Below are positions 1-64,000 of a DNA stretch of 64,000 nucleotides, piece after piece (the first letter of the stretch is position 1; every line of letters starts with the position of its first letter). A program made the translations under genes and the position numbers. The stretch lies in NCBI RefSeq assembly GCF_000488255.1, contig NZ_KI530757.1, positions 1 through 64,000 on the forward strand. Direction: 5' to 3'. A model generated the notes under the pieces. That model was not told the DNA's origin. It searched no databases and worked only from the letters and a program-made list of their open reading frames with translations. Source of the stretch: Acinetobacter indicus CIP 110367. GTDB taxonomy: Bacteria; Pseudomonadota; Gammaproteobacteria; Pseudomonadales; Moraxellaceae.

Positions 1-316
1 TTCGCTCAAATAAACTTCGAGTAATTTAAACCAATCAATTAATGAAAATATATTCGATTAATCAACCAGTAAAAATCCACACAAGTTGTTCTTCATAATC
101 TCTTAATGATCTTCTCGATGCTTCGTCAGCATCAAGCTAGGTCGGCTATATTACTCTCTATTTTTAGAAAGTCAACATGCAATGTTGATTTTATTTCTAA
201 ACTTACCTCCTAAACCAGAACTCAACTATTTTAGCTAAATCCTTGTTTATCAACAAGTTTTTATCAACATCACCGCCGATGGATGTGCATTCTACAGGAT
301 TTCAGAGGGGTTGCAA
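1..316 (-). promoter_or_regulatory. Probable rRNA operon promoter and leader (16S gene off the left edge)
   Basis: Read on the minus strand, this gene-free stretch has two promoter-like pairs. The distal one has a -35 TTGCAA (311-316) and -10 TAGAAT (289-294) with a 16-bp spacer. The proximal one has a -35 TTGACT (170-175) and -10 TAATAT (148-153), also 16 bp apart, followed by GC-rich bases. No open reading frame continues past position 1. The layout of two promoters followed by a long untranslated leader, and my recollection of Acinetobacter rrn upstream DNA, suggest a 16S rRNA leader. The rRNA itself is not visible, so this is inference. Positions 317-486 are very AT-rich and show nothing else. 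Confidence 0.5.
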
Positions 317-486
317 CACCTTTTTTAAAACTTCTGAAACATGTGTTTATTTTATAATCCAAAAAAATTATAAATAATTGTTTTATTTATAAAAATTATT
401 TTAATAAAAATATTCGTTATTTTATTTGGAAATATAAACCCAAGTTAAACTATTGAAATATATAATTTTAATAAAATATTAAGAAT

Positions 487-514
487 AAAAAGCAGAACTT
501 CTGCCCTGCTTTTT
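487..514 (-). terminator. Rho-independent terminator of the copper receptor operon
   Basis: A 9-bp perfect stem (AAAAAGCAG / CTGCTTTTT, arms 487-495 and 506-514) lies just downstream of the receptor stop on the minus strand and runs into a T-rich tract. Confidence 0.75.
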
Positions 515-532
515 GTCTGCATTTCGAGCTAA

Positions 533-2566
533 TTAGAATTTAAAGCTCATTCGCGCCCAATAATTACGGCCCACATTATTGAATTGCTCGTTGGCGGCTA
601 AACCAATACCTGCATTCCCCATTTTATTGAGATGCTCGGTATACGTCTTATCCAGAACGTTGTCAATTCCCACAGAAAGATCAACCCCATCGGAAAGATG
701 GTACGTGCCGTTTAAAGATAAGGTGCCGAAACCTGCGCTTTCTTTCAGGTCATAGCCCACAATATTGCCCTGGTTCTGGCTAATCCGGTTTTGACCATCT
801 ACGATTCGCCAATAGGCACCCAAGGTATAACGATCCTGGATATAACGTAAGTTTACACGACCTTCAAGCGGTGCAATCTGTGGTAACGGCGTATTGTCAG
901 TGGTGTTTTCACCCCAGGCATACATTGCGCTAACATCTGCCTGAATCGCATCGCTAAATTGATATGCCAGCCCCGCTTCTGCACCCGCAATCGTGGCATC
1001 GACATTCTGGGTATGTGCTTCCAGCATACCCATACGGCCTGTTGGCAGATAATCGGTCAGTACAAAATCCTGAATCAACCCTGCATATGCAGACACCCAG
1101 GAGCTAAATGCACCATGCTCATGCTGATAACCAAAATCTAGCTGCAAAGTTTTTTCAGTATCAATGTTTTTAAAGGTATTGATATTGCCATTTCCTGAAA
1201 CGGGACTAAACAGTTCCCAATAATCTGGCATCCGTTCTACATAACCAAGCCCAATATAGGTTTTAGCATCATGATGAAGATGCTGATTTTCCAAACGGAT
1301 AAAGGCACTCGGTAAGGTTTCCTGACGTTGCTGTGCGGTTTGCACGGCGTCTACTTCAACCTGATCGACACGCACACCGCCCACCAAACGATTCTGCTCA
1401 CTCAGCTGATAACCCAACTCACCAAAAGCGCCAACAGACTGAAACTTCATATCTTTGATACGTGGTAAGGCATGATAGGCAATATTATTTTCTGTATCGG
1501 TCTTACGGATTGTGTGCTCATTATTTTGAGTATCAATACCCGTAATAAAATCCAGCTGATCCCACTCATGTGTCACTGCCAGACGTGCGTTTAAGGTTTT
1601 ACGCGCCACGTTGGTAGCCGTTTCTTTTGGCATCATCATGGTCGGCTTAAACTGACGCAAACTATAGTTATCCATCACATGATCATTAAGGTTATAGTTA
1701 ATCTGCGCTTCAATTTTCTTGATCACATCAGTGATGTTCTGTTTTTCAATGCGTAAACCCAGACTTTCACGGGCAAATTTGGAACCATCCATCATCCGGC
1801 CAGCATACACCGCTTCACCATCGGCTTTCCCTCCGGTCAATTCAACCCAAGTGTCTGCATCCGGGGTCCAGCCCAGTGCTACATCAGCATTCCAACGTTC
1901 CCAGTCCGATGGCACGGTATTGCCCTCACCATCCTGATAGCTATTCGATACCGAACGGTTGCTATTTAGGCGAATATATTTCTGCTCGTCGCCTGCTGCA
2001 ACCTCAATATTATGGTCCAGACGGCCAAATGAACCGGCCAGCACACTCAGTTGACCACGATAGTGCTGATCTTCATCAAACTGTTCCGGACGGCGCTCAA
2101 AAATCACGGTGGCAGCTGAACCGGTATTGGCATATTGCACGGTTTGTGGGCCTTTAATTACCGAAATCTGGTCATAACTTTCTGGTGAAATATAGGAGGT
2201 CGGTGAATCCATACGACTCGGACAGGCACCCAGGTTTTCTGTGCCATCGGTCAGAATTTTAATCCGCGAACCAAACATGCCACGGAAAGTCACATCGCCA
2301 TTGGTACCAGCGCCACTGTTGACCGCGCTAAAACCGACAATACTTTGCAGATAATCTGCGCCATCGGTGGCTGGAATCGGTTGAATTGGCTGTTTCGGAT
2401 CGGCACGGACAATCAGGCCGTTGGCATCATTACCCTGATGCGCAGTCATCACAATAGGTGCCAGACTTTGGACGGGTGTTGGGGTTTCTGCAAACACAAC
2501 TGGTGAATAACAAGCAACACAAATCGCAGCCGCAAGAGGCTGTAAAAAGAATTTTGGCTGAGCCAT
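533..2566 (-). CDS. oprC: TonB-dependent copper receptor, OprC-like outer-membrane protein
   Basis: A 677-residue outer-membrane receptor that would import or bind copper using TonB energy. It has an N-terminal signal peptide (about residues 1-26, ending VVFA), a plug domain with the conserved ISPESYD-IxVIKGPQTV block near residues 125-145, and a C-terminal beta-barrel ending in aromatic SFKF. The plug carries C-P-S-R-M, matching the CxxxM half of the copper site described for Pseudomonas OprC, and a methionine cluster (PTMMMP) lies near residue 310. Both support copper over siderophore as ligand; the ligand is still inferred. It follows the DUF2946 gene on the same strand, so the two are probably co-transcribed. 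Confidence 0.85.
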   Translation of the reverse strand: MAQPKFFLQPLAAAICVACYSPVVFAETPTPVQSLAPIVMTAHQGNDANGLIVRADPKQPIQPIPATDGADYLQSIVGFSAVNSGAGTNGDVTFRGMFGSRIKILTDGTENLGACPSRMDSPTSYISPESYDQISVIKGPQTVQYANTGSAATVIFERRPEQFDEDQHYRGQLSVLAGSFGRLDHNIEVAAGDEQKYIRLNSNRSVSNSYQDGEGNTVPSDWERWNADVALGWTPDADTWVELTGGKADGEAVYAGRMMDGSKFARESLGLRIEKQNITDVIKKIEAQINYNLNDHVMDNYSLRQFKPTMMMPKETATNVARKTLNARLAVTHEWDQLDFITGIDTQNNEHTIRKTDTENNIAYHALPRIKDMKFQSVGAFGELGYQLSEQNRLVGGVRVDQVEVDAVQTAQQRQETLPSAFIRLENQHLHHDAKTYIGLGYVERMPDYWELFSPVSGNGNINTFKNIDTEKTLQLDFGYQHEHGAFSSWVSAYAGLIQDFVLTDYLPTGRMGMLEAHTQNVDATIAGAEAGLAYQFSDAIQADVSAMYAWGENTTDNTPLPQIAPLEGRVNLRYIQDRYTLGAYWRIVDGQNRISQNQGNIVGYDLKESAGFGTLSLNGTYHLSDGVDLSVGIDNVLDKTYTEHLNKMGNAGIGLAANEQFNNVGRNYWARMSFKF

Positions 2567-2639
2567 TTTTCATTTCTCACTGGAATACATATAAAACACG
2601 GCTTAAGTCATTCAAGACCCAAGCAAAACAAACGCGGTT

Positions 2640-3065
2640 TTATGCAAACAGTGGCGGTGCCCTACCCTGAGGAATAAGAAATAGTCGTTGCAGTGCAAAC
2701 CAGACATGCTGGAAAGCTTTTTCAAAAGCGATAAAACGCACTTGAATACGATCAAGCACTTCTTTCACACTGAGTTCTGGCGGTAAAACGAGATTGCCGT
2801 ACACGGTACAGTACTGGCATTGATGATTGGCATCATGATGATTATGCCCGTCATCTGAAATGACTGGTTGATGCTGACTGTACAGATGTTCGGAATGGGC
2901 ATGTCCATGCGCTGAATGATCAACCGGCAATAAAAGCGCACGCGTAATGGTTTCACAGACCGGTGCCACCTGATAGGCTTTCGGCAGCAAAGGCTGTAAA
3001 AAAACAGCAATCTGTAAAAATACTGCCATCAGTGAGAGCAGTAAACCACTACGAATCAACAAACA
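2640..3065 (-). CDS. DUF2946-like His-rich small protein, copper-associated
   Basis: A short protein with an N-terminal hydrophobic segment, a loop very rich in histidine (HSAHGHAH, GHNHHDANHQ) and a CQYC motif followed by NLVLPPE, typical of DUF2946 proteins. Such genes often sit beside OprC-type receptors; here it lies 73 bp upstream of the receptor on the same strand. A metal-handling role, probably copper at the membrane or in the periplasm, is inferred. No ATG precedes the hydrophobic segment. The frame opens at a TTG at 3107, but that codon lies inside the def terminator hairpin, so I prefer the TTG at 3065, which has AGGAA about 9 bases upstream. The start is uncertain. Confidence 0.65.
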   Translation of the reverse strand, partial: CLLIRSGLLLSLMAVFLQIAVFLQPLLPKAYQVAPVCETITRALLLPVDHSAHGHAHSEHLYSQHQPVISDDGHNHHDANHQCQYCTVYGNLVLPPELSVKEVLDRIQVRFIAFEKAFQHVWFALQRLFLIPQGRAPPLFA

Positions 3066-3099
3066 TATATTCCTGCTTTTGACTGGCCCAAGTATAACA

Positions 3100-3119
3100 A
3101 AGCCCAATCGAAATTGGGC
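3100..3119 (-). terminator. Hairpin terminator downstream of def
   Basis: AGCCCAAT / ATTGGGCT with a 4-base loop, 33 bases after the def stop on the minus strand. The following T-tract is short (TTGTTAT), so it may be a weak terminator. Confidence 0.55.
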
Positions 3120-3152
3120 TGTTTTGTCCTGATCTTTTGGTCGCAGGGCTGT

Positions 3153-3677
3153 TTAGCGTTTAACCGCCACTTTCTGACGCTGACGCACCACTTTTTCGAC
3201 TTTTTCACGGGCACGCTGGCGCTTTAATGGCGACAGATAATCGACAAAAAGCTTACCATTTAAGTGATCCATTTCATGTTGGATACAGACAGCGAGAAGT
3301 CCGTCCGCTTCTAACTCAAATGCTTGACCTTCAAGGTTAATTGCCTCAATTTTTACACGTGACGGACGCTCAACTTTGTCGTATATTTGAGGCACTGACA
3401 AGCAGCCTTCTTCATAAGGCTGGGTTTCTTCAGTCAATGGGGTAATTTTGGGGTTAATGAATACCATCGGTTGGTCTTTGTTTTCAGACAGATCCATAAC
3501 AATCAGCTGAATATGACGGTCAACCTGCGTTGCAGCCAGCCCGATGCCGGGCGCTTCATACATGGTTTCAAACATATCTGCGGCGAGCTGACGAATTTCA
3601 TCAGTAACTTCTTCGACGGGTTGTGCAATGGTACGAAGACGGGGATCGGGGAAACTTAAAATAGGTAATAAGGCCAT
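3153..3677 (-). CDS. def: Peptide deformylase
   Basis: A 174-residue iron metallohydrolase that removes the formyl group from the N-terminal methionine of new proteins. All three family motifs are intact: GIGLAATQ (44-51), EGCLS (90-94, metal-binding Cys) and QHEMDHL (133-139, two metal-binding His and the catalytic Glu). The basic tail ([17 protein letters not shown]) resembles the ribosome-binding C-terminal helix of proteobacterial deformylases. It is divergent from the LysM-dprA-tsaC run; in many proteobacteria def sits next to dprA, so the neighbourhood is conventional. The usual fmt partner is absent here. Confidence 0.95.
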
Positions 3678-3796
3678 ATTACGTCCTCAGCTTTGCCATT
3701 GGTCAAATAACCGAATGAAGGAATGCTTCATCGAAAAAATGTATGTAAGATCGTTATTATAACGCAACTACATACATAATTTTAGGAATTATGATA

Positions 3797-4954
3797 ATGA
3801 AAAAGGTTTTGAAGGGCACATCTTCTTTTCGTGCCTTGGGGTTAAAACAGCAGGCGCTGGCACTTGCTGTCTGTTTCAGTTTTGGGGTGGGCGCAGTCAG
3901 TACTGTACAGGCCGCACCGGCACGCAATATCAACCCACCGACCTTACAGGCCAATGCACCAAATGTGTATGTGGTGAAAAAAGGCGATACGCTGTGGGAT
4001 ATTTCCAAGAAGTTTCTGCAAAACCCGCTGCGCTGGCGTGAAATCTGGGCCAGCAACAAGCACGTGAAAAATCCGCACTGGATTTTCCCGGGAGATCGCC
4101 TGCTGATGTGTACCTATGATGGTCGCCCGATCATTGGTAAAGATGAAGGTGATGGCTGTGAAGGTATTATCCGTCGTTATACTGGCAACACCACCAGCCT
4201 GCAGCCGCAAATCCGGGTTGAGTCGCTTAACAATACCATTCCGGTGATTCCACTGGAGTACATTCAGCACTGGCTGGAACGTACCAGCATTATTGCCCCT
4301 GAATCTTTGCAACAGACGCCTTATATTTTAGGCACGGCGGATCAGCGTGTCCTGGCGGCCAAAGGCCAGAATGTCTATGCCCGCGGTCAGGGTCTGCAAG
4401 TTGGCCAGCGTTATGCTGTGTATCGTGAAGGCGAACCGTATATCTTCACCGATGCCAACGGTAAAAAATACAATGCCGGTCTGGAGCTGACTCAGGTTGC
4501 ATCCGGTATTGCAGTACGCGGTGAAAATGATATTACCACCCTGGAACTGACCGATACCTACAATGCCGAAGTGCGTCGTGGCGATCGTGTGCTGCCAGAA
4601 TATGACCCGATGTTACCAACCCTATTCTACCCGACCAATGCCGAACACATTGCAGCAGATGGCCAGGTGGTACGCGTGATGGGGTCAATTGGTACCGCAG
4701 CTAAACACAGTGTGGTCACCATTGACCGTGGTCAGGCGCACGGCGTGCAATCCGGTCATGTATTTGCGGTAACTCAAAAAGGCGAAGTGGTCACCGATCC
4801 GAAAACCCGTGAACGGGTGCAGCTGCCAGGCGAGCGTATTGGCTATGCCATGGTCTTTAAAACCTTTGACCAGCTCAGCTATGCCTATATTCTGGACAGC
4901 GAACTACCAATTAAAGTCGGGGCCGGTATTCAGCCACCGATTATGGAAGATTAA
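3797..4954 (+). CDS. LysM-domain exported protein upstream of dprA
   Basis: A protein of about 385 residues with a signal peptide (basic start, hydrophobic core, cleavage near VQAAPA) and one LysM peptidoglycan-binding domain early in the mature part (VYVVKKGDTLWDISKKFL ... IFPGDRLLM). The rest has no motif I recognise; it is rich in beta-strand-like sequence. Proteins of this layout are commonly encoded directly ahead of dprA and are presumed to act in the cell envelope. Two in-frame ATGs occur (3791 and 3797); AGGA lies only 3 bases from the first and 9 from the second, so 3797 is chosen. dprA starts 16 bp after the stop, suggesting an operon. Confidence 0.8.
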   Translation: MKKVLKGTSSFRALGLKQQALALAVCFSFGVGAVSTVQAAPARNINPPTLQANAPNVYVVKKGDTLWDISKKFLQNPLRWREIWASNKHVKNPHWIFPGDRLLMCTYDGRPIIGKDEGDGCEGIIRRYTGNTTSLQPQIRVESLNNTIPVIPLEYIQHWLERTSIIAPESLQQTPYILGTADQRVLAAKGQNVYARGQGLQVGQRYAVYREGEPYIFTDANGKKYNAGLELTQVASGIAVRGENDITTLELTDTYNAEVRRGDRVLPEYDPMLPTLFYPTNAEHIAADGQVVRVMGSIGTAAKHSVVTIDRGQAHGVQSGHVFAVTQKGEVVTDPKTRERVQLPGERIGYAMVFKTFDQLSYAYILDSELPIKVGAGIQPPIMED

Positions 4955-4970
4955 GACTGAGGGATGAGCC

Positions 4971-6113
4971 ATGCTGAATACGATATCACCCGGTCATCTC
5001 GCAACGATTCGCCTGTGGTATCTGGTTCAGCATTCACTCCCCAGCTTTTATAAATTAATCCGGCACTTCGGTTCGGCCGCTGCGGCCACCGAAGCCGGCA
5101 ACCTGCAGCGCTGGGCAGAACTGGGACTGCATCAGAACCATCTGCAACGCGCACGGGATTTTCATCAAGCACAGGCACAAGCCGACTTCCAGCACTTGCT
5201 GCAGCGCGTCCAGCAACATACCGATTTTATTCTTATTCCCGAAGATGTCGGTTACCCCACCCAACTGCTGCCCTATACCGACAAGCCACCAATTTTATTT
5301 GGCCAAGGACAGGCACAACCTTTACTTCAGCCGCAAGTGGCAATTGTTGGGAGTCGCAAAGCCAGTCCGCATGGCCGGCAGGTGGCTTATGACTTTGCCT
5401 ATTATTTAAGTGAAAAAGGCTTTTTTATTAACAGTGGCCTGGCGCAAGGCATTGATGAAGCAGCCCATCAAGGTGGACTAAAACATCAACGTACCATTGC
5501 TGTGATGGGTACTGGCCTCGACCTCACCTACCCAGCCACACATCAGGGCCTGCGTGACCAGATTCTGCAACAGCATGGCACTATTATCAGTGAGTTCCTG
5601 CCACAGACCAAACCGCTACAGCAGCATTTTCCACGGCGCAACCGCATTGTCAGTGGACTTAGCCTGGGAGTAATTGTGGCCGAAGCCACGCTGGACAGTG
5701 GCTCGCTGATTACCGCCAAACTGGCAGCTGAACAGGGCAAAACCGTGTTTGCCATTCCCGGTCATATCTACAGTGAATTTCATCAGGGCTGCCATCAACT
5801 GATTCGGGAAGGTGCAATTCTGGTCGATCATCCGGAACAGGTCATTGAAGATCTGGCCTTGCCAACCCAATGGCTGAGTCAACAGCAGGCGACCTCATCC
5901 GGTACAGCATCTACAGCTACCCACCCGACCTTACCCGAACATCTGCTGGCCCTATACAGCCAGCTGGACTGGGTTGGTAAAAACATGGACCAGCTGGCCA
6001 GCGAACTGCAACAGGAAACCGCCCATTTAACCGCTCAGTTAATGGAACTGGAGCTGCTCGGGATGGCAATGCAGCAATCGGGGCTATATCTGCGTTGTCG
6101 TCCATCGCAATAA
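4971..6113 (+). CDS. dprA: DNA-processing protein DprA
   Basis: A 380-residue DprA/Smf protein that protects incoming single-stranded DNA and loads RecA during natural transformation. The central Rossmann-like domain is clear: VAIVGSRKASPHGRQ, the NSGLAQGIDEAAHQGGL loop, MGTGLDLTYPATHQ, and the FPRRNRIVSGLS segment typical of the DNA-binding site. A helical N-terminal region and a C-terminal winged-helix-like region (about 320-380) flank it. GAGGGA precedes the ATG at good spacing. It lies between the LysM gene and tsaC on the same strand. Presence of dprA fits the natural competence of many Acinetobacter. Confidence 0.95.
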   Translation: MLNTISPGHLATIRLWYLVQHSLPSFYKLIRHFGSAAAATEAGNLQRWAELGLHQNHLQRARDFHQAQAQADFQHLLQRVQQHTDFILIPEDVGYPTQLLPYTDKPPILFGQGQAQPLLQPQVAIVGSRKASPHGRQVAYDFAYYLSEKGFFINSGLAQGIDEAAHQGGLKHQRTIAVMGTGLDLTYPATHQGLRDQILQQHGTIISEFLPQTKPLQQHFPRRNRIVSGLSLGVIVAEATLDSGSLITAKLAAEQGKTVFAIPGHIYSEFHQGCHQLIREGAILVDHPEQVIEDLALPTQWLSQQQATSSGTASTATHPTLPEHLLALYSQLDWVGKNMDQLASELQQETAHLTAQLMELELLGMAMQQSGLYLRCRPSQ

Positions 6114-6158
6114 GGTTCACAATAGTACAACCCCGCATAACCTCGAAAGGTGTACCAC

Positions 6159-6725
6159 ATGATTACAACCTCTGTTGCCGAAGCAGCCACTTGTCTACAG
6201 CAAGGACAGGTGCTGGCCTATCCTACAGAGGCAGTTTGGGGTCTCGGCTGTGACCCGTATAACCAAGATGCTTTTATGCAGATTCTGCAACTGAAACAGC
6301 GTCCGATTGAAAAAGGCGTGATTTTATTGGCAGGTCATATTTCCCAGGTAGAACATTTGCTGCACAACCTGGCCGAACCACAGCGTCAACAGGTGATCGA
6401 CTCCTGGCTCAATCCACCCGCAGAGCGTGCTACCACCTGGTTGTTGCCGGCAGGTGAGCATATTCCCAGCTGGATTAAAGGCCAGCATCCTAAAGTCGCG
6501 GTACGTGTAACCACGCATCCGCTCTGTGTCGCGCTATGTCATGCCTTTAGCGGCTTTATTGTATCGACTAGTGCCAATCCGGCCGGACAGGAACCGGCGC
6601 GCTCCCTGCAAGAGGCCAGCCAGTATTTTGGCAATCAGCTGAATTATTTAAATGGCGATTTGGGACTCAGCCAGTTACCTAGCCGTATTCTGGATGCTGA
6701 AACCGGTGCCGTGATTCGTGACTGA
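6159..6725 (+). CDS. tsaC: Threonylcarbamoyl-AMP synthase TsaC (Sua5/YrdC family)
   Basis: A 188-residue YrdC-fold enzyme that makes threonylcarbamoyl-AMP from threonine, bicarbonate and ATP, the first step toward the t6A37 modification of ANN-decoding tRNAs. Visible family features are the YPTEAVWGLGCDP motif near the N-terminus, the KQRP segment (KxRx ATP-binding signature) and the STSANPAG motif. Length fits the short TsaC type rather than two-domain Sua5. A GTG at 6150 is in frame, but GAAAGG sits 8 bases before the ATG at 6159, which is taken as the start. It is the last gene of the LysM-dprA-tsaC run. Confidence 0.92.
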   Translation: MITTSVAEAATCLQQGQVLAYPTEAVWGLGCDPYNQDAFMQILQLKQRPIEKGVILLAGHISQVEHLLHNLAEPQRQQVIDSWLNPPAERATTWLLPAGEHIPSWIKGQHPKVAVRVTTHPLCVALCHAFSGFIVSTSANPAGQEPARSLQEASQYFGNQLNYLNGDLGLSQLPSRILDAETGAVIRD

Positions 6726-6757
6726 AGATCGGGCCAGAAATGAAAGAAATTTCAGGC

Positions 6758-6872
6758 AAAAAAAAGCTCAACCATATAGGGATGGTTGAGCATAAAAAAG
6801 GATGTGTATCAATCACATCCAGAGGGTATCGAAATCTCTGGGCAAATCAGCAACAGTCGCTGATCTGCGATG
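6758..6872 (-). ncRNA. Candidate small RNA of about 115 nt with its own promoter and terminator
   Basis: On the minus strand a good promoter (-35 TTGTTT at 6902-6907, 17-bp spacer, -10 CATAAT at 6879-6884) would start RNA near 6872. The predicted transcript folds into hairpins in series: CAGATCAGC / GCTGATTTG, CAGAG / CTCTG and GGATGTG / CACATCC. It ends in a 10-bp stem GCTCAACCAT / ATGGTTGAGC (6766-6791) followed by eight T residues (6758-6765), a textbook intrinsic terminator on this strand. No convincing coding frame covers it. The terminator could also serve the EamA gene that ends at 7106 on the same strand. I do not recognise the family. Confidence 0.5.
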
Positions 6873-7105
6873 GAGCGTATTATGGGTGAACAGTTTAAAA
6901 AAAACAAATATATTTTAGCTCTTACAAAGCAGCTTAAACCTATGATTAATCAACCATTATTTGAAAAAAGTTCAAATTATCTTGCTCTTTTTAAAGTGCT
7001 TTTTAAAGAAGCTAAAAGCTACTCTCCTCGACTAAAGTCTATTTCCCTTTATTCACGAGATCATTCAAGCAAAAAATTAAGTTTGTTTGTTCGTTTTTTA
7101 GGCAA

Positions 7106-8017
7106 TTATTTAGCTTTCAGCAGCACTGGCGCCAAAGTTTTTTTCTGGGCCAGCACAATTCCGAACAGAATAATCGCCCCACCAATACTGTGATAAATGG
7201 TCCAGGCCTCTTTTAACCAGACAAAGGCAATTAAAGCGGTAAACACCGGCATCAGGTTCATAAAGATACTGGTGCGGTTCGGTCCCAGACGCTGAATCGC
7301 CATCATCCACACCAAAGGGGCAATTAATGAAGGAAAAATACTGGCGTAGATCACGCTGCCGGCATTGGCCATATTGATAGCATCAAGACCCAACCAGGCC
7401 ACAAACGGCAGGTGATACAGCAGTGCAAACAGAATCTGCACATACAGGCTCAGCATTAACGGAATCTGCAGCTGCCATTTTTTCAGAAAAACCCCGTAAA
7501 AGGCATAGAAAAACACGGCAATAATCATCAGCAGATCGCCCCACTGACCACCGGCATGCAGCAAGCCCCAAGGATTGCCCTGCCCCATCACATAGATTAG
7601 CCCGGCAAAGGACAACAGGCTGCCAATAATGGCGTAGCGATTCGGAATATCGCGCAGAATCAGCATCGACACAAAAATGGTAAAAATCGGAATAAAGGCA
7701 TTAATAATGCCCATATTGGTGGCGGTGGTGTAATGCGCAGCGGTATAGGCCAGTCCCTGATACAGCACCAGTCCAAAGGCACTCAGCACTGCCAGCTGTT
7801 TCAGATGCGGTACAATCAGGGCGCGTTCACGGATCACCCGCGGCAAAATAAACGGGGTCAGAATCAGAAAGGCAAAAAACCAGCGATAAAAACTGATGCT
7901 CACCGGCGAGATAAAGTCGGTCACATAGCGGGTCACGACAATATTCAGTGACCAGATCAGTACCGCGCTGACCGGTAAAAGAATGGCCCAAGACAGCATT
8001 TTTTCTTGCTGTGTCAT
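7106..8017 (-). CDS. EamA-family (DMT superfamily) transporter
   Basis: A 303-residue inner-membrane protein with about ten hydrophobic helices arranged as two EamA repeats (roughly residues 12-145 and 160-290), the usual size for drug/metabolite exporters. Features include the early RYVTDFISPVSISFYRW segment and the second-repeat GPNRTSIFMNLMPVF stretch typical of the family. The substrate cannot be predicted. It is divergent from the glutathione peroxidase gene across a 328-bp gap. Confidence 0.85.
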   Translation of the reverse strand: MTQQEKMLSWAILLPVSAVLIWSLNIVVTRYVTDFISPVSISFYRWFFAFLILTPFILPRVIRERALIVPHLKQLAVLSAFGLVLYQGLAYTAAHYTTATNMGIINAFIPIFTIFVSMLILRDIPNRYAIIGSLLSFAGLIYVMGQGNPWGLLHAGGQWGDLLMIIAVFFYAFYGVFLKKWQLQIPLMLSLYVQILFALLYHLPFVAWLGLDAINMANAGSVIYASIFPSLIAPLVWMMAIQRLGPNRTSIFMNLMPVFTALIAFVWLKEAWTIYHSIGGAIILFGIVLAQKKTLAPVLLKAK

Positions 8018-8345
8018 ATTCTGTTCCTTGTTGAGTCGATCGGCCTGAAGCAGACGCTGCTTCCTGCGCTGAATGAATGCCTTTTCACTTTATTTTTAAA
8101 CTTTCCTTGTGCCCTCATTCTAGTCCAATTTAACTGCTTTGGGGCAGTTCGCGATGGTGAAATCTTGTGCTGCGTTCAAATTGCTCCATCACTCCACTTT
8201 GCTGGGATTCCGCACCTGCTTAAAATATGCCGCATTGACACAGCGCTATACAAAAATCTGCCAAAAGCCGCAGCAATAGGTCTTGCGGGATTGGGCAAAG
8301 CCCGTTACAACAGAGAACGACAATAAATCACTTTAGGATAAACAC
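8018..8345. other. Gene-free divergent intergenic region
   Basis: Separates the EamA transporter (minus) from glutathione peroxidase (plus) and should contain both promoters. A loose AGGA (8335-8338) precedes the peroxidase ATG. I see no repeat, hairpin or convincing coding frame; a 106-codon frame crossing it on the plus strand has no family resemblance. Confidence 0.5.
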
Positions 8346-8888
8346 ATGGCATCTGTATATGACATTCCGGTCGTGACCATTCAGGGTGAAGAAACCACAC
8401 TGAACCAGTATCAAGGCAAGGTGCTGCTGATTGTAAACGTGGCTTCTAAATGCGGTCTGACGCCGCAATATGAAGGTCTGCAAAAGCTTTATCAGCAGAA
8501 AAAAGAACAAGGTCTGGAAATTCTGGGCTTCCCGGCCAATGACTTTCTGGCGCAAGAACCCGGCAGCAATGAAGAAATCCAGCAGTTCTGTTCGCTGAAT
8601 TATCAGGTAGATTTCCCGTTATTTGCCAAAATTTCGGTAGTGGGTGAAGATAAACATCCGCTATATGCCCGCCTGACTCAAGCCATTCCTGAGCGAATCG
8701 GTGAAGGCCCGTGGTGGAAAGATCTGGTGGATTATGGTCTGACCCCAAATGAACCACCTGAAGTGCTATGGAACTTCGAGAAATTCCTGATCAATAAAGA
8801 AGGCGAAGTGGTGGCACGTTTTGCCCCAGATATTCAGGCCGATGACCCACGTATTGTCGATGCGATTAATGCCGAACTGGCGCGTTAA
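8346..8888 (+). CDS. Glutathione peroxidase family protein (BtuE-like)
   Basis: A 180-residue thioredoxin-fold peroxidase that reduces hydrogen peroxide or lipid hydroperoxides using thioredoxin or glutathione. The peroxidatic cysteine is C36 in NVASKCGLTPQY, and the C-terminal WNFEKFL block supplies the conserved Trp and Asn. The usual FPCNQF motif is FPANDF here, so the resolving cysteine and the tetrad glutamine are both replaced. That suggests a one-cysteine mechanism or a different reductant. The gene is monocistronic; its terminator is interrupted by the IS4-family element that starts at 8920. Confidence 0.9.
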   Translation: MASVYDIPVVTIQGEETTLNQYQGKVLLIVNVASKCGLTPQYEGLQKLYQQKKEQGLEILGFPANDFLAQEPGSNEEIQQFCSLNYQVDFPLFAKISVVGEDKHPLYARLTQAIPERIGEGPWWKDLVDYGLTPNEPPEVLWNFEKFLINKEGEVVARFAPDIQADDPRIVDAINAELAR

Positions 8889-8942
8889 TTGTTTACAGTA
8901 ACAAAGAGGGTCGCGGCCCCATTGCTGTCCCACAATTTTTCA

Positions 8943-8972
8943 CAAGAGGAAGCTCATTTGAGCTTCCTCTTG
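8943..8972 (+). terminator. Hairpin inside the left end of the IS4-family element
   Basis: A 13-bp stem CAAGAGGAAGCTC / GAGCTTCCTCTTG with a short loop, followed by TTTT on the plus strand. It would block read-through from the upstream peroxidase gene into the transposase antisense strand. Confidence 0.7.
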
Positions 8973-9065
8973 TTTTATGGGTATTTTATCGGGTGAAAAT
9001 AAAGCTTTTAAAGTTCTTCTTTCAAACAAATTCACTTGAATTATTCTGAGTAAACGTTGAACTGT

Positions 9066-10127
9066 TCAACCTGTTTTTCCTAAATGTCGAGCGAAACTCA
9101 CCAATAAATAGGCGATCATCGCAATCCAGATTTGTGTCTGAATTGCGTTCCTGCTGCGGCCTAGAAACGCTTTTAATTTGAGATTCTGCTTAATCGCCTT
9201 AAAGAACAGCTCAACTTTCCAACGATCTTTATAAATCGCCGCAATGGTGGAGGCGGCTAAATGAAAGTTATTGCTGAGAAAGCTAAAGTGCTTGCCACTT
9301 TGCTGATCTCTATATTCAATTCTTCTTAACACTGGGGCTTTTCTTTTTAGGGCATGTGCGCTATTCAGCTGAATGGTTTCATCTTTTAGAATACCTTTGG
9401 ATTCAAGCACTGGATGTTGCTGGATCACCTGATACACAGATTTAGGCCTAAAACGTGTGACAAATCCAATGTTTTGAGCAGTCAGATTTGCATACCATTG
9501 GTAATCGACATAGCCTTTATCAAAAACTACAATGCTGCCAGCAGGAAACTGGAATTTGCGGCCTTGTACCATGTCATTTTCTTTGCCATTTTCAACTGCA
9601 ACAAACTCAGGAATATCATTGCTGTGATTCAATCCTATACTGAGTTTCATGCTGGCTTTTGAGTCGTGAACTTTGGCCCATTCACATAAGGAAAGCGACA
9701 GGTCAATATGACTGGCATCCAAGGAATACAAGGGATTCTTAAAGCGAAATTTATGAGCTACTTTTGAGTGTTCATAGTATTTAAGCAACTTGTAAAATAG
9801 CTGTTGATACAAGGCAGCAGGCTGCTGCTCCTTGATTCGTGCCAGCGTGCTTCGGGGAATAGACTTTGCTCCGAGATGACTCAGCTTTTCCTGTTGGCAC
9901 TCCAAATTGGATTGAATATCTCTCAGACTTTGCCTACAAGAGAATTGAGACATCAATATGGCAATAAACTGATCCCACCGGGAAGCCGCTCTAAATTTCT
10001 GTCCAACATGGTGTACTTTAGCAAGTTGTTCAAAATCCTGTCGCACAACAGGTTTAATTAGCTCATGAAATACGGTATTCTGATGTGACAAAACCTGAAT
10101 CCTGGTCGTTAAAGTGTTTGTTTGCAC
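9066..10127 (-). CDS. IS4-family transposase
   Basis: A 353-residue DDE transposase. The catalytic region is recognisable from LYSLDASHID (first Asp), VVFDKGYVDYQWY (second Asp) and the YKDRWKVELFFKAIKQNLK block, which is the Y-(2)-R-(3)-E-(6)-K signature of the IS4 family with the catalytic Glu. The N-terminal half (SRWDQFIAILMSQFSCRQSLRDI) matches the helical DNA-binding part of this group. The frame is full length with no internal stop and nearly fills the element. Confidence 0.93.
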   Translation of the reverse strand: MQTNTLTTRIQVLSHQNTVFHELIKPVVRQDFEQLAKVHHVGQKFRAASRWDQFIAILMSQFSCRQSLRDIQSNLECQQEKLSHLGAKSIPRSTLARIKEQQPAALYQQLFYKLLKYYEHSKVAHKFRFKNPLYSLDASHIDLSLSLCEWAKVHDSKASMKLSIGLNHSNDIPEFVAVENGKENDMVQGRKFQFPAGSIVVFDKGYVDYQWYANLTAQNIGFVTRFRPKSVYQVIQQHPVLESKGILKDETIQLNSAHALKRKAPVLRRIEYRDQQSGKHFSFLSNNFHLAASTIAAIYKDRWKVELFFKAIKQNLKLKAFLGRSRNAIQTQIWIAMIAYLLVSFARHLGKTG

Positions 10128-10349
10128 TCATATTTTAACTGTTAGGACTCAGGTTTTTTTATTTAAAGCAAACTATGGGACAGCAGTGGTCGCGGCCCTC
10201 TTTTTTTATAGATCTAGACATCCATAAGCCACGCTCATCACACCGCCTGTTTGCCCTGGAAAATTGTTATTGCTTTGCAACAATCTGTTTTTTATTTAAT
10301 TAAAGCCCCTATATTAAACTGCAAGATAAAAATTGTGATTGATCTTGCC

Positions 10350-10958
10350 ATGAAACGCGCCTTTTCCCATTTTCTCCTGCCCTTTGGCCTGCTGACTTCA
10401 GCTCTACTTCTGGTCGGTTGTGACCAGCCCAGCGCTCCGGTTTCGGAAGCCGATCCGGACACTGAAATCACCTCCCAGCAGCAAAGCCCTGCGCCACAAG
10501 CCGATTTAAAAAGCGGCAATATGTTTTATATTGTGCGCGATGTGGCCGATATGCAGCTGAAAGCCGGTGAGTATGTCGAGCAGTTACGCCAGACCCAGAC
10601 CGAGCTGCAACAGGCCGTCAACAGTCAGGATCATCAACAGCTACAAAGCGCAGCCAGCAAATTGCAACAGCAATTACAGGGCTTTAATAGCGCCTTAAAC
10701 AGTTTGAATTTAAAAAGTCAGGAAATTGACAATATTCGCCAGAACATTCTGCAAGCCAATGAACAGGTTCTGGCTTCGCCATTTTTAAATGGTCAGATTG
10801 ACCTCAGCAAAGTCGACTTTGCCAAAATTCAGCAGCAGATGGGCACAGTACAATCTGAGATGGTGAAACTGGCCAGCATCCTGTTACAGTCAGAGAATGC
10901 TGAAAATACTGAAAGCGCAAACACTGACACTGAAAATCAGGCGCAAGCTGAATCCTGA
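10350..10958 (+). CDS. Putative lipoprotein with a helical, Gln-rich body
   Basis: A 202-residue predicted lipoprotein: the signal peptide ends in the lipobox LLVGC, giving a lipidated Cys followed by Asp, an inner-membrane retention signal in enterics. The mature part has a low-complexity acidic and proline linker, then Gln- and Leu-rich helices (about 75-180) likely to form coiled coil. I recognise no family. The frame is open back to 10251, but the signal peptide fixes the start at the ATG at 10350. It lies just right of the IS4 element, so its upstream DNA may have been altered by that insertion. Confidence 0.7.
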   Translation: MKRAFSHFLLPFGLLTSALLLVGCDQPSAPVSEADPDTEITSQQQSPAPQADLKSGNMFYIVRDVADMQLKAGEYVEQLRQTQTELQQAVNSQDHQQLQSAASKLQQQLQGFNSALNSLNLKSQEIDNIRQNILQANEQVLASPFLNGQIDLSKVDFAKIQQQMGTVQSEMVKLASILLQSENAENTESANTDTENQAQAES

Positions 10959-11078
10959 TCCTCGGGCTCACTGCCCATCTGGGTGGTGAGCTTGTCTGAT
11001 TCAGACAGTTTCTGGTCTGATTCTGATGGTTAAAATTTAAAAAAAATAATGAGTTCATTTAAAAATAAGAGGTCTGCC

Positions 11079-12077
11079 ATGCAGCATCCACTGATTTATT
11101 CTGTTGTACCGGTGACATTCCGTTTAGATCTGAAAGATCCATTTATCTTCTGTGCCCATCATCTGGATCATTTTCCGGCTGGCAATGCCCAACTGGGTCC
11201 GCAAACGCCACCACAAAATAAAGAATACAATATGTATTATGGCAATGTGGTGCCCGGTTTCCCTGAGCACCCACATACCGGTTTTGAAACCATTACCTTA
11301 GTGGAACAAGGTGTGGTCGATCATTTTGATTCACTCGGCAATGCCGGTCGCTATGCCGCTGGAGATGTGCAATGGCTGACCACCGGCAATGGCGTCGAAC
11401 ACTGCGAGATGTTTCCACTCGTGCATGAAGACCAAGCCAACCCAATGGAACTGTTCCAGATCTGGTTTAATTCATCGCCTGAGCAGAAACAGCAGCCAGC
11501 TGATTATAAAATGTTATGGCGCGAGCAGATTCCGCATGTAATTGAAGCCAATGCGGCAGGCCAGAAAGCTGATATCCGGGTGATTTCCGGTCAATTTAAA
11601 GAAACCGATGCCCTGCCACGCCCACCCCATTCATGGGCAGCGCCGGCTGAAAACAAGGTGAATATTTACCTGATTACCTTAGCGCCCGAAGCTGAAGTCA
11701 CTATTCCAGCCACCAGCGCCAGTTCGACCCGCTTCTGTTATTTCTATCAGGGTAAGAGTTTAGAGCTTGAAGGTCAGCAGATGGACGTGAAACATCTGGC
11801 CGAACTAAAACCGGATGTCGAGATTCATTTAAAAGGCGGACTACTTGAATCCCGGATTCTATGGCTTGAAGGTGAGCCAATTGGTGCACCGGTAGCCATG
11901 CGCGGACCGTTTGTACTGAATAGCGAAGATGAACTGAACGCTGCCTTTAAACGTTACCGCGACACCCATTTTGGTGAATGGCCATGGCCGAGTCCGGCAC
12001 CGGTGTTTGAACGCAAGCAGCCACGTTTTGCGACTTATCAGGGTGGTGAGCATAAGGAATATCCTGAACAGCTCTAA
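11079..12077 (+). CDS. Pirin family protein
   Basis: A 332-residue bicupin of the pirin family. The N-terminal cupin shows GFPEHPHTGFETITLV, containing the metal-ligand histidines, and GNGVEHCEM, the matching later ligands. A C-terminal pirin-type domain follows with GPFVLNSEDELNAAFKRYRDTHFGEWPW, characteristic of the long pirin subgroup. Known family members are iron-binding, and some have quercetinase activity; the function here is unknown. AGAGG 8 bases upstream supports the ATG at 11079 over the ATG at 11049. A second pirin gene lies at 39275-40222. Confidence 0.88.
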   Translation: MQHPLIYSVVPVTFRLDLKDPFIFCAHHLDHFPAGNAQLGPQTPPQNKEYNMYYGNVVPGFPEHPHTGFETITLVEQGVVDHFDSLGNAGRYAAGDVQWLTTGNGVEHCEMFPLVHEDQANPMELFQIWFNSSPEQKQQPADYKMLWREQIPHVIEANAAGQKADIRVISGQFKETDALPRPPHSWAAPAENKVNIYLITLAPEAEVTIPATSASSTRFCYFYQGKSLELEGQQMDVKHLAELKPDVEIHLKGGLLESRILWLEGEPIGAPVAMRGPFVLNSEDELNAAFKRYRDTHFGEWPWPSPAPVFERKQPRFATYQGGEHKEYPEQL

Positions 12078-12088
12078 ATTCTATTTTT

Positions 12089-12196
12089 ATGAGAACAGCT
12101 TGGCATGTTTCAGGCTATTTTTATGAAAAATTAAACAATGAAATTATCAGGGTTTGGAAAAATGGATATAGAGCTGGGTTAAGTAAAGATGAATGA
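12089..12196 (+). CDS. Possible small protein, 35 residues
   Basis: A short frame beginning MRTAWHVSGYFYEK and ending YRAGLSKDE lies 11 bases after the pirin stop. Its composition looks protein-like, with aromatic and charged residues well mixed. There is no clear ribosome-binding site. It could be a small gene, the C-terminal remnant of a lost gene, or chance. Confidence 0.25.
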   Translation: MRTAWHVSGYFYEKLNNEIIRVWKNGYRAGLSKDE

Positions 12197-12268
12197 AAGT
12201 CTTTAGATCAAAAGCAAGTGTTTGCGATTTACACCTTGCAGCAACCGCAAACACAGATGTGGAAATTA

Positions 12269-12751
12269 TTATTTAGGAAGTTGAATAGAAGGCTTAGAAC
12301 ATTTGCCGCCTACTGCCAAACTGTATTTTTCAATCGCCTGCTGACCTTCAGTCTCATCAACCAATTTTACGTTTGCACCACCAACAAATACACCTGGTTT
12401 AATGTATTGTTGAACATAATAGTTTTTCCCACTTTGTGTAGTTACGTTCAGGTGATTAGGAGAAAACTCTGATTCTGTAGACACAATATGTGTTTTACCA
12501 CCTTCTACCTCTGTATAAAAATAAACACCACGTGCAGTTTCACCCAAGCACTCACCATTAACCCAAATATCTTTCTTGAGTCCTGCACCTACAACGCTAT
12601 TCGAGCGGTACACATAGATTCCTGCTTGACCTGCTTGTGGCGCTTGAATCTTTTTTTGTTGCTGCACTGCTTGTGGATCTGCTTTCGGAACCGAAGCACA
12701 ACCAACAAAACCTAATGATAATAATAGCGGTAAAATAATTTTATTTGACAC
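12269..12751 (-). CDS. DUF2846-like lipoprotein
   Basis: A 160-residue predicted lipoprotein with a short signal peptide and lipobox LGFVGC. After a Gln-rich linker comes a beta-rich domain (AGIYVYRSNSVVGAG, DIWVNGECLGE, YYVQQYIKPG) resembling DUF2846 domains, found in many Gram-negative lipoproteins of unknown role. The Cys pair in NGECLGE and VGGKCSK may form a disulfide. It is convergent with the upstream pirin region, and upstream of it the atp operon ends on the same strand, separated by a terminator. Confidence 0.75.
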   Translation of the reverse strand: MSNKIILPLLLSLGFVGCASVPKADPQAVQQQKKIQAPQAGQAGIYVYRSNSVVGAGLKKDIWVNGECLGETARGVYFYTEVEGGKTHIVSTESEFSPNHLNVTTQSGKNYYVQQYIKPGVFVGGANVKLVDETEGQQAIEKYSLAVGGKCSKPSIQLPK

Positions 12752-12844
12752 CCCAAATTCCCCTTATTTATTTTTTAAGAGCATGAGATATAACAAATAT
12801 ATAAGTTATTTACTAATATATTCCATTAAATAGTATTCATAAAA

Positions 12845-12866
12845 AAACCACCCTTTCGGGTGGTTT
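12845..12866 (-). terminator. Terminator of the atp operon
   Basis: A 9-bp perfect stem AAACCACCC / GGGTGGTTT with a TTTC loop, 20 bases past the atpC stop on the minus strand and followed by seven T residues. Confidence 0.9.
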
Positions 12867-12886
12867 CTTCAATCTTAAACCAGCAA

Positions 12887-13306
12887 TTACATTGCGCGGT
12901 TTTTGATTTTGCGGATCGTTTCCAACTGTGCAGCAGTTTCTGCCAAAGCAGCCAAAGCAGCAGCAGCGTCCAAATCGCTCTTTTGATTCGCCAGCAATTG
13001 TTCAGCGTGTTTACGCGCTTCAATAATTGCCGCTTCATCCAAGTTTTCTGCACGGACTGCAGTATCTGCAAGAACCGTAACAACGTGCGGTTGAACTTCT
13101 AGAACACCACCAGATACATAGATTAATTCTTCTGTACCATTTTCCAAAATAACGCGGATCGCGCCAGGTTGGAGCAAAGTTACCAGCGGAGCGTGGCCAG
13201 GCATAATACCCAACTCACCGCCAGCACCTTTTGCAATTATCATAGTTACAGTGCCAGAGTACAAAGACTCCTGAACACTTACAACGTCACATTGCATAGT
13301 CGCCAT
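12887..13306 (-). CDS. atpC: F-type ATP synthase epsilon subunit
   Basis: The 139-residue epsilon subunit of F1, which couples the rotating shaft to the c-ring and inhibits ATP hydrolysis. The N-terminal beta-sandwich (CDVVSVQESLYSGTVTMIIAKG, GELGIMPGHAPLVTLLQPG) is highly conserved, followed by the two-helix C-terminal domain. A strong GGAGG sits 5 bases before the ATG. It is the last gene of the operon. Confidence 0.97.
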   Translation of the reverse strand: MATMQCDVVSVQESLYSGTVTMIIAKGAGGELGIMPGHAPLVTLLQPGAIRVILENGTEELIYVSGGVLEVQPHVVTVLADTAVRAENLDEAAIIEARKHAEQLLANQKSDLDAAAALAALAETAAQLETIRKIKNRAM

Positions 13307-13332
13307 GAGAACCTCCTAAATTAGGTAGCTAA

Positions 13333-14742
<1,410 letters not shown>

Positions 14743-14753
14743 TCAAAATAATG

Positions 14754-15623
14754 TTAAACGGCAGCGGCACCACCAACGATCTCAGAAATTTCCTGAGTAA
14801 TCGCGGCTTGACGCAGCTTGTTATAAATAAGTTGTAGGTTCTTGATAAGCTCACCTGCGTTATCTGTCGCAGCTTTCATTGCGACCATACGTGCAGATTG
14901 CTCACAAGCGATGTTTTCAATCACACCTTGATACACCACAGACTCAATATAACGAACCAATAAACCATTCAGCAGTTCTTCTGCTTCTGGTTCATAGATA
15001 TAGTCCCAACCGTATTGACGGTTCAGGGTCTTGTCTTCTTCAGCAGCTGCTAAAGGAACAAGCTGTTCGATTTTTTGATTTTGAGTCATGGCATTGACAA
15101 AGCCGTTGGACACCAGATAAATACGATCTAACTCGCCTTTATCATAAGCGTCTAACATCACCTGTACAGAACCAGATAACTGTTCAAGACTTGGTGTATC
15201 ACCTACGTTTGTAGTTGCACCTAGTACTTTACCGCCGTAGTTTTTAAAAAACGAAACCGCTTTTTGACCAATTAAAGCAAATTGAACTTCAATTGACTGC
15301 TCTTGTTGCTGTTGTACGTGTTTGACCACTTTTTTGAACAGGTTAATGTTCAAACCGCCTGCCAAACCACGATCTGAAGAAACAATGATATAGCCAACGC
15401 GCTTCACAGGACGTTCAACCATATAACGGTGTTTATATTCAGGATTCGCTTGTACCAAATGAGCAATTACACGGTGCATATTTTCGGCATACGGACGGCC
15501 TTGAGCCATGCGCTCTTGCGCACGACGCATCTTAGAAGCAGCTACCATTTGCATCGCTCGAGTAATCTTCTGCGTGCTCTTGATACTAGCTACTTTGGCG
15601 CGAATTTCTTTTAAGTTTGCCAT
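14754..15623 (-). CDS. atpG: F-type ATP synthase gamma subunit
   Basis: The 289-residue rotor shaft of F1. The N-terminal helix ([32 protein letters not shown]) and the C-terminal helix ([39 protein letters not shown]) form the coiled coil that turns inside the alpha-beta hexamer, and [11 protein letters not shown] is the conserved Rossmann-side loop. It follows atpA on the same strand. Confidence 0.98.
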
Positions 15624-15709
15624 ACGCTTAACCTAGTATTCGAAGGCCCTTTCGAGCCCTCGAAGGTTGATCCGTGAACCAAACCAACACTAATTAGCAA
15701 AGTGCTAAA

Positions 15710-17254
15710 TTAGTAAGTTTGAGTCGCTTTAAAGCTTTCAATACCTGCTTTGATTGCAGCTTCGATGTCTTTGTTGTAATCACCAGTTTCATCGATTTGT
15801 TGCATTAACGCAGCGTGCTCTGAACGGAAGTAAGAAATTAACGCAGCATCAAAGTCTACGATTTTCTTCACTTCAACGTCAGCCATGTAGCCTTCGTTAG
15901 ATGCATAAACTGAAACAGCCTGGTCAGCAATTGAGTAAGGCGCATATTGTTTCTGCTTCATTAACTCAGTTACGCGTTGACCATGTTCAAGTTGCTTACG
16001 AGTTGCTTCGTCAAGGTCAGAAGCGAACTGAGCAAACGCTGCCAATTCACGGTATTGCGCCAAAGCGGTACGGATACCACCAGACAATTTTTTGATGATC
16101 TTCGTTTGAGCCGAACCACCAACACGCGATACAGAAATACCGGCGTTCACCGCAGGACGAATACCCGCGTTGAATAATGATGTTTCAAGGAAGATCTGAC
16201 CATCAGTAATCGAAATTACGTTAGTCGGTACGAATGCAGATACGTCACCTGCTTGAGTTTCAATAATCGGCAATGCAGTTAATGAACCAGTTTGGCCTTT
16301 AACTTCACCGTTAGTGAATTTCTCAACATAGTCAGCAGATACGCGAGAAGCACGTTCAAGTAGACGTGAATGTAGATAGAATACGTCACCTGGGTAAGCT
16401 TCACGACCTGGTGGACGACGAAGAAGCAATGAAATTTGACGGTAAGCAACAGCTTGCTTAGACAAATCATCATAAATAATTAACGCGTCTTCACCACGAT
16501 CACGGAAGTATTCGCCCATTGTACAGCCAGCATAAGGCGCCAGATACAGCATTGCTGCTGGATCAGCTGCAGCTGCTGCTACAACAGTGGTATACGCCAT
16601 AGCGCCAGTTTCTTCCAGCTTGCGTACTACGTTCGCGATAGTCGATTGTTTTTGACCAATTGCTACGTATACACACTTAATGCCAGAGTTTTTCTGAGCG
16701 ATGATCGCATCGATCGCCATAGCTGTTTTACCAGTCTGACGGTCACCAATGATCAACTCACGCTGACCACGGCCAACTGGGATCATTGTATCTACTGATT
16801 TATAACCAGTTTGTACAGGTTGATCCACTGATTGACGCCAAATTACGCCTGGTGCTACTTTTTCTACAGCATCAGTTAATTTCGCATCAATTGGGCCTTT
16901 ACCATCAATTGGGTTACCCAAAGCATCTACGACACGGCCTAAAAGTTCTGGACCAACCGGAACTTCTAATACACGACCTGTACAACGAGCTTTTTGACCT
17001 TCTTGAAGGCCTAAGTAGTTACCTAAAACAACGACGCCCACTGAATCCTGTTCTAGGTTCAGTGCCATACCGTATAAGCCGCCGTCGAATTCGATCATTT
17101 CACCGTACATTGCATCAGCAAGACCGTGAATGCGCACAATACCGTCGGATACCATAACAATGGTACCTTCGTTTTTAGCGGTCGCGCTGGTGTCCAGATC
17201 GCCGATACGCTGTTTAATGAGCGCACTGATCTCGGATGGATTCAGTTGTTGCAT
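15710..17254 (-). CDS. atpA: F-type ATP synthase alpha subunit
   Basis: The 514-residue non-catalytic nucleotide-binding subunit of F1. It begins [17 protein letters not shown], as in other proteobacteria, and carries the P-loop GDRQTGKTA and the conserved [21 protein letters not shown] segment with the arginine-finger region ([11 protein letters not shown]). The frame is open to 17269, but GAGGT 8 bases before the ATG at 17254 and family alignment set the start there. It follows atpH. Confidence 0.98.
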
Positions 17255-17300
17255 TGCGCTATACCTCAATCTTTTTAAAGTTCAGTCTTCTTATATGCAA

Positions 17301-17837
17301 TTACGCAAGAAGACGAGTCCGCATTTTTTCAAGCTTGTTAAGCGCAGAATCATCTATCACTTGGTCGCCTGCACGAATAACAACACCCGCGATTAACGCC
17401 GGGTTGACTTCTACTACAATAGAAACCGTGCTGTTGAAACGCTTTTCCAGCGCCGCTTTCAACACTTGTTCCTGGTCAGCAGACAATGGGAAAGCCGATT
17501 CAATCACGACATCCACATTGTTGTTATTCTGTGATTTGAGCTGTTCATATTCTGCTTGAATTTCAGGCATTAAAGACAAACGATCATTTTCAGCAAGCAA
17601 AGTCAAAAAGTTTGACAATGCTGCAGTCTGGTCTTCACCTAAAACTTTCGCAAAAACACTCACCTGCTCTGCAGGAGTAAGCTCAGGGCGATTTAAGTAA
17701 GCTGAAAATGCTTCGTCTTGTACCGCAGCACTGAGCAATGCTAGTGCTTGTGACCAACTGTCAGTTGCACTTTGCTCAGAGGCATAAGCATATGCTGCTT
17801 TCGCATATGGGCGTGCCAACGTCAAGAGTTCAGCCAT
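17301..17837 (-). CDS. atpH: F-type ATP synthase delta subunit
   Basis: The 178-residue delta subunit, which links the top of F1 to the peripheral b stalk. The helical N-terminal domain ([15 protein letters not shown]) and the C-terminal block with [31 protein letters not shown] are typical of the OSCP/delta family. It lies between atpF and atpA. Confidence 0.97.
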
Positions 17838-17849
17838 ATTTCGCCTCGC

Positions 17850-18320
17850 TTAAAGTTTAGCAGCCAGCTGGTTCAGCATGGCATTGTGAGCTTCTGCGTC
17901 AACTTGCTGGCTAAGAATTTTCTCAGCACCGGCAACTGCTAAAGCAGCGACTTGTTGACGTAATTCTTCGCGAGCAGCATTGATTTCAGTATCAACAGCT
18001 TCTTTCGCCTGTTGACGGATACGCTCACCTTCAGCAGATGCTTGAGTACGCGCTTCTTCGACCAATTGTGCTGCACGACGGTTCGCTTGTTCGATCAATT
18101 GAGCCGCTTGTGCTTTCGCTGCGTCTAGCTCTGCCTTAACTTGTGCTTGCGCATCAGCAAGGTCAGCTTTTGCTTTTTCAGCAGCATTTAAGCCATCAGC
18201 GATGCGACGCTGACGCTCACTAATCGCATTGATTAGTGGTGGCCATACAAACTTCATGCAGAATGCGACGAAAATCGCAAATGCAATCGCTTGGCCAATC
18301 AATGTGAGGTTGATATTCAT
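17850..18320 (-). CDS. atpF: F-type ATP synthase b subunit
   Basis: The 156-residue peripheral stalk subunit. A single N-terminal membrane helix ([26 protein letters not shown]) is followed by a long, Ala-, Glu- and Gln-rich helix that dimerises as a right-handed coiled coil and ends at the delta-binding tip. The standard length and position between atpE and atpH support the call. Confidence 0.97.
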
Positions 18321-18360
18321 TGCTATTCCTCAAATAGTGGATTTTTGGGAATTAAGCTGA

Positions 18361-18630
<270 letters not shown>

Positions 18631-18690
18631 TTATACCAAATTAAATTAAAAAATTGTGCCCAACCATCCGGTGACAGTCAGGCAATACCA

Positions 18691-19569
<879 letters not shown>

Positions 19570-19667
19570 TCACACCTGGTCAATGTCAAAAACAAAAGAG
19601 GGAACGAATATCGCGTGCTGCTTGATATCTCGCTCATCTCCTAAAAACTTTTCAATTTTTGCTGCGC

Positions 19668-20066
19668 CTATACTCGTTTTTGTAGACGTGACACCCAAAA
19701 CGGAGCGACCCACGACATGGCCTGAACGAGAATAAAACCACAAAACAATGCAACCGGAGACAACGGCTCGACATTGCTTAAAATTAAAATGAATCCTACG
19801 ATCACAATCGCAAACTTACCGAGCATGCCCCTATACATGTTCGACAGAACTTGTTTAGATGCTCTCGCGCCTGCTGCGCGGAACGACTGCCAGGAAAAAT
19901 AACAACTTGCAACCCAACATACCAATGCACCAAGTGCGGCACTCAAGGCGGCTGTAGCATCTTTGAATATCCAGGCAATCAATGCAGCAACAGGTATCAT
20001 GAATGCTTGCAAGAAGACCAAAGCTTTCGCTAATCGTCGGTCAATCAAGCGACTAGTTCGGCTCAT
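19668..20066 (-). CDS. atpI: ATP synthase subunit I
   Basis: A 132-residue membrane protein at the head of the operon with about four predicted membrane helices. AtpI proteins are poorly conserved and non-essential; they help assemble the c-ring. The call rests on its position, size, topology and the short basic N-terminus. The operon promoter should lie between this start and 20237. Confidence 0.85.
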   Translation of the reverse strand: MSRTSRLIDRRLAKALVFLQAFMIPVAALIAWIFKDATAALSAALGALVCWVASCYFSWQSFRAAGARASKQVLSNMYRGMLGKFAIVIVGFILILSNVEPLSPVALFCGFILVQAMSWVAPFWVSRLQKRV

Positions 20067-20237
20067 TTACTTTCCACTCACAGCATAAATGCTTGACAAG
20101 TTTAACTGATGATCGTTTTTTATCGCAGGCATTATAGAGTTACACCCCTGAACATGCAATCTTTTCCCGATCTTAGTCGTATTTTTTTGCACAACTGTAA
20201 CCGTATTGTCATAATTCAAATTTGCCGCCAAAACGCG

Positions 20238-21077
20238 CTATTTTTGCGCATTTATTACACATTTTTGCGTTTGGGTAGCCAATTTCTGCCAGGCCTGCAC
20301 AAAGTCCCCTGCCCCACTCATACTTTCGTCGACCATTTGAAACACAATCGGATTCAGGCGCTGATACTGGCTCTTGCTGGCATGACCTTCGGCCAGTAAA
20401 CACATTTTCGTGTTTGGACGATGATCATTCATATATTTAATTTGCGCCACCGTCGGAGCGACATGCGGATCATGGGTCAGTGCGCCGGCAAACTTCAGGT
20501 TCAGCGGACGTTCCAGATATTGATAGGCATCATGATAAGACCAGTAGGCTTTGGCCGAGGCTTTGCTTTTAAACTTGTCTGCGGTCAGGAGCAGCTCTTG
20601 GGCAAAGGCACGGGCATTGGCCCAGTACTGTTCACGCTGCTCAGGCACCTGCTGGGAACGCAAGGCCGCAATAAAAAAGCCAATACGAATGGCATTGTTC
20701 GGATCAAGCCAGACATGCGAGTCGACCGTATCTTTTAATGCTGCACCACGAGGGCTACGCTGTGGTAGCGTTTGCAAAATGCCAGAATCTAGCAATGAAA
20801 TAGCTTTGCTCTGATTGCTGAACAGTTTTTCTAGAGGCGCTTCATGCGCTTTGCCCAGCCAGATCACCAGACCTGCATCCTGAATGGTCTTGCGATGTGC
20901 AGGAGTCAAACTGACATCATGTCCGGTCTGGTCGGCCAATAATAAGGTCGGGGTTTCTATGCCTTGTGTAATTTCCTTGGCAATCAGATAAATCGGCTGT
21001 GTCGAAATAACAAGACTTTGAGACCAACTCAAGGTACTGAACAAAGCCAGAGCACAGAAGGCGAAAAAACGGGACAT
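20238..21077 (-). CDS. znuA: Zinc ABC transporter substrate-binding protein
   Basis: A 279-residue periplasmic protein that binds zinc and delivers it to ZnuBC. After the signal peptide (MSRFFAFCALALFSTLSWSQ) come the cluster A-I fold landmarks: TQPIYLIAKEIT, the first ligand His in QTGHDVSLTP, SHVWLDPNNA (second His) and LTHDPHVAP (third). The long His-rich loop seen in many ZnuA proteins is nearly absent. The frame opens at 21128, but the signal peptide fixes the ATG at 21077. It is divergent from zur-znuCB with a Zur box between. Confidence 0.9.
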   Translation of the reverse strand: MSRFFAFCALALFSTLSWSQSLVISTQPIYLIAKEITQGIETPTLLLADQTGHDVSLTPAHRKTIQDAGLVIWLGKAHEAPLEKLFSNQSKAISLLDSGILQTLPQRSPRGAALKDTVDSHVWLDPNNAIRIGFFIAALRSQQVPEQREQYWANARAFAQELLLTADKFKSKASAKAYWSYHDAYQYLERPLNLKFAGALTHDPHVAPTVAQIKYMNDHRPNTKMCLLAEGHASKSQYQRLNPIVFQMVDESMSGAGDFVQAWQKLATQTQKCVINAQK

Positions 21078-21104
21078 GAGCGCAAAATCATAAAACAGGA
21101 TAGA

Positions 21105-21119
21105 TGTTATATTATAACA
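21105..21119. promoter_or_regulatory. Zur box between znuA and zur
   Basis: TGTTATATTATAACA is a 7-1-7 palindrome that matches the core GTTATANTATAAC of the E. coli Zur consensus. It lies 28 bases upstream of the znuA ATG and about 95 upstream of zur, so it could repress both directions when zinc is sufficient. Confidence 0.85.
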
Positions 21120-21213
21120 AAATAACAAAAATACCTATGTATAATCGAATCTGACTATACTTCATGTTAAAATTTAATGTCCGATTTTCCTCCTACATTT
21201 CCTTGGGGTAGCT

Positions 21214-21711
21214 ATGAGCTTATGTTCTCATGAACATCATGATGCATTACATGGCGTGCACGACCATCAAAATATTGAGCAGCGTCTTGCTGAAGCCGAA
21301 AGTCTCTGTGCCGCCACAGGTGCTCGCCTGACCCCACTTCGTCGTGAAGTGCTGGAACTGATTTTAAATGCCTCGGGCCCGATGGGGGCATACGACCTGC
21401 TGGCCAAAATTAAAAGTGAGTCAGATCGTCCGGCGGCACCACCAACCGTGTACCGCACCCTCGACTTTTTATTAGAAAAAGGGCTGATTCACCGTTTAAC
21501 TTCTATTAATGCCTATATTCCCTGCTGCCATCCGCGCGAAGGCCATCAGGCGGCGTTTTTAATTTGCACCGAATGCAAAGTGGTCAAAGAAGCTTCTGCG
21601 CAGGGTTTACTGCAGCAACTGGCAGAGCTGTCGGCTTCGGACCACTTCACCGCCCATCACAGTATTATCGAGATTTCTGGTTTATGTCAGCACTGCGCCA
21701 GCAAACGCTAA
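21214..21711 (+). CDS. zur: Zinc uptake regulator Zur (Fur family)
   Basis: A 165-residue Fur-family repressor. The winged-helix domain is clear (RLTPLRREVLELILNASGPMGAYDLLAKIK, PPTVYRTLDFLLEKGLIHRL), and the dimerisation domain carries two CxxC pairs (CTECK and CQHCASKR) that hold the structural zinc. The His-rich N-terminus (HEHHDALHGVHDHQN) and the genomic link to znuABC point to zinc rather than iron. znuC starts inside its last 28 bases, so the genes are translationally coupled. Confidence 0.93.
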   Translation: MSLCSHEHHDALHGVHDHQNIEQRLAEAESLCAATGARLTPLRREVLELILNASGPMGAYDLLAKIKSESDRPAAPPTVYRTLDFLLEKGLIHRLTSINAYIPCCHPREGHQAAFLICTECKVVKEASAQGLLQQLAELSASDHFTAHHSIIEISGLCQHCASKR

Positions 21712-22475
21712 GTCCTGCGCCGCTGATTCGCCTTGAACAGATTCAAGTCCGGATTGATGAGCGTGATATTTTAAAACAGGTCGATTTCTCTTTGCATGAG
21801 AAAGAAATTGTCACGCTCATTGGTCCGAATGGTGCCGGCAAATCGACGCTGATTAAAGTCATGCTCGGTATTGTCAAACCCACGGCTGGCAAAGTACTGG
21901 CCGATAAAAAACTAAAATTCTCCTATGTGCCGCAGAAATTCAATCCTTCACACAGCTTGCCGTTAAGGGTCAAGGATCTGCTGGCTTTAGAAAAATGTAG
22001 CAGCACGTTAAAAGCAGAAATTATCCGCGATACCGGTATTGCCAAGCTGGAAAATTCCAAAGTGCAGCAATTGTCAGGTGGTGAACGGCAGCGGGTATTA
22101 CTGGCCCGCGCCTTATTGCGCCAACCCGATGTGCTGGTGCTGGATGAACCAATGCAGGGGCTGGATATCCAGTCGGAAGCCGAGCTGTATGACTATGTGC
22201 GTAGCCTACCAGAAAAATATGGCTGTGCCGTGCTGATGGTCTCACATGATCTGCAATGGGTCATGCAAGGCACGCATCGGGTGGTATGTTTAAATAAACA
22301 CATTTGCTGTAGCGGCTTGCCCGAAAGCGTGCAGCAGCATCCGGAATATCAGGCCATTTTTGGCACCAACCGGGTGTTCTATCAGCATCATCATGATCAT
22401 TGTGCGCATGGCGACCATGCCGAGCCGTGTCAGCATGATTCCCGTCCCCATATTCACCCTGAACCGGAAGTCTAA
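21684..22475 (+). CDS. znuC: Zinc ABC transporter ATP-binding protein
   Basis: A 263-residue ABC ATPase: Walker A GPNGAGKST, the Q-loop region VPQKFN, the signature LSGGERQRVLLARAL, Walker B VLVLDEPMQGLD and the H-loop MVSHDLQWV. The C-terminus is strongly His-rich (YQHHHDHCAHGDHAEPCQHD), common in zinc ATPases. The longer frame from 21564 is only overlap with zur; the ATG at 21684 matches the family start. Confidence 0.95.
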   Translation: MSALRQQTLSPAPLIRLEQIQVRIDERDILKQVDFSLHEKEIVTLIGPNGAGKSTLIKVMLGIVKPTAGKVLADKKLKFSYVPQKFNPSHSLPLRVKDLLALEKCSSTLKAEIIRDTGIAKLENSKVQQLSGGERQRVLLARALLRQPDVLVLDEPMQGLDIQSEAELYDYVRSLPEKYGCAVLMVSHDLQWVMQGTHRVVCLNKHICCSGLPESVQQHPEYQAIFGTNRVFYQHHHDHCAHGDHAEPCQHDSRPHIHPEPEV

Positions 22476-22478
22476 ACC

Positions 22479-23279
22479 ATGATGGATTGGTTATCGTTAT
22501 TACTTCCGGCCTGGATCATGGGCACTTTACTGGTGTTTCTGACCGCGCCACTCGGCTGTCTGATGCTGTGGCGCCGGATGTCTTTTTTTGCCGATACCAT
22601 GGCACATGGCACCTTATTAGGCGTGGCCATTGCCGGCGCCTTGAGCTTACCGCTGTGGATGGGCGTTACATTTTTAGCCTTATTACTGGTTGGTATTCTT
22701 TGGATTCTGCATGATCCGCGCTTACCGAATGATGCCCTGCTGGCCTTATGCTCTGCGACCCTGCTCTGCTCCGGTCTACTGTTTATCCAGCACATTCCAA
22801 GCCTGCGCCCGGAACTGCTCAGCTACCTGTTTGGTGATCTGCTCACGATCTCCTGGGCTGATTTACCCATCTTTGCGCTGGTGATTGTCGGTGCACTGCT
22901 GGTTCTATATAAGTATTGGCAAGCCCAGATTCAGATTGCCATTGATCCGGATATTGCTGCCAGTGAAGGTATTCATGCCCAGTGGCAACGTCTGATTTTT
23001 ATGTTGCTGCTGGCCCTGTTTACGGTTCTGGCATTACGCGCGGTCGGCTCGCTATTGATGGGTGCGCTGCTGGTGATTCCGGCGCTCACGGCACGACTGC
23101 TGGCGCATTCTCCGAAACAGATGGTGATTTGGGCTTTTGTGATTGCACAAATTGGGGTAACGGTTGGTTTATGGTCCAGCGCCGGCTTAAATACCTCGAC
23201 CGGTCTGACTATTGTGCTGACCATGGCGGTGATTTTTGCCCTGATCTTTACCATGCAGAAATTTAAAAAACTGGCCTAA
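22479..23279 (+). CDS. znuB: Zinc ABC transporter permease
   Basis: A 266-residue inner-membrane permease of the cluster 9 (ZnuB/MntB) family with about eight hydrophobic helices. Family features include PLGCLMLWRRMSFFADTMAHGTLLGVA near the N-terminus and RAVGSLLMGALLVIPALTARLL, the coupling-helix region. It starts 3 bases after the znuC stop, completing zur-znuC-znuB. Confidence 0.94.
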   Translation: MMDWLSLLLPAWIMGTLLVFLTAPLGCLMLWRRMSFFADTMAHGTLLGVAIAGALSLPLWMGVTFLALLLVGILWILHDPRLPNDALLALCSATLLCSGLLFIQHIPSLRPELLSYLFGDLLTISWADLPIFALVIVGALLVLYKYWQAQIQIAIDPDIAASEGIHAQWQRLIFMLLLALFTVLALRAVGSLLMGALLVIPALTARLLAHSPKQMVIWAFVIAQIGVTVGLWSSAGLNTSTGLTIVLTMAVIFALIFTMQKFKKLA

Positions 23280-23346
23280 ACAATCAACCGAAAGGTTCCA
23301 TCTAGCCCTCTCCTCTTTATCATTTAGAGGGGAAAATCAACATCTA

Positions 23347-23967
23347 TTACTGATGCACCAGACTTAATAAAAATGCAGCACCAGCAAACAGACCGGCAAA
23401 CGTCCGGTTCATGACTTTCTGCTGACGCGGTGACTTTAACAATCTTAAAACCTTAGCTGCCAGGCCGGTATAGCCCGCCATCACAATCAGATCAATCGTA
23501 ATCATGGTTGCTGCCATAATCAGATATTGAATCCACTGCGGTTTGGATAAATCCAGAAATTGTGGCAAGACAGCCAGCAAAAATACAATCGCTTTCGGAT
23601 TGCTCATATTCACCAGAAAACCGTTCAGCAGCAGTCGTCCAGCTGATTTCTGTGGTAAATCCTGCCGGATTTCAATCGAGTGTACCGGCGCTTTCCATTG
23701 CAGATAGGCCAGATACAGCAGATACGCTACCCCGAACCATTTCACTGCCAGAAAAGCCCAAGGCGTGGTCGCAAATAGCACGCCCGCGCCGGCCGCCACA
23801 ATCGCAATCTGTACCAGCAGCGCCAGTTGCAGCCCGATGGCATTCCAGTAACCATGACGAAAACCGTAATTCAGCCCACTCGACATCGAGGCAATCGCAC
23901 CTGCGCCCGGCGACACACTAATCACCCAACAGGCCAGCATATAGGCCAGCCAAATCTGATAAGACAT
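23347..23967 (-). CDS. LysE family exporter (RhtB-like)
   Basis: A 206-residue inner-membrane protein with six predicted helices. The SPGAGAIASMSSGLNYGFRHG stretch early on and the LLNGFLVNMSNPKAIVFLLAVLPQF motif are hallmarks of the LysE/RhtB amino-acid exporter superfamily. The substrate is unknown. It is convergent with znuB and divergent from the Dyp peroxidase gene. Confidence 0.88.
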   Translation of the reverse strand: MSYQIWLAYMLACWVISVSPGAGAIASMSSGLNYGFRHGYWNAIGLQLALLVQIAIVAAGAGVLFATTPWAFLAVKWFGVAYLLYLAYLQWKAPVHSIEIRQDLPQKSAGRLLLNGFLVNMSNPKAIVFLLAVLPQFLDLSKPQWIQYLIMAATMITIDLIVMAGYTGLAAKVLRLLKSPRQQKVMNRTFAGLFAGAAFLLSLVHQ

Positions 23968-24125
23968 GGTAATTCACCACAAAAATGACAGATTATTATA
24001 TGACGTTTCATCTTTTAAGTGCGCAGTAAAGAGGCAATAAAAATCTGATCCAGAGACTGTTAAGCTGCTACCGGTTCAGGCACAATAGTTTTAGTGATTG
24101 ATTATTAAAAACTTAGGAGCCATGA

Positions 24126-25046
24126 ATGACAGCTCAATCTGTAATCTTGCCATTACCTTCAGATCATGCCCGTTTTATTGTTTTACGTTTAAAAGATTTA
24201 ACTCTTGAGCAATTAAAAGAAAAATTAGCTGATCTTTTTAATACCCGTGATCGCCTGATTACCCAGCATCCTCATGCACAAATTAAAACTGCCGTGGCCT
24301 TTGGACCTGAACTTTGGGCACAACTGTACTCCCAAACTCCAGCTGGCTTTAAGCAGTTACAACCGATTGAAGGCGCATTCCAGATGCCTGTCGTACCGGC
24401 AGATGTACTCATTCATATTGCCAGTGCCCGTGCGGATATCTGTTTTGCCCTGAGCCAGTCTTTCTTTGAGGGTATTCAGGATCAGGTTGACGTTCTGGAT
24501 GAGCGGGTCTGCTTCCGCTATTTTGATGGTCGTGACATGACCGGCTTTATTGATGGCACAGAAAACCCGCAATTCCCGGATGACCGTGCCGAAGTCGCTT
24601 TACTGGGCGAAGATGCCGGCATTTTTGAAGATGGCTCCTTTGTCTTTGCCCAGCGTTATGCGCATGACTTAGATAAATGGAAACGCCTGAAAGTCGATGC
24701 ACAAGAACAAGTGATGGGTCGAACCAAACTTGAGTCAATTGAGCTGGATGATGAGGTGAAACCTGACAATGCCCACGTCGCCCGTACCGTGGTTGAAGAT
24801 GATGAAGGTGAAGAAATGGAAATTCTGCGTCATTCCCTACCGTATGGGGATGGGCAAGGTGACCAAGGCTTATTCTTTATTGCCTATACCAAGGATTTAA
24901 CCATTCTGGATGCGATGCTTGAGCGTATGTTTGGCACCTCGGGAGATGGTATTCATGACCGTTTACTGCATTTTGTCACCGCTTTAGATGGCGCTTACTA
25001 CTTCGCTCCAAGTGAAGAGTTGCTGGAAACAGTGCTGGAAGGATAA
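24126..25046 (+). CDS. Dyp-type heme peroxidase
   Basis: A 306-residue dye-decolourising peroxidase. GFIDGTENP is the family's distal heme motif with the catalytic Asp, the proximal heme-ligand His lies in DNAHVARTV, and the distal Arg is in ILRHSLPYG. There is no Tat signal, so it is probably cytoplasmic (the P or B subgroup). An AGGAGC precedes the start and a terminator follows the stop, so it is a single-gene unit. Physiological substrates of these enzymes are largely unknown. Confidence 0.93.
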   Translation: MTAQSVILPLPSDHARFIVLRLKDLTLEQLKEKLADLFNTRDRLITQHPHAQIKTAVAFGPELWAQLYSQTPAGFKQLQPIEGAFQMPVVPADVLIHIASARADICFALSQSFFEGIQDQVDVLDERVCFRYFDGRDMTGFIDGTENPQFPDDRAEVALLGEDAGIFEDGSFVFAQRYAHDLDKWKRLKVDAQEQVMGRTKLESIELDDEVKPDNAHVARTVVEDDEGEEMEILRHSLPYGDGQGDQGLFFIAYTKDLTILDAMLERMFGTSGDGIHDRLLHFVTALDGAYYFAPSEELLETVLEG

Positions 25047-25051
25047 TTTAT

Positions 25052-25073
25052 AAAGCCGACGAGAGTCGGCTTT
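25052..25073 (+). terminator. Terminator of the Dyp peroxidase gene
   Basis: A 9-bp stem AAAGCCGAC / GTCGGCTTT with a GAGA loop and a modest T-tract, 6 bases after the stop codon. Confidence 0.85.
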
Positions 25074-25104
25074 ATATTTCAATTTAATAAAAAATTAATA
25101 ATAA

Positions 25105-25608
25105 TCACGAGCATCCTTCTTGGTATTGCAATTTATCAAGTAATCCATAAGTCACTTCAATTACTTTATCATCAACTAAATAGAATTTCACCCCATACCT
25201 TTCATCAAGATCATATTGTAAATAGTAAGTAGCTTCATCATATTCGCTTCTAATTAAAGATAAATCATTAATTTTTGATTTCAATTCTGACGAATTAATT
25301 CCTAAAAAAACTGAGTTCAAATATGTTGCTGTTGAAATCTTATTACTAAAAACCAAATAATCAACATCACCATCTTTACTTTCAGCATACAAGCAATTAT
25401 CAACAATATCAGTATTTTCTATTTTTTTAATTTCACCACTCTTAGAGAATAATTTAAAATCACCACCAATATTCATTTTAGAAAATTCAGATATAATTGT
25501 TTTTTTTACTTCATTATTATTACTTAATCCCACTGCCTCATTAGAATTACAAGCTGTTAGAATTAAAATTAAAGAAAAAAACATTAATTTATACAGGCTT
25601 TGTTGCAT
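25105..25608 (-). CDS. Lipoprotein downstream of the T6SS effector; candidate immunity protein
   Basis: A predicted lipoprotein of about 167 residues: lipobox LILTAC, then a mostly beta-rich, charged domain I cannot place. Before a 113-bp MITE inserted, the effector stop and this gene's ATG were only a few bases apart (effector TAA, then ATATGTATAAATTAATG), so they formed one operon. An envelope-anchored protein paired with a cell-wall-degrading effector would suit an immunity role; that is inference. The present frame starts at an ATG supplied by the MITE end (MQQSLYKLM), while the native ribosome-binding site is now cut off. An internal ATG at 25584 is another start. Confidence 0.65.
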   Translation of the reverse strand: MQQSLYKLMFFSLILILTACNSNEAVGLSNNNEVKKTIISEFSKMNIGGDFKLFSKSGEIKKIENTDIVDNCLYAESKDGDVDYLVFSNKISTATYLNSVFLGINSSELKSKINDLSLIRSEYDEATYYLQYDLDERYGVKFYLVDDKVIEVTYGLLDKLQYQEGCS

Positions 25609-25708
25609 AAATATGTAAGCATCTGATTTAAATAAATTTAATTTTGGATCAAAAAATAATCAAAAATTTTAAAATCATATAGTTATGAAATCTTTGTGCA
25701 ACAAAGCC
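25596..25708. mobile_element. 113-bp MITE, copy 1, with IS5-type ends
   Basis: A non-coding AT-rich element with terminal inverted repeats GGCTTTGTTGCA / TGCAACAAAGCC, the same ends as the IS5-family element at 29081-30119. It is flanked by a perfect 9-bp target duplication ATTTATACA (25587-25595 and 25709-25717). A second copy in inverse orientation at 58761-58873 differs at one base. The matching ends and 9-bp duplications suggest the IS5/IS903-group transposase moves it in trans. It separates the effector from the lipoprotein gene. Confidence 0.93.
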
Positions 25709-25721
25709 ATTTATACATATA

Positions 25722-28115
25722 TTAAATATCCTGAATTTTTGGCACACATGTACCAATATGTAAATGGTGATAATGATTTTTAGCATAACCTGTACCTGGG
25801 ATCTTAGGTCTTTTTGTATATCCATCTTGGGTATAGAATACAGTAAAACCAAACTTTTTAAATTCATGAACTAAATTTATATTTCTTTGATCATCATAAT
25901 TACTATTTTGCGTCCAAATAGCCTCTGTCCGATGAGCATTATTTTTTCCTAAGTATCTAAAGTCACAAGCTTCGCCATTTCTATGTGTTACACTTGGTTT
26001 CTGTGAACTTCCATCAATTAAACTTGCACCAGAACTTGGATACTCCTCATAACCTAAATTCATGAAGCTACCCAAGATTGCAGCCATTGATATACCATTC
26101 AAATAAAATCTTATATTTCCCCCAGTTATAAACCACTTATAACCTAAATTTCCTTTTCTATATAATCCATGCTTTGTAAAGTCGATTAAGTAACAATTTC
26201 CAGCAATAATTTCATTACCAGATTTACGCAATGGAGCTTTTATAAATCTTGATTTACCCAAATTATGAGCTGTTCCATTTGCTTCATAAAATATAAACTC
26301 AGCATAACCTGTGGCTGCTTTATTTTCTCTCTTAATTTTTCCATCATGATAAATATGATAGCGTGTTATATCACTGGTTGGTGGAGCTTGATTACTGATA
26401 GTTGTCAAAGGTTTACCACTATTTTCTGTATAGGTATTTTGCTGTATGGCTTTCGGTTGTTCATGCTTAACTTCGGCAGGTTGTGCTGGAGGTATAGGGC
26501 TAGTTGGATTTGATGTTAAAACTGGCTGTTGTTTATTTGATTGAGTCTGGGTCATAACAACCTGTTTTGAAAGTTTTTCAAAGCCCTCATTAATTCGAAA
26601 AACTCTCGATGAACTATTATGTATTACCCTTACCTTAGTTAATGATTTACTACCAGCACCAAATCCATATACAAACCCAACTAACATTCTTACAGAAATT
26701 TCACCTAAAGAATTTGTTTTCTTGGAAATCTCTCTTCCCCTATAAAACAAAGTTAGGGCTAGGTTTGGTACTAATTTATCGTCCTTTTTTACGATTATTT
26801 TGAAACTTTGAACTGGTAATTTAATTTTTATAGTTTGATTAGATAATGATTTTTCAACTTTAAAATGATATATTTTCTGATTTTCAGCTTCTCCTGAAAC
26901 AGAAACTTCAATATCTTGCCCCACCTCAGCAATTATATTCTGCTTGATACCTTGGCTATTTGCTGTATGTTTTTTTATATTTCCCTTATATGTAAGGAAG
27001 AAATTCATATTAGAAATTTTCTTTCCTGTATCACCTTCTACAATTTGAATATTAAAACTAATATCTTTAGTATTTTCAGCAATACTATCTCTTTTAATTT
27101 CAGCTAAGTTTTGTTCATTTCTTACTTCTTGAGGTGTCTTAGTTGGTTCAGATTTTGGTTGTGGCGTACTGTTTTCTTCTAAAGTTGCCGAAAATCTTGA
27201 AACTTCAAAATTTTGTATAATTCCATATTGTTTCTGATCTTTTTTTTGAATAATAAGATTAGACTCTTTACCATCAGCTGCAATTTTGATCTCAGTCAAT
27301 GGATGTCTAACAATGACAGGAAGATTTCCATTTTCATCACTTTTTACTTTTACTTTAGTTTCTCCAGAGAAGGACTTTCCTGAATATTTTGAAATAATTG
27401 TAACTTCTTTTCTTCTTAATAAGTTTTCATTTTGGTCTTTTAATTGAATATATATTTTTCGATTACAGCATTTTTCTAAATCAAATCCTCCAAAGTCTTG
27501 AATATATTTTTTAATATGAGTCCCATTGCCATCAGTTTGCTTTTGACCGGAAAAACTAGCAATACCTAAGAAGGCTCCTAGACCACCAATACCTACTAAA
27601 TGTATTCCAGCAATCGCTCCAGATTCGTTGATTTCCACTCCTTGGATCGTTCTTCCAAAATGCTCATTTAAATTATTATTTCTTATTTGTTTACAGAGAT
27701 ATTCTATCCATTCTTTGATAACTTCATATTGAATACTAGGACTATTCAAAAAATCAAATTTTGAATTAATATTTCTTTTTCCAGACCACTTCCCGGACCA
27801 ATTATTTGATGAGAATTGACTTTTCCACCTCCTATACAAAGCAGACTCTCTTTTTACGTTTTTAAGATCCTCATAGGATATCCCCCTATCACCTAGATAA
27901 TATCCTAAATCGTATAAAGCTGATTCCCCCCATTGAAACAAGCCCATGTAACCATTTGTATTAACTTTTTTAGCACATCTCATATTAATAGGATGACTCA
28001 AAGATAAAGATAAATCTGATGATGACTCTTTAAAACTCACTGCAGAGATAAAGCCAGCTAAATTAGTTTCAGATGTTTTTATAGTTCCATCTTTAAATAT
28101 TATCGTTTTTTTCAT
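25722..28115 (-). CDS. Predicted T6SS cell-wall effector: lysozyme-like plus M15-like peptidase
   Basis: A 797-residue protein downstream of vgrG. The N-terminus looks like a lytic transglycosylase or lysozyme fold: Glu30 (SFKESSSD) is a candidate catalytic acid, followed by NGYMGLFQWGESALYDLGYY. The middle (about 200-560) has repeated beta-sandwich-like segments (ITIISKYSGKSF-type, SFKIIVKKDDKLVPNLALTL) and a Pro/Gln linker. The C-terminus carries H711-x6-D718 and HYHHLH (781-786), the metal-site pattern of M15-type D-Ala peptidases. Cutting both glycan and peptide would resemble the bifunctional Acinetobacter T6SS effector Tse4. Secretion through the VgrG is inferred from the operon. It starts 5 bases after the preceding gene. 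Confidence 0.75.
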   Translation of the reverse strand: MKKTIIFKDGTIKTSETNLAGFISAVSFKESSSDLSLSLSHPINMRCAKKVNTNGYMGLFQWGESALYDLGYYLGDRGISYEDLKNVKRESALYRRWKSQFSSNNWSGKWSGKRNINSKFDFLNSPSIQYEVIKEWIEYLCKQIRNNNLNEHFGRTIQGVEINESGAIAGIHLVGIGGLGAFLGIASFSGQKQTDGNGTHIKKYIQDFGGFDLEKCCNRKIYIQLKDQNENLLRRKEVTIISKYSGKSFSGETKVKVKSDENGNLPVIVRHPLTEIKIAADGKESNLIIQKKDQKQYGIIQNFEVSRFSATLEENSTPQPKSEPTKTPQEVRNEQNLAEIKRDSIAENTKDISFNIQIVEGDTGKKISNMNFFLTYKGNIKKHTANSQGIKQNIIAEVGQDIEVSVSGEAENQKIYHFKVEKSLSNQTIKIKLPVQSFKIIVKKDDKLVPNLALTLFYRGREISKKTNSLGEISVRMLVGFVYGFGAGSKSLTKVRVIHNSSSRVFRINEGFEKLSKQVVMTQTQSNKQQPVLTSNPTSPIPPAQPAEVKHEQPKAIQQNTYTENSGKPLTTISNQAPPTSDITRYHIYHDGKIKRENKAATGYAEFIFYEANGTAHNLGKSRFIKAPLRKSGNEIIAGNCYLIDFTKHGLYRKGNLGYKWFITGGNIRFYLNGISMAAILGSFMNLGYEEYPSSGASLIDGSSQKPSVTHRNGEACDFRYLGKNNAHRTEAIWTQNSNYDDQRNINLVHEFKKFGFTVFYTQDGYTKRPKIPGTGYAKNHYHHLHIGTCVPKIQDI

Positions 28116-28120
28116 TATTA

Positions 28121-28624
28121 TTACTCTTTATACCAATCATTTTCTCTATATTTTTCCATACTGACAGATGTATTATTTTTTAAATAACTATTAAGTATAT
28201 ATTTTATTTCATGATCTATCCCAACCTGATTACAACTCAAATCAACCGATTGATCTCTACTATTTACTTTTCTAAAGTATGCAAAAGCTGTTTTATCATC
28301 ATAAATTAGCCAAATATTGTGTCCATATTCCTTATATTCTGCATTATAAATATTATATTGCTTTTTATTATATGAAATTTTTTGACACTGGCCTGTTGAC
28401 AACCACTGTGCATCGCTTGTTTTAAGCTTTAAATTATTTATTACTTTTAATTGACTTAGACTACTTTTATTTTTCCCGAATTCCCAAATGTGTTCACATT
28501 CAAACTCTTCAATAATCTTTATTTTTTTAATAGGCTGATTCCAATACTGCATGCACTCTTTTGAACTTTCAGCATATAAAATTGAACTACTTATTAGTAC
28601 ACATATAGTTATTATATTTTTCAT
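28121..28624 (-). CDS. Small secreted protein between vgrG and effector; candidate immunity or adaptor
   Basis: A 167-residue protein with a clear signal peptide (MKNIITICVLISSSILYAES) and four later cysteines, so probably a periplasmic disulfide-bonded protein. I recognise no family. The ATG at 28624 has GGTGG 4 bases upstream and lies 11 bases after the vgrG stop. Lying in the same operon as a periplasm-acting effector makes an immunity role plausible, although the lipoprotein at 25105 is an alternative. Both could be. Confidence 0.65.
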   Translation of the reverse strand: MKNIITICVLISSSILYAESSKECMQYWNQPIKKIKIIEEFECEHIWEFGKNKSSLSQLKVINNLKLKTSDAQWLSTGQCQKISYNKKQYNIYNAEYKEYGHNIWLIYDDKTAFAYFRKVNSRDQSVDLSCNQVGIDHEIKYILNSYLKNNTSVSMEKYRENDWYKE

Positions 28625-28634
28625 AATTCCACCA

Positions 28635-29071
28635 TTAAATCCCAAAACTCTTAAAGTCTGCTTCTAAATCATTATCCTCATTCAAATTTTCAGTATTTTT
28701 ATCATAGTTATCTTCATCATACTCACCACAACATACTTCATCTGGACCTTCAGTTTTATTATGATCTACTTCTTTTTCGATTAGGAGTAATTTTTCCGAA
28801 TCATTATCAGATTTGCCTAATAATAATATTTCGATATTATCAGGATTATCACTAAATATTCTTTCTGTACGTGCATTCTGATCAAGTGTACCTATAAACT
28901 CAGTTTTTTTATCTTTGTTTATGACTTTATATTTAAAGCCTCCTGCCAGTAGCTCTTGAGAAATAAGATCTTTAAAATCAAACCGTCTACTAAATATTCC
29001 AGTCTCAGGCATCTTCGCTAACTGAGTATTCACATTAGCTCCATTTATAAACAGATGCTGCCCCGCTTTCA
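28635..29071 (-). pseudogene. vgrG: 3' part of vgrG, cut off by the IS5-family element
   Basis: This stretch encodes the end of VgrG: FEVKAGQHLFINGANV is the conserved tail of the DUF2345 region, followed by a cysteine- and Asp/Asn-rich C-terminal extension of about 125 residues ending DLEADFKSFGI. Removing the IS and one 9-bp duplication joins it in frame to the 5' part (KFE then VKAG), restoring a VgrG of 982 residues. As it stands it could only be translated from a GTG provided by the IS end. The extension probably docks the cargo effector encoded downstream. Confidence 0.85.
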
Positions 29072-29080
29072 CCTCAAACT

Positions 29081-30119
29081 GGCTTTGTTGCACAAAGATT
29101 TGAAATGCAAAGCGCCCCTAATTGAGCCAAATTTAAGGCGTAACTTGGGTAAGTGGTCGACCTAATTCCGTAAATCTGTTGAGGACTGCTACACGTGCAT
29201 GAACCTCATTGACTTGGCTATCAAAGCTCCTTGCACTGAGTTTATCTCCTAATAATTTGATGCAGTGCATTTTAGTCTCAACCAAACTTCGGCGATGATA
29301 GCCTGACCATTTTTTCCATAGTGTCCTACCTAAACGTTTAATTGTTCGAAGTAATTCATTTCGCTCTAGCGAGCTACTCTTTGTATCTTTCCATGGTTTC
29401 GCATTTTTTCTAGGTGGAATCACCGCATGTGCTTGCCGATCTGCAATGACCTGACGGCATTGCTTGGTGTCATAAGCTCCATCGGTATAAACAGAGTCAA
29501 TCTGCTCATCTTGTGGAATCTGATTAAGTAAATCACCAAGCACCTGTGAATCACAGACATTATTGGTTGTGAGCTGAATAGCGCGTATTTGTAGGGTTTT
29601 GGCATCTATACCAATATGTAGTTTACGCCATTGGCGACGATATTCAGCTCCATGTTTCTTGCGTTTCCATTCGCCCTCACCTAGAAACTTCATGCCTGTA
29701 GAGTCTACGAGTAGATGCAGCCCATCGCTACTTTTTTGGTAGCTGATTGCAATATCAATATGCTTTTGTCTTCTACAAAGCGTACTGTAATCTGGTGCGG
29801 TCCAATTTAATCCGCAAAGTTTAATCAGACTTTGCACAAAGCCAGTGACCATACGTAAAGATAGACGGAATAAGGATTTAATCATTAAGCAGCATTGGAT
29901 GGCTGCGTCGGAGTAGGTTTGATTTCGCCCTTGTTTGCCTTTTGATGGAGCATACCATTGCGTAGCAGGATCAAACCAAAGGGCAATATTTCCGCGATTA
30001 ATGAGTGCTCGGTTATATGCGGGCCAATTGGTTGTGCGGTAGATTTTGTGTGTAGGCTTCTTCATTTGAAAATTATATCGCTGAAAAAGCCTTTACAGAT
30101 AGGTTTGTGCAACAAAGCC
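29081..30119 (-). mobile_element. Complete IS5-family (IS903-group) insertion sequence, 1039 bp
   Basis: It is bounded by inverted repeats GGCTTTGTTGCACAAA with a perfect 9-bp target duplication. A single intact transposase gene reads leftward. Its ends are shared by the deleted remnant at 52098-52300 and by the two MITEs, so it is a plausible source of the transposase that moves them. Confidence 0.95.
29133..30065 (-). CDS. IS5-family transposase (IS17/IS1008-like)
   Basis: A 310-residue DDE transposase. The catalytic residues sit in LLVDSTGMKFLG (first Asp), VYTDGAYDTKQ (second Asp) and the YHRRSLVETKMHCIKLLG block containing the catalytic Glu. The beginning MKKPTHKIYRTTNWPAYN is closely similar to transposases of IS17-type elements widespread in Acinetobacter. 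There is no internal stop or frameshift, so it may be functional. Confidence 0.94.
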   Translation of the reverse strand: MKKPTHKIYRTTNWPAYNRALINRGNIALWFDPATQWYAPSKGKQGRNQTYSDAAIQCCLMIKSLFRLSLRMVTGFVQSLIKLCGLNWTAPDYSTLCRRQKHIDIAISYQKSSDGLHLLVDSTGMKFLGEGEWKRKKHGAEYRRQWRKLHIGIDAKTLQIRAIQLTTNNVCDSQVLGDLLNQIPQDEQIDSVYTDGAYDTKQCRQVIADRQAHAVIPPRKNAKPWKDTKSSSLERNELLRTIKRLGRTLWKKWSGYHRRSLVETKMHCIKLLGDKLSARSFDSQVNEVHARVAVLNRFTELGRPLTQVTP

Positions 30120-32631
30120 CCTCAAACTTCCCAGCAGTTGTCGGCAACACACCTGAACCACTAATTTCAATCTGACTTCCTCCAGCCACCAATATAATTT
30201 TTTTACTCGCCTTGACTTCAATCCTGTCTTCCGTCGAAATAATTTGCACCCCCTTTCTGGCAATAAGATCTGCCCCATCACCCTGTGCCTGAATTTCGAC
30301 TTTGCCTTTACCGGCATATAAGCGTGCACCCTCTTGGGCTGCAAACAGGCTCAGTTTCTGGCTGGCATGGGCAATCAGGGATTGCTGCGTACTCAGGTTA
30401 ATACTCTCTCCGGCATTGTGGCTGATCTGACCATCAGCAGAGAGATGCACATCTTGCTGGCTACTCAACGCAATAGAGTTTGGTGCGCTAAGAATCATTA
30501 AGGCCTGTTTAAAAGCAGCAGCTTTATTTTCATCCTGCTGTTCGATCTGCTCTAAGAAGTTCTTTAAGTTATCAAGAACTTCTAAAGGATCGGTCTGCTG
30601 GTTTTTGGCCACTTCACTTAGGGCTTGGGTATTGTTCAGTGAGCTTTCAATCTGACTCTTGGCTTCGCTGGCATCAAGATGGTTACCTTCGGCCTGTGCC
30701 TGTGGATGGGTCGAAATCAGTAAGCCTTCTCCAGCACGTACTGCACCCCACTGATCGGTTCTCAGTTCAAAACCTTCTCCCCGACCATCACTTTCGGCGC
30801 TGGCTTTGGGATGGCTCAAGTTCCCCAGGTTCAGTTGGGTCGCACCATGGCTGCTTTGCAGCTGGGCAGAAATCTGCTTCGGAGTATCATCAAAACACAG
30901 CTGATTAAAGCCACTGCCTTCAATTTCCTGTGAGCGGATCCCGCTGAGTTTTTGGGTGTCGGGTAGTTGGCCTTGTTGGTCGAATTGGGTTGGCGAGCGT
31001 TCTGCTTCATGTAAACGACCAACCACGAAAGGCCGGTCGATGTTACCGTCAAAGAAGTCGATCACCACAATTTCATTAATCCGTGGCAGGAAACGTGCCC
31101 CGTAGCCTTCTCCGGCCCAGGGGGTCAGTACATCCACCCAGGCAGAGTCGGTGTCATTGTCATTGCTGCCAGCACCGCCATCATGCTGATGGTCATCACT
31201 GCGGGTAAACAGAAAACGGACTTTAATCCTTCCCCACTCATCGACATGGATGCTTTCGCCAGCAGGACCGACTACCCGGGCGCGCTGTGGATGAGCCGCC
31301 GGTCGGTGCTGTAGTGGATGGTATTCCGGTACGGTGCGGATATTGCGGCGTTGTAAGGTTAAGGTATTGCCTTGACGTTCATCCGGGTGTTGTTCGTGTT
31401 GAAAGCTAAAATGGCTATGCCAGTGGCTTTGACTGAGTAACTGGTTAATCTGCTGATTGAGGTCTTTAGGTAAGTTGTTCTGGTTATAGAACTGTTTGCC
31501 GGTAATTAGAAATTCTTTGTCGGCTGCGCTGTGCTGGTCAATTTCCGGGTGTTCATTCAGTTCAAACCAGTAGCCAACCTGGGCATCACGGACGGTGGAA
31601 TGGGCACTAAAGTATTTGGATTGCAGGTCGTTGTAGTGGCTGAGGTTCTGGTTCAGTTTATCCAGCTGGTTGTTGGAAGAGGCTGTGGCCTGGTCTTCGC
31701 CATTTAAATCCTGCATCCAGGCCGGGCTGATCTGCCAGGCTTGTTCCAGGCTTAAGCTGGCATTGTCCTGATTATGACTGTGCTGGTGTTTGCTTTGTAC
31801 GGAACCGGCGCCTTCTTCCTGGCTGAGGCTGTCTGACTGCCAGCGTTGCAGATGTACGGCAGTCGGTTGCAGGCTGCGCTGGGCAATCAACTGGGTGATG
31901 CTGTCTAATTGTTCGGTGGCACTGGAGCGATGAAAGCGGATACTGCGACGATTTAAGGCGCTGTACTGGCTGTTGTCATCAATCAGGCGTAATTTCTGGG
32001 CCTGAAGCGGGCTGCTGGAATGTACGACCTGTAACTGGGCTTCATCAATCAGCCAGTTAATGCCTTCACTGCGCCAGAGCCGGGTCAAAAAGTCATAGTC
32101 GGTTTCATTGGACTGCATGATAAAAGGACGCACATCCAGTTCCTGGGTCAGTCCGGTTAAGTCCAGGGTCAGGCTGGCGGCAAAGAGTGGGCTTTTGTTT
32201 TGCCATTCTTTAAACAGAATCTCGCTGACTTCGCGTACGCTTTTATTCATAAACACGCGGCTATTACGGCGTTTATGCCAGAGTGCGGTTGGATCTTCTA
32301 GCGTAAGTTTATAGAGCGTGAGTGAGCCATCACTCTGGCCTTGCGCGGCTGCGGTGATAATACCGCTGCTGCGAAACAGCTGGCCCTGGTCAGTGACCTG
32401 ATCGACGGCAACCTGCGCGCCGATAAACTGTTTTAACGGAATCTGTGCGTTGGTCGAAAGACAGATCAGTTCGGCATGTAAACCGTCATTGAGCTGGTGT
32501 TTACCATCGATGCGCTGCAAGAAAACATCGGCATTTAAGGCAGGCTGAGAAAATTGAATATGGAGGGCACGTTTTTGTGGGCTGAGGCCGGCCTGCTCCA
32601 AGACAGTATGGATATGAACACGGGTTATCAT
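30073..32631 (-). pseudogene. vgrG: 5' part of vgrG (T6SS spike), truncated by the IS
   Basis: It encodes the first 837 residues of a VgrG, the trimeric spike at the tip of the type VI secretion tube. The gp27-like N-terminus (roughly 10-400), the gp5-like OB-fold (RARVVGPAGESIHVDEWGRIKVRF, near residue 470) and the DUF2345 beta-helix (SAPNSIALSSQQDVHLSADGQ onward) are all recognisable. Homology stops at KFE where the IS enters; the last residues (GLCCTNLSVKAFSAI) are IS-encoded. The truncated spike keeps its core but loses the cargo-docking tail. No other T6SS structural gene is in the window, so this is an orphan vgrG cluster. Confidence 0.9.
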
Positions 32632-32767
32632 TGTTATAAAAGCTATTGTTTTAATTTGCCCCGATTCTAAACAATGCTTATTTTTTAATCCAGCCTCTCG
32701 CTTTCATTTCGGGGCTACAAACCGCCTGTTTCCGACCAGTTGCGATCAACAGCTGCCCTAAAAAAAA

Positions 32768-32783
32768 AGGAGCCGAAGCTCCT
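32768..32783 (-). terminator. Terminator of the malic enzyme gene
   Basis: A 6-bp stem AGGAGC / GCTCCT with a tetraloop, followed on the minus strand by eight T residues, 20 bases past the stop. Confidence 0.85.
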
Positions 32784-32802
32784 TGTTGTGTTTGTCTATA
32801 TT

Positions 32803-34503
32803 TTAGAAGGTAATCCGGCGATAACTGCGGTATTCCGGTTTCCAGAAATTCGCCTCAATGGCCTCTGCCAGTAACTCGTCACTGATTACCGGTGCTACAC
32901 CGGCCAGCATCGCCGCTTTAGCCACTTTAAAGGCAATAATTTTCGAAACCTTCTGGATTTCATTTAAATCCGGCAGCAGATCAGCGGCGGGATCGAGCAG
33001 CATCGGCGAACAGTCTGCCAGTGCATTACTCGACGCCATCAGCATACTGTCCGTGACCCGGGTTGCGCCGGAGGCGACTACACCCAAACCAATACCCGGG
33101 AAAATATAGGAGTTATTACACTGTGAGATATGATAAATCTTGCCATGATAATTCACCGGTGCAAATGGACTACCAGTTGCAATCAGCGCCTTACCTTCAG
33201 ACCATTGCAGGATATCAGCCGGCACCGCCTCAACCCGTGAGGTTGGATTCGACAGTGGCATTACAATTGGTCGCTCACAATTTTCCGTTAGTGTGCGAAT
33301 AATTTCTTCGGTAAACAGCCCCGGCTGACCCGATACGCCAATCAATACCGTTGGTTTGGCATGTTTGACTACATCGAGTAGTGAAATCATGTCATCGGCA
33401 TTGCCCCAGGCTGCAACCCGTTCAGGCGGCTGTGCCAGTTTGCGCTGGAAGTCCAGCAGATTCGGCTGGTTTTCGGTAATCAGGCCAAAACGGTCGACCA
33501 TAAATACCCGCGCACGCGCTTCGGCATCGCTTAAACCTTCATACATCATCTGCGCAATAATCTGCTCGGCTATGCCGCTACCAGCAGAACCGGCACCGAG
33601 GAAAGCCACCACCTGATCTTTCAGCTGTTTACCAGCGGCACGTGAGGCAGCAATTAAACTGCCCACCGAAACGGCTGCGGTGCCCTGAATATCATCATTA
33701 AAACAGCAAATCTGGTCACGATATTTGTTTAACAATGGCATCGCATTGTTCTGAGCGAAATCCTCAAACTGGATCAGCGCTTTTGGCCAGCGGCGCTGGA
33801 TCGCTGCAATCACTTCATCAACAAAGGCATAGTATTCATCGCCGGTAATCCGCGGCTGATTCCAGCCCATATAAATTGGATCATCCAGCAGTTGCGGGTT
33901 GTTGGTACCTACATCTAAAGTAATTGGCAAGGTATAAGCCGGGCTGATCCCACCACATGCGGTATATAAGGATAATTTGCCAATCGGAATCCCCATCCCG
34001 CCAATCCCCTGATCACCAAGACCTAAGATGCGCTCGCCATCAGTGATTACAATCACCTTCACGTTTTTCTTGTTCACATTTTGCAGAATGTCATCAATAT
34101 GGCCGCGGTCCGGATAGGCCAGGAAGATGCCACGATGACGGCGGTAAATATCAGAAAAACGCTGGCAGGCTTCGCCAACCGTCGGGGTATAAATAATCGG
34201 CATCATTTCACTTAAATGATGCTCAATTAAGTGATAGAACAGGGTTTCGTTGGTGTCCTGAATATTTCTTAAATAAATATGCTTGTTGATGGCATCGTTA
34301 AACGACACATACTGCTGATAGGAGCGCTGACTCTGTTCTTCAATGCTCTCGATGGCATGTGGAAGTAAACCGTGGAGATTAAAATGGCGGCGTTCCTCTT
34401 CTGTAAATGCACCGCCTTTATTAAGCAAAGGCAGCTCCAGAAGCGTGTTTCCGGCATAAGGGATGTAAAGCGGTTTTTTGGTGGCTGAATTCGCTGATGT
34501 CAT
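32803..34503 (-). CDS. maeA: NAD-dependent malic enzyme (MaeA/SfcA type)
   Basis: A malic enzyme of about 566 residues that oxidatively decarboxylates malate to pyruvate. The malate site motif [18 protein letters not shown], the metal-binding [19 protein letters not shown] segment and [13 protein letters not shown], and the Rossmann [13 protein letters not shown] are all intact. Length and sequence fit the large, NAD-preferring bacterial group rather than the MaeB type. Three in-frame ATGs occur (34542, 34515, 34503); GAG 7 bases before the last favours 34503. The start is uncertain by up to 13 residues. It reads as a single-gene unit. Confidence 0.93.
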
Positions 34504-34869
34504 TTCCGATCTCATTATTCGATGATCCAGAAGGAGGCTCAAAGCAAAAGTTCCTCTGGGAGATAAGCTAGCTTAGCCCGTTTTGAGGACAATGGGGTAT
34601 TTAGAAAATTGATAATGATTTGTGGATAATTTAGGTACTGAATAAATTTGTCCAATCCGGCATCCAGTCACGAAATAACGCTTTCCCGAAGCTCAAAATG
34701 CGGTTTTTTATGCCCAAATCAATCCCCTGCCTGTTTAGCTTACAAATCCTCGACCCATCAGGATGTAGTTTTTCGCTGTTTTTCTGTTACATGCAGCCAG
34801 TGCAGATTTTTCAATTGGCCTCAATTTGGGTATGCTCTGGGGCAAAACACAACGACATATTTAAAAATC
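34504..34869. other. Divergent intergenic region
   Basis: Separates malic enzyme (minus) from the lipoprotein pseudogene (plus) and should hold both promoters. No repeat or hairpin stands out. A plus-strand frame that runs through it into the lipoprotein is only an upstream extension, because the signal peptide sets the start at 34870. Confidence 0.45.
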
Positions 34870-35475
34870 ATGTATATCAAGCCATGGATTACACTGGGCG
34901 GTTTGGCCGCTGTGCTGGGGTTAGGCGGCTGCCAGACCCTTTCCAATACCACTGAAAAAGTCAGCGATCAGGTGACCGGTTTATTCTCCAGTAAAGACAA
35001 AGCGCCGTAAATCGACAAAGATGGCGTGGTGGATATCAGTAAAAAAACCCTGGAGCAACTGGAAAAATTTACTGCCAGCATGCCCACTCAACAATGGGTC
35101 TATATTGAAAATGAACAGCTGGGCCGCTATCAGCTGAAAAACAAGGCTCAGGATGGAGTGATTCTGACTCTGGCCCTGCACTGCAAGATCAGCAGCCAGC
35201 GACCAACCTTCTCGCTGAGCAGTGCCGAAGGCAAGACATTGTTAAAGGCTTATGATCCGAATGCCGGACAGATCCAGTTCCTGCTCGACAATCAGAATTA
35301 TGGCAATCCTTTTAATGTACATACCGATGAGCCATTGAAACGCTTCCAGGCAGCCATTGCGCAGGCCAAGGTGATCAAGATTTTTAATGCCTCCCGGCTT
35401 TATACCTTCCAGAATGGCAATGCCGATCTGCTGAGTAAACCGGTGTCCTGTCAGGAGTCTGGTGCATCGGGCTAA
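34870..35475 (+). pseudogene. Lipoprotein gene interrupted by one in-frame TAA
   Basis: The first 46 codons encode a signal peptide with lipobox (AAVLGLGGC) and the start of a linker (LFSSKDKAP). A TAA at 35008-35010 then ends the frame. The same frame continues without any gap as IDKDGVVDISKKTLEQLEKF and on for another 155 codons to 35475, ending in a normal stop. The join reads naturally across the TAA (SSKDKAP-stop-IDKDG), so a single nonsense mutation is the simplest explanation. The downstream part could be translated from GTG codons near 35026, but it would lack export. The family is unknown to me. A sequencing error is the main alternative. Confidence 0.7.
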
Positions 35476-35478
35476 ATG

Positions 35479-35757
35479 CTATTTGGCTGCGCCCGGCATA
35501 TCCACCAGCATCGCGGTAAAACGGCGCACCAGCGGCAACACCATCAGCACCACCGGAAAGGCAATGGCCCAGGAAATCATCCAGTTCTGGAACCACAGTG
35601 TGATCAGCCCCTCGACCCAGCCCAGCGCACGCAGCATATTGACCATTGAAATAATACCGCTCATCAGGCCAGACAGCAGCAGCGGCATAATAATGCCCGC
35701 CCATTTTGCTGGCAGTTTAGGAATATTGGCGATAATTACAGGACGTTTGGCGTGCAT
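35479..35757 (-). CDS. Small membrane protein, DUF2798-like
   Basis: A 92-residue protein with two predicted membrane helices (GIIMPLLLSGLMSGIISMVNML and NWMISWAIAFPVVLMVLPLVRRF). The helix pattern, length and SGxMSGIIS motif match DUF2798 proteins. No function is known. It ends 4 bases from the end of the convergent lipoprotein pseudogene. Confidence 0.75.
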   Translation of the reverse strand: MHAKRPVIIANIPKLPAKWAGIIMPLLLSGLMSGIISMVNMLRALGWVEGLITLWFQNWMISWAIAFPVVLMVLPLVRRFTAMLVDMPGAAK

Positions 35758-35941
35758 GCATGCTCCTACAGCGGGACAAATCCGTCATTGATCAGGTCAT
35801 TTCATGGCCATGGTAGCATTTTCAGGCTACAGATGGCGCAGAATGTCGGACAATCTTCATTCACTACAAATGGGTTCACCTAAAGACAGTGAAATTTGCT
35901 ATATTTGCTGTTTTTCTGCGACATTTATTTTTCGACTGATT

Positions 35942-37732
35942 ATGAATACGGCAATCCAAGCAGCTCTTGAACATGCAGTGCAATCCCTTCAAGCAGAAGG
36001 TGTCCTCCCAGCAGACTGGAACAACACCAGTAATTTGACGCGAACCAAAGACCGAAGCCACGGTGACTTTGCCTCAAATATCGCCATGATTGCCTCTAAA
36101 GCTGCGGGCATGAAGCCGCGTGATCTGGCCGAAAAAATTCTGGCTGCATTGCCAGAAGTGGCAGATATCAGCAAAGCAGAAATTGCCGGTCCGGGGTTTA
36201 TCAACTTCTTCTTAAATGCCGACCAGCGTTTTGCCATTCTTGATCAAATTCTGGCGCAGCAAGACCAGTTTGGCCGCACCAAGGTCAACGCGGGCAAACG
36301 TATTCAGGTTGAATTCGTTTCTGCCAACCCGACGTCCAGCCTGCACGTGGGTCATGGTCGCGGTGCCGCTTATGGCATGACCGTTGCCAATCTGCTCGAA
36401 GCCACTGGCGCAACCGTAGATCGTGAATACTATGTGAACGATGCCGGCCGTCAAATGGATATTCTGGCAACATCAACTTACTTACGTTATCTGGAACTGA
36501 CCGGTCAGGAACTGGTGTTCCCGAAAAATGCCTATCAGGGTGATTACGTCAAAGAAATCGCGCAAAGCATTATCGACCAGGATGGTGATGCTTATGTACG
36601 TCCAGTGGCCGATGTCTATAAAGATGTACCGGAAGATGTGCAGTATGCAGCTGAACCGGATGCAGAAGGCAACAAGGTGGTCCTGTCTGGCGACAAAGAA
36701 AAACACATTGATGGTCTGATTTTCAATTCACAAACTTTAATTGGCGAAGGCTATCGCGTATTCCATCAGGCGGCTTTAAAAGCCATTCTGGATGACATTA
36801 AAGATGACCTCGGTGAATTTGGCGTAACCTTTAACCAGTGGTTTAGCGAAGCCTCTTTAACTGAAAAAATTGATGAAGCGCTGCAAACACTGGATCAGCG
36901 TGGTTATCTGTATGAGCAAGATGGCAACATCTGGTTTAAATCGACTGAGTTTGGCGATGAAAAAGACCGCGTGGTCAAACGTCGTAATGGTCAAACCACT
37001 TATTTCGCTTCAGACATTGCGTATCACCTGAACAAATTACAACGTGGCTATACCGACCTGATTGATATCTGGGGTTCTGACCACCACGGTTATATCTCCC
37101 GTGTAAAAGCTGCAATTGATGCGATGGGTTATGACTCGAAAAAACTGACTGTTTTACTGGTACAGTTTGTGAGCTTATGGCGCGGCGGCGAGATGGTACA
37201 GATGTCTTCCCGTTCTGGCCAGTTCGTGACCTTGCGTGACCTGCGTAAAGAAGTCGGCAACGATGCAGCGCGTTTCTACTATGTCATGCGTAAATCTGAG
37301 CAGCACATCGACTTTGACCTGGATTTAGCAGTCTCACAAAGCAAAGACAATGCGGTGTATTACATCCAGTATGCACATGCGCGTATCTGCCGTATGCTGG
37401 AAAAAGCGGCCAGCACAGGCGTGAATTTTAATGCGCTTGACGCGCGTCAGTTTGCGGCCAAGCTGGAACTGGAGGCTGAAACTGAAATTCTGGCCAAGCT
37501 GGCGGCTTATCCTGAAATCGTGACCCGTGCTGCCAATGCCTGCGAACCCCATCAGGTTGGTAACTACTTGAAAGAATTAGCAGCTTTATTTCACGGCTGG
37601 TATAATGAACACAAAGTGCTCAATGATGATGCTGCGCTTACTCAAGCCCGCTTATTGCTTTCAGTAAACGTACAACAAACATTGCGCAATGGTTTAGAAT
37701 TATTAGGTGTTTCTGCACCTGAAAGCATGTAA
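35942..37732 (+). CDS. argS: Arginyl-tRNA synthetase
   Basis: A 596-residue class I synthetase that charges tRNA-Arg. The HIGH signature appears as HVGHGRGA in PTSSLHVGHGRGAAYG, and the KMSKS equivalent is QMSSRSG, as usual for ArgS. The N-terminal Add-1 domain (residues 1-110) and the C-terminal DALR anticodon-binding domain (FHGWYNEHKVL) are both present. The frame extends back to 35804, but the family start MNTAIQAALEHAVQSL sits at 35942. The SPOR-domain gene follows on the same strand. Confidence 0.97.
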   Translation: MNTAIQAALEHAVQSLQAEGVLPADWNNTSNLTRTKDRSHGDFASNIAMIASKAAGMKPRDLAEKILAALPEVADISKAEIAGPGFINFFLNADQRFAILDQILAQQDQFGRTKVNAGKRIQVEFVSANPTSSLHVGHGRGAAYGMTVANLLEATGATVDREYYVNDAGRQMDILATSTYLRYLELTGQELVFPKNAYQGDYVKEIAQSIIDQDGDAYVRPVADVYKDVPEDVQYAAEPDAEGNKVVLSGDKEKHIDGLIFNSQTLIGEGYRVFHQAALKAILDDIKDDLGEFGVTFNQWFSEASLTEKIDEALQTLDQRGYLYEQDGNIWFKSTEFGDEKDRVVKRRNGQTTYFASDIAYHLNKLQRGYTDLIDIWGSDHHGYISRVKAAIDAMGYDSKKLTVLLVQFVSLWRGGEMVQMSSRSGQFVTLRDLRKEVGNDAARFYYVMRKSEQHIDFDLDLAVSQSKDNAVYYIQYAHARICRMLEKAASTGVNFNALDARQFAAKLELEAETEILAKLAAYPEIVTRAANACEPHQVGNYLKELAALFHGWYNEHKVLNDDAALTQARLLLSVNVQQTLRNGLELLGVSAPESM

Positions 37733-37817
37733 ACCAAGACATTCTTCTGCTGGGCAGGCGTACCATCACGTGCCTGTCCAGCCAATCAGCCAATAATCAG
37801 AATAAAGAGGTTCCCTC

Positions 37818-38438
37818 GTGTTTGGAAAAACGCAGCGCGGTGTATCAGAACGACCAAATAAGCCCAAAAAACCACTCATTCCGACCTGGTTAGGCACACT
37901 GGTGGTGATTCTGGTCGTGTTATGTTTCGCAGTGGCCTTAATGCTGTGGAAGCCGTGGGAACCTGTGCCAGCAAAAGGCCAGATCACTTCTGAACATTAT
38001 CAGGAAGACACCAACAAGGATTACCGCTTCTATGACCTGCTGCCCCAGCAACAGGTAACACCAATTCCGGAGCAGGCCGTACCTGAAACCCAGGAACAGA
38101 CGGCAGTGGTGATTGTCGAAGCGCCAATTGTTGAGCCGGCAGCGCCCGCAGCCGCCAGTGAAGCGACGGCGGGCATCACGCCAACTGAACCGCCCGTGGC
38201 CGCGCCTGCCAGCTATATTCTGCAGGTCCGCAGCTATACCGATCCGGATGCCGCCGATGCACGTCGAGCTGAAATTATTCTGAATGGTCTGTCCGCCGAT
38301 GTGGTCAAAACCGTAGAAGGTGGTGAAACCTGGTATCGGGTAATTTCGGGGCCATATACCTCTGCAGAGGCGGCGCTAATTGCTCAGCAAACCCTGCAAC
38401 ATAGCGGGATTGATTCGATTGTGGTGAAACGCCAATAA
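37818..38438 (+). CDS. SPOR-domain inner-membrane protein
   Basis: A 206-residue protein with a short basic cytoplasmic start, one membrane helix (about 23-45), a Pro-, Glu- and Ala-rich periplasmic linker, and a C-terminal SPOR domain (YILQVRSYTDPDAADARRAEI ... YRVISGPYTS). SPOR domains bind denuded glycan at the septum, so a cell-division role is likely. GTG is the start, with AAAGAGG at good spacing. Genes of this type often follow argS, as here. A strong terminator follows. Confidence 0.88.
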   Translation: MFGKTQRGVSERPNKPKKPLIPTWLGTLVVILVVLCFAVALMLWKPWEPVPAKGQITSEHYQEDTNKDYRFYDLLPQQQVTPIPEQAVPETQEQTAVVIVEAPIVEPAAPAAASEATAGITPTEPPVAAPASYILQVRSYTDPDAADARRAEIILNGLSADVVKTVEGGETWYRVISGPYTSAEAALIAQQTLQHSGIDSIVVKRQ

Positions 38439-38444
38439 TAAAAA

Positions 38445-38460
38445 AGATGCGCAAGCATCT
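38445..38460 (+). terminator. Terminator after the SPOR-domain gene
   Basis: A 6-bp stem AGATGC / GCATCT with a GCAA tetraloop and seven T residues. The A-tract on the other side would let it work for the convergent GST gene too. Confidence 0.88.
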
Positions 38461-38483
38461 TTTTTTATAGCTTCAAATTTTGT

Positions 38484-39143
38484 TTAGGCCAACTGTGCCT
38501 CTAGCTTCTGTTCACGAGCGAACGCCCGCTGATAGCCCTCGCGCTGTGCCAGTCGCTGCAGATAACGCTCAATCTGCGGATATTTGCCATCAGTACGGCT
38601 TTGCAAGGCCTGTAGCGGAAAGGCCATCTGAATATCGGCAAAGGAAAATGTGCCGGCAAAATAGTCATGTGTGGCCAGATAATCTTCCAGAAACTGGATA
38701 TGATCTTTGAGTCGCGGCTGAATAAAACCCTGCCGGATACCTTCACTGACTTTTGCTGCCACCGGACGAATCAGCCAGGGTGCGCGCTGCGGCACTTTGC
38801 TGGCCACCAGCTGCATCACCAGCAATGGCATCAGTGAACCTTCGGCATAGTGCATCCAGTAACGGTACTGCTGCTGATCGGCCGGACGTGTTGGCTTGAA
38901 CTGCTGCGCCGCATCATACTGTTCCTGTAAATACTCTAAAATCACCGCAGATTCGGCAATCGGCTGCTCACCATCTGTCAAAATTGGTGCTTTACCCAGC
39001 GGATGCACCCGTTTTAACTCTGGTGGCGCGGCAAAACTCGGTAAACGGCGATAAAATTCAATCTGATAAGGCTGGCCCAGTTCTTCTAAGGCCCACAAAA
39101 TACGAAAGGAACGCGACTGTTCCAGATGATGCACAGTAATCAT
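38484..39143 (-). CDS. Glutathione S-transferase family protein
   Basis: A 219-residue cytosolic GST. The thioredoxin-like N-terminal domain (MITVHHLEQSRSFRILWALEE ... LGKAPILTDGEQPIAESAVILEYL) has the cis-Pro glutathione site (KAPIL) and the ESAVI motif that binds the gamma-glutamyl group. The C-terminal helical domain includes FSFADIQMAFPLQAL, the N-capping box region. The frame opens at 39260, but the family start is the ATG at 39143. The substrate is unknown. Confidence 0.9.
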   Translation of the reverse strand: MITVHHLEQSRSFRILWALEELGQPYQIEFYRRLPSFAAPPELKRVHPLGKAPILTDGEQPIAESAVILEYLQEQYDAAQQFKPTRPADQQQYRYWMHYAEGSLMPLLVMQLVASKVPQRAPWLIRPVAAKVSEGIRQGFIQPRLKDHIQFLEDYLATHDYFAGTFSFADIQMAFPLQALQSRTDGKYPQIERYLQRLAQREGYQRAFAREQKLEAQLA

Positions 39144-39274
39144 AATGACACTCTGATTGTTTTTCTTGAAATAAAGAACCACCGGCCACCTTGACCGGTT
39201 GCGGCAACTCAGCATCATCAGGCCCACCCATCGATCGCGACGCTTGGGCCTGAAGTTCAATTCATCATGCCTGC

Positions 39275-40222
39275 TTAACGTGAAGCACGCATTTTATCTG
39301 GTAGGGCCGGTGCTTCCAGCCGTGGCCCATTATAATCTGGAATGCTGCCAAAACGCGGGTCCTGATTGACCCACTGGTCACGTGCCTCGCTCAGCTCGTC
39401 CTGGGTACGTCCGACAAAGTTCCACCATAGTAAAATCGCGGATTCAAATGGCTCACCGCCCAGTAACAGTACGCGTGCACCCTGGTGCAGTTCAATCTCA
39501 ATGTCCTGCAGACCCGGCTCCAGCACCACCATATTGTCTTCGTTCAGTTCATGCTGGTTAATATGCGCCGTGCCTTCTAGCGCCATAAAGCCATATTCAA
39601 AGGCCGGATTCAGCTGAAGCCGGGTGCGTACCGTTTCTGCCGCAGTTAAGTCCAATGCCAGTAACGGGCTATGCACCTCAACCGGCGAACGAGTTTCCAG
39701 AAACTCTCCGACCAGTACGGTAAATTCAACCCCATCTCGTGACACCACCGGTAATTCAGGATAATGGTCAAAACGCGGCGGCATATTGCGCTTGGCATCC
39801 GGCAAGGCAATCCACAGCTGGGCCGCATGCATGTGGGTTTCCTGCTCTGGCGCGACTTCGGTATGCGAAATCCCCTGCCCGGCCGTCATCAGGTTAACCT
39901 GTTTCGGCCGGATCAATTGTTTGGAACCGACACTATCGGTATGCATGAGGGTGCCTTCAATCATCCAGGTAAAGGTTTGCAGGCCAATATGCGGATGTGG
40001 TCCGACATCTAGCCCGTCACCCTGCGGAAAGCTGACCGGACCGGCATGGTCTAAAAAGCACCAGGCGCCAATCATGCGTTTATGCCGGCTGGGCAAGGCG
40101 CGTTTAATGACGGTGCCCTGCCCGATTTCTGCACGGCGCAGCGGCACTTCCTGAATAAACTGCTGGATATATTTTTCACAATCGTCTGAATGGGACAGTT
40201 CGGTATAGTTGGCATTGGTCAT
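39275..40222 (-). CDS. Pirin family protein, second copy
   Basis: A 315-residue bicupin. The N-terminal cupin has the pirin iron-ligand motif (VGPHPHIGLQTFTWMIEG) and GQGISHTEV with the remaining ligands. The C-terminal pirin domain includes GGEPFESAILLWWNFVGRTQDEL. This is the more typical pirin architecture compared with the paralogue at 11079-12077. It is on the same strand as GST with a 131-bp gap; co-transcription is possible. The function is unknown. Confidence 0.9.
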   Translation of the reverse strand: MTNANYTELSHSDDCEKYIQQFIQEVPLRRAEIGQGTVIKRALPSRHKRMIGAWCFLDHAGPVSFPQGDGLDVGPHPHIGLQTFTWMIEGTLMHTDSVGSKQLIRPKQVNLMTAGQGISHTEVAPEQETHMHAAQLWIALPDAKRNMPPRFDHYPELPVVSRDGVEFTVLVGEFLETRSPVEVHSPLLALDLTAAETVRTRLQLNPAFEYGFMALEGTAHINQHELNEDNMVVLEPGLQDIEIELHQGARVLLLGGEPFESAILLWWNFVGRTQDELSEARDQWVNQDPRFGSIPDYNGPRLEAPALPDKMRASR

Positions 40223-40516
40223 AGTTGTATCCTAACTCTGGCGATGTTCCATGTCGCTCATCTTGTTGTTTATCTTATACGCGGATGCTGCATGAGTTTG
40301 CTATAGTTCAGTTAATATGCAGCATTCTCCTGGCAGAACAATCAAAAAATCGCTTTTTGTTGTAAGGATTCATGTGAGCACCAGCGCACAATTTCCTCTC
40401 TTTTCCTGCCGTTTTGAGGCTTTTTTTCAGCAAATTACCCATATTTAGGGAGGTCTTTTTTTAATCGTCAAAGCTATACTATTACTTTGATTTTATTAAA
40501 GACTTGGGGCAATTCT
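40223..40516. other. Divergent intergenic region
   Basis: A 294-bp gap between the pirin gene (minus) and the diguanylate cyclase gene (plus). It is AT-rich near the right end and should contain both promoters. No repeat or hairpin of note is seen. Confidence 0.4.
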
Positions 40517-41809
40517 ATGAAGATGGGAAATCGGATTAGAATGTCGACGAATTCAACAGATCTTGCACCCGATGATTCGGATCGACATATTTTACAAGCG
40601 TCAGAGTGCGACCTGGAAAGTCGTCAGGCCCTGGAACAGGCCCTGCAAGATCCGGCTGCCCGTATTCCGCCCCAGTTTGAAGACTATTTTTATAAATTCC
40701 AGACCATTCACCAGAAGCTGTATTTACAACAGGTCAATCACATTGGCCAGCTGGCATTTTTACTGTACTTTTTCGCCGATTATTTTGTACTGCCCGATGT
40801 CAGTCTGCTCTCCGGTATCGCCAGAGTCATCGTGATTGTACTGGCCATCAGCATTAATTATTTCCTGTTCAAATATGTGAAAGATATCCGGATCCATGAC
40901 CAGATTTTACCGGTCGGCACGCTGGTTTGTGCCGGCCTGTGGTTTTATCTGATGTCCTTGTCGAACAGCCCCTATATCGATATCTATATCTATGCCTCGG
41001 TCATTTTTGTGGTGCTGGCCAATTTGTGTATTCAGGTGCGCTTTAAGCCGGCGCTATATACCTCGTTTTTAATCAGTACCGTGGTGTTTTTAGGCGTATC
41101 TAACTTAACCAGCGCCATTGAAACCATTATTTTTGCGCTGGTCTATCTGCCAATCTGGCTGTTCAGTTTATATATCAGCTGGACCAATACCCTGAATGCA
41201 CGGCGTAATTTTCTCAGAACCATGCTAAATGACTGGAATTTCCATATTCTGCAAGAGTTGGCGCATACCGACGAGCTGACCCAGCTCAGCAACCGCCGCC
41301 AGTTTGTGCATATTGCCGAGCATAAGGTACATGAATGGCCGCAGCATGCTTCGACCTGCCTGCTGATGTTTGATGTCGATTATTTCAAGCAGATTAATGA
41401 CACCCATGGTCATGATGTCGGTGATCAGGTGCTGCAGACCATTGCTGATATTGCCCGTAAGGAAATGCGGCGCAAGGATATTCTGGCGCGTTTTGGTGGC
41501 GAGGAATTTACCGCTTTACTCACCGAAACCAGTCTGCAGGATGCACTGCTGATTGCCGAACGTTTAAGAACCAAAATTGCCCAGCACCGGATTTATATTG
41601 GCCAGAATATCAGCCTGAATTTTACCGTTTCGATTGGGGTATCTGAGCTCAAAGCCGAACAGCCTGATTTAACCACATTAATTAAAGAAGCTGATATTGC
41701 CTTATACGCGGCCAAACAGCATGGGCGTAATTGTGTACTGCACTATGATATTGGCATGAGCGAACCGAAAAAACCGGCCTGCCCGTCCAATATTTCCTGG
41801 GTGGTTTAA
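40517..41809 (+). CDS. Membrane-bound diguanylate cyclase (GGDEF)
   Basis: A protein of about 430 residues with an N-terminal cytoplasmic stretch, five or six hydrophobic helices (about 75-225) and a C-terminal GGDEF domain. The active site is GGEEF at 327-331, a catalytically competent variant, and the inhibitory I-site RxxD is present at 318-321. It should therefore make cyclic di-GMP and be product-inhibited. No known sensor domain is recognised; the membrane part resembles MASE-type sensors. GGGG 7 bases before the ATG at 40517 supports this start, though 40487 and 40541 are possible. Confidence 0.9.
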   Translation: MKMGNRIRMSTNSTDLAPDDSDRHILQASECDLESRQALEQALQDPAARIPPQFEDYFYKFQTIHQKLYLQQVNHIGQLAFLLYFFADYFVLPDVSLLSGIARVIVIVLAISINYFLFKYVKDIRIHDQILPVGTLVCAGLWFYLMSLSNSPYIDIYIYASVIFVVLANLCIQVRFKPALYTSFLISTVVFLGVSNLTSAIETIIFALVYLPIWLFSLYISWTNTLNARRNFLRTMLNDWNFHILQELAHTDELTQLSNRRQFVHIAEHKVHEWPQHASTCLLMFDVDYFKQINDTHGHDVGDQVLQTIADIARKEMRRKDILARFGGEEFTALLTETSLQDALLIAERLRTKIAQHRIYIGQNISLNFTVSIGVSELKAEQPDLTTLIKEADIALYAAKQHGRNCVLHYDIGMSEPKKPACPSNISWVV

Positions 41810-41817
41810 ATACAAAA

Positions 41818-41835
41818 AGAGCGCCGAGGCGCTCT
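41818..41835 (+). terminator. Terminator of the diguanylate cyclase gene
   Basis: A 7-bp stem AGAGCGC / GCGCTCT with a short loop and six T residues, 9 bases after the stop. Confidence 0.9.
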
Positions 41836-41882
41836 TTTTTAAATAATTTCGGGCTTCTAAACTGCCGCGCACCTTGCGCCGA

Positions 41883-42016
41883 TTTTAAAAGCAATGCTTT
41901 AAAATGGGCTCATGGCGTAATTCAGGCACAAAGCAATGCTTCGTAAAACCCCACTGCTGCGGGCACAGCCCTTGGCGTAATTCAGGCGGACAGCAGTACT
42001 GTCCGAAAGCCCTGAA
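41883..42016. repeat. Short direct and inverted repeats beyond the guaA 3' end
   Basis: TGGCGTAATTCAGGC occurs twice (about 41912 and 41973). Each copy is preceded or followed by a palindromic block: AAGCAATGCTT (twice) or GGACAG-CAGTA-CTGTCC. The second copy pairs with GCCCTGAATTAC just past the guaA stop, making a long hairpin GTAATTCAGG / CCTGAATTAC with the GGACAG stem nested inside. It may terminate guaA, but the duplicated units suggest a small dispersed repeat family. Confidence 0.6.
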
Positions 42017-43585
42017 TTACTCCCATTCAATTGTTGCAGGTGGTTTAGACGATACGTCATATACCACACGTGAAACGTCTTTAATCTCGTTCATAATACG
42101 AGTTGAAATACGATCTACCAGATCATATGGCAGGTGCGCGAAACGTGCTGTCATAAAGTCAACTGTTTCAACGGCACGCAGGGCAACAACCCAGGCATAA
42201 CGACGGCCATCACCCACCACCCCAACAGATTTCACTGGCTGGAATACAGCAAAGGCTTGTGCAGTTTTGTCATACCAGCCGCTGGCACGCAGTTCCTGCA
42301 TAAAGATGTCATCAGCCAGACGTAAAATGTCGGCATATTCTTTTTTCACTTCACCCAGAATACGCACGCCCAAACCTGGACCCGGGAATGGATGACGGTA
42401 AATCATGCTGTGTGGCAGACCTAAAGTGGTGCCCAGTTTACGTACTTCATCTTTAAACAGGTCACGTAACGGTTCAACCAGTTCAAAAGCCAAATCATCC
42501 GGTAAACCACCCACGTTGTGGTGTGATTTAATTACATGCGCCTTGCCCTGTTTGCTGGCGGCAGATTCAATCACGTCTGGATAAATCGTACCTTGTGCCA
42601 GGAATTTCACACCATCTAATTTACGTGCTTCTTCAGCAAACACTTCAATAAATTCACGACCAATAATCTTACGTTTCGCTTCAGGATCAGTGACCCCTGC
42701 CAGTGCAGACAGGAAACGGTCTTCCGCATCGGCACGAATCACGCGGATCCCCATGTTGTCAGCAAACATTTGCATAACCTGGTCGCCTTCGTTTAAACGC
42801 AGCAAACCGTTGTCTACAAATACACAGGTCAACTGATCGCCAATTGCTTTATGCAGCAATGCAGCAACCACAGAAGAGTCCACACCACCTGACAGACCTA
42901 GCAGTACTTTTTCATCGCCAATCTGTTCACGTAGCTGTTCTACACGCAGATCGATAATGTGCTCTGGTGTCCACAGACCACGACAGCCACAAATCTGGTG
43001 TACGAAGTTCGACAGTAATTCTGCACCTTTAGAGGTATGCGTCACTTCCGGGTGGAACTGGATGCCGTAGAAACGACGTGTTTCGTCAGATACCATGGCA
43101 ATTGGGCAGCTTGGGGTTTGTGCTGTTACCTGGAAACCTTCCGGAATACGGGCAACTTTATCGCCGTGGCTCATCCAGACATGCAGCTGGTTTTCACGGT
43201 CTTGCAGGTTACCAATCAGCTGGTCACGCACCACGATGTCTACTTCTGCATAGCCAAACTCATGGACAGTACCTGGCTCAACTTTACCGCCAAGCTGTTC
43301 GCACATGGTTTGCAGGCCATAACAAATGCCCAATACCGGCACACCCAGTTCAAACACCACTTGTGGTGCACGCGGGCTGCCTTCCTGGTGAACGCTTTCA
43401 GGTCCACCCGACAAGATGATACCGTTTGGATTAAATGCACGAATGTCTTCTTCAGACATGTCATAGGCATACATTTCAGAATATACGCCAGCTTCACGAA
43501 CACGACGTGCGATGAGCTGACTATATTGAGAACCGAAATCCAGAATCAGGATACGATCTTCAGTAATTTGAGTATTGGTAGTCAT
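42017..43585 (-). CDS. guaA: GMP synthase (glutamine-hydrolysing)
   Basis: A 522-residue enzyme that aminates XMP to GMP. The N-terminal class I glutamine amidotransferase has the nucleophile Cys in VLGICYGLQ and the His-Glu pair in [11 protein letters not shown]. The ATP pyrophosphatase domain has the PP-loop LSGGVDSSV, and the C-terminal dimerisation domain ends PPATIEWE as expected. The ATG at 43585 gives the family start (MTTNTQ). guaA 3' ends are frequent integration sites for genomic islands; none is present here, only short repeats. Confidence 0.97.
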
Positions 43586-43749
43586 GACAAACAACTATGA
43601 GAGGCAAACGAATATAAGCGCCGTATTCTAGCATTTTTTCTGCGCATTAAACACAAGATTCAGATCAGTCTGTGCGGATCCCCGAATCAGGCCGCTACCG
43701 GCAGATGTTCTCGACCCTCTTCTTTATTATCTATTTAGGCAAAAAATAA

Positions 43750-43765
43750 GGCAGCCGGAGCTGCC
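43750..43765 (-). terminator. Terminator of the DoxX gene
   Basis: A 6-bp stem GGCAGC / GCTGCC with a tetraloop, followed on the minus strand by TTATTTTTT. Confidence 0.75.
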
Positions 43766-43805
43766 TGTACTGAATGACGGGAAAATTATTTCCCTGCATT
43801 GCGTC

Positions 43806-44222
43806 TTATTTTTCAATCAGATGATCCAGACTCAGTTTACCTGCACCTTGCAGCACCAATAGCAGGAAACCACCTGAAATCGCCAGGTTCTTCATCAGGT
43901 TAACCGCATCTTCCGGTGCGCCATGGAACATAAATGCAGTCAGCAAACTGAATACTGCCAGTGCCAATGCCACCAGACGGGTTTGCAGACCCAGTAAAAT
44001 TGCCAGACCACCACCCAGCTCCAGCAGAATCACCAGCGGTAACAGGCCACCCGGCACCCCCATCGCTTCCATATAGCCCACCGTTGCGCTATAGCCGGCA
44101 ATTTTGCCCCAGCCCGACACAATAAAAATATAAGCCAACAAGACACGCGCCAGTAGCAGCGACAGGTTGTTTAAGGCAGGGGTTTGAAAGATTTTGGCAA
44201 CCACAGTATTTGGATTAAACAT
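43806..44222 (-). CDS. DoxX family membrane protein
   Basis: A 138-residue protein with four predicted membrane helices. LARVLLAYIFIVSGWGKIAGYS and GGLLPLVILLELGGGLAILLGLQTRLVAL are the conserved DoxX/YphA-type blocks. Family members are linked to thiol and oxidative stress, but the biochemical function is not settled. It stands alone between terminators. Confidence 0.88.
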   Translation of the reverse strand: MFNPNTVVAKIFQTPALNNLSLLLARVLLAYIFIVSGWGKIAGYSATVGYMEAMGVPGGLLPLVILLELGGGLAILLGLQTRLVALALAVFSLLTAFMFHGAPEDAVNLMKNLAISGGFLLLVLQGAGKLSLDHLIEK

Positions 44223-44415
44223 GAGAGAACCTACAGCAGATCAGTAAAAAGATGCTGCTATCTTAGGGACTGGCCGAAGATCAAAAAATCAACATTTCAA
44301 AGATGTATCGTTGCAAATTTAGAATGATGACAGCGGAAATTTATTTACGTTTTTCTACTGACTTTCACCAACCGGACTGATAGGATTTGACTACATTTCT
44401 GCTTGTTTTTCCCTC

Positions 44416-45054
44416 ATGGAACTGATTGATTTTATCCTGCATGTTGATGCGCATTTACTTGAGTTCATTACCAATTATGGGGTCTGGATTTATGCCATCC
44501 TGTTTCTGATTATTTTTGTTGAAACCGGTCTGGTGGTGATGCCCTTTTTACCGGGAGACAGCCTGTTATTTGCAGCCGGTGCGCTGGCGGCCTCGACCGG
44601 TGCCATGGATCCGTGGTTATTGGGCGGCTTACTGTTTATTGCCGCTGTCTTGGGCGATACCCTGAACTATCATATTGGTAAATATATTGGGCCACGGGTA
44701 TTTGAAATTGAATCACGCTTTATTAATAAAAAACACCTAATTGCCACCCAGCAATTCTTTGCCAAGCATGGCGGTAAAACCATTATTTTTGCCCGTTTTG
44801 TGCCTTTTGCCCGCACCTTTGCCCCTTTTGTTGCCGGTGCCGGGAGCATGAACTATAAATACTTTCTAACCTATAACGTAGTGGGCGCTTTCTGCTGGAT
44901 TGGCTCATTTATTACCCTGGGTTATCTGTTTGGTAACATGCCAATTGTGAAAGAGAATTTTACCTATCTGATTTTTGGCATCATTATTTTAAGTGTCTTG
45001 CCGGGGGTGATTGGTTTTGCCCGCCAGAAGCTGAAAAAGCAGGTCCGCGCTTAA
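44416..45054 (+). CDS. DedA family membrane protein
   Basis: A 212-residue inner-membrane protein with the DedA/VTT domain: FVETGLVVMPFLPGDSLLFAAGALA, the LGDTLNYHIGKYIG segment and FARFVPFARTFAPFVAGAGSM with the conserved arginines. DedA proteins are flippases or transporters for undecaprenyl-phosphate and other lipids and affect envelope stress and drug tolerance. It overlaps the convergent LysE gene by 4 bases. Confidence 0.92.
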   Translation: MELIDFILHVDAHLLEFITNYGVWIYAILFLIIFVETGLVVMPFLPGDSLLFAAGALAASTGAMDPWLLGGLLFIAAVLGDTLNYHIGKYIGPRVFEIESRFINKKHLIATQQFFAKHGGKTIIFARFVPFARTFAPFVAGAGSMNYKYFLTYNVVGAFCWIGSFITLGYLFGNMPIVKENFTYLIFGIIILSVLPGVIGFARQKLKKQVRA

Positions 45055-45650
45055 GCGAAAAAACGCAGAATAACCGGAAAAGCACACAGCACCAGCAACA
45101 TGGCCGATCCTTTATACAAGAGATCGGCTTTTATTTGCTTGGATTCTCCCGATAAAATCGCGCGACCAAAAGACATCCAGAACAGCGCAGTCGGCAACAG
45201 CACCAGACAGAACACTGCATAAACCATCAAGAAATTGGTCGGATTATCCCAGGTTTCAGTCGGTAAAATCCCGGCAGCAAAAAGTAGTGCCTTGGGATTT
45301 TTTAAGGTGGCAAAAAACAGCTGATGCGGGCGGATAGACGGGTTGAGCTGGTTATGCTTGACCAGATGCGCATGCTTCCACAAATGAAAAGCCGTCCACA
45401 GCACATATAGTGCGCTCAGGCCATGCAGAATATGGCTTAAATACGGCCAGATTGGGACGGTCAGATGAATCAGCAGCGCCCACAAACTGATGGCATATAA
45501 ATAGCCGAGCAGCTCGGCAGGCACAAATAAACTGGTTCTGGCAATCCCATGTTGATGTGCTGAACTTGCAAGCAAAGCATTGGTTGGTCCCGGAATAAGC
45601 AGAACCGCAATCATTGCCAGCACAAACAGCCAACTTTCAATCATAGACAC
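45051..45650 (-). CDS. LysE family exporter
   Basis: A 199-residue inner-membrane protein with about six helices. LIPGPTNALLASSAHQHG and FFATLKNPKALLFAAGILP are LysE/RhtB superfamily motifs. It is only distantly similar to the LysE-type gene at 23347-23967. The substrate is unknown. Confidence 0.85.
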   Translation of the reverse strand: MSMIESWLFVLAMIAVLLIPGPTNALLASSAHQHGIARTSLFVPAELLGYLYAISLWALLIHLTVPIWPYLSHILHGLSALYVLWTAFHLWKHAHLVKHNQLNPSIRPHQLFFATLKNPKALLFAAGILPTETWDNPTNFLMVYAVFCLVLLPTALFWMSFGRAILSGESKQIKADLLYKGSAMLLVLCAFPVILRFFA

Positions 45651-45863
45651 CTGAGATTACCTGAAATTAGGCGCACACCTTATATTAATTTGATAAAAAC
45701 TGACAAGTTTTTCTCACGACTGGGAGGATATTTGGACAGACAAAAAAGCCTTTATTTTTATTTAAATTCAAGATTTTTAATAATTTTTTCTGAAACATTT
45801 TGCTAAGATTTTTCACGCTGTGACTCGCATAAACTGCCAGCCTAGCGTGAAAAATGCGAAGCC

Positions 45864-46256
45864 TTAACTGGCCTGCTTGGTGCGTACAATAATTGGACAG
45901 CCTTTAAAACGCGCCGCCTGCACAATGGCTTCCTGCTCGCCCAGCACCCGTGCCAGTTCGGTATTTTTGGTATTGGAGGATTGTCCCATATTGACCGAAA
46001 CACTTGGGCCAATGCCCCAGCCGCCACGACTGCCCCAGCCTCCACCAAGACCAACCCCCACACCAACACCGGTCCGTTTAGGTGCCTGTACGCCCTGATC
46101 AATATAGGACTGAATCCGGTTATATTCGCTTTGCAGCTGCTGACAGTTCAGCGCCTGATAATGTGTAGGCGAGACATAGGTCGGTTTAACCGTCGTGGCA
46201 CAGGCACCCAGCAGCAAGGTTCCGGCAGCCATCAGGCTGATATACAGTGTTTTCAT
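45864..46256 (-). CDS. Putative lipoprotein with a Gly-rich segment
   Basis: A 130-residue predicted lipoprotein (lipobox LLLGAC). The region after the mature Cys contains YQALNCQQLQSEYNRIQSYI, a helix with a Cys. A Gly-rich stretch (GVGVGVGLGGGWGSRGG) precedes GIGPSVSVNMG, and the C-terminus has a second Cys (FKGCPIIV). Similar small lipoproteins occur in Acinetobacter, but I know no function. The frame opens at 46289; the signal peptide sets the ATG at 46256. It starts 8 bases after the ParA stop, so it is probably in that operon. Confidence 0.7.
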   Translation of the reverse strand: MKTLYISLMAAGTLLLGACATTVKPTYVSPTHYQALNCQQLQSEYNRIQSYIDQGVQAPKRTGVGVGVGLGGGWGSRGGWGIGPSVSVNMGQSSNTKNTELARVLGEQEAIVQAARFKGCPIIVRTKQAS

Positions 46257-46263
46257 GCCCATC

Positions 46264-47106
46264 TCAGGATTGTTTCTGTTCAATCTCATTGAACAACGAT
46301 TGATAGGCCTGCGTCAATTTATGATCTGTAGCAAAATGAATAAGCGGCAGATTTTTATGATGCGACTCTTTCATGATGACTGAGGGTGGCAGCATGCTGT
46401 TAAATACCGGTAAGTGCTCCTCTTTCAGCTGCTCGACCACTTCTCGTGGCAGCTTGGCCTGAGCCTGGAACTGGTTCACTACAATGCCTTCAATCTCCAG
46501 CTCGGCATTATGGTCTTCCTGGGTTTCCAGCACGTTTTCAATCAGGCTGTGCAAGGCACGTTTGGAAAATACATCGCAGTCAAACGGAATCAGCACCCGG
46601 TCAGCCGCAATCAGTGCCGACAAGGTAAAGAAGTTAAACGCCGGCGGTGTATCAATAAAGACCCGCTCATAACGCCCGGCCAGTGAGGCCAAGGCATCCC
46701 GTAATTTATAGATTTTATGTTTGCTTTCTAAGGCATGGGCCAGACTGCCCAAGTCCGGACTGGCTGGAATTACATCCAGATTTGGAAAGGGCGATTGATG
46801 CACATAGGCTTCCAGCCCCTTGGCGCGGCTTTTTAAGATCGAGCCCAGGGCATTGCCAATTAAGCCTTTGCTTTGGGTATTGCCCAGCACTTCTTCAAAA
46901 TAGTTCTGGATATTTGGCTCTAGTGCCGGCTTATGGGTGGAATAGGTGGCATCATCACCCAGTAAATACTGGCTGGAGTTGGCTTGCGGGTCCAAATCAA
47001 TGACCAGGGTTTTAAAGCCCTGATGGGCACTGATAGCGGCCAGATTGACCGTAATACTGGATTTTCCAACGCCGCCTTTCTGGTTAAAGACCACACGTGT
47101 TCGCAT
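46264..47106 (-). CDS. ParA-family ATPase
   Basis: A 280-residue deviant-Walker ATPase: VVFNQKGGVGKSS is the P-loop, LVIDLDPQANSSQYLLG carries the A' Asp, and VFIDTPPAFNF is the Walker B equivalent. It resembles chromosomal orphan ParA/Soj proteins that position cargo rather than plasmid partitioning pairs, because no parB follows. The ATG at 47106 is the start. Confidence 0.88.
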   Translation of the reverse strand: MRTRVVFNQKGGVGKSSITVNLAAISAHQGFKTLVIDLDPQANSSQYLLGDDATYSTHKPALEPNIQNYFEEVLGNTQSKGLIGNALGSILKSRAKGLEAYVHQSPFPNLDVIPASPDLGSLAHALESKHKIYKLRDALASLAGRYERVFIDTPPAFNFFTLSALIAADRVLIPFDCDVFSKRALHSLIENVLETQEDHNAELEIEGIVVNQFQAQAKLPREVVEQLKEEHLPVFNSMLPPSVIMKESHHKNLPLIHFATDHKLTQAYQSLFNEIEQKQS

Positions 47107-47186
47107 GTCTATCCCTCTGATTTTATATTCTAATTGGCTCAAGTGTAGCGAAGTATAGCCGAGAGATAGACATTATTGTCGAACAA

Positions 47187-47579
47187 TTAACCAAAACTTG
47201 GCTTGATCATCACCAGCGCGATAATCGCCAGCAGTGCAACCAGGGCTATGCCCCAGCCGGCGCGACGTTGCACCAGTAAAATACTGTCCGTTTTACGGTA
47301 GGCTTTCATTAACGAAGACAGCATCACCAGGAATAAAATGATTTTGGCATAAAACCAGGTTTCGACCTGAAAATCCTTTAATGCCAGCAGCACAATTCCG
47401 GTTACTACTATCAGCGTAACCGATAAATGTTGTAGCGTCACCCATAGTGTGCGTCCGGCCGGATTGGGCTGGTTGCCCTGCACGCCTTTAAATAAGGTCA
47501 GGCCACGGGCCAGCAGAATGACCAGCAATACGCTGATGCTGGTCATATGAATAATTTTAAGTAAAAGTTGGGTTTCCAT
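47187..47579 (-). CDS. SirB2 family membrane protein
   Basis: A 130-residue protein with four predicted helices. LLLKIIHMTSISVLLVILLARGL and WVTLQHLSVTLIVVTGIVLLAL contain the conserved histidines of the SirB family, and YAKIILFLVMLSSLMKAYRK fits the third helix. No biochemical function is established for the family. It is between bolA and parA on the same strand. Confidence 0.82.
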   Translation of the reverse strand: METQLLLKIIHMTSISVLLVILLARGLTLFKGVQGNQPNPAGRTLWVTLQHLSVTLIVVTGIVLLALKDFQVETWFYAKIILFLVMLSSLMKAYRKTDSILLVQRRAGWGIALVALLAIIALVMIKPSFG

Positions 47580-47611
47580 GAACTGTTCTGATCTCTATTT
47601 CTTGTTCCGGG

Positions 47612-47920
47612 TTATTGTTTCGGGGCGTGGGCACATTCCGGGCTTGAGGTATCCTGTCCTTGCCATTCATCCTGAACAAAGGCATGAATTGCCAGCGCAT
47701 GAATCTTGCTTGGACTTAACAGATCACCGACCGCGGCATAGACTTGTTGATGACGCTGCACCAGACGTAAACCGGCAAACTGTTCACTAACGATTACCAC
47801 CTTAAAATGAGATTCCTTCCCCGGATAATAGCCGCCGTGGCCAGAAGATTCATTCACCACGTCTAAATGTGTCGGGTTCAGGGTGTGTAAGCGTTCAATC
47901 AGTTGTTGTTCTATACTCAT
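47612..47920 (-). CDS. BolA family protein
   Basis: A 102-residue BolA-type protein: LDVVNESSGHGGYYPGKESHFKVVIVSEQF, then LRLVQRHQQVYAAVGDLL with the conserved His of the family. BolA proteins pair with monothiol glutaredoxins in iron-sulfur trafficking and influence cell shape. The ATG at 47920 (MSIEQQL) is preferred over the one at 47926 from family alignment. Confidence 0.9.
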   Translation of the reverse strand: MSIEQQLIERLHTLNPTHLDVVNESSGHGGYYPGKESHFKVVIVSEQFAGLRLVQRHQQVYAAVGDLLSPSKIHALAIHAFVQDEWQGQDTSSPECAHAPKQ

Positions 47921-48115
47921 GATCATGCATCCAAAAAGGCCTGAGATTGATCTTAGTATACCCTGTTCTTTTTGCGATATTGTGGCGACCGGCTGAAAAC
48001 CACCTTTTTCCCGCTTGAACCGCCGCTATTGGCTGATTTCACAGCAGAAATCATCTAAACCTTGGTCAAAATGGCTTTTATTTATGCAATCAGCACAAGT
48101 TTTTTCACAAAGTTA

Positions 48116-48144
48116 TTGACCCTGTTTTTGCATAATGTATTATA
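48116..48144 (+). promoter_or_regulatory. Promoter of the tRNA-Gly pair
   Basis: A -35 TTGACC (48116-48121) and -10 TATTAT (48138-48143) with a 16-bp spacer lie just ahead of the first tRNA, consistent with a strong stable-RNA promoter. Confidence 0.7.
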
Positions 48145-48152
48145 CACCGCAT

Positions 48153-48228
<76 letters not shown>

Positions 48229-48274
48229 AATTCTTTTTTGTTCATTTTTTAAAGTAAAAAAATTGATCGACCCT

Positions 48275-48350
<76 letters not shown>

Positions 48351-48359
48351 AATTCAAAA

Positions 48360-48383
48360 AGCCCTAATCGAAAGATTGGGGCT
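48360..48383 (+). terminator. Terminator of the tRNA-Gly transcript
   Basis: A 10-bp stem AGCCCTAATC / GATTGGGGCT (one G-T pair) with a GAAA loop and six T residues. Confidence 0.92.
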
Positions 48384-48474
48384 TTTTTCTTGTTGATTTT
48401 ATTATATTTTTTAAAAACTCTTCTTCCTTTGTTCTTCGATTCAATAAAAAATATTCTTAATGTAATTTGTATTT

Positions 48475-48673
48475 TGTGACCAAGATGTGACCATGGCGTG
48501 CCCACGACAATAAAAATGGTCTCAATTGACCTTAAATGTCCTCAATCGATCACCAATTTTAGAGCTTTTTTGAAGGCAAAAATCACCCAGTTCTCTTCCA
48601 AACAAGGTGTTTTTTTACCAAACGATCAAGGATTTGTGACCATTTCACTTTTTGATGTGACCATTTGTGACCA
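48475..48673. repeat. Five copies of TGTGACCA near the integrase module
   Basis: TGTGACCA occurs at 48475-48482, 48486-48493, 48635-48642, 48656-48663 and 48666-48673, all in the same orientation. Two pairs are 10-11 bp apart, putting them on the same face of the helix. They lie between the tRNA pair and the repressor gene. Clustered direct repeats at an element's end resemble integrase arm-type sites or excisionase/repressor sites. The 325-bp gap (48351-48675) holds these, the tRNA terminator and otherwise AT-rich DNA. Confidence 0.65.
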
Positions 48674-48675
48674 AA

Positions 48676-48903
48676 CTAGCCATTATCATTTTGATTATTA
48701 TCAATTTTCTTAAAAATCAATAAATCGCCCACTTCTACATCTAATGCAATACAAATTTTATCAATGGTTTCAAAATCAATCCGTACAGATTCATCATTAT
48801 AAAGTTTATGCAAAGTAGATTTATTAATTCCAGTACTTCTCACCAAATCAGCAACCTTAAGTTTCCTTTCTGCTAATAAAACCGCCAAGTTTGAGATAAT
48901 CAT
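48676..48903 (-). CDS. Cro/CI-type helix-turn-helix repressor
   Basis: A 75-residue XRE-family regulator: LAVLLAERKLKVADLVRSTGINKSTLHKLYNDESVRIDFETIDKICIALDVEVGDLLIFKK contains the HTH (about 16-37) and the following helices almost whole. It is divergent from the excisionase-integrase genes and probably represses them. The short C-terminal tail (KIDNNQNDNG) is low complexity. It is typical of small integrative elements and prophages. Confidence 0.88.
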   Translation of the reverse strand: MIISNLAVLLAERKLKVADLVRSTGINKSTLHKLYNDESVRIDFETIDKICIALDVEVGDLLIFKKIDNNQNDNG

Positions 48904-49015
48904 AAAATTTCCTAGTTAAATCATAAAAAGTACTTGCAACAACATAAAAATATGATAATTTATGTCTTAGGAATAATTTTTCCTAGTTACCTAGTAAAAA
49001 ATATGAGGCTCTATT

Positions 49016-49225
49016 ATGTCATATACCTATCTCACAGCCCAGCAACTGGCTGAAAAAATCCAGTACGACGCTCGTACTATCCGCAACCAACTGAAGGACA
49101 GTGTCTTTATTGAAGGTGTTCACTACATCCGTCCTTTTGGTGGTCGAAAAATTCTTTTTGTTTGGGAACGCATTGAAACTGAAATGCTTAAATTCACCGG
49201 TTTAAGCATGGATGCCTTGCAATAA
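49016..49225 (+). CDS. Excisionase-like small DNA-binding protein
   Basis: A 69-residue protein with a winged-helix-like start (YLTAQQLAEKIQYDARTIRNQLKD) and a following EGVHYIRPFGGRKILFVWERIE block, as in phage excisionase or AlpA-type proteins. It lies 19 bp upstream of the integrase. A role in directing excision is inferred from size, HTH and position. Confidence 0.75.
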   Translation: MSYTYLTAQQLAEKIQYDARTIRNQLKDSVFIEGVHYIRPFGGRKILFVWERIETEMLKFTGLSMDALQ

Positions 49226-49244
49226 GGCTTAGGAGGTTTAACTG

Positions 49245-50426
49245 ATGGCTACCATCCGGGAACGAAGTGGCAAACTGATTGCCGACTTTCGCTACATGGG
49301 CATTCGTTGTAGAGAGACAACCAATCTTGAAGACAATGCTTATAACCGACGCATTTTGAAAAAACGTCTCGAACAGCTTGAAGCTGAAATTACTTTGGGA
49401 ACTTTTGAATACGAAAAGTACTTTCCAAAAAGTAACCGTGTTGAGGAGTTTAAGGAAAAAAGAAGTCAGCAAATTGCTGTACAGACCAAAGTTCCTCTTT
49501 TTAAAGAGTTTACTGAATTGTGGTTTAAGCAGAAACAAGTTGAATGGAGAACCTCATATCAGCAAAAGGTTTCAATTGTGATCAAAAACTATTTGATTCC
49601 TGCTTTTGGTAATCAGGTTCTCTCGAAAATCAAGAAGTCAGACTTGCTGAACTTCCGTGCCTCTCTCGCCAAAGTGACACACGGAAAAGATCAAACAAGT
49701 CTGAAAGCATCGAGGATCAATCAAATCATGACGCCTTTACGTATGATACTCAATGATGCGGCTGAACGATACGAGTTTGAGTCGCCTTATAAAAATATTA
49801 ACAATCTGAAGGAAAACAAGATTGAAGTCACACCTTTTTCTCTGGAAGAGGTGCATAAAATTCTTACCACAGTGCGTGAAGACTTCCGCCCCTATTACAC
49901 CATTCGCTTTTTTACGGGTATGCGTACCAGTGAAATCGATGGTCTGCAATGGAAAAATATCGACTTACAGCGTCGTGAAATCCATATCAGAGAAGCGTTA
50001 GTAAATGGCGAGCTTGGTGGAACCAAAACTTATGGTTCTGACCGTACCATCCAAATGAGTGATCGGGTTTATCAGGCCTTTCTGCAACAGAAAATGTTAA
50101 ATAATGGTAAATCAGAGTTTGTATTCTGCAATCGTGATGGTGGACCTCTCGATTATCGTCTGGTAAACAAGCGTGTCTGGCATCCTCTGCTACGCTTTTT
50201 AGGATTAACGCCTCGTCGTGCTTATCAGACACGTCATACAGCAGCAACGCTCTGGTTGGCGGCAGGTGAAAATCCAGAATGGGTCGCTCGCCAATTGGGG
50301 CATTCAACCACTGAAATGTTGTTCCGGGTCTATAGCCGCTACATTCCGAATGTTACCCGTCGCGATGGCAGTGCTTTTGAAGCCATGCTGGAGAGACTCA
50401 CTACAGAGGAGCTTGCACATGAATAG
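49245..50426 (+). CDS. Tyrosine recombinase integrase with DUF3596-type arm domain
   Basis: A 393-residue phage-type integrase. The N-terminal beta-rich arm-binding domain (MATIRERSGKLIADFRYMGIRC) resembles DUF3596. The SAM-like core domain follows, and the catalytic domain has the first Arg in FFTGMRTSEIDGLQW, HxxR in YQTRHTAATLWLAAG, the second His in ARQLGHSTTEM and the nucleophile Tyr in FRVYSRYIPN. All catalytic residues are intact. It probably integrated this module near the tRNA-Gly locus. The next gene overlaps its stop by 8 bases. Confidence 0.95.
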   Translation: MATIRERSGKLIADFRYMGIRCRETTNLEDNAYNRRILKKRLEQLEAEITLGTFEYEKYFPKSNRVEEFKEKRSQQIAVQTKVPLFKEFTELWFKQKQVEWRTSYQQKVSIVIKNYLIPAFGNQVLSKIKKSDLLNFRASLAKVTHGKDQTSLKASRINQIMTPLRMILNDAAERYEFESPYKNINNLKENKIEVTPFSLEEVHKILTTVREDFRPYYTIRFFTGMRTSEIDGLQWKNIDLQRREIHIREALVNGELGGTKTYGSDRTIQMSDRVYQAFLQQKMLNNGKSEFVFCNRDGGPLDYRLVNKRVWHPLLRFLGLTPRRAYQTRHTAATLWLAAGENPEWVARQLGHSTTEMLFRVYSRYIPNVTRRDGSAFEAMLERLTTEELAHE

Positions 50427-50670
50427 TAAAGCTTTCTTTGGTGGTGTGGTGATCAGCCCTGAAGCAGATATGGTCGCTCGTGAATTAATCCATGAGCTAC
50501 ACATTCCGAAACTGCACAATCTGGCCTTTTTGCTGGAAATCAATAAATGCTTCGATGATCACCAAGCATTAAGACTTTGGCTACAGCGAATGCTGGATGA
50601 AGGGCAAGCTCATTACGATGACTTAGCTCAACAGGCCCGTGTCCGCTTAATGAGTCTCGCTCACTCATAA
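50419..50670 (+). CDS. Small hypothetical protein coupled to the integrase
   Basis: An 83-residue protein beginning MNSKAFFGGVVISPEADMV. It overlaps the integrase stop by 8 bases, with GAGGAG at good spacing before the ATG. It is mostly helical by composition, with no motif I recognise. Position suggests a phage early gene. A hairpin GGTCATC / GATGACC (50684-50702) follows the stop. Confidence 0.7.
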   Translation: MNSKAFFGGVVISPEADMVARELIHELHIPKLHNLAFLLEINKCFDDHQALRLWLQRMLDEGQAHYDDLAQQARVRLMSLAHS

Positions 50671-50735
50671 AACAAACATAAAAGGTCATCAAATCGATGA
50701 CCGTAGCCCCTTTATACCTATAAAAAGGTGAACAT

Positions 50736-51278
50736 ATGCATAAAGATATTTCAATTTGGATGCCACTCTATATTGGCGACCTACAGGCGAAATTTGCACG
50801 AATGACAGCAGAACAAATTGGTGCGGCACTGCTGTTAATGATGGATTTCTGGAAAAATGGAGCTATTCCTCATGATTTAGCAACGGTATGCAGCATCACG
50901 AAATTACCGCAGCATACCAAGGCTAAAACTTTGTTGAATACGCTGACAGCATTAGAATTATTTGAAGTCGAATCTGAACAAATTCTTTCAAGTTTTTTAA
51001 CCAGTTTAAAAAGCCAGGCATTGCAAAATCAGCAAATGAAATCTGATAAAGCTAAAAATGCAGCTCAAGCACGTTGGGGGAAATCCGCAAGTAATGCTCA
51101 AGCATCAGCCAAGCAACGAAAAGTAAATGCTCAAGCAGCTCCTGAGAAGAACCCGAGTATTACTCAAGTCATGCTTGAACCATGCCCTTCATCTTCATCT
51201 TCATCTTCATCTTCATCTTCATCTTCAAATTTTGAAGAAAAAAATGAGGATTTTTTAGAAAATTCCAAATGGATTTAG
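50736..51278 (+). CDS. DUF1376 domain protein (phage replication accessory)
   Basis: A 180-residue protein whose start, ISIWMPLYIGDLQAKFARMTAEQIGAALLLMMDFWKNGAIPHD, is the DUF1376 domain (about 1-90) found next to replication genes in prophages. A charged middle region and a tract of 13 consecutive serines follow, the latter encoded by six TTCATC hexamers (51188-51223). The DnaC-like gene starts 10 bases after the stop, so the two probably act together in replication initiation. Confidence 0.8.
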   Translation: MHKDISIWMPLYIGDLQAKFARMTAEQIGAALLLMMDFWKNGAIPHDLATVCSITKLPQHTKAKTLLNTLTALELFEVESEQILSSFLTSLKSQALQNQQMKSDKAKNAAQARWGKSASNAQASAKQRKVNAQAAPEKNPSITQVMLEPCPSSSSSSSSSSSSSNFEEKNEDFLENSKWI

Positions 51279-51288
51279 GAGAGTGATC

Positions 51289-52032
51289 ATGAATACCATG
51301 CTTAAAACGCTCCAGTTTCGCACAGAAACAACGGAAACACTTTGCCCTACCCATCATATACCCCTGATGGAAATCGCTGGTCACAAGCTATGTAAATTGT
51401 GTGCCAAAGAAACCGTCCATCACTCACATGCAGCCTATGCAGATGAGTTGCAACAGCGATTGCTACAACAGAAAATCAAAAACTCAGGGCTCAATAAACG
51501 CTACCTGGATCGTGGCTTCAAGAATTATGTAGTTGCATGCCCTGCACAAGACAATACCATCAAACTATGTCAGGCCTTTGCACAGCAGATTATTTCTGAC
51601 CACAACCCGAACATGTTGATGATTGGTACACCAGGTACAGGTAAAACCCATCTGAGTGCATCAATTATTCGCAACATTCTGCATAACAGTACAAAATCTG
51701 CACGCTACTATACCAGTGCAGAAATTGCTCAAAAAATGATGGACACTTGGTCAGATGCTTCACGCTCTGAAAAGGAAGTCATCGACCATTTCTCCAGCTT
51801 TGATTTATTAGTGATTGATGAATATGGCCTGCATGACCGGCATGAAAAACGCCTGGAGATGGTGCATAAGGTCTTATATAGTCGTTATGACAATATGAAA
51901 TCTACCCTGCTGATTTCCAATTTCACAGTCCAAAATATGCAGCGGGATTTAGGTGTCCGATTATGGTCAAGGTTGCATGAAAATAGCCTGATCATTGTTC
52001 CATGCTACTGGGCAGATCAAAGGATTACTTAA
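51289..52032 (+). CDS. DnaC/IstB-like ATPase, replicative helicase loader
   Basis: A 247-residue AAA+ protein: a zinc-finger-like N-terminus (CPTHH, CKLCAKE), Walker A MIGTPGTGKTHLSA, Walker B LLVIDEYGLHD and sensor I LLISNFTV. This matches phage DnaC-like helicase loaders that deliver DnaB to the element's origin. TAGGAGAG before the ATG at 51289 supports this start over a GTG at 51283. It ends the module; a terminator and an IS remnant follow. Confidence 0.9.
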   Translation: MNTMLKTLQFRTETTETLCPTHHIPLMEIAGHKLCKLCAKETVHHSHAAYADELQQRLLQQKIKNSGLNKRYLDRGFKNYVVACPAQDNTIKLCQAFAQQIISDHNPNMLMIGTPGTGKTHLSASIIRNILHNSTKSARYYTSAEIAQKMMDTWSDASRSEKEVIDHFSSFDLLVIDEYGLHDRHEKRLEMVHKVLYSRYDNMKSTLLISNFTVQNMQRDLGVRLWSRLHENSLIIVPCYWADQRIT

Positions 52033-52047
52033 TACTGCTTGCAAAAA

Positions 52048-52068
52048 AGAGCCTTGTTAGACGGCTCT
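52048..52068 (+). terminator. Terminator after the DnaC-like gene
   Basis: A 6-bp stem AGAGCC / GGCTCT extended by A-T pairs, followed by TTTTT, 15 bases past the stop. Confidence 0.85.
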
Positions 52069-52097
52069 TTTTAACTTATCTCTTTTTTAAATTAAGT

Positions 52098-52300
52098 GGC
52101 TTTGTTGCACAAACCTATCTGTAAAGGGTTTTTCAGCGATATAATTTTCAAATGAAGAAGCCTACACACAAAATCTACCGCACAACCAATTGGCCCGCAT
52201 ATAACCGAGCACTCATGAGTCGCGGAAATATTGCCATTTGGTTTGATCCTGCTACGCAATGGTATGCGCCCCTTCTAAGCTAGGTTTGTGCAACAAAGCC
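52098..52300 (+). mobile_element. 203-bp deleted IS5-family remnant
   Basis: It has both terminal repeats (GGCTTTGTTGCACAAAC and its inverse) but only the first part of the transposase gene: the frame begins MKKPTHKIYRTTNWPAYNRA, as in the full copy at 29133-30065, then stops after ATQWYAPLLS. The interior was lost. The 9-bp flanks do not match (AAATTAAGT versus TTACCTCAA), unlike the other copies, so a deletion of neighbouring DNA may have occurred here. Confidence 0.9.
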
Positions 52301-52309
52301 TTACCTCAA

Positions 52310-55186
52310 TTAAAATCCCACATAAAACTTTTCAATCAACTGACGTGTCTTGACCATCAAGTGAGTGAAGACGTTCTCCCGCTCAAACAGCTTAACCTTA
52401 TAGTTTGGTAAGTCCTTCAATTCTTCCTTACGTGGTAGGCGTTTGGTGAACTCATAATGCTCCAGAACCTGCTTCATGGCTTCTGGTTTCAGGTTTTCTT
52501 CTTTACAAAGATGCTGATAGGCCTGTTCTTTTTCAGCATCCCAGAATTCAGAAAAAGCTGTTTGGACGCTTTGGCCGTTGATCATCTTCGGCATGTTTTC
52601 TTCAATGAATTTTTGAATGAGGTCTTGCTTATCGTGCAAGCTAATATCGCTACTGATTAAATCGTAAATTTGCGCTTGGTACTTCTTACGCTTGTCCTCT
52701 GAGTCTGTATCAACAACAAGCTGTAGCAGGTTGATGATATAACCAACATTAATGCGATCACTATGCAGTAAATCCAGTTGAAAATCGACATCATCCAGTA
52801 CCGATACTTTGTCTCTCTTGGTGGTCTTTCTAACGGCACGACATAGGTCAGCATACTTAGAGGCGAAGTTTGCAAAGTGCTGCTTATCAAGTTGTGTTTG
52901 GTCTTGATCGTATTCAATAAAAGTTTGTAATTGCGCGTTATAGCGCATCACTTCACGGAAAGCTTTAATAAATTCGAGTTGCTGTTCTTCAGTGACAAGA
53001 TCATCGACTGATTGGTAATTGGGCGTTAAGGCAAACAATTTGCTCACCGCTGCTTGGTAATCCTGTTCGATTTCCGCATAGCTTGGAACAAGGACGATCT
53101 TGGTCGTTTCTTTGTTGGAAAATAGTGCCAGCGCTTCATCCGTTGCACGTTTTAGGTTACGGAAACAGATGATATTGCCAAATGGTTTTTTATCGTTGTA
53201 GACACGATTGGTACGAGAGAATGCTTGAATCAAGCCATGATATTTTAGGTTTTTATCGACATACAAGGTATTTAGCGGCTTAGAGTCAAAGCCCGTGAGG
53301 AACATATTGACCACAATTAGAATATCAATCTGTCTGTTTTTTACGCGCTGTGCAATGTCGCGGTAGTACGCATAAAATTGATCACCAGAATTGTAGTTGG
53401 TTTTAAACTGTCGGTTGTAATTGGCAATGTATCGATCCAGCTTATCCCGACTGGATGAATTGACCTGAGTTGGAATATCTGCGGCTTCTTCGTGAATCAA
53501 GCCAGTTAAGTCATCAGTCGGTACAGCCTCATTTGCCGCATAGGAAAAGATGGTGGCAATGGTCATCGGTTTAAATATCCGACCTTGTGCTTCATCTTCA
53601 ATTTGCTTTTCGGCCTGCACCTTTTCAAAGAGGTCGTAATATTGGGTCAGTGTTTCGACCGAACTGACACAGAACATTGCGGTGAATTCACGATTACGGG
53701 TTTTGGTATCGTGAATACTGACAATGTAGCGGGCAATCATTTCCAGTCGTTGCGGATTGTCATACAGTTCTTTGGTATCGATGCCTTCTACATCTTCCTC
53801 ATAACTTTCATTCGTCGCCATGCCTTTGGCGGTGTATTTGCCACGATAATCAATCTGGAACTGCAAGACGTTACGGTCACGGATGGCATCGACAATCACG
53901 TATTTATGCAAACACTCATTAAACAGGTAATCTGTGGTGAGTTTTAAACCTGCTTTGCTTTGGCTGTTCTTTTCAAAAATAGGCGTACCGGTAAAACCAA
54001 ACATCTGCGCATTGCTGAAGAATTTTTTGATGTTCTGATGGGTCTCACCAAATTGACTGCGATGACATTCATCAAAAATAAAGACCACTTTTTTATTTTT
54101 AAGATAATCAATCGATTCTAAATAACGTTCAGTGCTGATGGCCCGATTGAGCTTTTGGATGGTGGTCACAATCAGTTTGTCATGACGTTGATCGAGCTGT
54201 TTTACCAAGGTCGATGTGTTATCTGTGCTGTCGACGCTGTCGGCTTTAAAAGCATTAAATTCGCGTGAGGTTTGCGTATCGAGGTCGTTACGATCGACCA
54301 CAAACAAGACCTTTTCAACATCGGGCATTTGCATGATGATCTGACTGGCTTTAAATGAGGTCAGGGTTTTGCCTGAACCGGTGGTGTGCCAGATATAGCC
54401 GTTCTGATCGGAGTTTTGCACATGCTCCACAATTTTCTGTACTGCATAAATCTGATAGGGACGCAGCACCATCAGGCTTTTGGTGGTTTCTAGCAGCACC
54501 ATGTACTGGGTCAGCATTTGGGTTAGATGCTGCTGATTTAAAAAAGCTTCGGCAAAGTCGACAATTTCATTGATATGTTTGTTATGGACATCCGCCCAAG
54601 GAAAGGCAAACTCGATGCCTGTGGTGCCGTTGGAGTAATAACGGGTATTAGCACCGTTACTAATCACAAACAGCTGAATAAAACCAAATAGCCCTTGCCC
54701 TGCCCAATAGGCTTCACGAATATAGCGTTGGGTTTGATTAAAGGCTTCGGCGATTTCCATGCCGCGTTTTTTCAGCTCGATCTGTACCAAAGGCAAACCA
54801 TTGACCAGTAAAGTCACATCAAAACGGCTGGTTCTGCCATTATAGTCGCGGTGGTCGATGGTGATTTGATTAGTGACCTGATAAATATTTTTGCTAGGAT
54901 CATCAGACAGGAAAAAAAGGTGTTTACTGGTTCCATCATCAAATTTGACTGGGAACAGATCACGCAGATTTTTGGCGCGCTCAAATACTGTGCCCGTATT
55001 TAAAAAACTGATGACCTGTTTCCATTCAGTTTCTGACAGTGGTGCTAGCCCATTGGCACGTTCAATCTGGGTTTTCAGGTTGGACAGTAGCTGGCTTTCG
55101 TCCTTGAGCGTCACTGATGAATAACCCAGTTGTTTGAGTTGATCAATTAGTTCGTTTTCAAGTTGATATTCACTTTGTACTGTCAT
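52310..55186 (-). CDS. hsdR: Type I restriction enzyme, R (motor and nuclease) subunit
   Basis: A 958-residue HsdR. The N-terminal PD-(D/E)xK nuclease has Asp123 and the ELK triad at 137-139 (RFDVTLLVNGLPLVQIELKK). The SF2 translocase has Walker A HTTGSGKT (267-274), the Walker B box DECH at 372-375 and the GFTGTPIF motif III equivalent. Later motifs (MFLTGFDSKPLNTLYVDK, QAFSRTNRVYNDKK with the arginine finger) are intact. It cuts unmodified DNA as part of the R2M2S complex. It is the last gene of the operon. Confidence 0.96.
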   Translation of the reverse strand: MTVQSEYQLENELIDQLKQLGYSSVTLKDESQLLSNLKTQIERANGLAPLSETEWKQVISFLNTGTVFERAKNLRDLFPVKFDDGTSKHLFFLSDDPSKNIYQVTNQITIDHRDYNGRTSRFDVTLLVNGLPLVQIELKKRGMEIAEAFNQTQRYIREAYWAGQGLFGFIQLFVISNGANTRYYSNGTTGIEFAFPWADVHNKHINEIVDFAEAFLNQQHLTQMLTQYMVLLETTKSLMVLRPYQIYAVQKIVEHVQNSDQNGYIWHTTGSGKTLTSFKASQIIMQMPDVEKVLFVVDRNDLDTQTSREFNAFKADSVDSTDNTSTLVKQLDQRHDKLIVTTIQKLNRAISTERYLESIDYLKNKKVVFIFDECHRSQFGETHQNIKKFFSNAQMFGFTGTPIFEKNSQSKAGLKLTTDYLFNECLHKYVIVDAIRDRNVLQFQIDYRGKYTAKGMATNESYEEDVEGIDTKELYDNPQRLEMIARYIVSIHDTKTRNREFTAMFCVSSVETLTQYYDLFEKVQAEKQIEDEAQGRIFKPMTIATIFSYAANEAVPTDDLTGLIHEEAADIPTQVNSSSRDKLDRYIANYNRQFKTNYNSGDQFYAYYRDIAQRVKNRQIDILIVVNMFLTGFDSKPLNTLYVDKNLKYHGLIQAFSRTNRVYNDKKPFGNIICFRNLKRATDEALALFSNKETTKIVLVPSYAEIEQDYQAAVSKLFALTPNYQSVDDLVTEEQQLEFIKAFREVMRYNAQLQTFIEYDQDQTQLDKQHFANFASKYADLCRAVRKTTKRDKVSVLDDVDFQLDLLHSDRINVGYIINLLQLVVDTDSEDKRKKYQAQIYDLISSDISLHDKQDLIQKFIEENMPKMINGQSVQTAFSEFWDAEKEQAYQHLCKEENLKPEAMKQVLEHYEFTKRLPRKEELKDLPNYKVKLFERENVFTHLMVKTRQLIEKFYVGF

Positions 55187-55243
55187 TTAACCCTCTAATC
55201 TTTTAAATTATTCACGTCAATCTTGATTATCTATAATAAAAAT

Positions 55244-55906
55244 TTAAGCAACTTCGATACCTTGCGCATCAAGATAATTATCTAACTCTTCTGAGTACGC
55301 ATCATAATCTTGCTCAAACAATGCCTTGCTATAACTTAAACCACTAGGCAATTCAAATTGCTCATCAAGAAAATTATTAAATTCAGGATACTCCTCGTAA
55401 CGGTAACTTTGTGTGTAAGAGAGATCAATTTTAAGCAGAAGAAGAAGCAATATATATGATAATCGATCTGTTGTTTGTGCAATAATCTGAGCTAATTCCA
55501 CTCCAACTGAATAACTCTTTGGAAGAATTTTGCCGTGAGATATCTCACCAACATTATTTCTCATCTCCCCCAGAAAACGTATCCATTGATTAAGTGCTGA
55601 AAAGTAATTTTCTATGTCGCTTTTTGGCATTACATTTTCAATTGCTGAATGTTCGTAAATGCACTCCTTAGCTTTTTTAAACAAGCGCCCTAAATCCAAT
55701 AAATTAATATCCTTAGCGTTTTCATACGGTCTAAGTTTTAAAATAATATTTTTAGCTATCGCTTCTATAAACGATTTACTACATTCAATCAGCGTATCTC
55801 CACACTGATTAGTTTGTTGATCAATTTGACTTAATAATCTTTCTAAATCTTGCAACCATTTATGTTTAGATGAATGTATTGCTATAAGTTCTCTGGATTT
55901 TTTCAT
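55244..55906 (-). CDS. Abortive-infection-like protein between hsdS and hsdR
   Basis: A 220-residue, mostly helical protein. The RNNVGEISHGK segment resembles the C-terminal motif of Abi_C/HEPN-like abortive infection proteins (RN-GxxxHG), and the N-terminal half is helical (KKSRELIAIHSSKHKWLQDLERLL). HEPN-type proteins are often RNases. The AGG before the ATG at 55906 and an 8-base gap from hsdS favour this start over one inside hsdS. Position within the restriction operon suggests a backup defence triggered if restriction fails; that is inference. Confidence 0.7.
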   Translation of the reverse strand: MKKSRELIAIHSSKHKWLQDLERLLSQIDQQTNQCGDTLIECSKSFIEAIAKNIILKLRPYENAKDINLLDLGRLFKKAKECIYEHSAIENVMPKSDIENYFSALNQWIRFLGEMRNNVGEISHGKILPKSYSVGVELAQIIAQTTDRLSYILLLLLLKIDLSYTQSYRYEEYPEFNNFLDEQFELPSGLSYSKALFEQDYDAYSEELDNYLDAQGIEVA

Positions 55907-55914
55907 AACAAAAC

Positions 55915-57042
55915 CTATATAAACATCTGCTGCAACAAGCCTTTTTTCCAAATTTTCGCTTGTTCAATTTGCTCTGCCACCACTTCAATTTTTTGATCAA
56001 TGGCAGATAAAAAATTAGCGATTTTTGTTTGTTCTTCTAGGCAAGGTACTTGAATTACCACTTTCTTTAATAAACTACCTGTAATCAATGGCTGACCTGT
56101 CCCAAAAACTAACTTATTTAATTGAAATTTTTCTAAGAATGCACGAATAAAAATATAATCTAGATTTGATGGTAATTCTAAAATTAGCGTATTATCAGAT
56201 ACATTATATTGACCACTAACCATATAAATATAGCCAGCATTGTGTCCAACACGTGCAATTAAAATTCGGGTTCCTTGGTAATCATATTCATTCGAATACC
56301 CAATTACTCCAGTAGACCCATAATAATAATATTTAGCTAATTCCAATTTTTCATGTGAGGATTTCCCTGAAGCTATAGAAACTCCTTTAATTTTGCCTAG
56401 AGCAATTTCCTCCCACTCCCCAAACTCGCTACCATCATCCGCTTTAAAACGAAGTTGCTGACTAAACAGCCTTTGCATCATGCCTTGTTTATATTGGCTC
56501 AGCAGCTCATGTTTTTGAGTCAGTTGGCTAATCTTTTCATCCACTGCGGAAAGAAAAGAGGCGATTTTGGTTTGTTCTGCTTTACTTGGCAAATGAATTT
56601 CATATGGTTCGATATGTTTATTATTTATCTGAGGAATTGTAGAAGTATCAGCAATTTTATAAAGTTCAACTTTATTAATTAAATAATATAAATATTCAGC
56701 ATCCAAAGTATTTTGTGGAATAAGAGCCATAAGATTGCTATCTAATAAAGAATCGACTTTAAGGATACGAACTTTATTATTTAGAATAGCTGCCCCTCTT
56801 TTTGGAAAAATTACACTTTTTTTAGGAATTACATCAGCACAAGTTTCAGTATAAAATCTTGAATATTCTTGATATTTATTACTGTTGTTTAACTCTTCGA
56901 CTTTTAAAAATGGTATTTCACCATTTTCGTGTAACTCGTATTTGCTAGGAGAATAACCGCTTTTAATCTGGACAATATTACCCAGAACTTCAACATTCCA
57001 ATTTTCATCAAATTCTTTGAATCTTAACGCTGGACTAGACAT
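55915..57042 (-). CDS. hsdS: Type I restriction enzyme, S (specificity) subunit
   Basis: A 375-residue HsdS with two target-recognition domains, each followed by a conserved helix: EQTKIASFLSAVDEKISQL (near 170) and EQTKIANFLSAIDQKIEVV (near 350). The near-repeat of these helices gives the pseudo-symmetric layout. The target sequence cannot be read from the protein. The ATG overlaps the hsdM stop as TAATG, a translationally coupled start at 57042. The TRDs are the parts most likely to differ between strains. Confidence 0.93.
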   Translation of the reverse strand: MSSPALRFKEFDENWNVEVLGNIVQIKSGYSPSKYELHENGEIPFLKVEELNNSNKYQEYSRFYTETCADVIPKKSVIFPKRGAAILNNKVRILKVDSLLDSNLMALIPQNTLDAEYLYYLINKVELYKIADTSTIPQINNKHIEPYEIHLPSKAEQTKIASFLSAVDEKISQLTQKHELLSQYKQGMMQRLFSQQLRFKADDGSEFGEWEEIALGKIKGVSIASGKSSHEKLELAKYYYYGSTGVIGYSNEYDYQGTRILIARVGHNAGYIYMVSGQYNVSDNTLILELPSNLDYIFIRAFLEKFQLNKLVFGTGQPLITGSLLKKVVIQVPCLEEQTKIANFLSAIDQKIEVVAEQIEQAKIWKKGLLQQMFI

Positions 57043-58610
57043 TACTTCACCTCCGCAAAAGGTGAAACAATGCCTAGCTCTTTGCAAAAATCTGCAATGA
57101 TGGCATCGGTCTCTTGGCTGTCTTGTTCCAAAGCTTGAAGCTGTTTTGCAATCGCATCTAAATCAATCTCGGCTTCCGCTTCAAAGGTATCCACATAACG
57201 CGGAATATTCAGGTTGTAATCGTTATCTTTGACTTCTTGCAAGGTCGCGACATGCGCATATTTTTCAATATTTTCACGCTTTTCAAATGCCGCAACAATC
57301 TTATCCAAATGCTCAGACAATAACTTGTTTTGATTCTTCTGCTTTTCAAAATCATTGCTGGCATCAATAAACAAAATATTGTCTTTATGCTCACGGTTTT
57401 TCTTCAACACCAAAATACAGGTCGGAATCGAGGTGCCATAGAATATATTGGCGGGTAGACCAATAATCGCATCCACCACGTTCAACTGTTCAATCAAATA
57501 CTGACGAATCACGCCCTCGCTCGAACCACGGAACAAGACGCCATGCGGTAACACCACCGCCATGGTGCCATTGTCATCCAGTTGATACAGCATGTGCTGT
57601 ACAAAAGCCATATCGGCTTTGGAGCTTGGCGCCAGTTTGCCATAAGAAGCAAAACGCTCATCTTGTAAAAATAACGGATCGGCAGACCATTTTGCAGAAA
57701 ATGGCGGATTCGCCACCACCGCATCAAACTTTTTATCTAAATGCTGCGGACGGGTTAAAGTATTTTCCTGCTTGATGTCGAACTTGGCAAAATGCACATC
57801 ATGCAGAATCATGTTCATGCGTGCCAAGTTGTAAGTAGTACGGTTCATTTCCTGACCGTAAATCATATCGACATCTTTGACTTCACGTTTTACCCGTAGT
57901 AACAATGAACCCGAACCACAGGTCGGGTCATAGACTGAACGTAAACGGTCTTTGCCTTGGGTGACAATCTTCGCCAGTAAAGTCGATACCGTTTGTGGCG
58001 TATAGAATTCCCCCGCTTTTTTGCCCGCGCCTGAGGCAAATTCACCAATCAGGTATTCGTAAGCATCCCCCAGTACATCGGCTTCGGTATTACTAATATC
58101 AAAATCAATATCATCTAAATGACTGAGGACTTTCGCCACCAGTGCATTACGGTCGCTGGCATTATTGCCAAGCTTGGTCGAGTTTAGATCCAAATCTTCA
58201 AACAGGTTGGCAAAGTCATCGGCAGAGTCGGTGCCTAACGTGCTTTGTTCAATTGATTTTAAGGTCGCAGTTAAATCATCCAGAATGAATTCGCCCTGAC
58301 GACCACGCTCGGCTAAGGTATGGAATAGCTGTTTTGGTGTAAGCGCATAACCCACTTCGGCAATGGCATTCTTTTTAATTTCTTCGATGTACGGCACATG
58401 CTCAGCATTATTTTCATCTAATTCTAAAAAGCTGAGGTCTTCGCCATCGAGCAATTCATTGGCAAAGTTCACCGACTTTTCCGATAAATATTTAAAGAAA
58501 ATAAAACCCAGAATGTAATCACGGAATTCATCTGCCCCCATGGTGCCACGCAAAGTATTGGCAATATTCCAAAGTTGTTTTTGTAGTTGTTGCAGTTGTA
58601 CTTGGGTCAT
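57042..58610 (-). CDS. hsdM: Type I DNA N6-adenine methyltransferase (M subunit)
   Basis: A 522-residue HsdM: an N-terminal HsdM helical domain (about 5-150), the SAM-binding motif I DPTCGSGSLLL (228-238) and catalytic motif IV NPPF (301-304). EFYTPQTVSTLLAKIV is the conserved pre-motif segment. It methylates adenine in the target bound by HsdS. It is the first gene of the operon; its promoter should lie in 58611-58760, left of the MITE. Confidence 0.96.
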   Translation of the reverse strand: MTQVQLQQLQKQLWNIANTLRGTMGADEFRDYILGFIFFKYLSEKSVNFANELLDGEDLSFLELDENNAEHVPYIEEIKKNAIAEVGYALTPKQLFHTLAERGRQGEFILDDLTATLKSIEQSTLGTDSADDFANLFEDLDLNSTKLGNNASDRNALVAKVLSHLDDIDFDISNTEADVLGDAYEYLIGEFASGAGKKAGEFYTPQTVSTLLAKIVTQGKDRLRSVYDPTCGSGSLLLRVKREVKDVDMIYGQEMNRTTYNLARMNMILHDVHFAKFDIKQENTLTRPQHLDKKFDAVVANPPFSAKWSADPLFLQDERFASYGKLAPSSKADMAFVQHMLYQLDDNGTMAVVLPHGVLFRGSSEGVIRQYLIEQLNVVDAIIGLPANIFYGTSIPTCILVLKKNREHKDNILFIDASNDFEKQKNQNKLLSEHLDKIVAAFEKRENIEKYAHVATLQEVKDNDYNLNIPRYVDTFEAEAEIDLDAIAKQLQALEQDSQETDAIIADFCKELGIVSPFAEVK

Positions 58611-58760
58611 TGTTATAGGAGTCCAAATAAGTAAATCATTAATAAAATGATTTTACCTAAAATTCTAAAACATGCAGCAATAAAAAGGTGGACAAGGACA
58701 TGAATTGTCGTGGTCAAGCGATGTAATCTGTCAATTCAGGCGCTAGATAGAGACATAATC

Positions 58761-58873
58761 GGCTTTGTTGCACAAAGATTTCATAACTATATGATTTTAA
58801 AAGTTTTGATTATTTTTTGATCCAAAATTAAATTTATTTAAATCAGATGCTTACATATTTATGCAACAAAGCC
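58761..58873. mobile_element. 113-bp MITE, copy 2
   Basis: The inverse of the copy at 25596-25708, with a single base difference, and the same GGCTTTGTTGCA ends. It has a perfect 9-bp target duplication GACATAATC (58752-58760 and 58874-58882). It lies in the 347-bp gap between hsdM and the HNH gene, upstream of hsdM; the remaining gap sequence shows nothing else. Confidence 0.95.
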
Positions 58874-58957
58874 GACATAATCTAAACTATATAGCAGCCT
58901 ACTCCAGTAATCTTCACTACAGAAAAATAAAGACATTAAAGTACTCCAGATATGGGA

Positions 58958-60001
58958 CTAAACACCTAATATATGTTTATCTTTTCCATCTAGCCAGACT
59001 AAATATTCATTCTCTATTGCCTGCTTATACGCCCAGTCGGCAACCCGATGCGAACGTTGCAGATCGGTTAAAAAACCTAATTGAGAAATTTCCCGAACAA
59101 TAGATTGATCATGTAGATAGTTCCGCTCCTGCCACTGTTGCAGAAATTGTTCTGACGCCAAATAATTACTTTTTTGTGAGTTGCACTTTTCATCCGCCAG
59201 GACAAAATTATGTCCGGTATCGGCAGGATATAATGACCATGGAATAAAATGATCCACGGCATATTTTGAATTTTTTAGGCTTTTGCCACAGTAAAAACAC
59301 TGGCATTGCTGTACGTCAATTAAGAAGTCCGCGACCTTCCCCAGTTGATTGCGACTTGGGGCAAACATGAATTCATCTAGATCAGGCAAACCATCCAGTA
59401 CCACTAGGTTCTGCTTGTTTAGCCGAACAAAATCAATCCAGCGCTTCTGGCACAACTCTTCAATGATTTCACTAAATTGTCTTAAGCAATACATCACCTT
59501 GGGCAACAGCTTGAGGGACTGCTTGGAATCTTCAAGACTATAGAGAAACTCTATGGTTTGACCATTCAAATTCTGCAAATACACCACCGGCATTTGCTTT
59601 ACCGTTGTTGCAACTGCTCGCTTCAACCTGTTCCAGTAAAGTACATCCTTTCTCAACGCGGCCAAGGTCTCGAATTGTTGCTGTGCTTTCTGGATTTCAC
59701 TGATGATCTTTGCCTGCTTACCAGTGCTTTGATGAATAGTAAAAGGCTCATACTGGTTAAACTGAAACGGCAGTGACTGTTTCCAGTACAGGTCAATAAA
59801 CTTTTCCGCAATATCCTGATAGTCCAAATGCAAGACAGCACCAGTATCTTGCCCCTGTTCAATCGCCAGACGCGTGATACTTATCAGTAAGGCAAACTTA
59901 TATGTCGAAGTAAACGTCCCTGACTGCAAAATCTGCTGAATATGCTTTAAGAATTTCAACTGTTCTTGAGGGGTTGGTATTTCGGCTATACTGAATAACA
60001 T
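58958..60001 (-). CDS. HNH endonuclease
   Basis: A 347-residue protein with a C-terminal HNH domain: CFYCGKSLKN (C235, C238 zinc ribbon), VDHFIPWSLY (D250-H251), GHNFVLADEKCNSQKSNYL (H264-N265, C273). The N-terminal 230 residues are helical with no domain I know, probably for target or partner recognition. It begins 2 bases after the upstream methyltransferase stop. The tight pairing suggests a nuclease-modification unit; a homing or repair role is possible. Confidence 0.82.
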   Translation of the reverse strand: MLFSIAEIPTPQEQLKFLKHIQQILQSGTFTSTYKFALLISITRLAIEQGQDTGAVLHLDYQDIAEKFIDLYWKQSLPFQFNQYEPFTIHQSTGKQAKIISEIQKAQQQFETLAALRKDVLYWNRLKRAVATTVKQMPVVYLQNLNGQTIEFLYSLEDSKQSLKLLPKVMYCLRQFSEIIEELCQKRWIDFVRLNKQNLVVLDGLPDLDEFMFAPSRNQLGKVADFLIDVQQCQCFYCGKSLKNSKYAVDHFIPWSLYPADTGHNFVLADEKCNSQKSNYLASEQFLQQWQERNYLHDQSIVREISQLGFLTDLQRSHRVADWAYKQAIENEYLVWLDGKDKHILGV

Positions 60002-60003
60002 AT

Positions 60004-60594
60004 CTAAGCCTGCACTTTTCTAATCAGAATATTCATCCACTCTTCTGTACGCTCTGGACGTTTATCTACAGTAATCCATTGTTGTAACAGTAAAGCCTGA
60101 TCGATCTGCTTAAGTAAGTCATGAGCTTGCTGTTCATTCAAGTCAGTAAAGCTACGCCCCTCTATCTCACGGTCTGTATTGCCATACTTAAAAGACATGT
60201 AACACACACCATTTAGCTTTAATGCTTTGAATATAAGCCCCAGCACTTCAGTTAGGCGATCTCTTTCACAATGTAAAAGAGATGCACAAGCCCAAATACC
60301 ATCGTATTTATTATTCTCAGCTAGGTCATAAAAACTTTGCTGACGTACTTCAATATTGGTCAGCTCCCTGGCCTTTTTAACCAGCTCGGCAGAATAATCA
60401 ATTGCCTCAACTTGATAGCCTTTTTTCTTAAATGCCAAAGTGTCCCGCCCCGAGCCACAGCCCAAATCTAGGATCAATGCCTGTTCCGGCAAATATCTTA
60501 GAAATGGTGCGTAAAGACTTTCCATTTCAACCTGATAGGTATTTTCAAAAAATGCTTGAGCATGTTGATTGTAATAATTTGATGTTTGATTCAT
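60004..60594 (-). CDS. Class I SAM-dependent methyltransferase
   Basis: A 196-residue methyltransferase with motif I ILDLGCGSGRDTLAF (41-55), motif II VEAIDYSAELVKKA and later motifs (YDGIWACASLLHCERD). It lacks the NPPY/DPPY motif of DNA adenine methylases, so it may modify a small molecule, protein or RNA rather than DNA. It is encoded directly upstream of, and nearly touching, the HNH nuclease gene. Small methyltransferases of this kind also occur in tellurite-resistance families. Confidence 0.82.
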   Translation of the reverse strand: MNQTSNYYNQHAQAFFENTYQVEMESLYAPFLRYLPEQALILDLGCGSGRDTLAFKKKGYQVEAIDYSAELVKKARELTNIEVRQQSFYDLAENNKYDGIWACASLLHCERDRLTEVLGLIFKALKLNGVCYMSFKYGNTDREIEGRSFTDLNEQQAHDLLKQIDQALLLQQWITVDKRPERTEEWMNILIRKVQA

Positions 60595-60745
60595 TGTCTA
60601 AAAGCCAATATCTTATGTTAAAGAACATACTGATTTTTCACTAGATAAGTCAAATGATCAGTCCTATGAATGAATCAAACTCTTATTTCACTGTATCCGG
60701 ACAACTGAGATAGAAACCAAACTGGTTCTTATAAATGGAAAAAAT

Positions 60746-60859
60746 ATGGGCTTCAGATTTCGCAAGAGTATTAAACTGCTACCTGGATTAAAAATTAATC
60801 TGACGCATAAAGGCATCAGCAGTTATTTTTTGAATTTAGCCATTCTTTGTACCCCATAA
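60746..60859 (+). pseudogene. Truncated DUF4236-like remnant
   Basis: Thirty-seven codons beginning MGFRFRKSIKLLPGLKINLTHKGIS match the conserved start of DUF4236 proteins (MGFRFxKxIKxLPGxRxN). The frame then departs into unrelated residues and stops. It lies in the 338-bp gap between the methyltransferase and the next gene and is probably a decayed fragment of an island gene. The rest of that gap holds nothing I recognise. Confidence 0.7.
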
Positions 60860-60932
60860 TATCCACTGCTAGGCAAAATTTAATTCATTCATTACTATGG
60901 ACGGATGTTAAATACAATAAAGGCTGCCGCTG

Positions 60933-61247
60933 ATGTCTGATAATGACAGTACTATGGATTATGATGAAAATGATTTAATCGATTCTCCCTTGTCTCAAAT
61001 TTTAAAAGAGGATAATGAGCAAATTGAAGTTCTAATTTATCGATTACCCGATAGTGACTGGACACTGGAAGTGGTAAACCAAAATGGTACTTCTACGGTA
61101 TGGGATGAAACATTCCCGTCAGATCAGGAAGCTCTATCTGTTGCTTTAGATGGAATTAAAGCTGCAGGCGGTATTCAAGCCTTTTCAGAACTCAGTGACC
61201 TTGAAGCAAAGAACAATATTTTTCCTGAATCACTTACTCGCCATTAA
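60933..61247 (+). CDS. Small acidic hypothetical protein
   Basis: A 104-residue, strongly acidic protein. A disordered start (SDNDSTMDYDENDLIDS) is followed by a compact part (VLIYRLPDSDWTLEVVNQNGTSTVWDETFPSDQEALSVALDGIKAAGG) with beta-strand and helix character. No family is recognised. A weak purine stretch precedes the ATG. Composition and position in a defence-rich region are the only hints. Confidence 0.65.
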   Translation: MSDNDSTMDYDENDLIDSPLSQILKEDNEQIEVLIYRLPDSDWTLEVVNQNGTSTVWDETFPSDQEALSVALDGIKAAGGIQAFSELSDLEAKNNIFPESLTRH

Positions 61248-61316
61248 AAATGAAGCTGCTAGCGTGGATATGAATCAGTATTTTCTGGATTCTTAGAACC
61301 TGTCGCGATGATAGGT

Positions 61317-61610
61317 TCACTTTAACCCAAACCCATCTAGTGTTGAAGGGTCAAAATTTTCATCAAACATAAACTCATCTGCTCGCTCTTTTCTTAATGT
61401 CGCCAAGGCATAAAAGAAACATTTCTCACATAACTGCAATTCATATCTTTCACCGTCATGCTTAGAACCATAGCCCCAATGCGCCGATAAAGTGCCAAAC
61501 TCCAGTTTCGTTGATTGGTTGCATACATCACATACAACATCTGTAACGACTTCTATCTGTTCAGTTCTTTGATCTCCATATCCAATTCCTTGTAAATCCA
61601 ACTTAAACAT
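61317..61610 (-). CDS. Small zinc-ribbon-like hypothetical protein
   Basis: A 97-residue protein with two CxxC pairs (VCDVCNQST and LCEKCFFYAL) about 33 residues apart, a typical treble-clef or ribbon zinc site. The middle (LSAHWGYGSKHDGERYELQLC) is conserved-looking. It may bind nucleic acid or protein; the function is unknown. It is convergent with the acidic protein gene. Confidence 0.72.
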   Translation of the reverse strand: MFKLDLQGIGYGDQRTEQIEVVTDVVCDVCNQSTKLEFGTLSAHWGYGSKHDGERYELQLCEKCFFYALATLRKERADEFMFDENFDPSTLDGFGLK

Positions 61611-61672
61611 TCTAAATATTTACTAAAAACATAATTCAATAGGGTTTTAATTACCGCTAAAAAGATTAAAAA

Positions 61673-61686
61673 CACTATATATAGTG
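61673..61686. promoter_or_regulatory. 14-bp palindrome, candidate operator
   Basis: CACTATATATAGTG is a perfect palindrome in the 138-bp gap between the divergent zinc-ribbon gene and the GTG-started gene at 61749. It sits about 60 bases before that start, near a possible -35 (TTGACT, about 61727). It may be a repressor site. Confidence 0.4.
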
Positions 61687-61748
61687 AAATTTACAATTTA
61701 ATAACACAATATAGGGTGCGTAACCCTTGACTCCCCTATAAAAAGTAC

Positions 61749-62375
61749 GTGAATATTATATTTTATTTTTCAGCCACTTGGCATAAATATGGGGAGACAT
61801 CAGCATATGTCTATAAAAAAAAAGCTATTGAAAGTCATCGTGTATCTTCAAAAAACTTAAAATTAATGTGTTATCCAAAATGTATGCATGCGTACCAAAT
61901 CTGGATAGCTTTATTTTTCCAACTGAGTGATAAACAGCAAAACTATCACTTGAATTTAACTTTTAAACAGAATATCGAAATCCCGCTCCTTACCACTAAA
62001 ACACCTGATCACTATTTTTTTAGTAGTCATTTCAGCTGGATCTATGCTTATTTTTACAATAAGAATAAAAATGAATTTAAGTTCAGAGCTTATGAGAAAA
62101 ATAATTCCTACCAATTCACCATCCAGGCTTTAAGCGAAGTTAGGGCCTTACTGTGTTCCGGATTACATCACTCAATTCATGGCTTAGATATCATCGCATA
62201 TTGGCTAAATGAACAATACTTAGCCGCACATCTTCAGGAAGTTTTCGGTCAGGAAGTTTTAACTATCAATCATCTACGAGAATTATCAGGGCTATCTAAA
62301 TCCAAAAGTCCAGTAAGTTCTATTTCAAATTATACCGGCCCACTTTCATTAGAAAAAATTCTGGCGGGAATTTAA
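61749..62375 (+). CDS. Hypothetical protein, first gene of a two-gene unit at the right edge
   Basis: A 208-residue protein with many aromatic and basic residues (SATWHKYGETSAYVYKKKAIESHRV ... YPKCMHAYQIWIALFFQLSD). The C-terminal half is helical and ends LRELSGLSKSKSPVSSISNYTG. I recognise no family. The GTG start at 61749 lacks a clear ribosome-binding site; the first internal ATG is at residue 39, so the start is uncertain. The next gene begins 2 bases after its stop, so the two are coupled. Confidence 0.65.
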   Translation: MNIIFYFSATWHKYGETSAYVYKKKAIESHRVSSKNLKLMCYPKCMHAYQIWIALFFQLSDKQQNYHLNLTFKQNIEIPLLTTKTPDHYFFSSHFSWIYAYFYNKNKNEFKFRAYEKNNSYQFTIQALSEVRALLCSGLHHSIHGLDIIAYWLNEQYLAAHLQEVFGQEVLTINHLRELSGLSKSKSPVSSISNYTGPLSLEKILAGI

Positions 62376-62377
62376 TC

Positions 62378-64000
62378 ATGAACGGATATCGTTATTTAGA
62401 AGATACTCAAGAATTAAAGCTTGAGCCATTTCGAGACTTCTATCAAGCACTGGCGGAAGCAAAACTGGAAAATGATCAGGACTTCTTTAAGCTCAATGAT
62501 TTCATCCAACCAACTGAAGTCGTTAAACTAATTAAAATTATGACTCAGCATCCTACTGATCTATCGATTAGTAAATATCCATTGGTGCATTATCTCCGGG
62601 CTCTGATCAACACTCCATCAGCATATCAATCAAATGCCCTAAAATGGGGCGTTTTCAATACTCAATGCATTGAATTACTTGATAGCAAAGAACATGCAGC
62701 TACTGTGGCTAATCTTTGTAGGCGTTTTCGTTTAGCAAGCACAAACGAGCAATACTATTGGCTCTATAATTTTCTACCTTCTCTGCCTCTAGAATTAGAA
62801 TATCTAATTGATTTTATAGATAAAAAAGAGAAGAAAAATAAAGAACTGCTGAACCGATCCCTAGAAATTTTGAGTAAAGAGCAAATCGGCCAACTGGCAG
62901 ATATTCGTGTCATCTATCAATATGCATATACTCAATCAGAGCGTCAAAAAAGACATCGTCAAAGCAATTCAAGCGCCCAGGAACCACCTCAAACTGATGT
63001 TAAGAAGACATCAAGAATGTCTCTTGATGATGAAAAAATACATCAGACTTGTTTTGAACGCGGTATAGCAAAACAGCCACCTGAGGATAAAACTATAGAA
63101 AGAGTTGAAGATCATAATTTTGAATTTAACTCACTAGAGCAATGTTCTATTACAGCTCAGATCAATAATCTCAAAAATAAAATTCTGCATCAAAACAAGA
63201 ATCAGTTAATGAGCAAATCAAATCCTCGTGTTTTTGATTTGCCTACCGCGCAGCATATTATACGAATTTTGTTTGAACAGGCAGAAACCTCTCCAATTCA
63301 TGCCTTGCTTTTATTTTCAGTACTCAGTTTGACGCATTATGAAGAGTTATTAGTATTTCGGAAACATTTCCGTCTCAGCTCAAAAAGAAAAGAAATTACT
63401 TTTAGTCCTGAAAATTTCTATTTTCGGCAAAGTTTTGATAACTCTAAATTTAAAGATGCTTTATTAAAAGAATATATGCTGAATATAGGAAGTTCTTTTA
63501 CCATCCCCTTACCCAAAGTTTATTTTGATCAGATTTTTCGACTAAAAAAGTGGGATAAAGCTGATATTGCTTCCGATGTACAAGAATATTTACGTAGAAT
63601 CAGTGACGGCCTTACTTTTCACTTAACAGCTCGAAACCTTCCTCGTTTAATCAGTGATATTACGTTGAATGAACTTGGATATGAATTGGAAAGTAAATTA
63701 CTTAGTGGAGAAAACGTTAATAGCTACACCCCAGGCCATTACTATTCAATGAAAATTGTTGATATCCTCGATATTTATAGCCAGACACTTTACCTAGTTT
63801 ACCCGCAGCTCGACACTAATTATATCGAAGAATTTAAATCCCCTGTTACTTTCGGTAGTCAGCAAACGCCAGACCTGCCACTGGTTAAATCCTTTTTTAA
63901 ACAGCTTGATCAGCAAGTTCGGGGCAACCCTAACCCTTTTAAAACACTGAAATATTATTCAATTTGGCTATGGCACGTTTGCATGATTATGACATCTGCA
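62378..64000 (+). CDS. Large protein with weak tyrosine-recombinase resemblance, partial (runs off the edge)
   Basis: The frame is open for 541 codons from the ATG at 62378 to the window end without a stop. The N-terminal 270 residues are helical and Gln-rich, with no known domain. From about 290 the pattern resembles a tyrosine recombinase catalytic domain: ALLLFSVLSLTHYEELLVF (like the region of the first Arg, but with HY in its place), SFTIPLPKVYFDQI, then LTARNLPRLI and TPGHYYSMKI. Key catalytic residues are not clearly in place. It may be a degenerate recombinase or helper of an island integration module. No firm function can be given. Confidence 0.7.
   Translation, partial: MNGYRYLEDTQELKLEPFRDFYQALAEAKLENDQDFFKLNDFIQPTEVVKLIKIMTQHPTDLSISKYPLVHYLRALINTPSAYQSNALKWGVFNTQCIELLDSKEHAATVANLCRRFRLASTNEQYYWLYNFLPSLPLELEYLIDFIDKKEKKNKELLNRSLEILSKEQIGQLADIRVIYQYAYTQSERQKRHRQSNSSAQEPPQTDVKKTSRMSLDDEKIHQTCFERGIAKQPPEDKTIERVEDHNFEFNSLEQCSITAQINNLKNKILHQNKNQLMSKSNPRVFDLPTAQHIIRILFEQAETSPIHALLLFSVLSLTHYEELLVFRKHFRLSSKRKEITFSPENFYFRQSFDNSKFKDALLKEYMLNIGSSFTIPLPKVYFDQIFRLKKWDKADIASDVQEYLRRISDGLTFHLTARNLPRLISDITLNELGYELESKLLSGENVNSYTPGHYYSMKIVDILDIYSQTLYLVYPQLDTNYIEEFKSPVTFGSQQTPDLPLVKSFFKQLDQQVRGNPNPFKTLKYYSIWLWHVCMIMTSA

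Follow-up and report, generated by a model that had tools for sequence, protein, structure and literature searches.

The arrangement known as RIT comprises three adjacent recombinase genes. The strand-biased circularizing integrative elements (SE), which carry the genes intA-tfp-intB-srap, are characterised by a strand-biased circle, the absence of an empty donor site and a 6-bp footprint; intA, intB and srap are reported to be needed, and a tfp knockout could not be made (PMC10214605). For GInt elements, PMC5385486 reports that all four genes of ginABCD are needed and that the families share only 24–40% identity among themselves.

The locus analysed here starts at the edge of a 64,000-nucleotide stretch (the window), which comprises positions 1–64000 of contig C13 of a 3.2-Mb genome, and the rest of it lies beyond (Table 1). 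The first-pass annotation, made from the window, had described a two-gene unit. Both of its open reading frames are present where it placed them, the first encoding 208 residues and the second leaving the window after 541 codons, but the DNA beyond 64000 reveals three genes (X, Y and Z): Y continues to its stop and is followed by Z, a tyrosine recombinase and the third gene for which a search had been suggested. X and Y are separated by 2 bp, and Y and Z overlap by 4 bp when the reading frames are followed past the window edge. With about even confidence, we read X-Y-Z as a mobile element's own tyrosine-recombination module, self-contained and working in the manner of Tn554, SE and GInt elements. 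It matched none of the known multi-recombinase elements compared and by analogy may work like them; no paper on the module appeared among those listed in searches of an open-licence library. What computation shows is the genes and their conservation, the folds, an island anatomy that recurs and, on plasmids, a fixed left end.

With SE, the locus shares a large intact tyrosine recombinase, a recombinase-fold protein with an altered active site, a small helper, an operon at a defined end, cargo and several targets; it differs in gene order and in having no IntA in the operon, and Y keeps the residues R-K-R-H, whereas Tfp is described as being without the RHRY motif (PMC10214605). The likeness to GInt lies in a conserved multi-recombinase operon, variable cargo, an att-bounded island and one altered-site recombinase. 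According to PMC5385486, however, ginABCD opens with recombinase genes and has its small gene last, and GinC is without the first Arg that Y keeps; the layout of three recombinase genes followed by a small gene is not seen here, the order being small gene, altered recombinase, large recombinase. Tn554 (tnpA-tnpB-tnpC) likewise combines a large tyrosine recombinase with helpers and inserts site-selectively (PMC10214605); the X-Y-Z unit has no recombinase of TnpA size. GMT (Gamma-Mobile-Trio) systems (Mahata et al. 2024, as cited in PMC12715929) are also formed by three genes that include a recombinase and occur in islands with defence cargo.

Table 1. Features of the tRNA-Gly island in and beyond the window (contig C13 numbering).
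Feature	Position	Strand	Length	Remarks
tRNA-Gly(gcc), first of tandem pair	48153–48228	+		Left end of island
tRNA-Gly(gcc), second copy	48275–48350	+		Island begins within or after
int393, ordinary phage-type integrase	49245–50426	+	393 aa	PHROG integrase 1.1e-62; tRNA end of island
Primosomal-protein-like gene	50736–51278	+	180 aa	
DnaC-like helicase loader	51283–52032	+	249 aa	
Type I restriction-modification R, S, M genes	52310–58610	-		Cargo; PADLOC
Gene between R and S	55244–55951			No PADLOC match
HNH nuclease, methyltransferase-like, 104-aa and 97-aa genes	58958–61610			
X-Y-Z cassette	61630 to ~67523	+		Bounds from exchange versus locus L041
Gene X	61749–62375	+	208 aa	GTG start; ParB/sulfiredoxin-like model, then helical C-terminal end
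Gene Y	62378–64558 (window part 62378–64000)	+	726 aa	C-terminal tyrosine-recombinase fold
Gene Z	64555–67512, beyond window		985 aa	Tyrosine recombinase, full catalytic set
Xre/MbcA/ParS-like gene	67603–67971, beyond window		122 aa	3' of Z
HipB-like gene	68293–68553, beyond window		86 aa	After Xre/MbcA/ParS-like gene

The X, Y and Z proteins

The catalytic set of tyrosine recombinases (R-K-H-x-x-R-H-Y) is complete in all 69 aligned Z proteins. Z matches Pfam Phage_integrase above the cut-off (1e-7), reaches 87% against int393 in hhalign and gave two weak integrase matches in a profile search against PDB sequences.

By sequence alone, Y matched no known recombinase: no PDB sequence was returned in the profile search, hhalign against int393 gave 0.3%, and searches of the Pfam, NCBIfam, PADLOC and PHROGs collections were unproductive within the limits set. 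A weak Pfam match to bZIP_Maf (0.01) was read as a coiled-coil artefact. The predicted structure, computed for the Y protein of A. chengduensis (82% identical; mean pLDDT 78), carries a recombinase fold, bearing out the recombinase-like character that had been proposed for the second protein. Structure comparison places the catalytic fold at the C-terminus (residues 494–714), with a Z-score of 14.8 over 166 residues to an archaeal Xer protein (PDB code 4a8e), and recombinases rank top in Foldseek with an E value of 0.016 at best. The first-pass annotation had singled out residues 290–541 for structure prediction; this stretch does hold most of a second, weaker recombinase-like region (approximately 281–451), but the catalytic fold lies largely outside the window. 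Its further claim, that the first Arg is altered, does not hold, since the window edge cut before the codon concerned: Arg542 is present in 71 of 71 Y proteins and its codon starts at 64001, the first position beyond the window.

Among the same 71 aligned proteins, R542, K566 and H679 are invariant and R657 is kept in 70. The box-II His is replaced by Asn in 67 (Asn654 in the present copy), and the nucleophile position is occupied by Tyr in 25, His in 21, Phe in 15 and another residue or a gap in ten (Tyr690 in the present copy). The family thus has the fold of tyrosine recombinases but not their complete catalytic set, the departures being at the box-II His and the Tyr. Comparison of the middle region (approximately 281–451) with the protelomerase TelA gave Z-scores of about 7 with r.m.s.d. 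values of 3.8 to 8 and one of 10.7; hhalign of Y against Z over this region gave a probability of only 1.5%. These comparisons suggest that the middle region is a second recombinase-like domain. An elaborate scheme, which we think improbable, would make the unit a new class of transposing module: a ParB-fold X would load two giant recombinases, Y would build a composite active site from its two recombinase-like domains, and the island would have one insertion system for tRNA-Gly and a second, independent one for plasmids and other sites. The composite site would combine the four C-terminal residues R542, K566, R657 and H679, each present in at least 70 of the 71 proteins, with Tyr455 of the middle region, which is invariant (71/71); the C-terminal Tyr is often missing.

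The structural model of X (pLDDT 80.6) gave a best Z-score of 6.7 over 91 residues, and a Z-score under 8 is no proof of fold; Foldseek E values were 0.09 or worse. Of the 26 structural matches listed, 25 are, judged by title, ParB, Noc, KorB, PadC, sulfiredoxin and their relatives. The assignment of X to a ParB/sulfiredoxin-like fold, which comes from this model, is suggestive only. The same four family collections, within the same limits, held no meaningful match to X, the profile search against PDB sequences gave none, and no CTP-binding motif was recognised by eye in the alignment of X proteins.

We infer from these features a reaction, a division of labour with the island integrase and a role for X. 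Z would cut and join DNA; Y, its partner, which has the recombinase fold but an altered active site, would bind the other half-site or hold the complex; and X would serve as a small DNA-binding adaptor. The trio would insert adjoining DNA at several sites and would probably excise it as a circle. The integrase int393 would serve tRNA-Gly and X-Y-Z other targets, and the island probably has these two recombination systems.

The tRNA-Gly island

The unit belongs to a tRNA-Gly island that carries type I restriction-modification genes, a setting in keeping with the association with mobility that had been suggested from the window. The order along the island is tandem tRNA-Gly, int393, the primosomal-like and DnaC-like genes, cargo and, on the right, X-Y-Z. 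The phage-type integrase, the tandem tRNA-Gly genes and a displaced tRNA half at the right end are as in ordinary tRNA-Gly islands, from which this one differs by the extra X-Y-Z module at the opposite end. All or part of the block of HNH and methyltransferase-like genes precedes X in several islands, with cassettes of either type. The HNH nuclease gene beside the methyltransferase-like gene in the window (58958–60001) shows weak PtuB/Cas9 HNH similarity.

Close relatives of Y, matched over at least 721 residues at 65–82% identity, occur in 11 of the 148 other sampled Acinetobacter genomes (G117, one of them, has a frame break near the start of Y); beyond these, one more Y at 47% identity and one N-terminal fragment were found. 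Six close-type islands (G083, G117, G146, G029, G035 and G043) finish on the right with a conserved end sequence followed by a displaced tRNA-Gly half, and the same anatomy is seen in the island of G074 (the 47% type). The other six of the 12 close-type genomes, source genome included, had no close-type right end in the DNA examined. An intact tandem tRNA-Gly pair near the gene to the right of the G083 island is found in G087 and G042 (two of 30 loci, G083 itself being one of the 30), though about 1 kb in between differs.

In the source genome, a search on both strands of 49200–77900 for words of at least 13 bp in common with the tRNA-Gly region detected no copy of it, and a displaced tRNA-Gly half with a distant-type end is present at 108103. 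The source-genome island is composite, with this distant-type end, a second X-Y-Z at approximately 88–95 kb and only parts of it after the tRNA pair in G138. The second module (C13 87942–95326) is of the distant type, with Y split by other DNA, and is followed by HipBA-like genes and a large gene and then by the displaced half at 108103. Beyond the window, at C13 68757–73591, is a cluster of diacylglycerol kinase-, PAP2-, two-component and phosphoethanolamine-transferase-like genes (named by eye), which in G138 lies near the tRNA-Gly pair (96% identity) and may be island cargo. A reading of dgkA and its neighbours (from 68.7 kb) as chromosome beyond the island is weakened, as in G138 they follow the tRNA-Gly pair and precede DNA of the source genome's second island.

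Linkage to the island integrase

Relatives of int393 were found at 39 places in 37 of 149 Acinetobacter genomes. Downstream of 27 of these, on the same strand and within 60 kb, lies a Y gene; three show another arrangement, and for nine the contig holds no Y within 60 kb. Four of the nine lie within about 1 kb of the contig end on that side. Seen from Y, 32 of 55 typed places are linked to int393 and 23 are unlinked. These counts come from typing the 39 int393 and 55 Y places by hand, and omit six Y matches of similar score (G096, G086, G081, a G117 fragment, G000:C14 and G134) as well as weaker ones.

Such linkage is what would be expected if X-Y-Z assisted the island's own integrase (int393 or another of the 400-aa type) as an accessory complex, with integration and excision of the tRNA-Gly island requiring all four proteins. 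This explanation, which we regard as possible but tentatively so, stands close behind that of a self-contained module. Were the island circularised, its joined att site would have the trio on one side and int393 on the other, and all four genes of GInt and the three SE genes that could be knocked out are needed, according to PMC5385486 and PMC10214605. The third X-Y-Z module of the source genome (C14 43723–49780; L046 7224–13281) has a 400-aa integrase 286 bp 3' of Z and in the same direction. Against a four-protein machine are the 23 unlinked places among the 55 typed and, more weakly, the finding of the 400-aa-type integrase profile in only ten of 77 scan loci, since these loci span at most 10 kb on each side and int393 usually lies farther away.

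The types of cassette and of int393 also mix, which likewise counts against such a machine. All six close-type right ends found read '..AAATCTCGGTGAC', with integrases 72–97% identical to int393, and distant-type right ends read '..TTTATGTCGGTGA', with one base change within it in G115. The latter sequence lies on the same contig as integrases of 77–78% identity in G106, G024, G009, G107, G115 and G114 and of 96% identity in G073 and G126. Since integrases of 96% identity accompany either cassette type (G117 and G029; G039, G073 and G126), island ends have been exchanged. The right-end sequence tends to follow the type of cassette rather than that of integrase, an association that may be due to linkage alone, the two lying close together. 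A third kind of right end (G144, G014 and G143, with integrases of 65–68%) is on contigs other than those of the respective Y genes; it could as well follow the integrase and does not help to separate cassette from integrase.

The pattern search for right ends misses close-type ends, so that its tally covers the distant type and similar ends, and 30 of the 33 matches listed were examined as loci. No tRNA half follows the end in seven of these 30. Four such genomes (G106, G024, G114 and G142) keep an intact tRNA pair at the int393 end. The right end of G106 precedes ribBA (named by eye), as does that of the source genome, and may represent the source-genome site with its tRNA half lost. Right-end flanks without a tRNA half are one-sided evidence.

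Relation to described multi-recombinase elements

A recombinase module of several genes with defence cargo, as outlined in the first-pass annotation, is what the extended locus shows, but the suggestion that it might be a RIT or GMT element found no support. The RIT layout is not seen, the predicted fold of X being ParB-like and not recombinase-like. None of the three proteins matched the GmtY model NF040693 (441 positions) when scanned against NCBIfam with E values of up to 1, and the recomb_assoc model NF040692 had no match at the X-Y-Z locus. A third model, NF040694, considered as GMT-related, proved to be unrelated. Elsewhere in the source genome, matches below the cut-off to recomb_assoc (NF040692) and recomb_GmtY (NF040693) lie at C12:133885–134007 and C12:271632–271919, the sole GmtY match of the genome being on C12.

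SE was represented by single sequences, the proteins of pAQU1, picked by the blaGMA-1 neighbourhood and gene order. Profiles of X, Y and Z against IntA, Tfp, IntB and Srap reached at most 1.1% in hhalign over all 12 pairs. Z gave 1.1% and 0.0% with IntA and IntB; Y gave 0.6% with Tfp and X gave 0.1% with Srap. Since Z reaches 87% against int393 by the same yardstick and Y only 0.3%, the negative result carries weight for Z but not for Y, and the comparison of X, made with a single Srap sequence, weighs little either.

That X-Y-Z is a very diverged, unrecognised member of GInt, SE or GMT appears unlikely to us. In its favour, SE and GInt are built from the same kinds of parts (one recombinase that is altered and one that is large and intact, a small helper and often an ordinary integrase nearby), and GInt families are only 24–40% identical to one another (PMC5385486); yet the gene order is unlike that of either SE or GInt, the GmtY model is without a match and the comparison with the one SE, while saying little for Y, peaks at 1.1% in 12 pairs.

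Cassette exchange and plasmid ends

Up to 61629 and again from approximately 67521–67524, the source DNA is 91 and 89% identical, respectively, to locus L041, and the Z proteins encoded between these flanks are only 24% identical. Two cassettes with so different a Z thus occupy one and the same place, and for the window's own cassette family only this exchange defines the left end.

In the plasmid type with an X of 154 aa, the same left-end sequence lies 161–162 bp before X in 17 of 18 scan loci, and the 18th has a one-base variant. This fixed end adjoins six different flanks, one of which is common to 13 loci, and a seventh flank, that of L027, is uninterrupted in plasmids L209 and L210; the right flank of this site was not found after the L027 module. 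The left end in L145 (at 7786) falls within an IS66-type transposase gene, of which L104, L121, L135 and L213 carry uninterrupted copies; neither L145 nor L106 yielded the second half of the interrupted gene. A distant-type island in G126:C40 (L255 at 2939) has its right end against that same base of the gene. One base of an IS66-type gene is thereby used by two X-Y-Z elements that are only distantly related, at the left end of one and the right end of the other. On plasmids, insertion sequences obscure where the module ends on the right, and an apparent cargo step directly after Z on plasmids was discarded, the change in L213 being an IS66-type insertion. We found no X-Y-Z element for which both ends and also an empty site could be identified.

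A fixed left end beside seven flanks, one of them inside a transposase gene, fits insertion and makes it very doubtful that X-Y-Z serves to resolve multimers or to maintain islands and plasmids, as the ParB-like fold of X, the Xer-like Z and the rep or toxin–antitoxin genes near some plasmid copies might otherwise suggest.

Distribution

Relatives of Y are present in 62 of the 149 sampled Acinetobacter genomes, source genome included. A scan of species genomes gave 77 related loci, nearly all in Acinetobacter, Psychrobacter and Moraxella (Moraxellaceae); the odd hosts Streptomyces and Kineococcus may reflect contamination. The order X-Y-Z is kept in 67 of the 77 loci, the ten exceptions being broken, cut or without a recognised neighbour, and with Y matches recurring in this way the arrangement is not due to chance. 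A passenger without present function, or simply other cargo, is least probable of all: the second module of the source genome (C13, approximately 88–95 kb) does have a broken Y, but the catalytic residues of Z (69/69) and the gene order (67/77 loci) have been kept.

Among 369 gammaproteobacterial genomes, the Y profile matched six (five of 368 with the source genome set aside), and hhalign backed four of the five distant relatives at probabilities of 94–98%. The large Y-like proteins at L164–L167 received no specific name from NCBIfam, and two of them are followed by a gene for a Z-like protein (94 and 63% in hhalign). Because of these matches and the adjoining Z-like proteins, the Y-Z pair has distant relatives outside the Moraxellaceae. 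A search of plasmid proteins with one of the distant relatives found nothing.

On plasmids of Acinetobacter the X-Y-Z module is common, a relative of Y being encoded in 230 plasmid records, all from this genus. If X-Y-Z is indeed a mobility machine, it would account for part of the traffic of defence and other cargo between islands and plasmids, and would join SE and GInt as a further multi-protein recombinase system with an anatomy of its own. In the records examined, Y is annotated as a 'hypothetical protein' or not at all and Z as a 'site-specific' or 'tyrosine-type' integrase. The plasmid modules of L204, L206 and L211 adjoin genes annotated as YhfG/Fic and HipBA.
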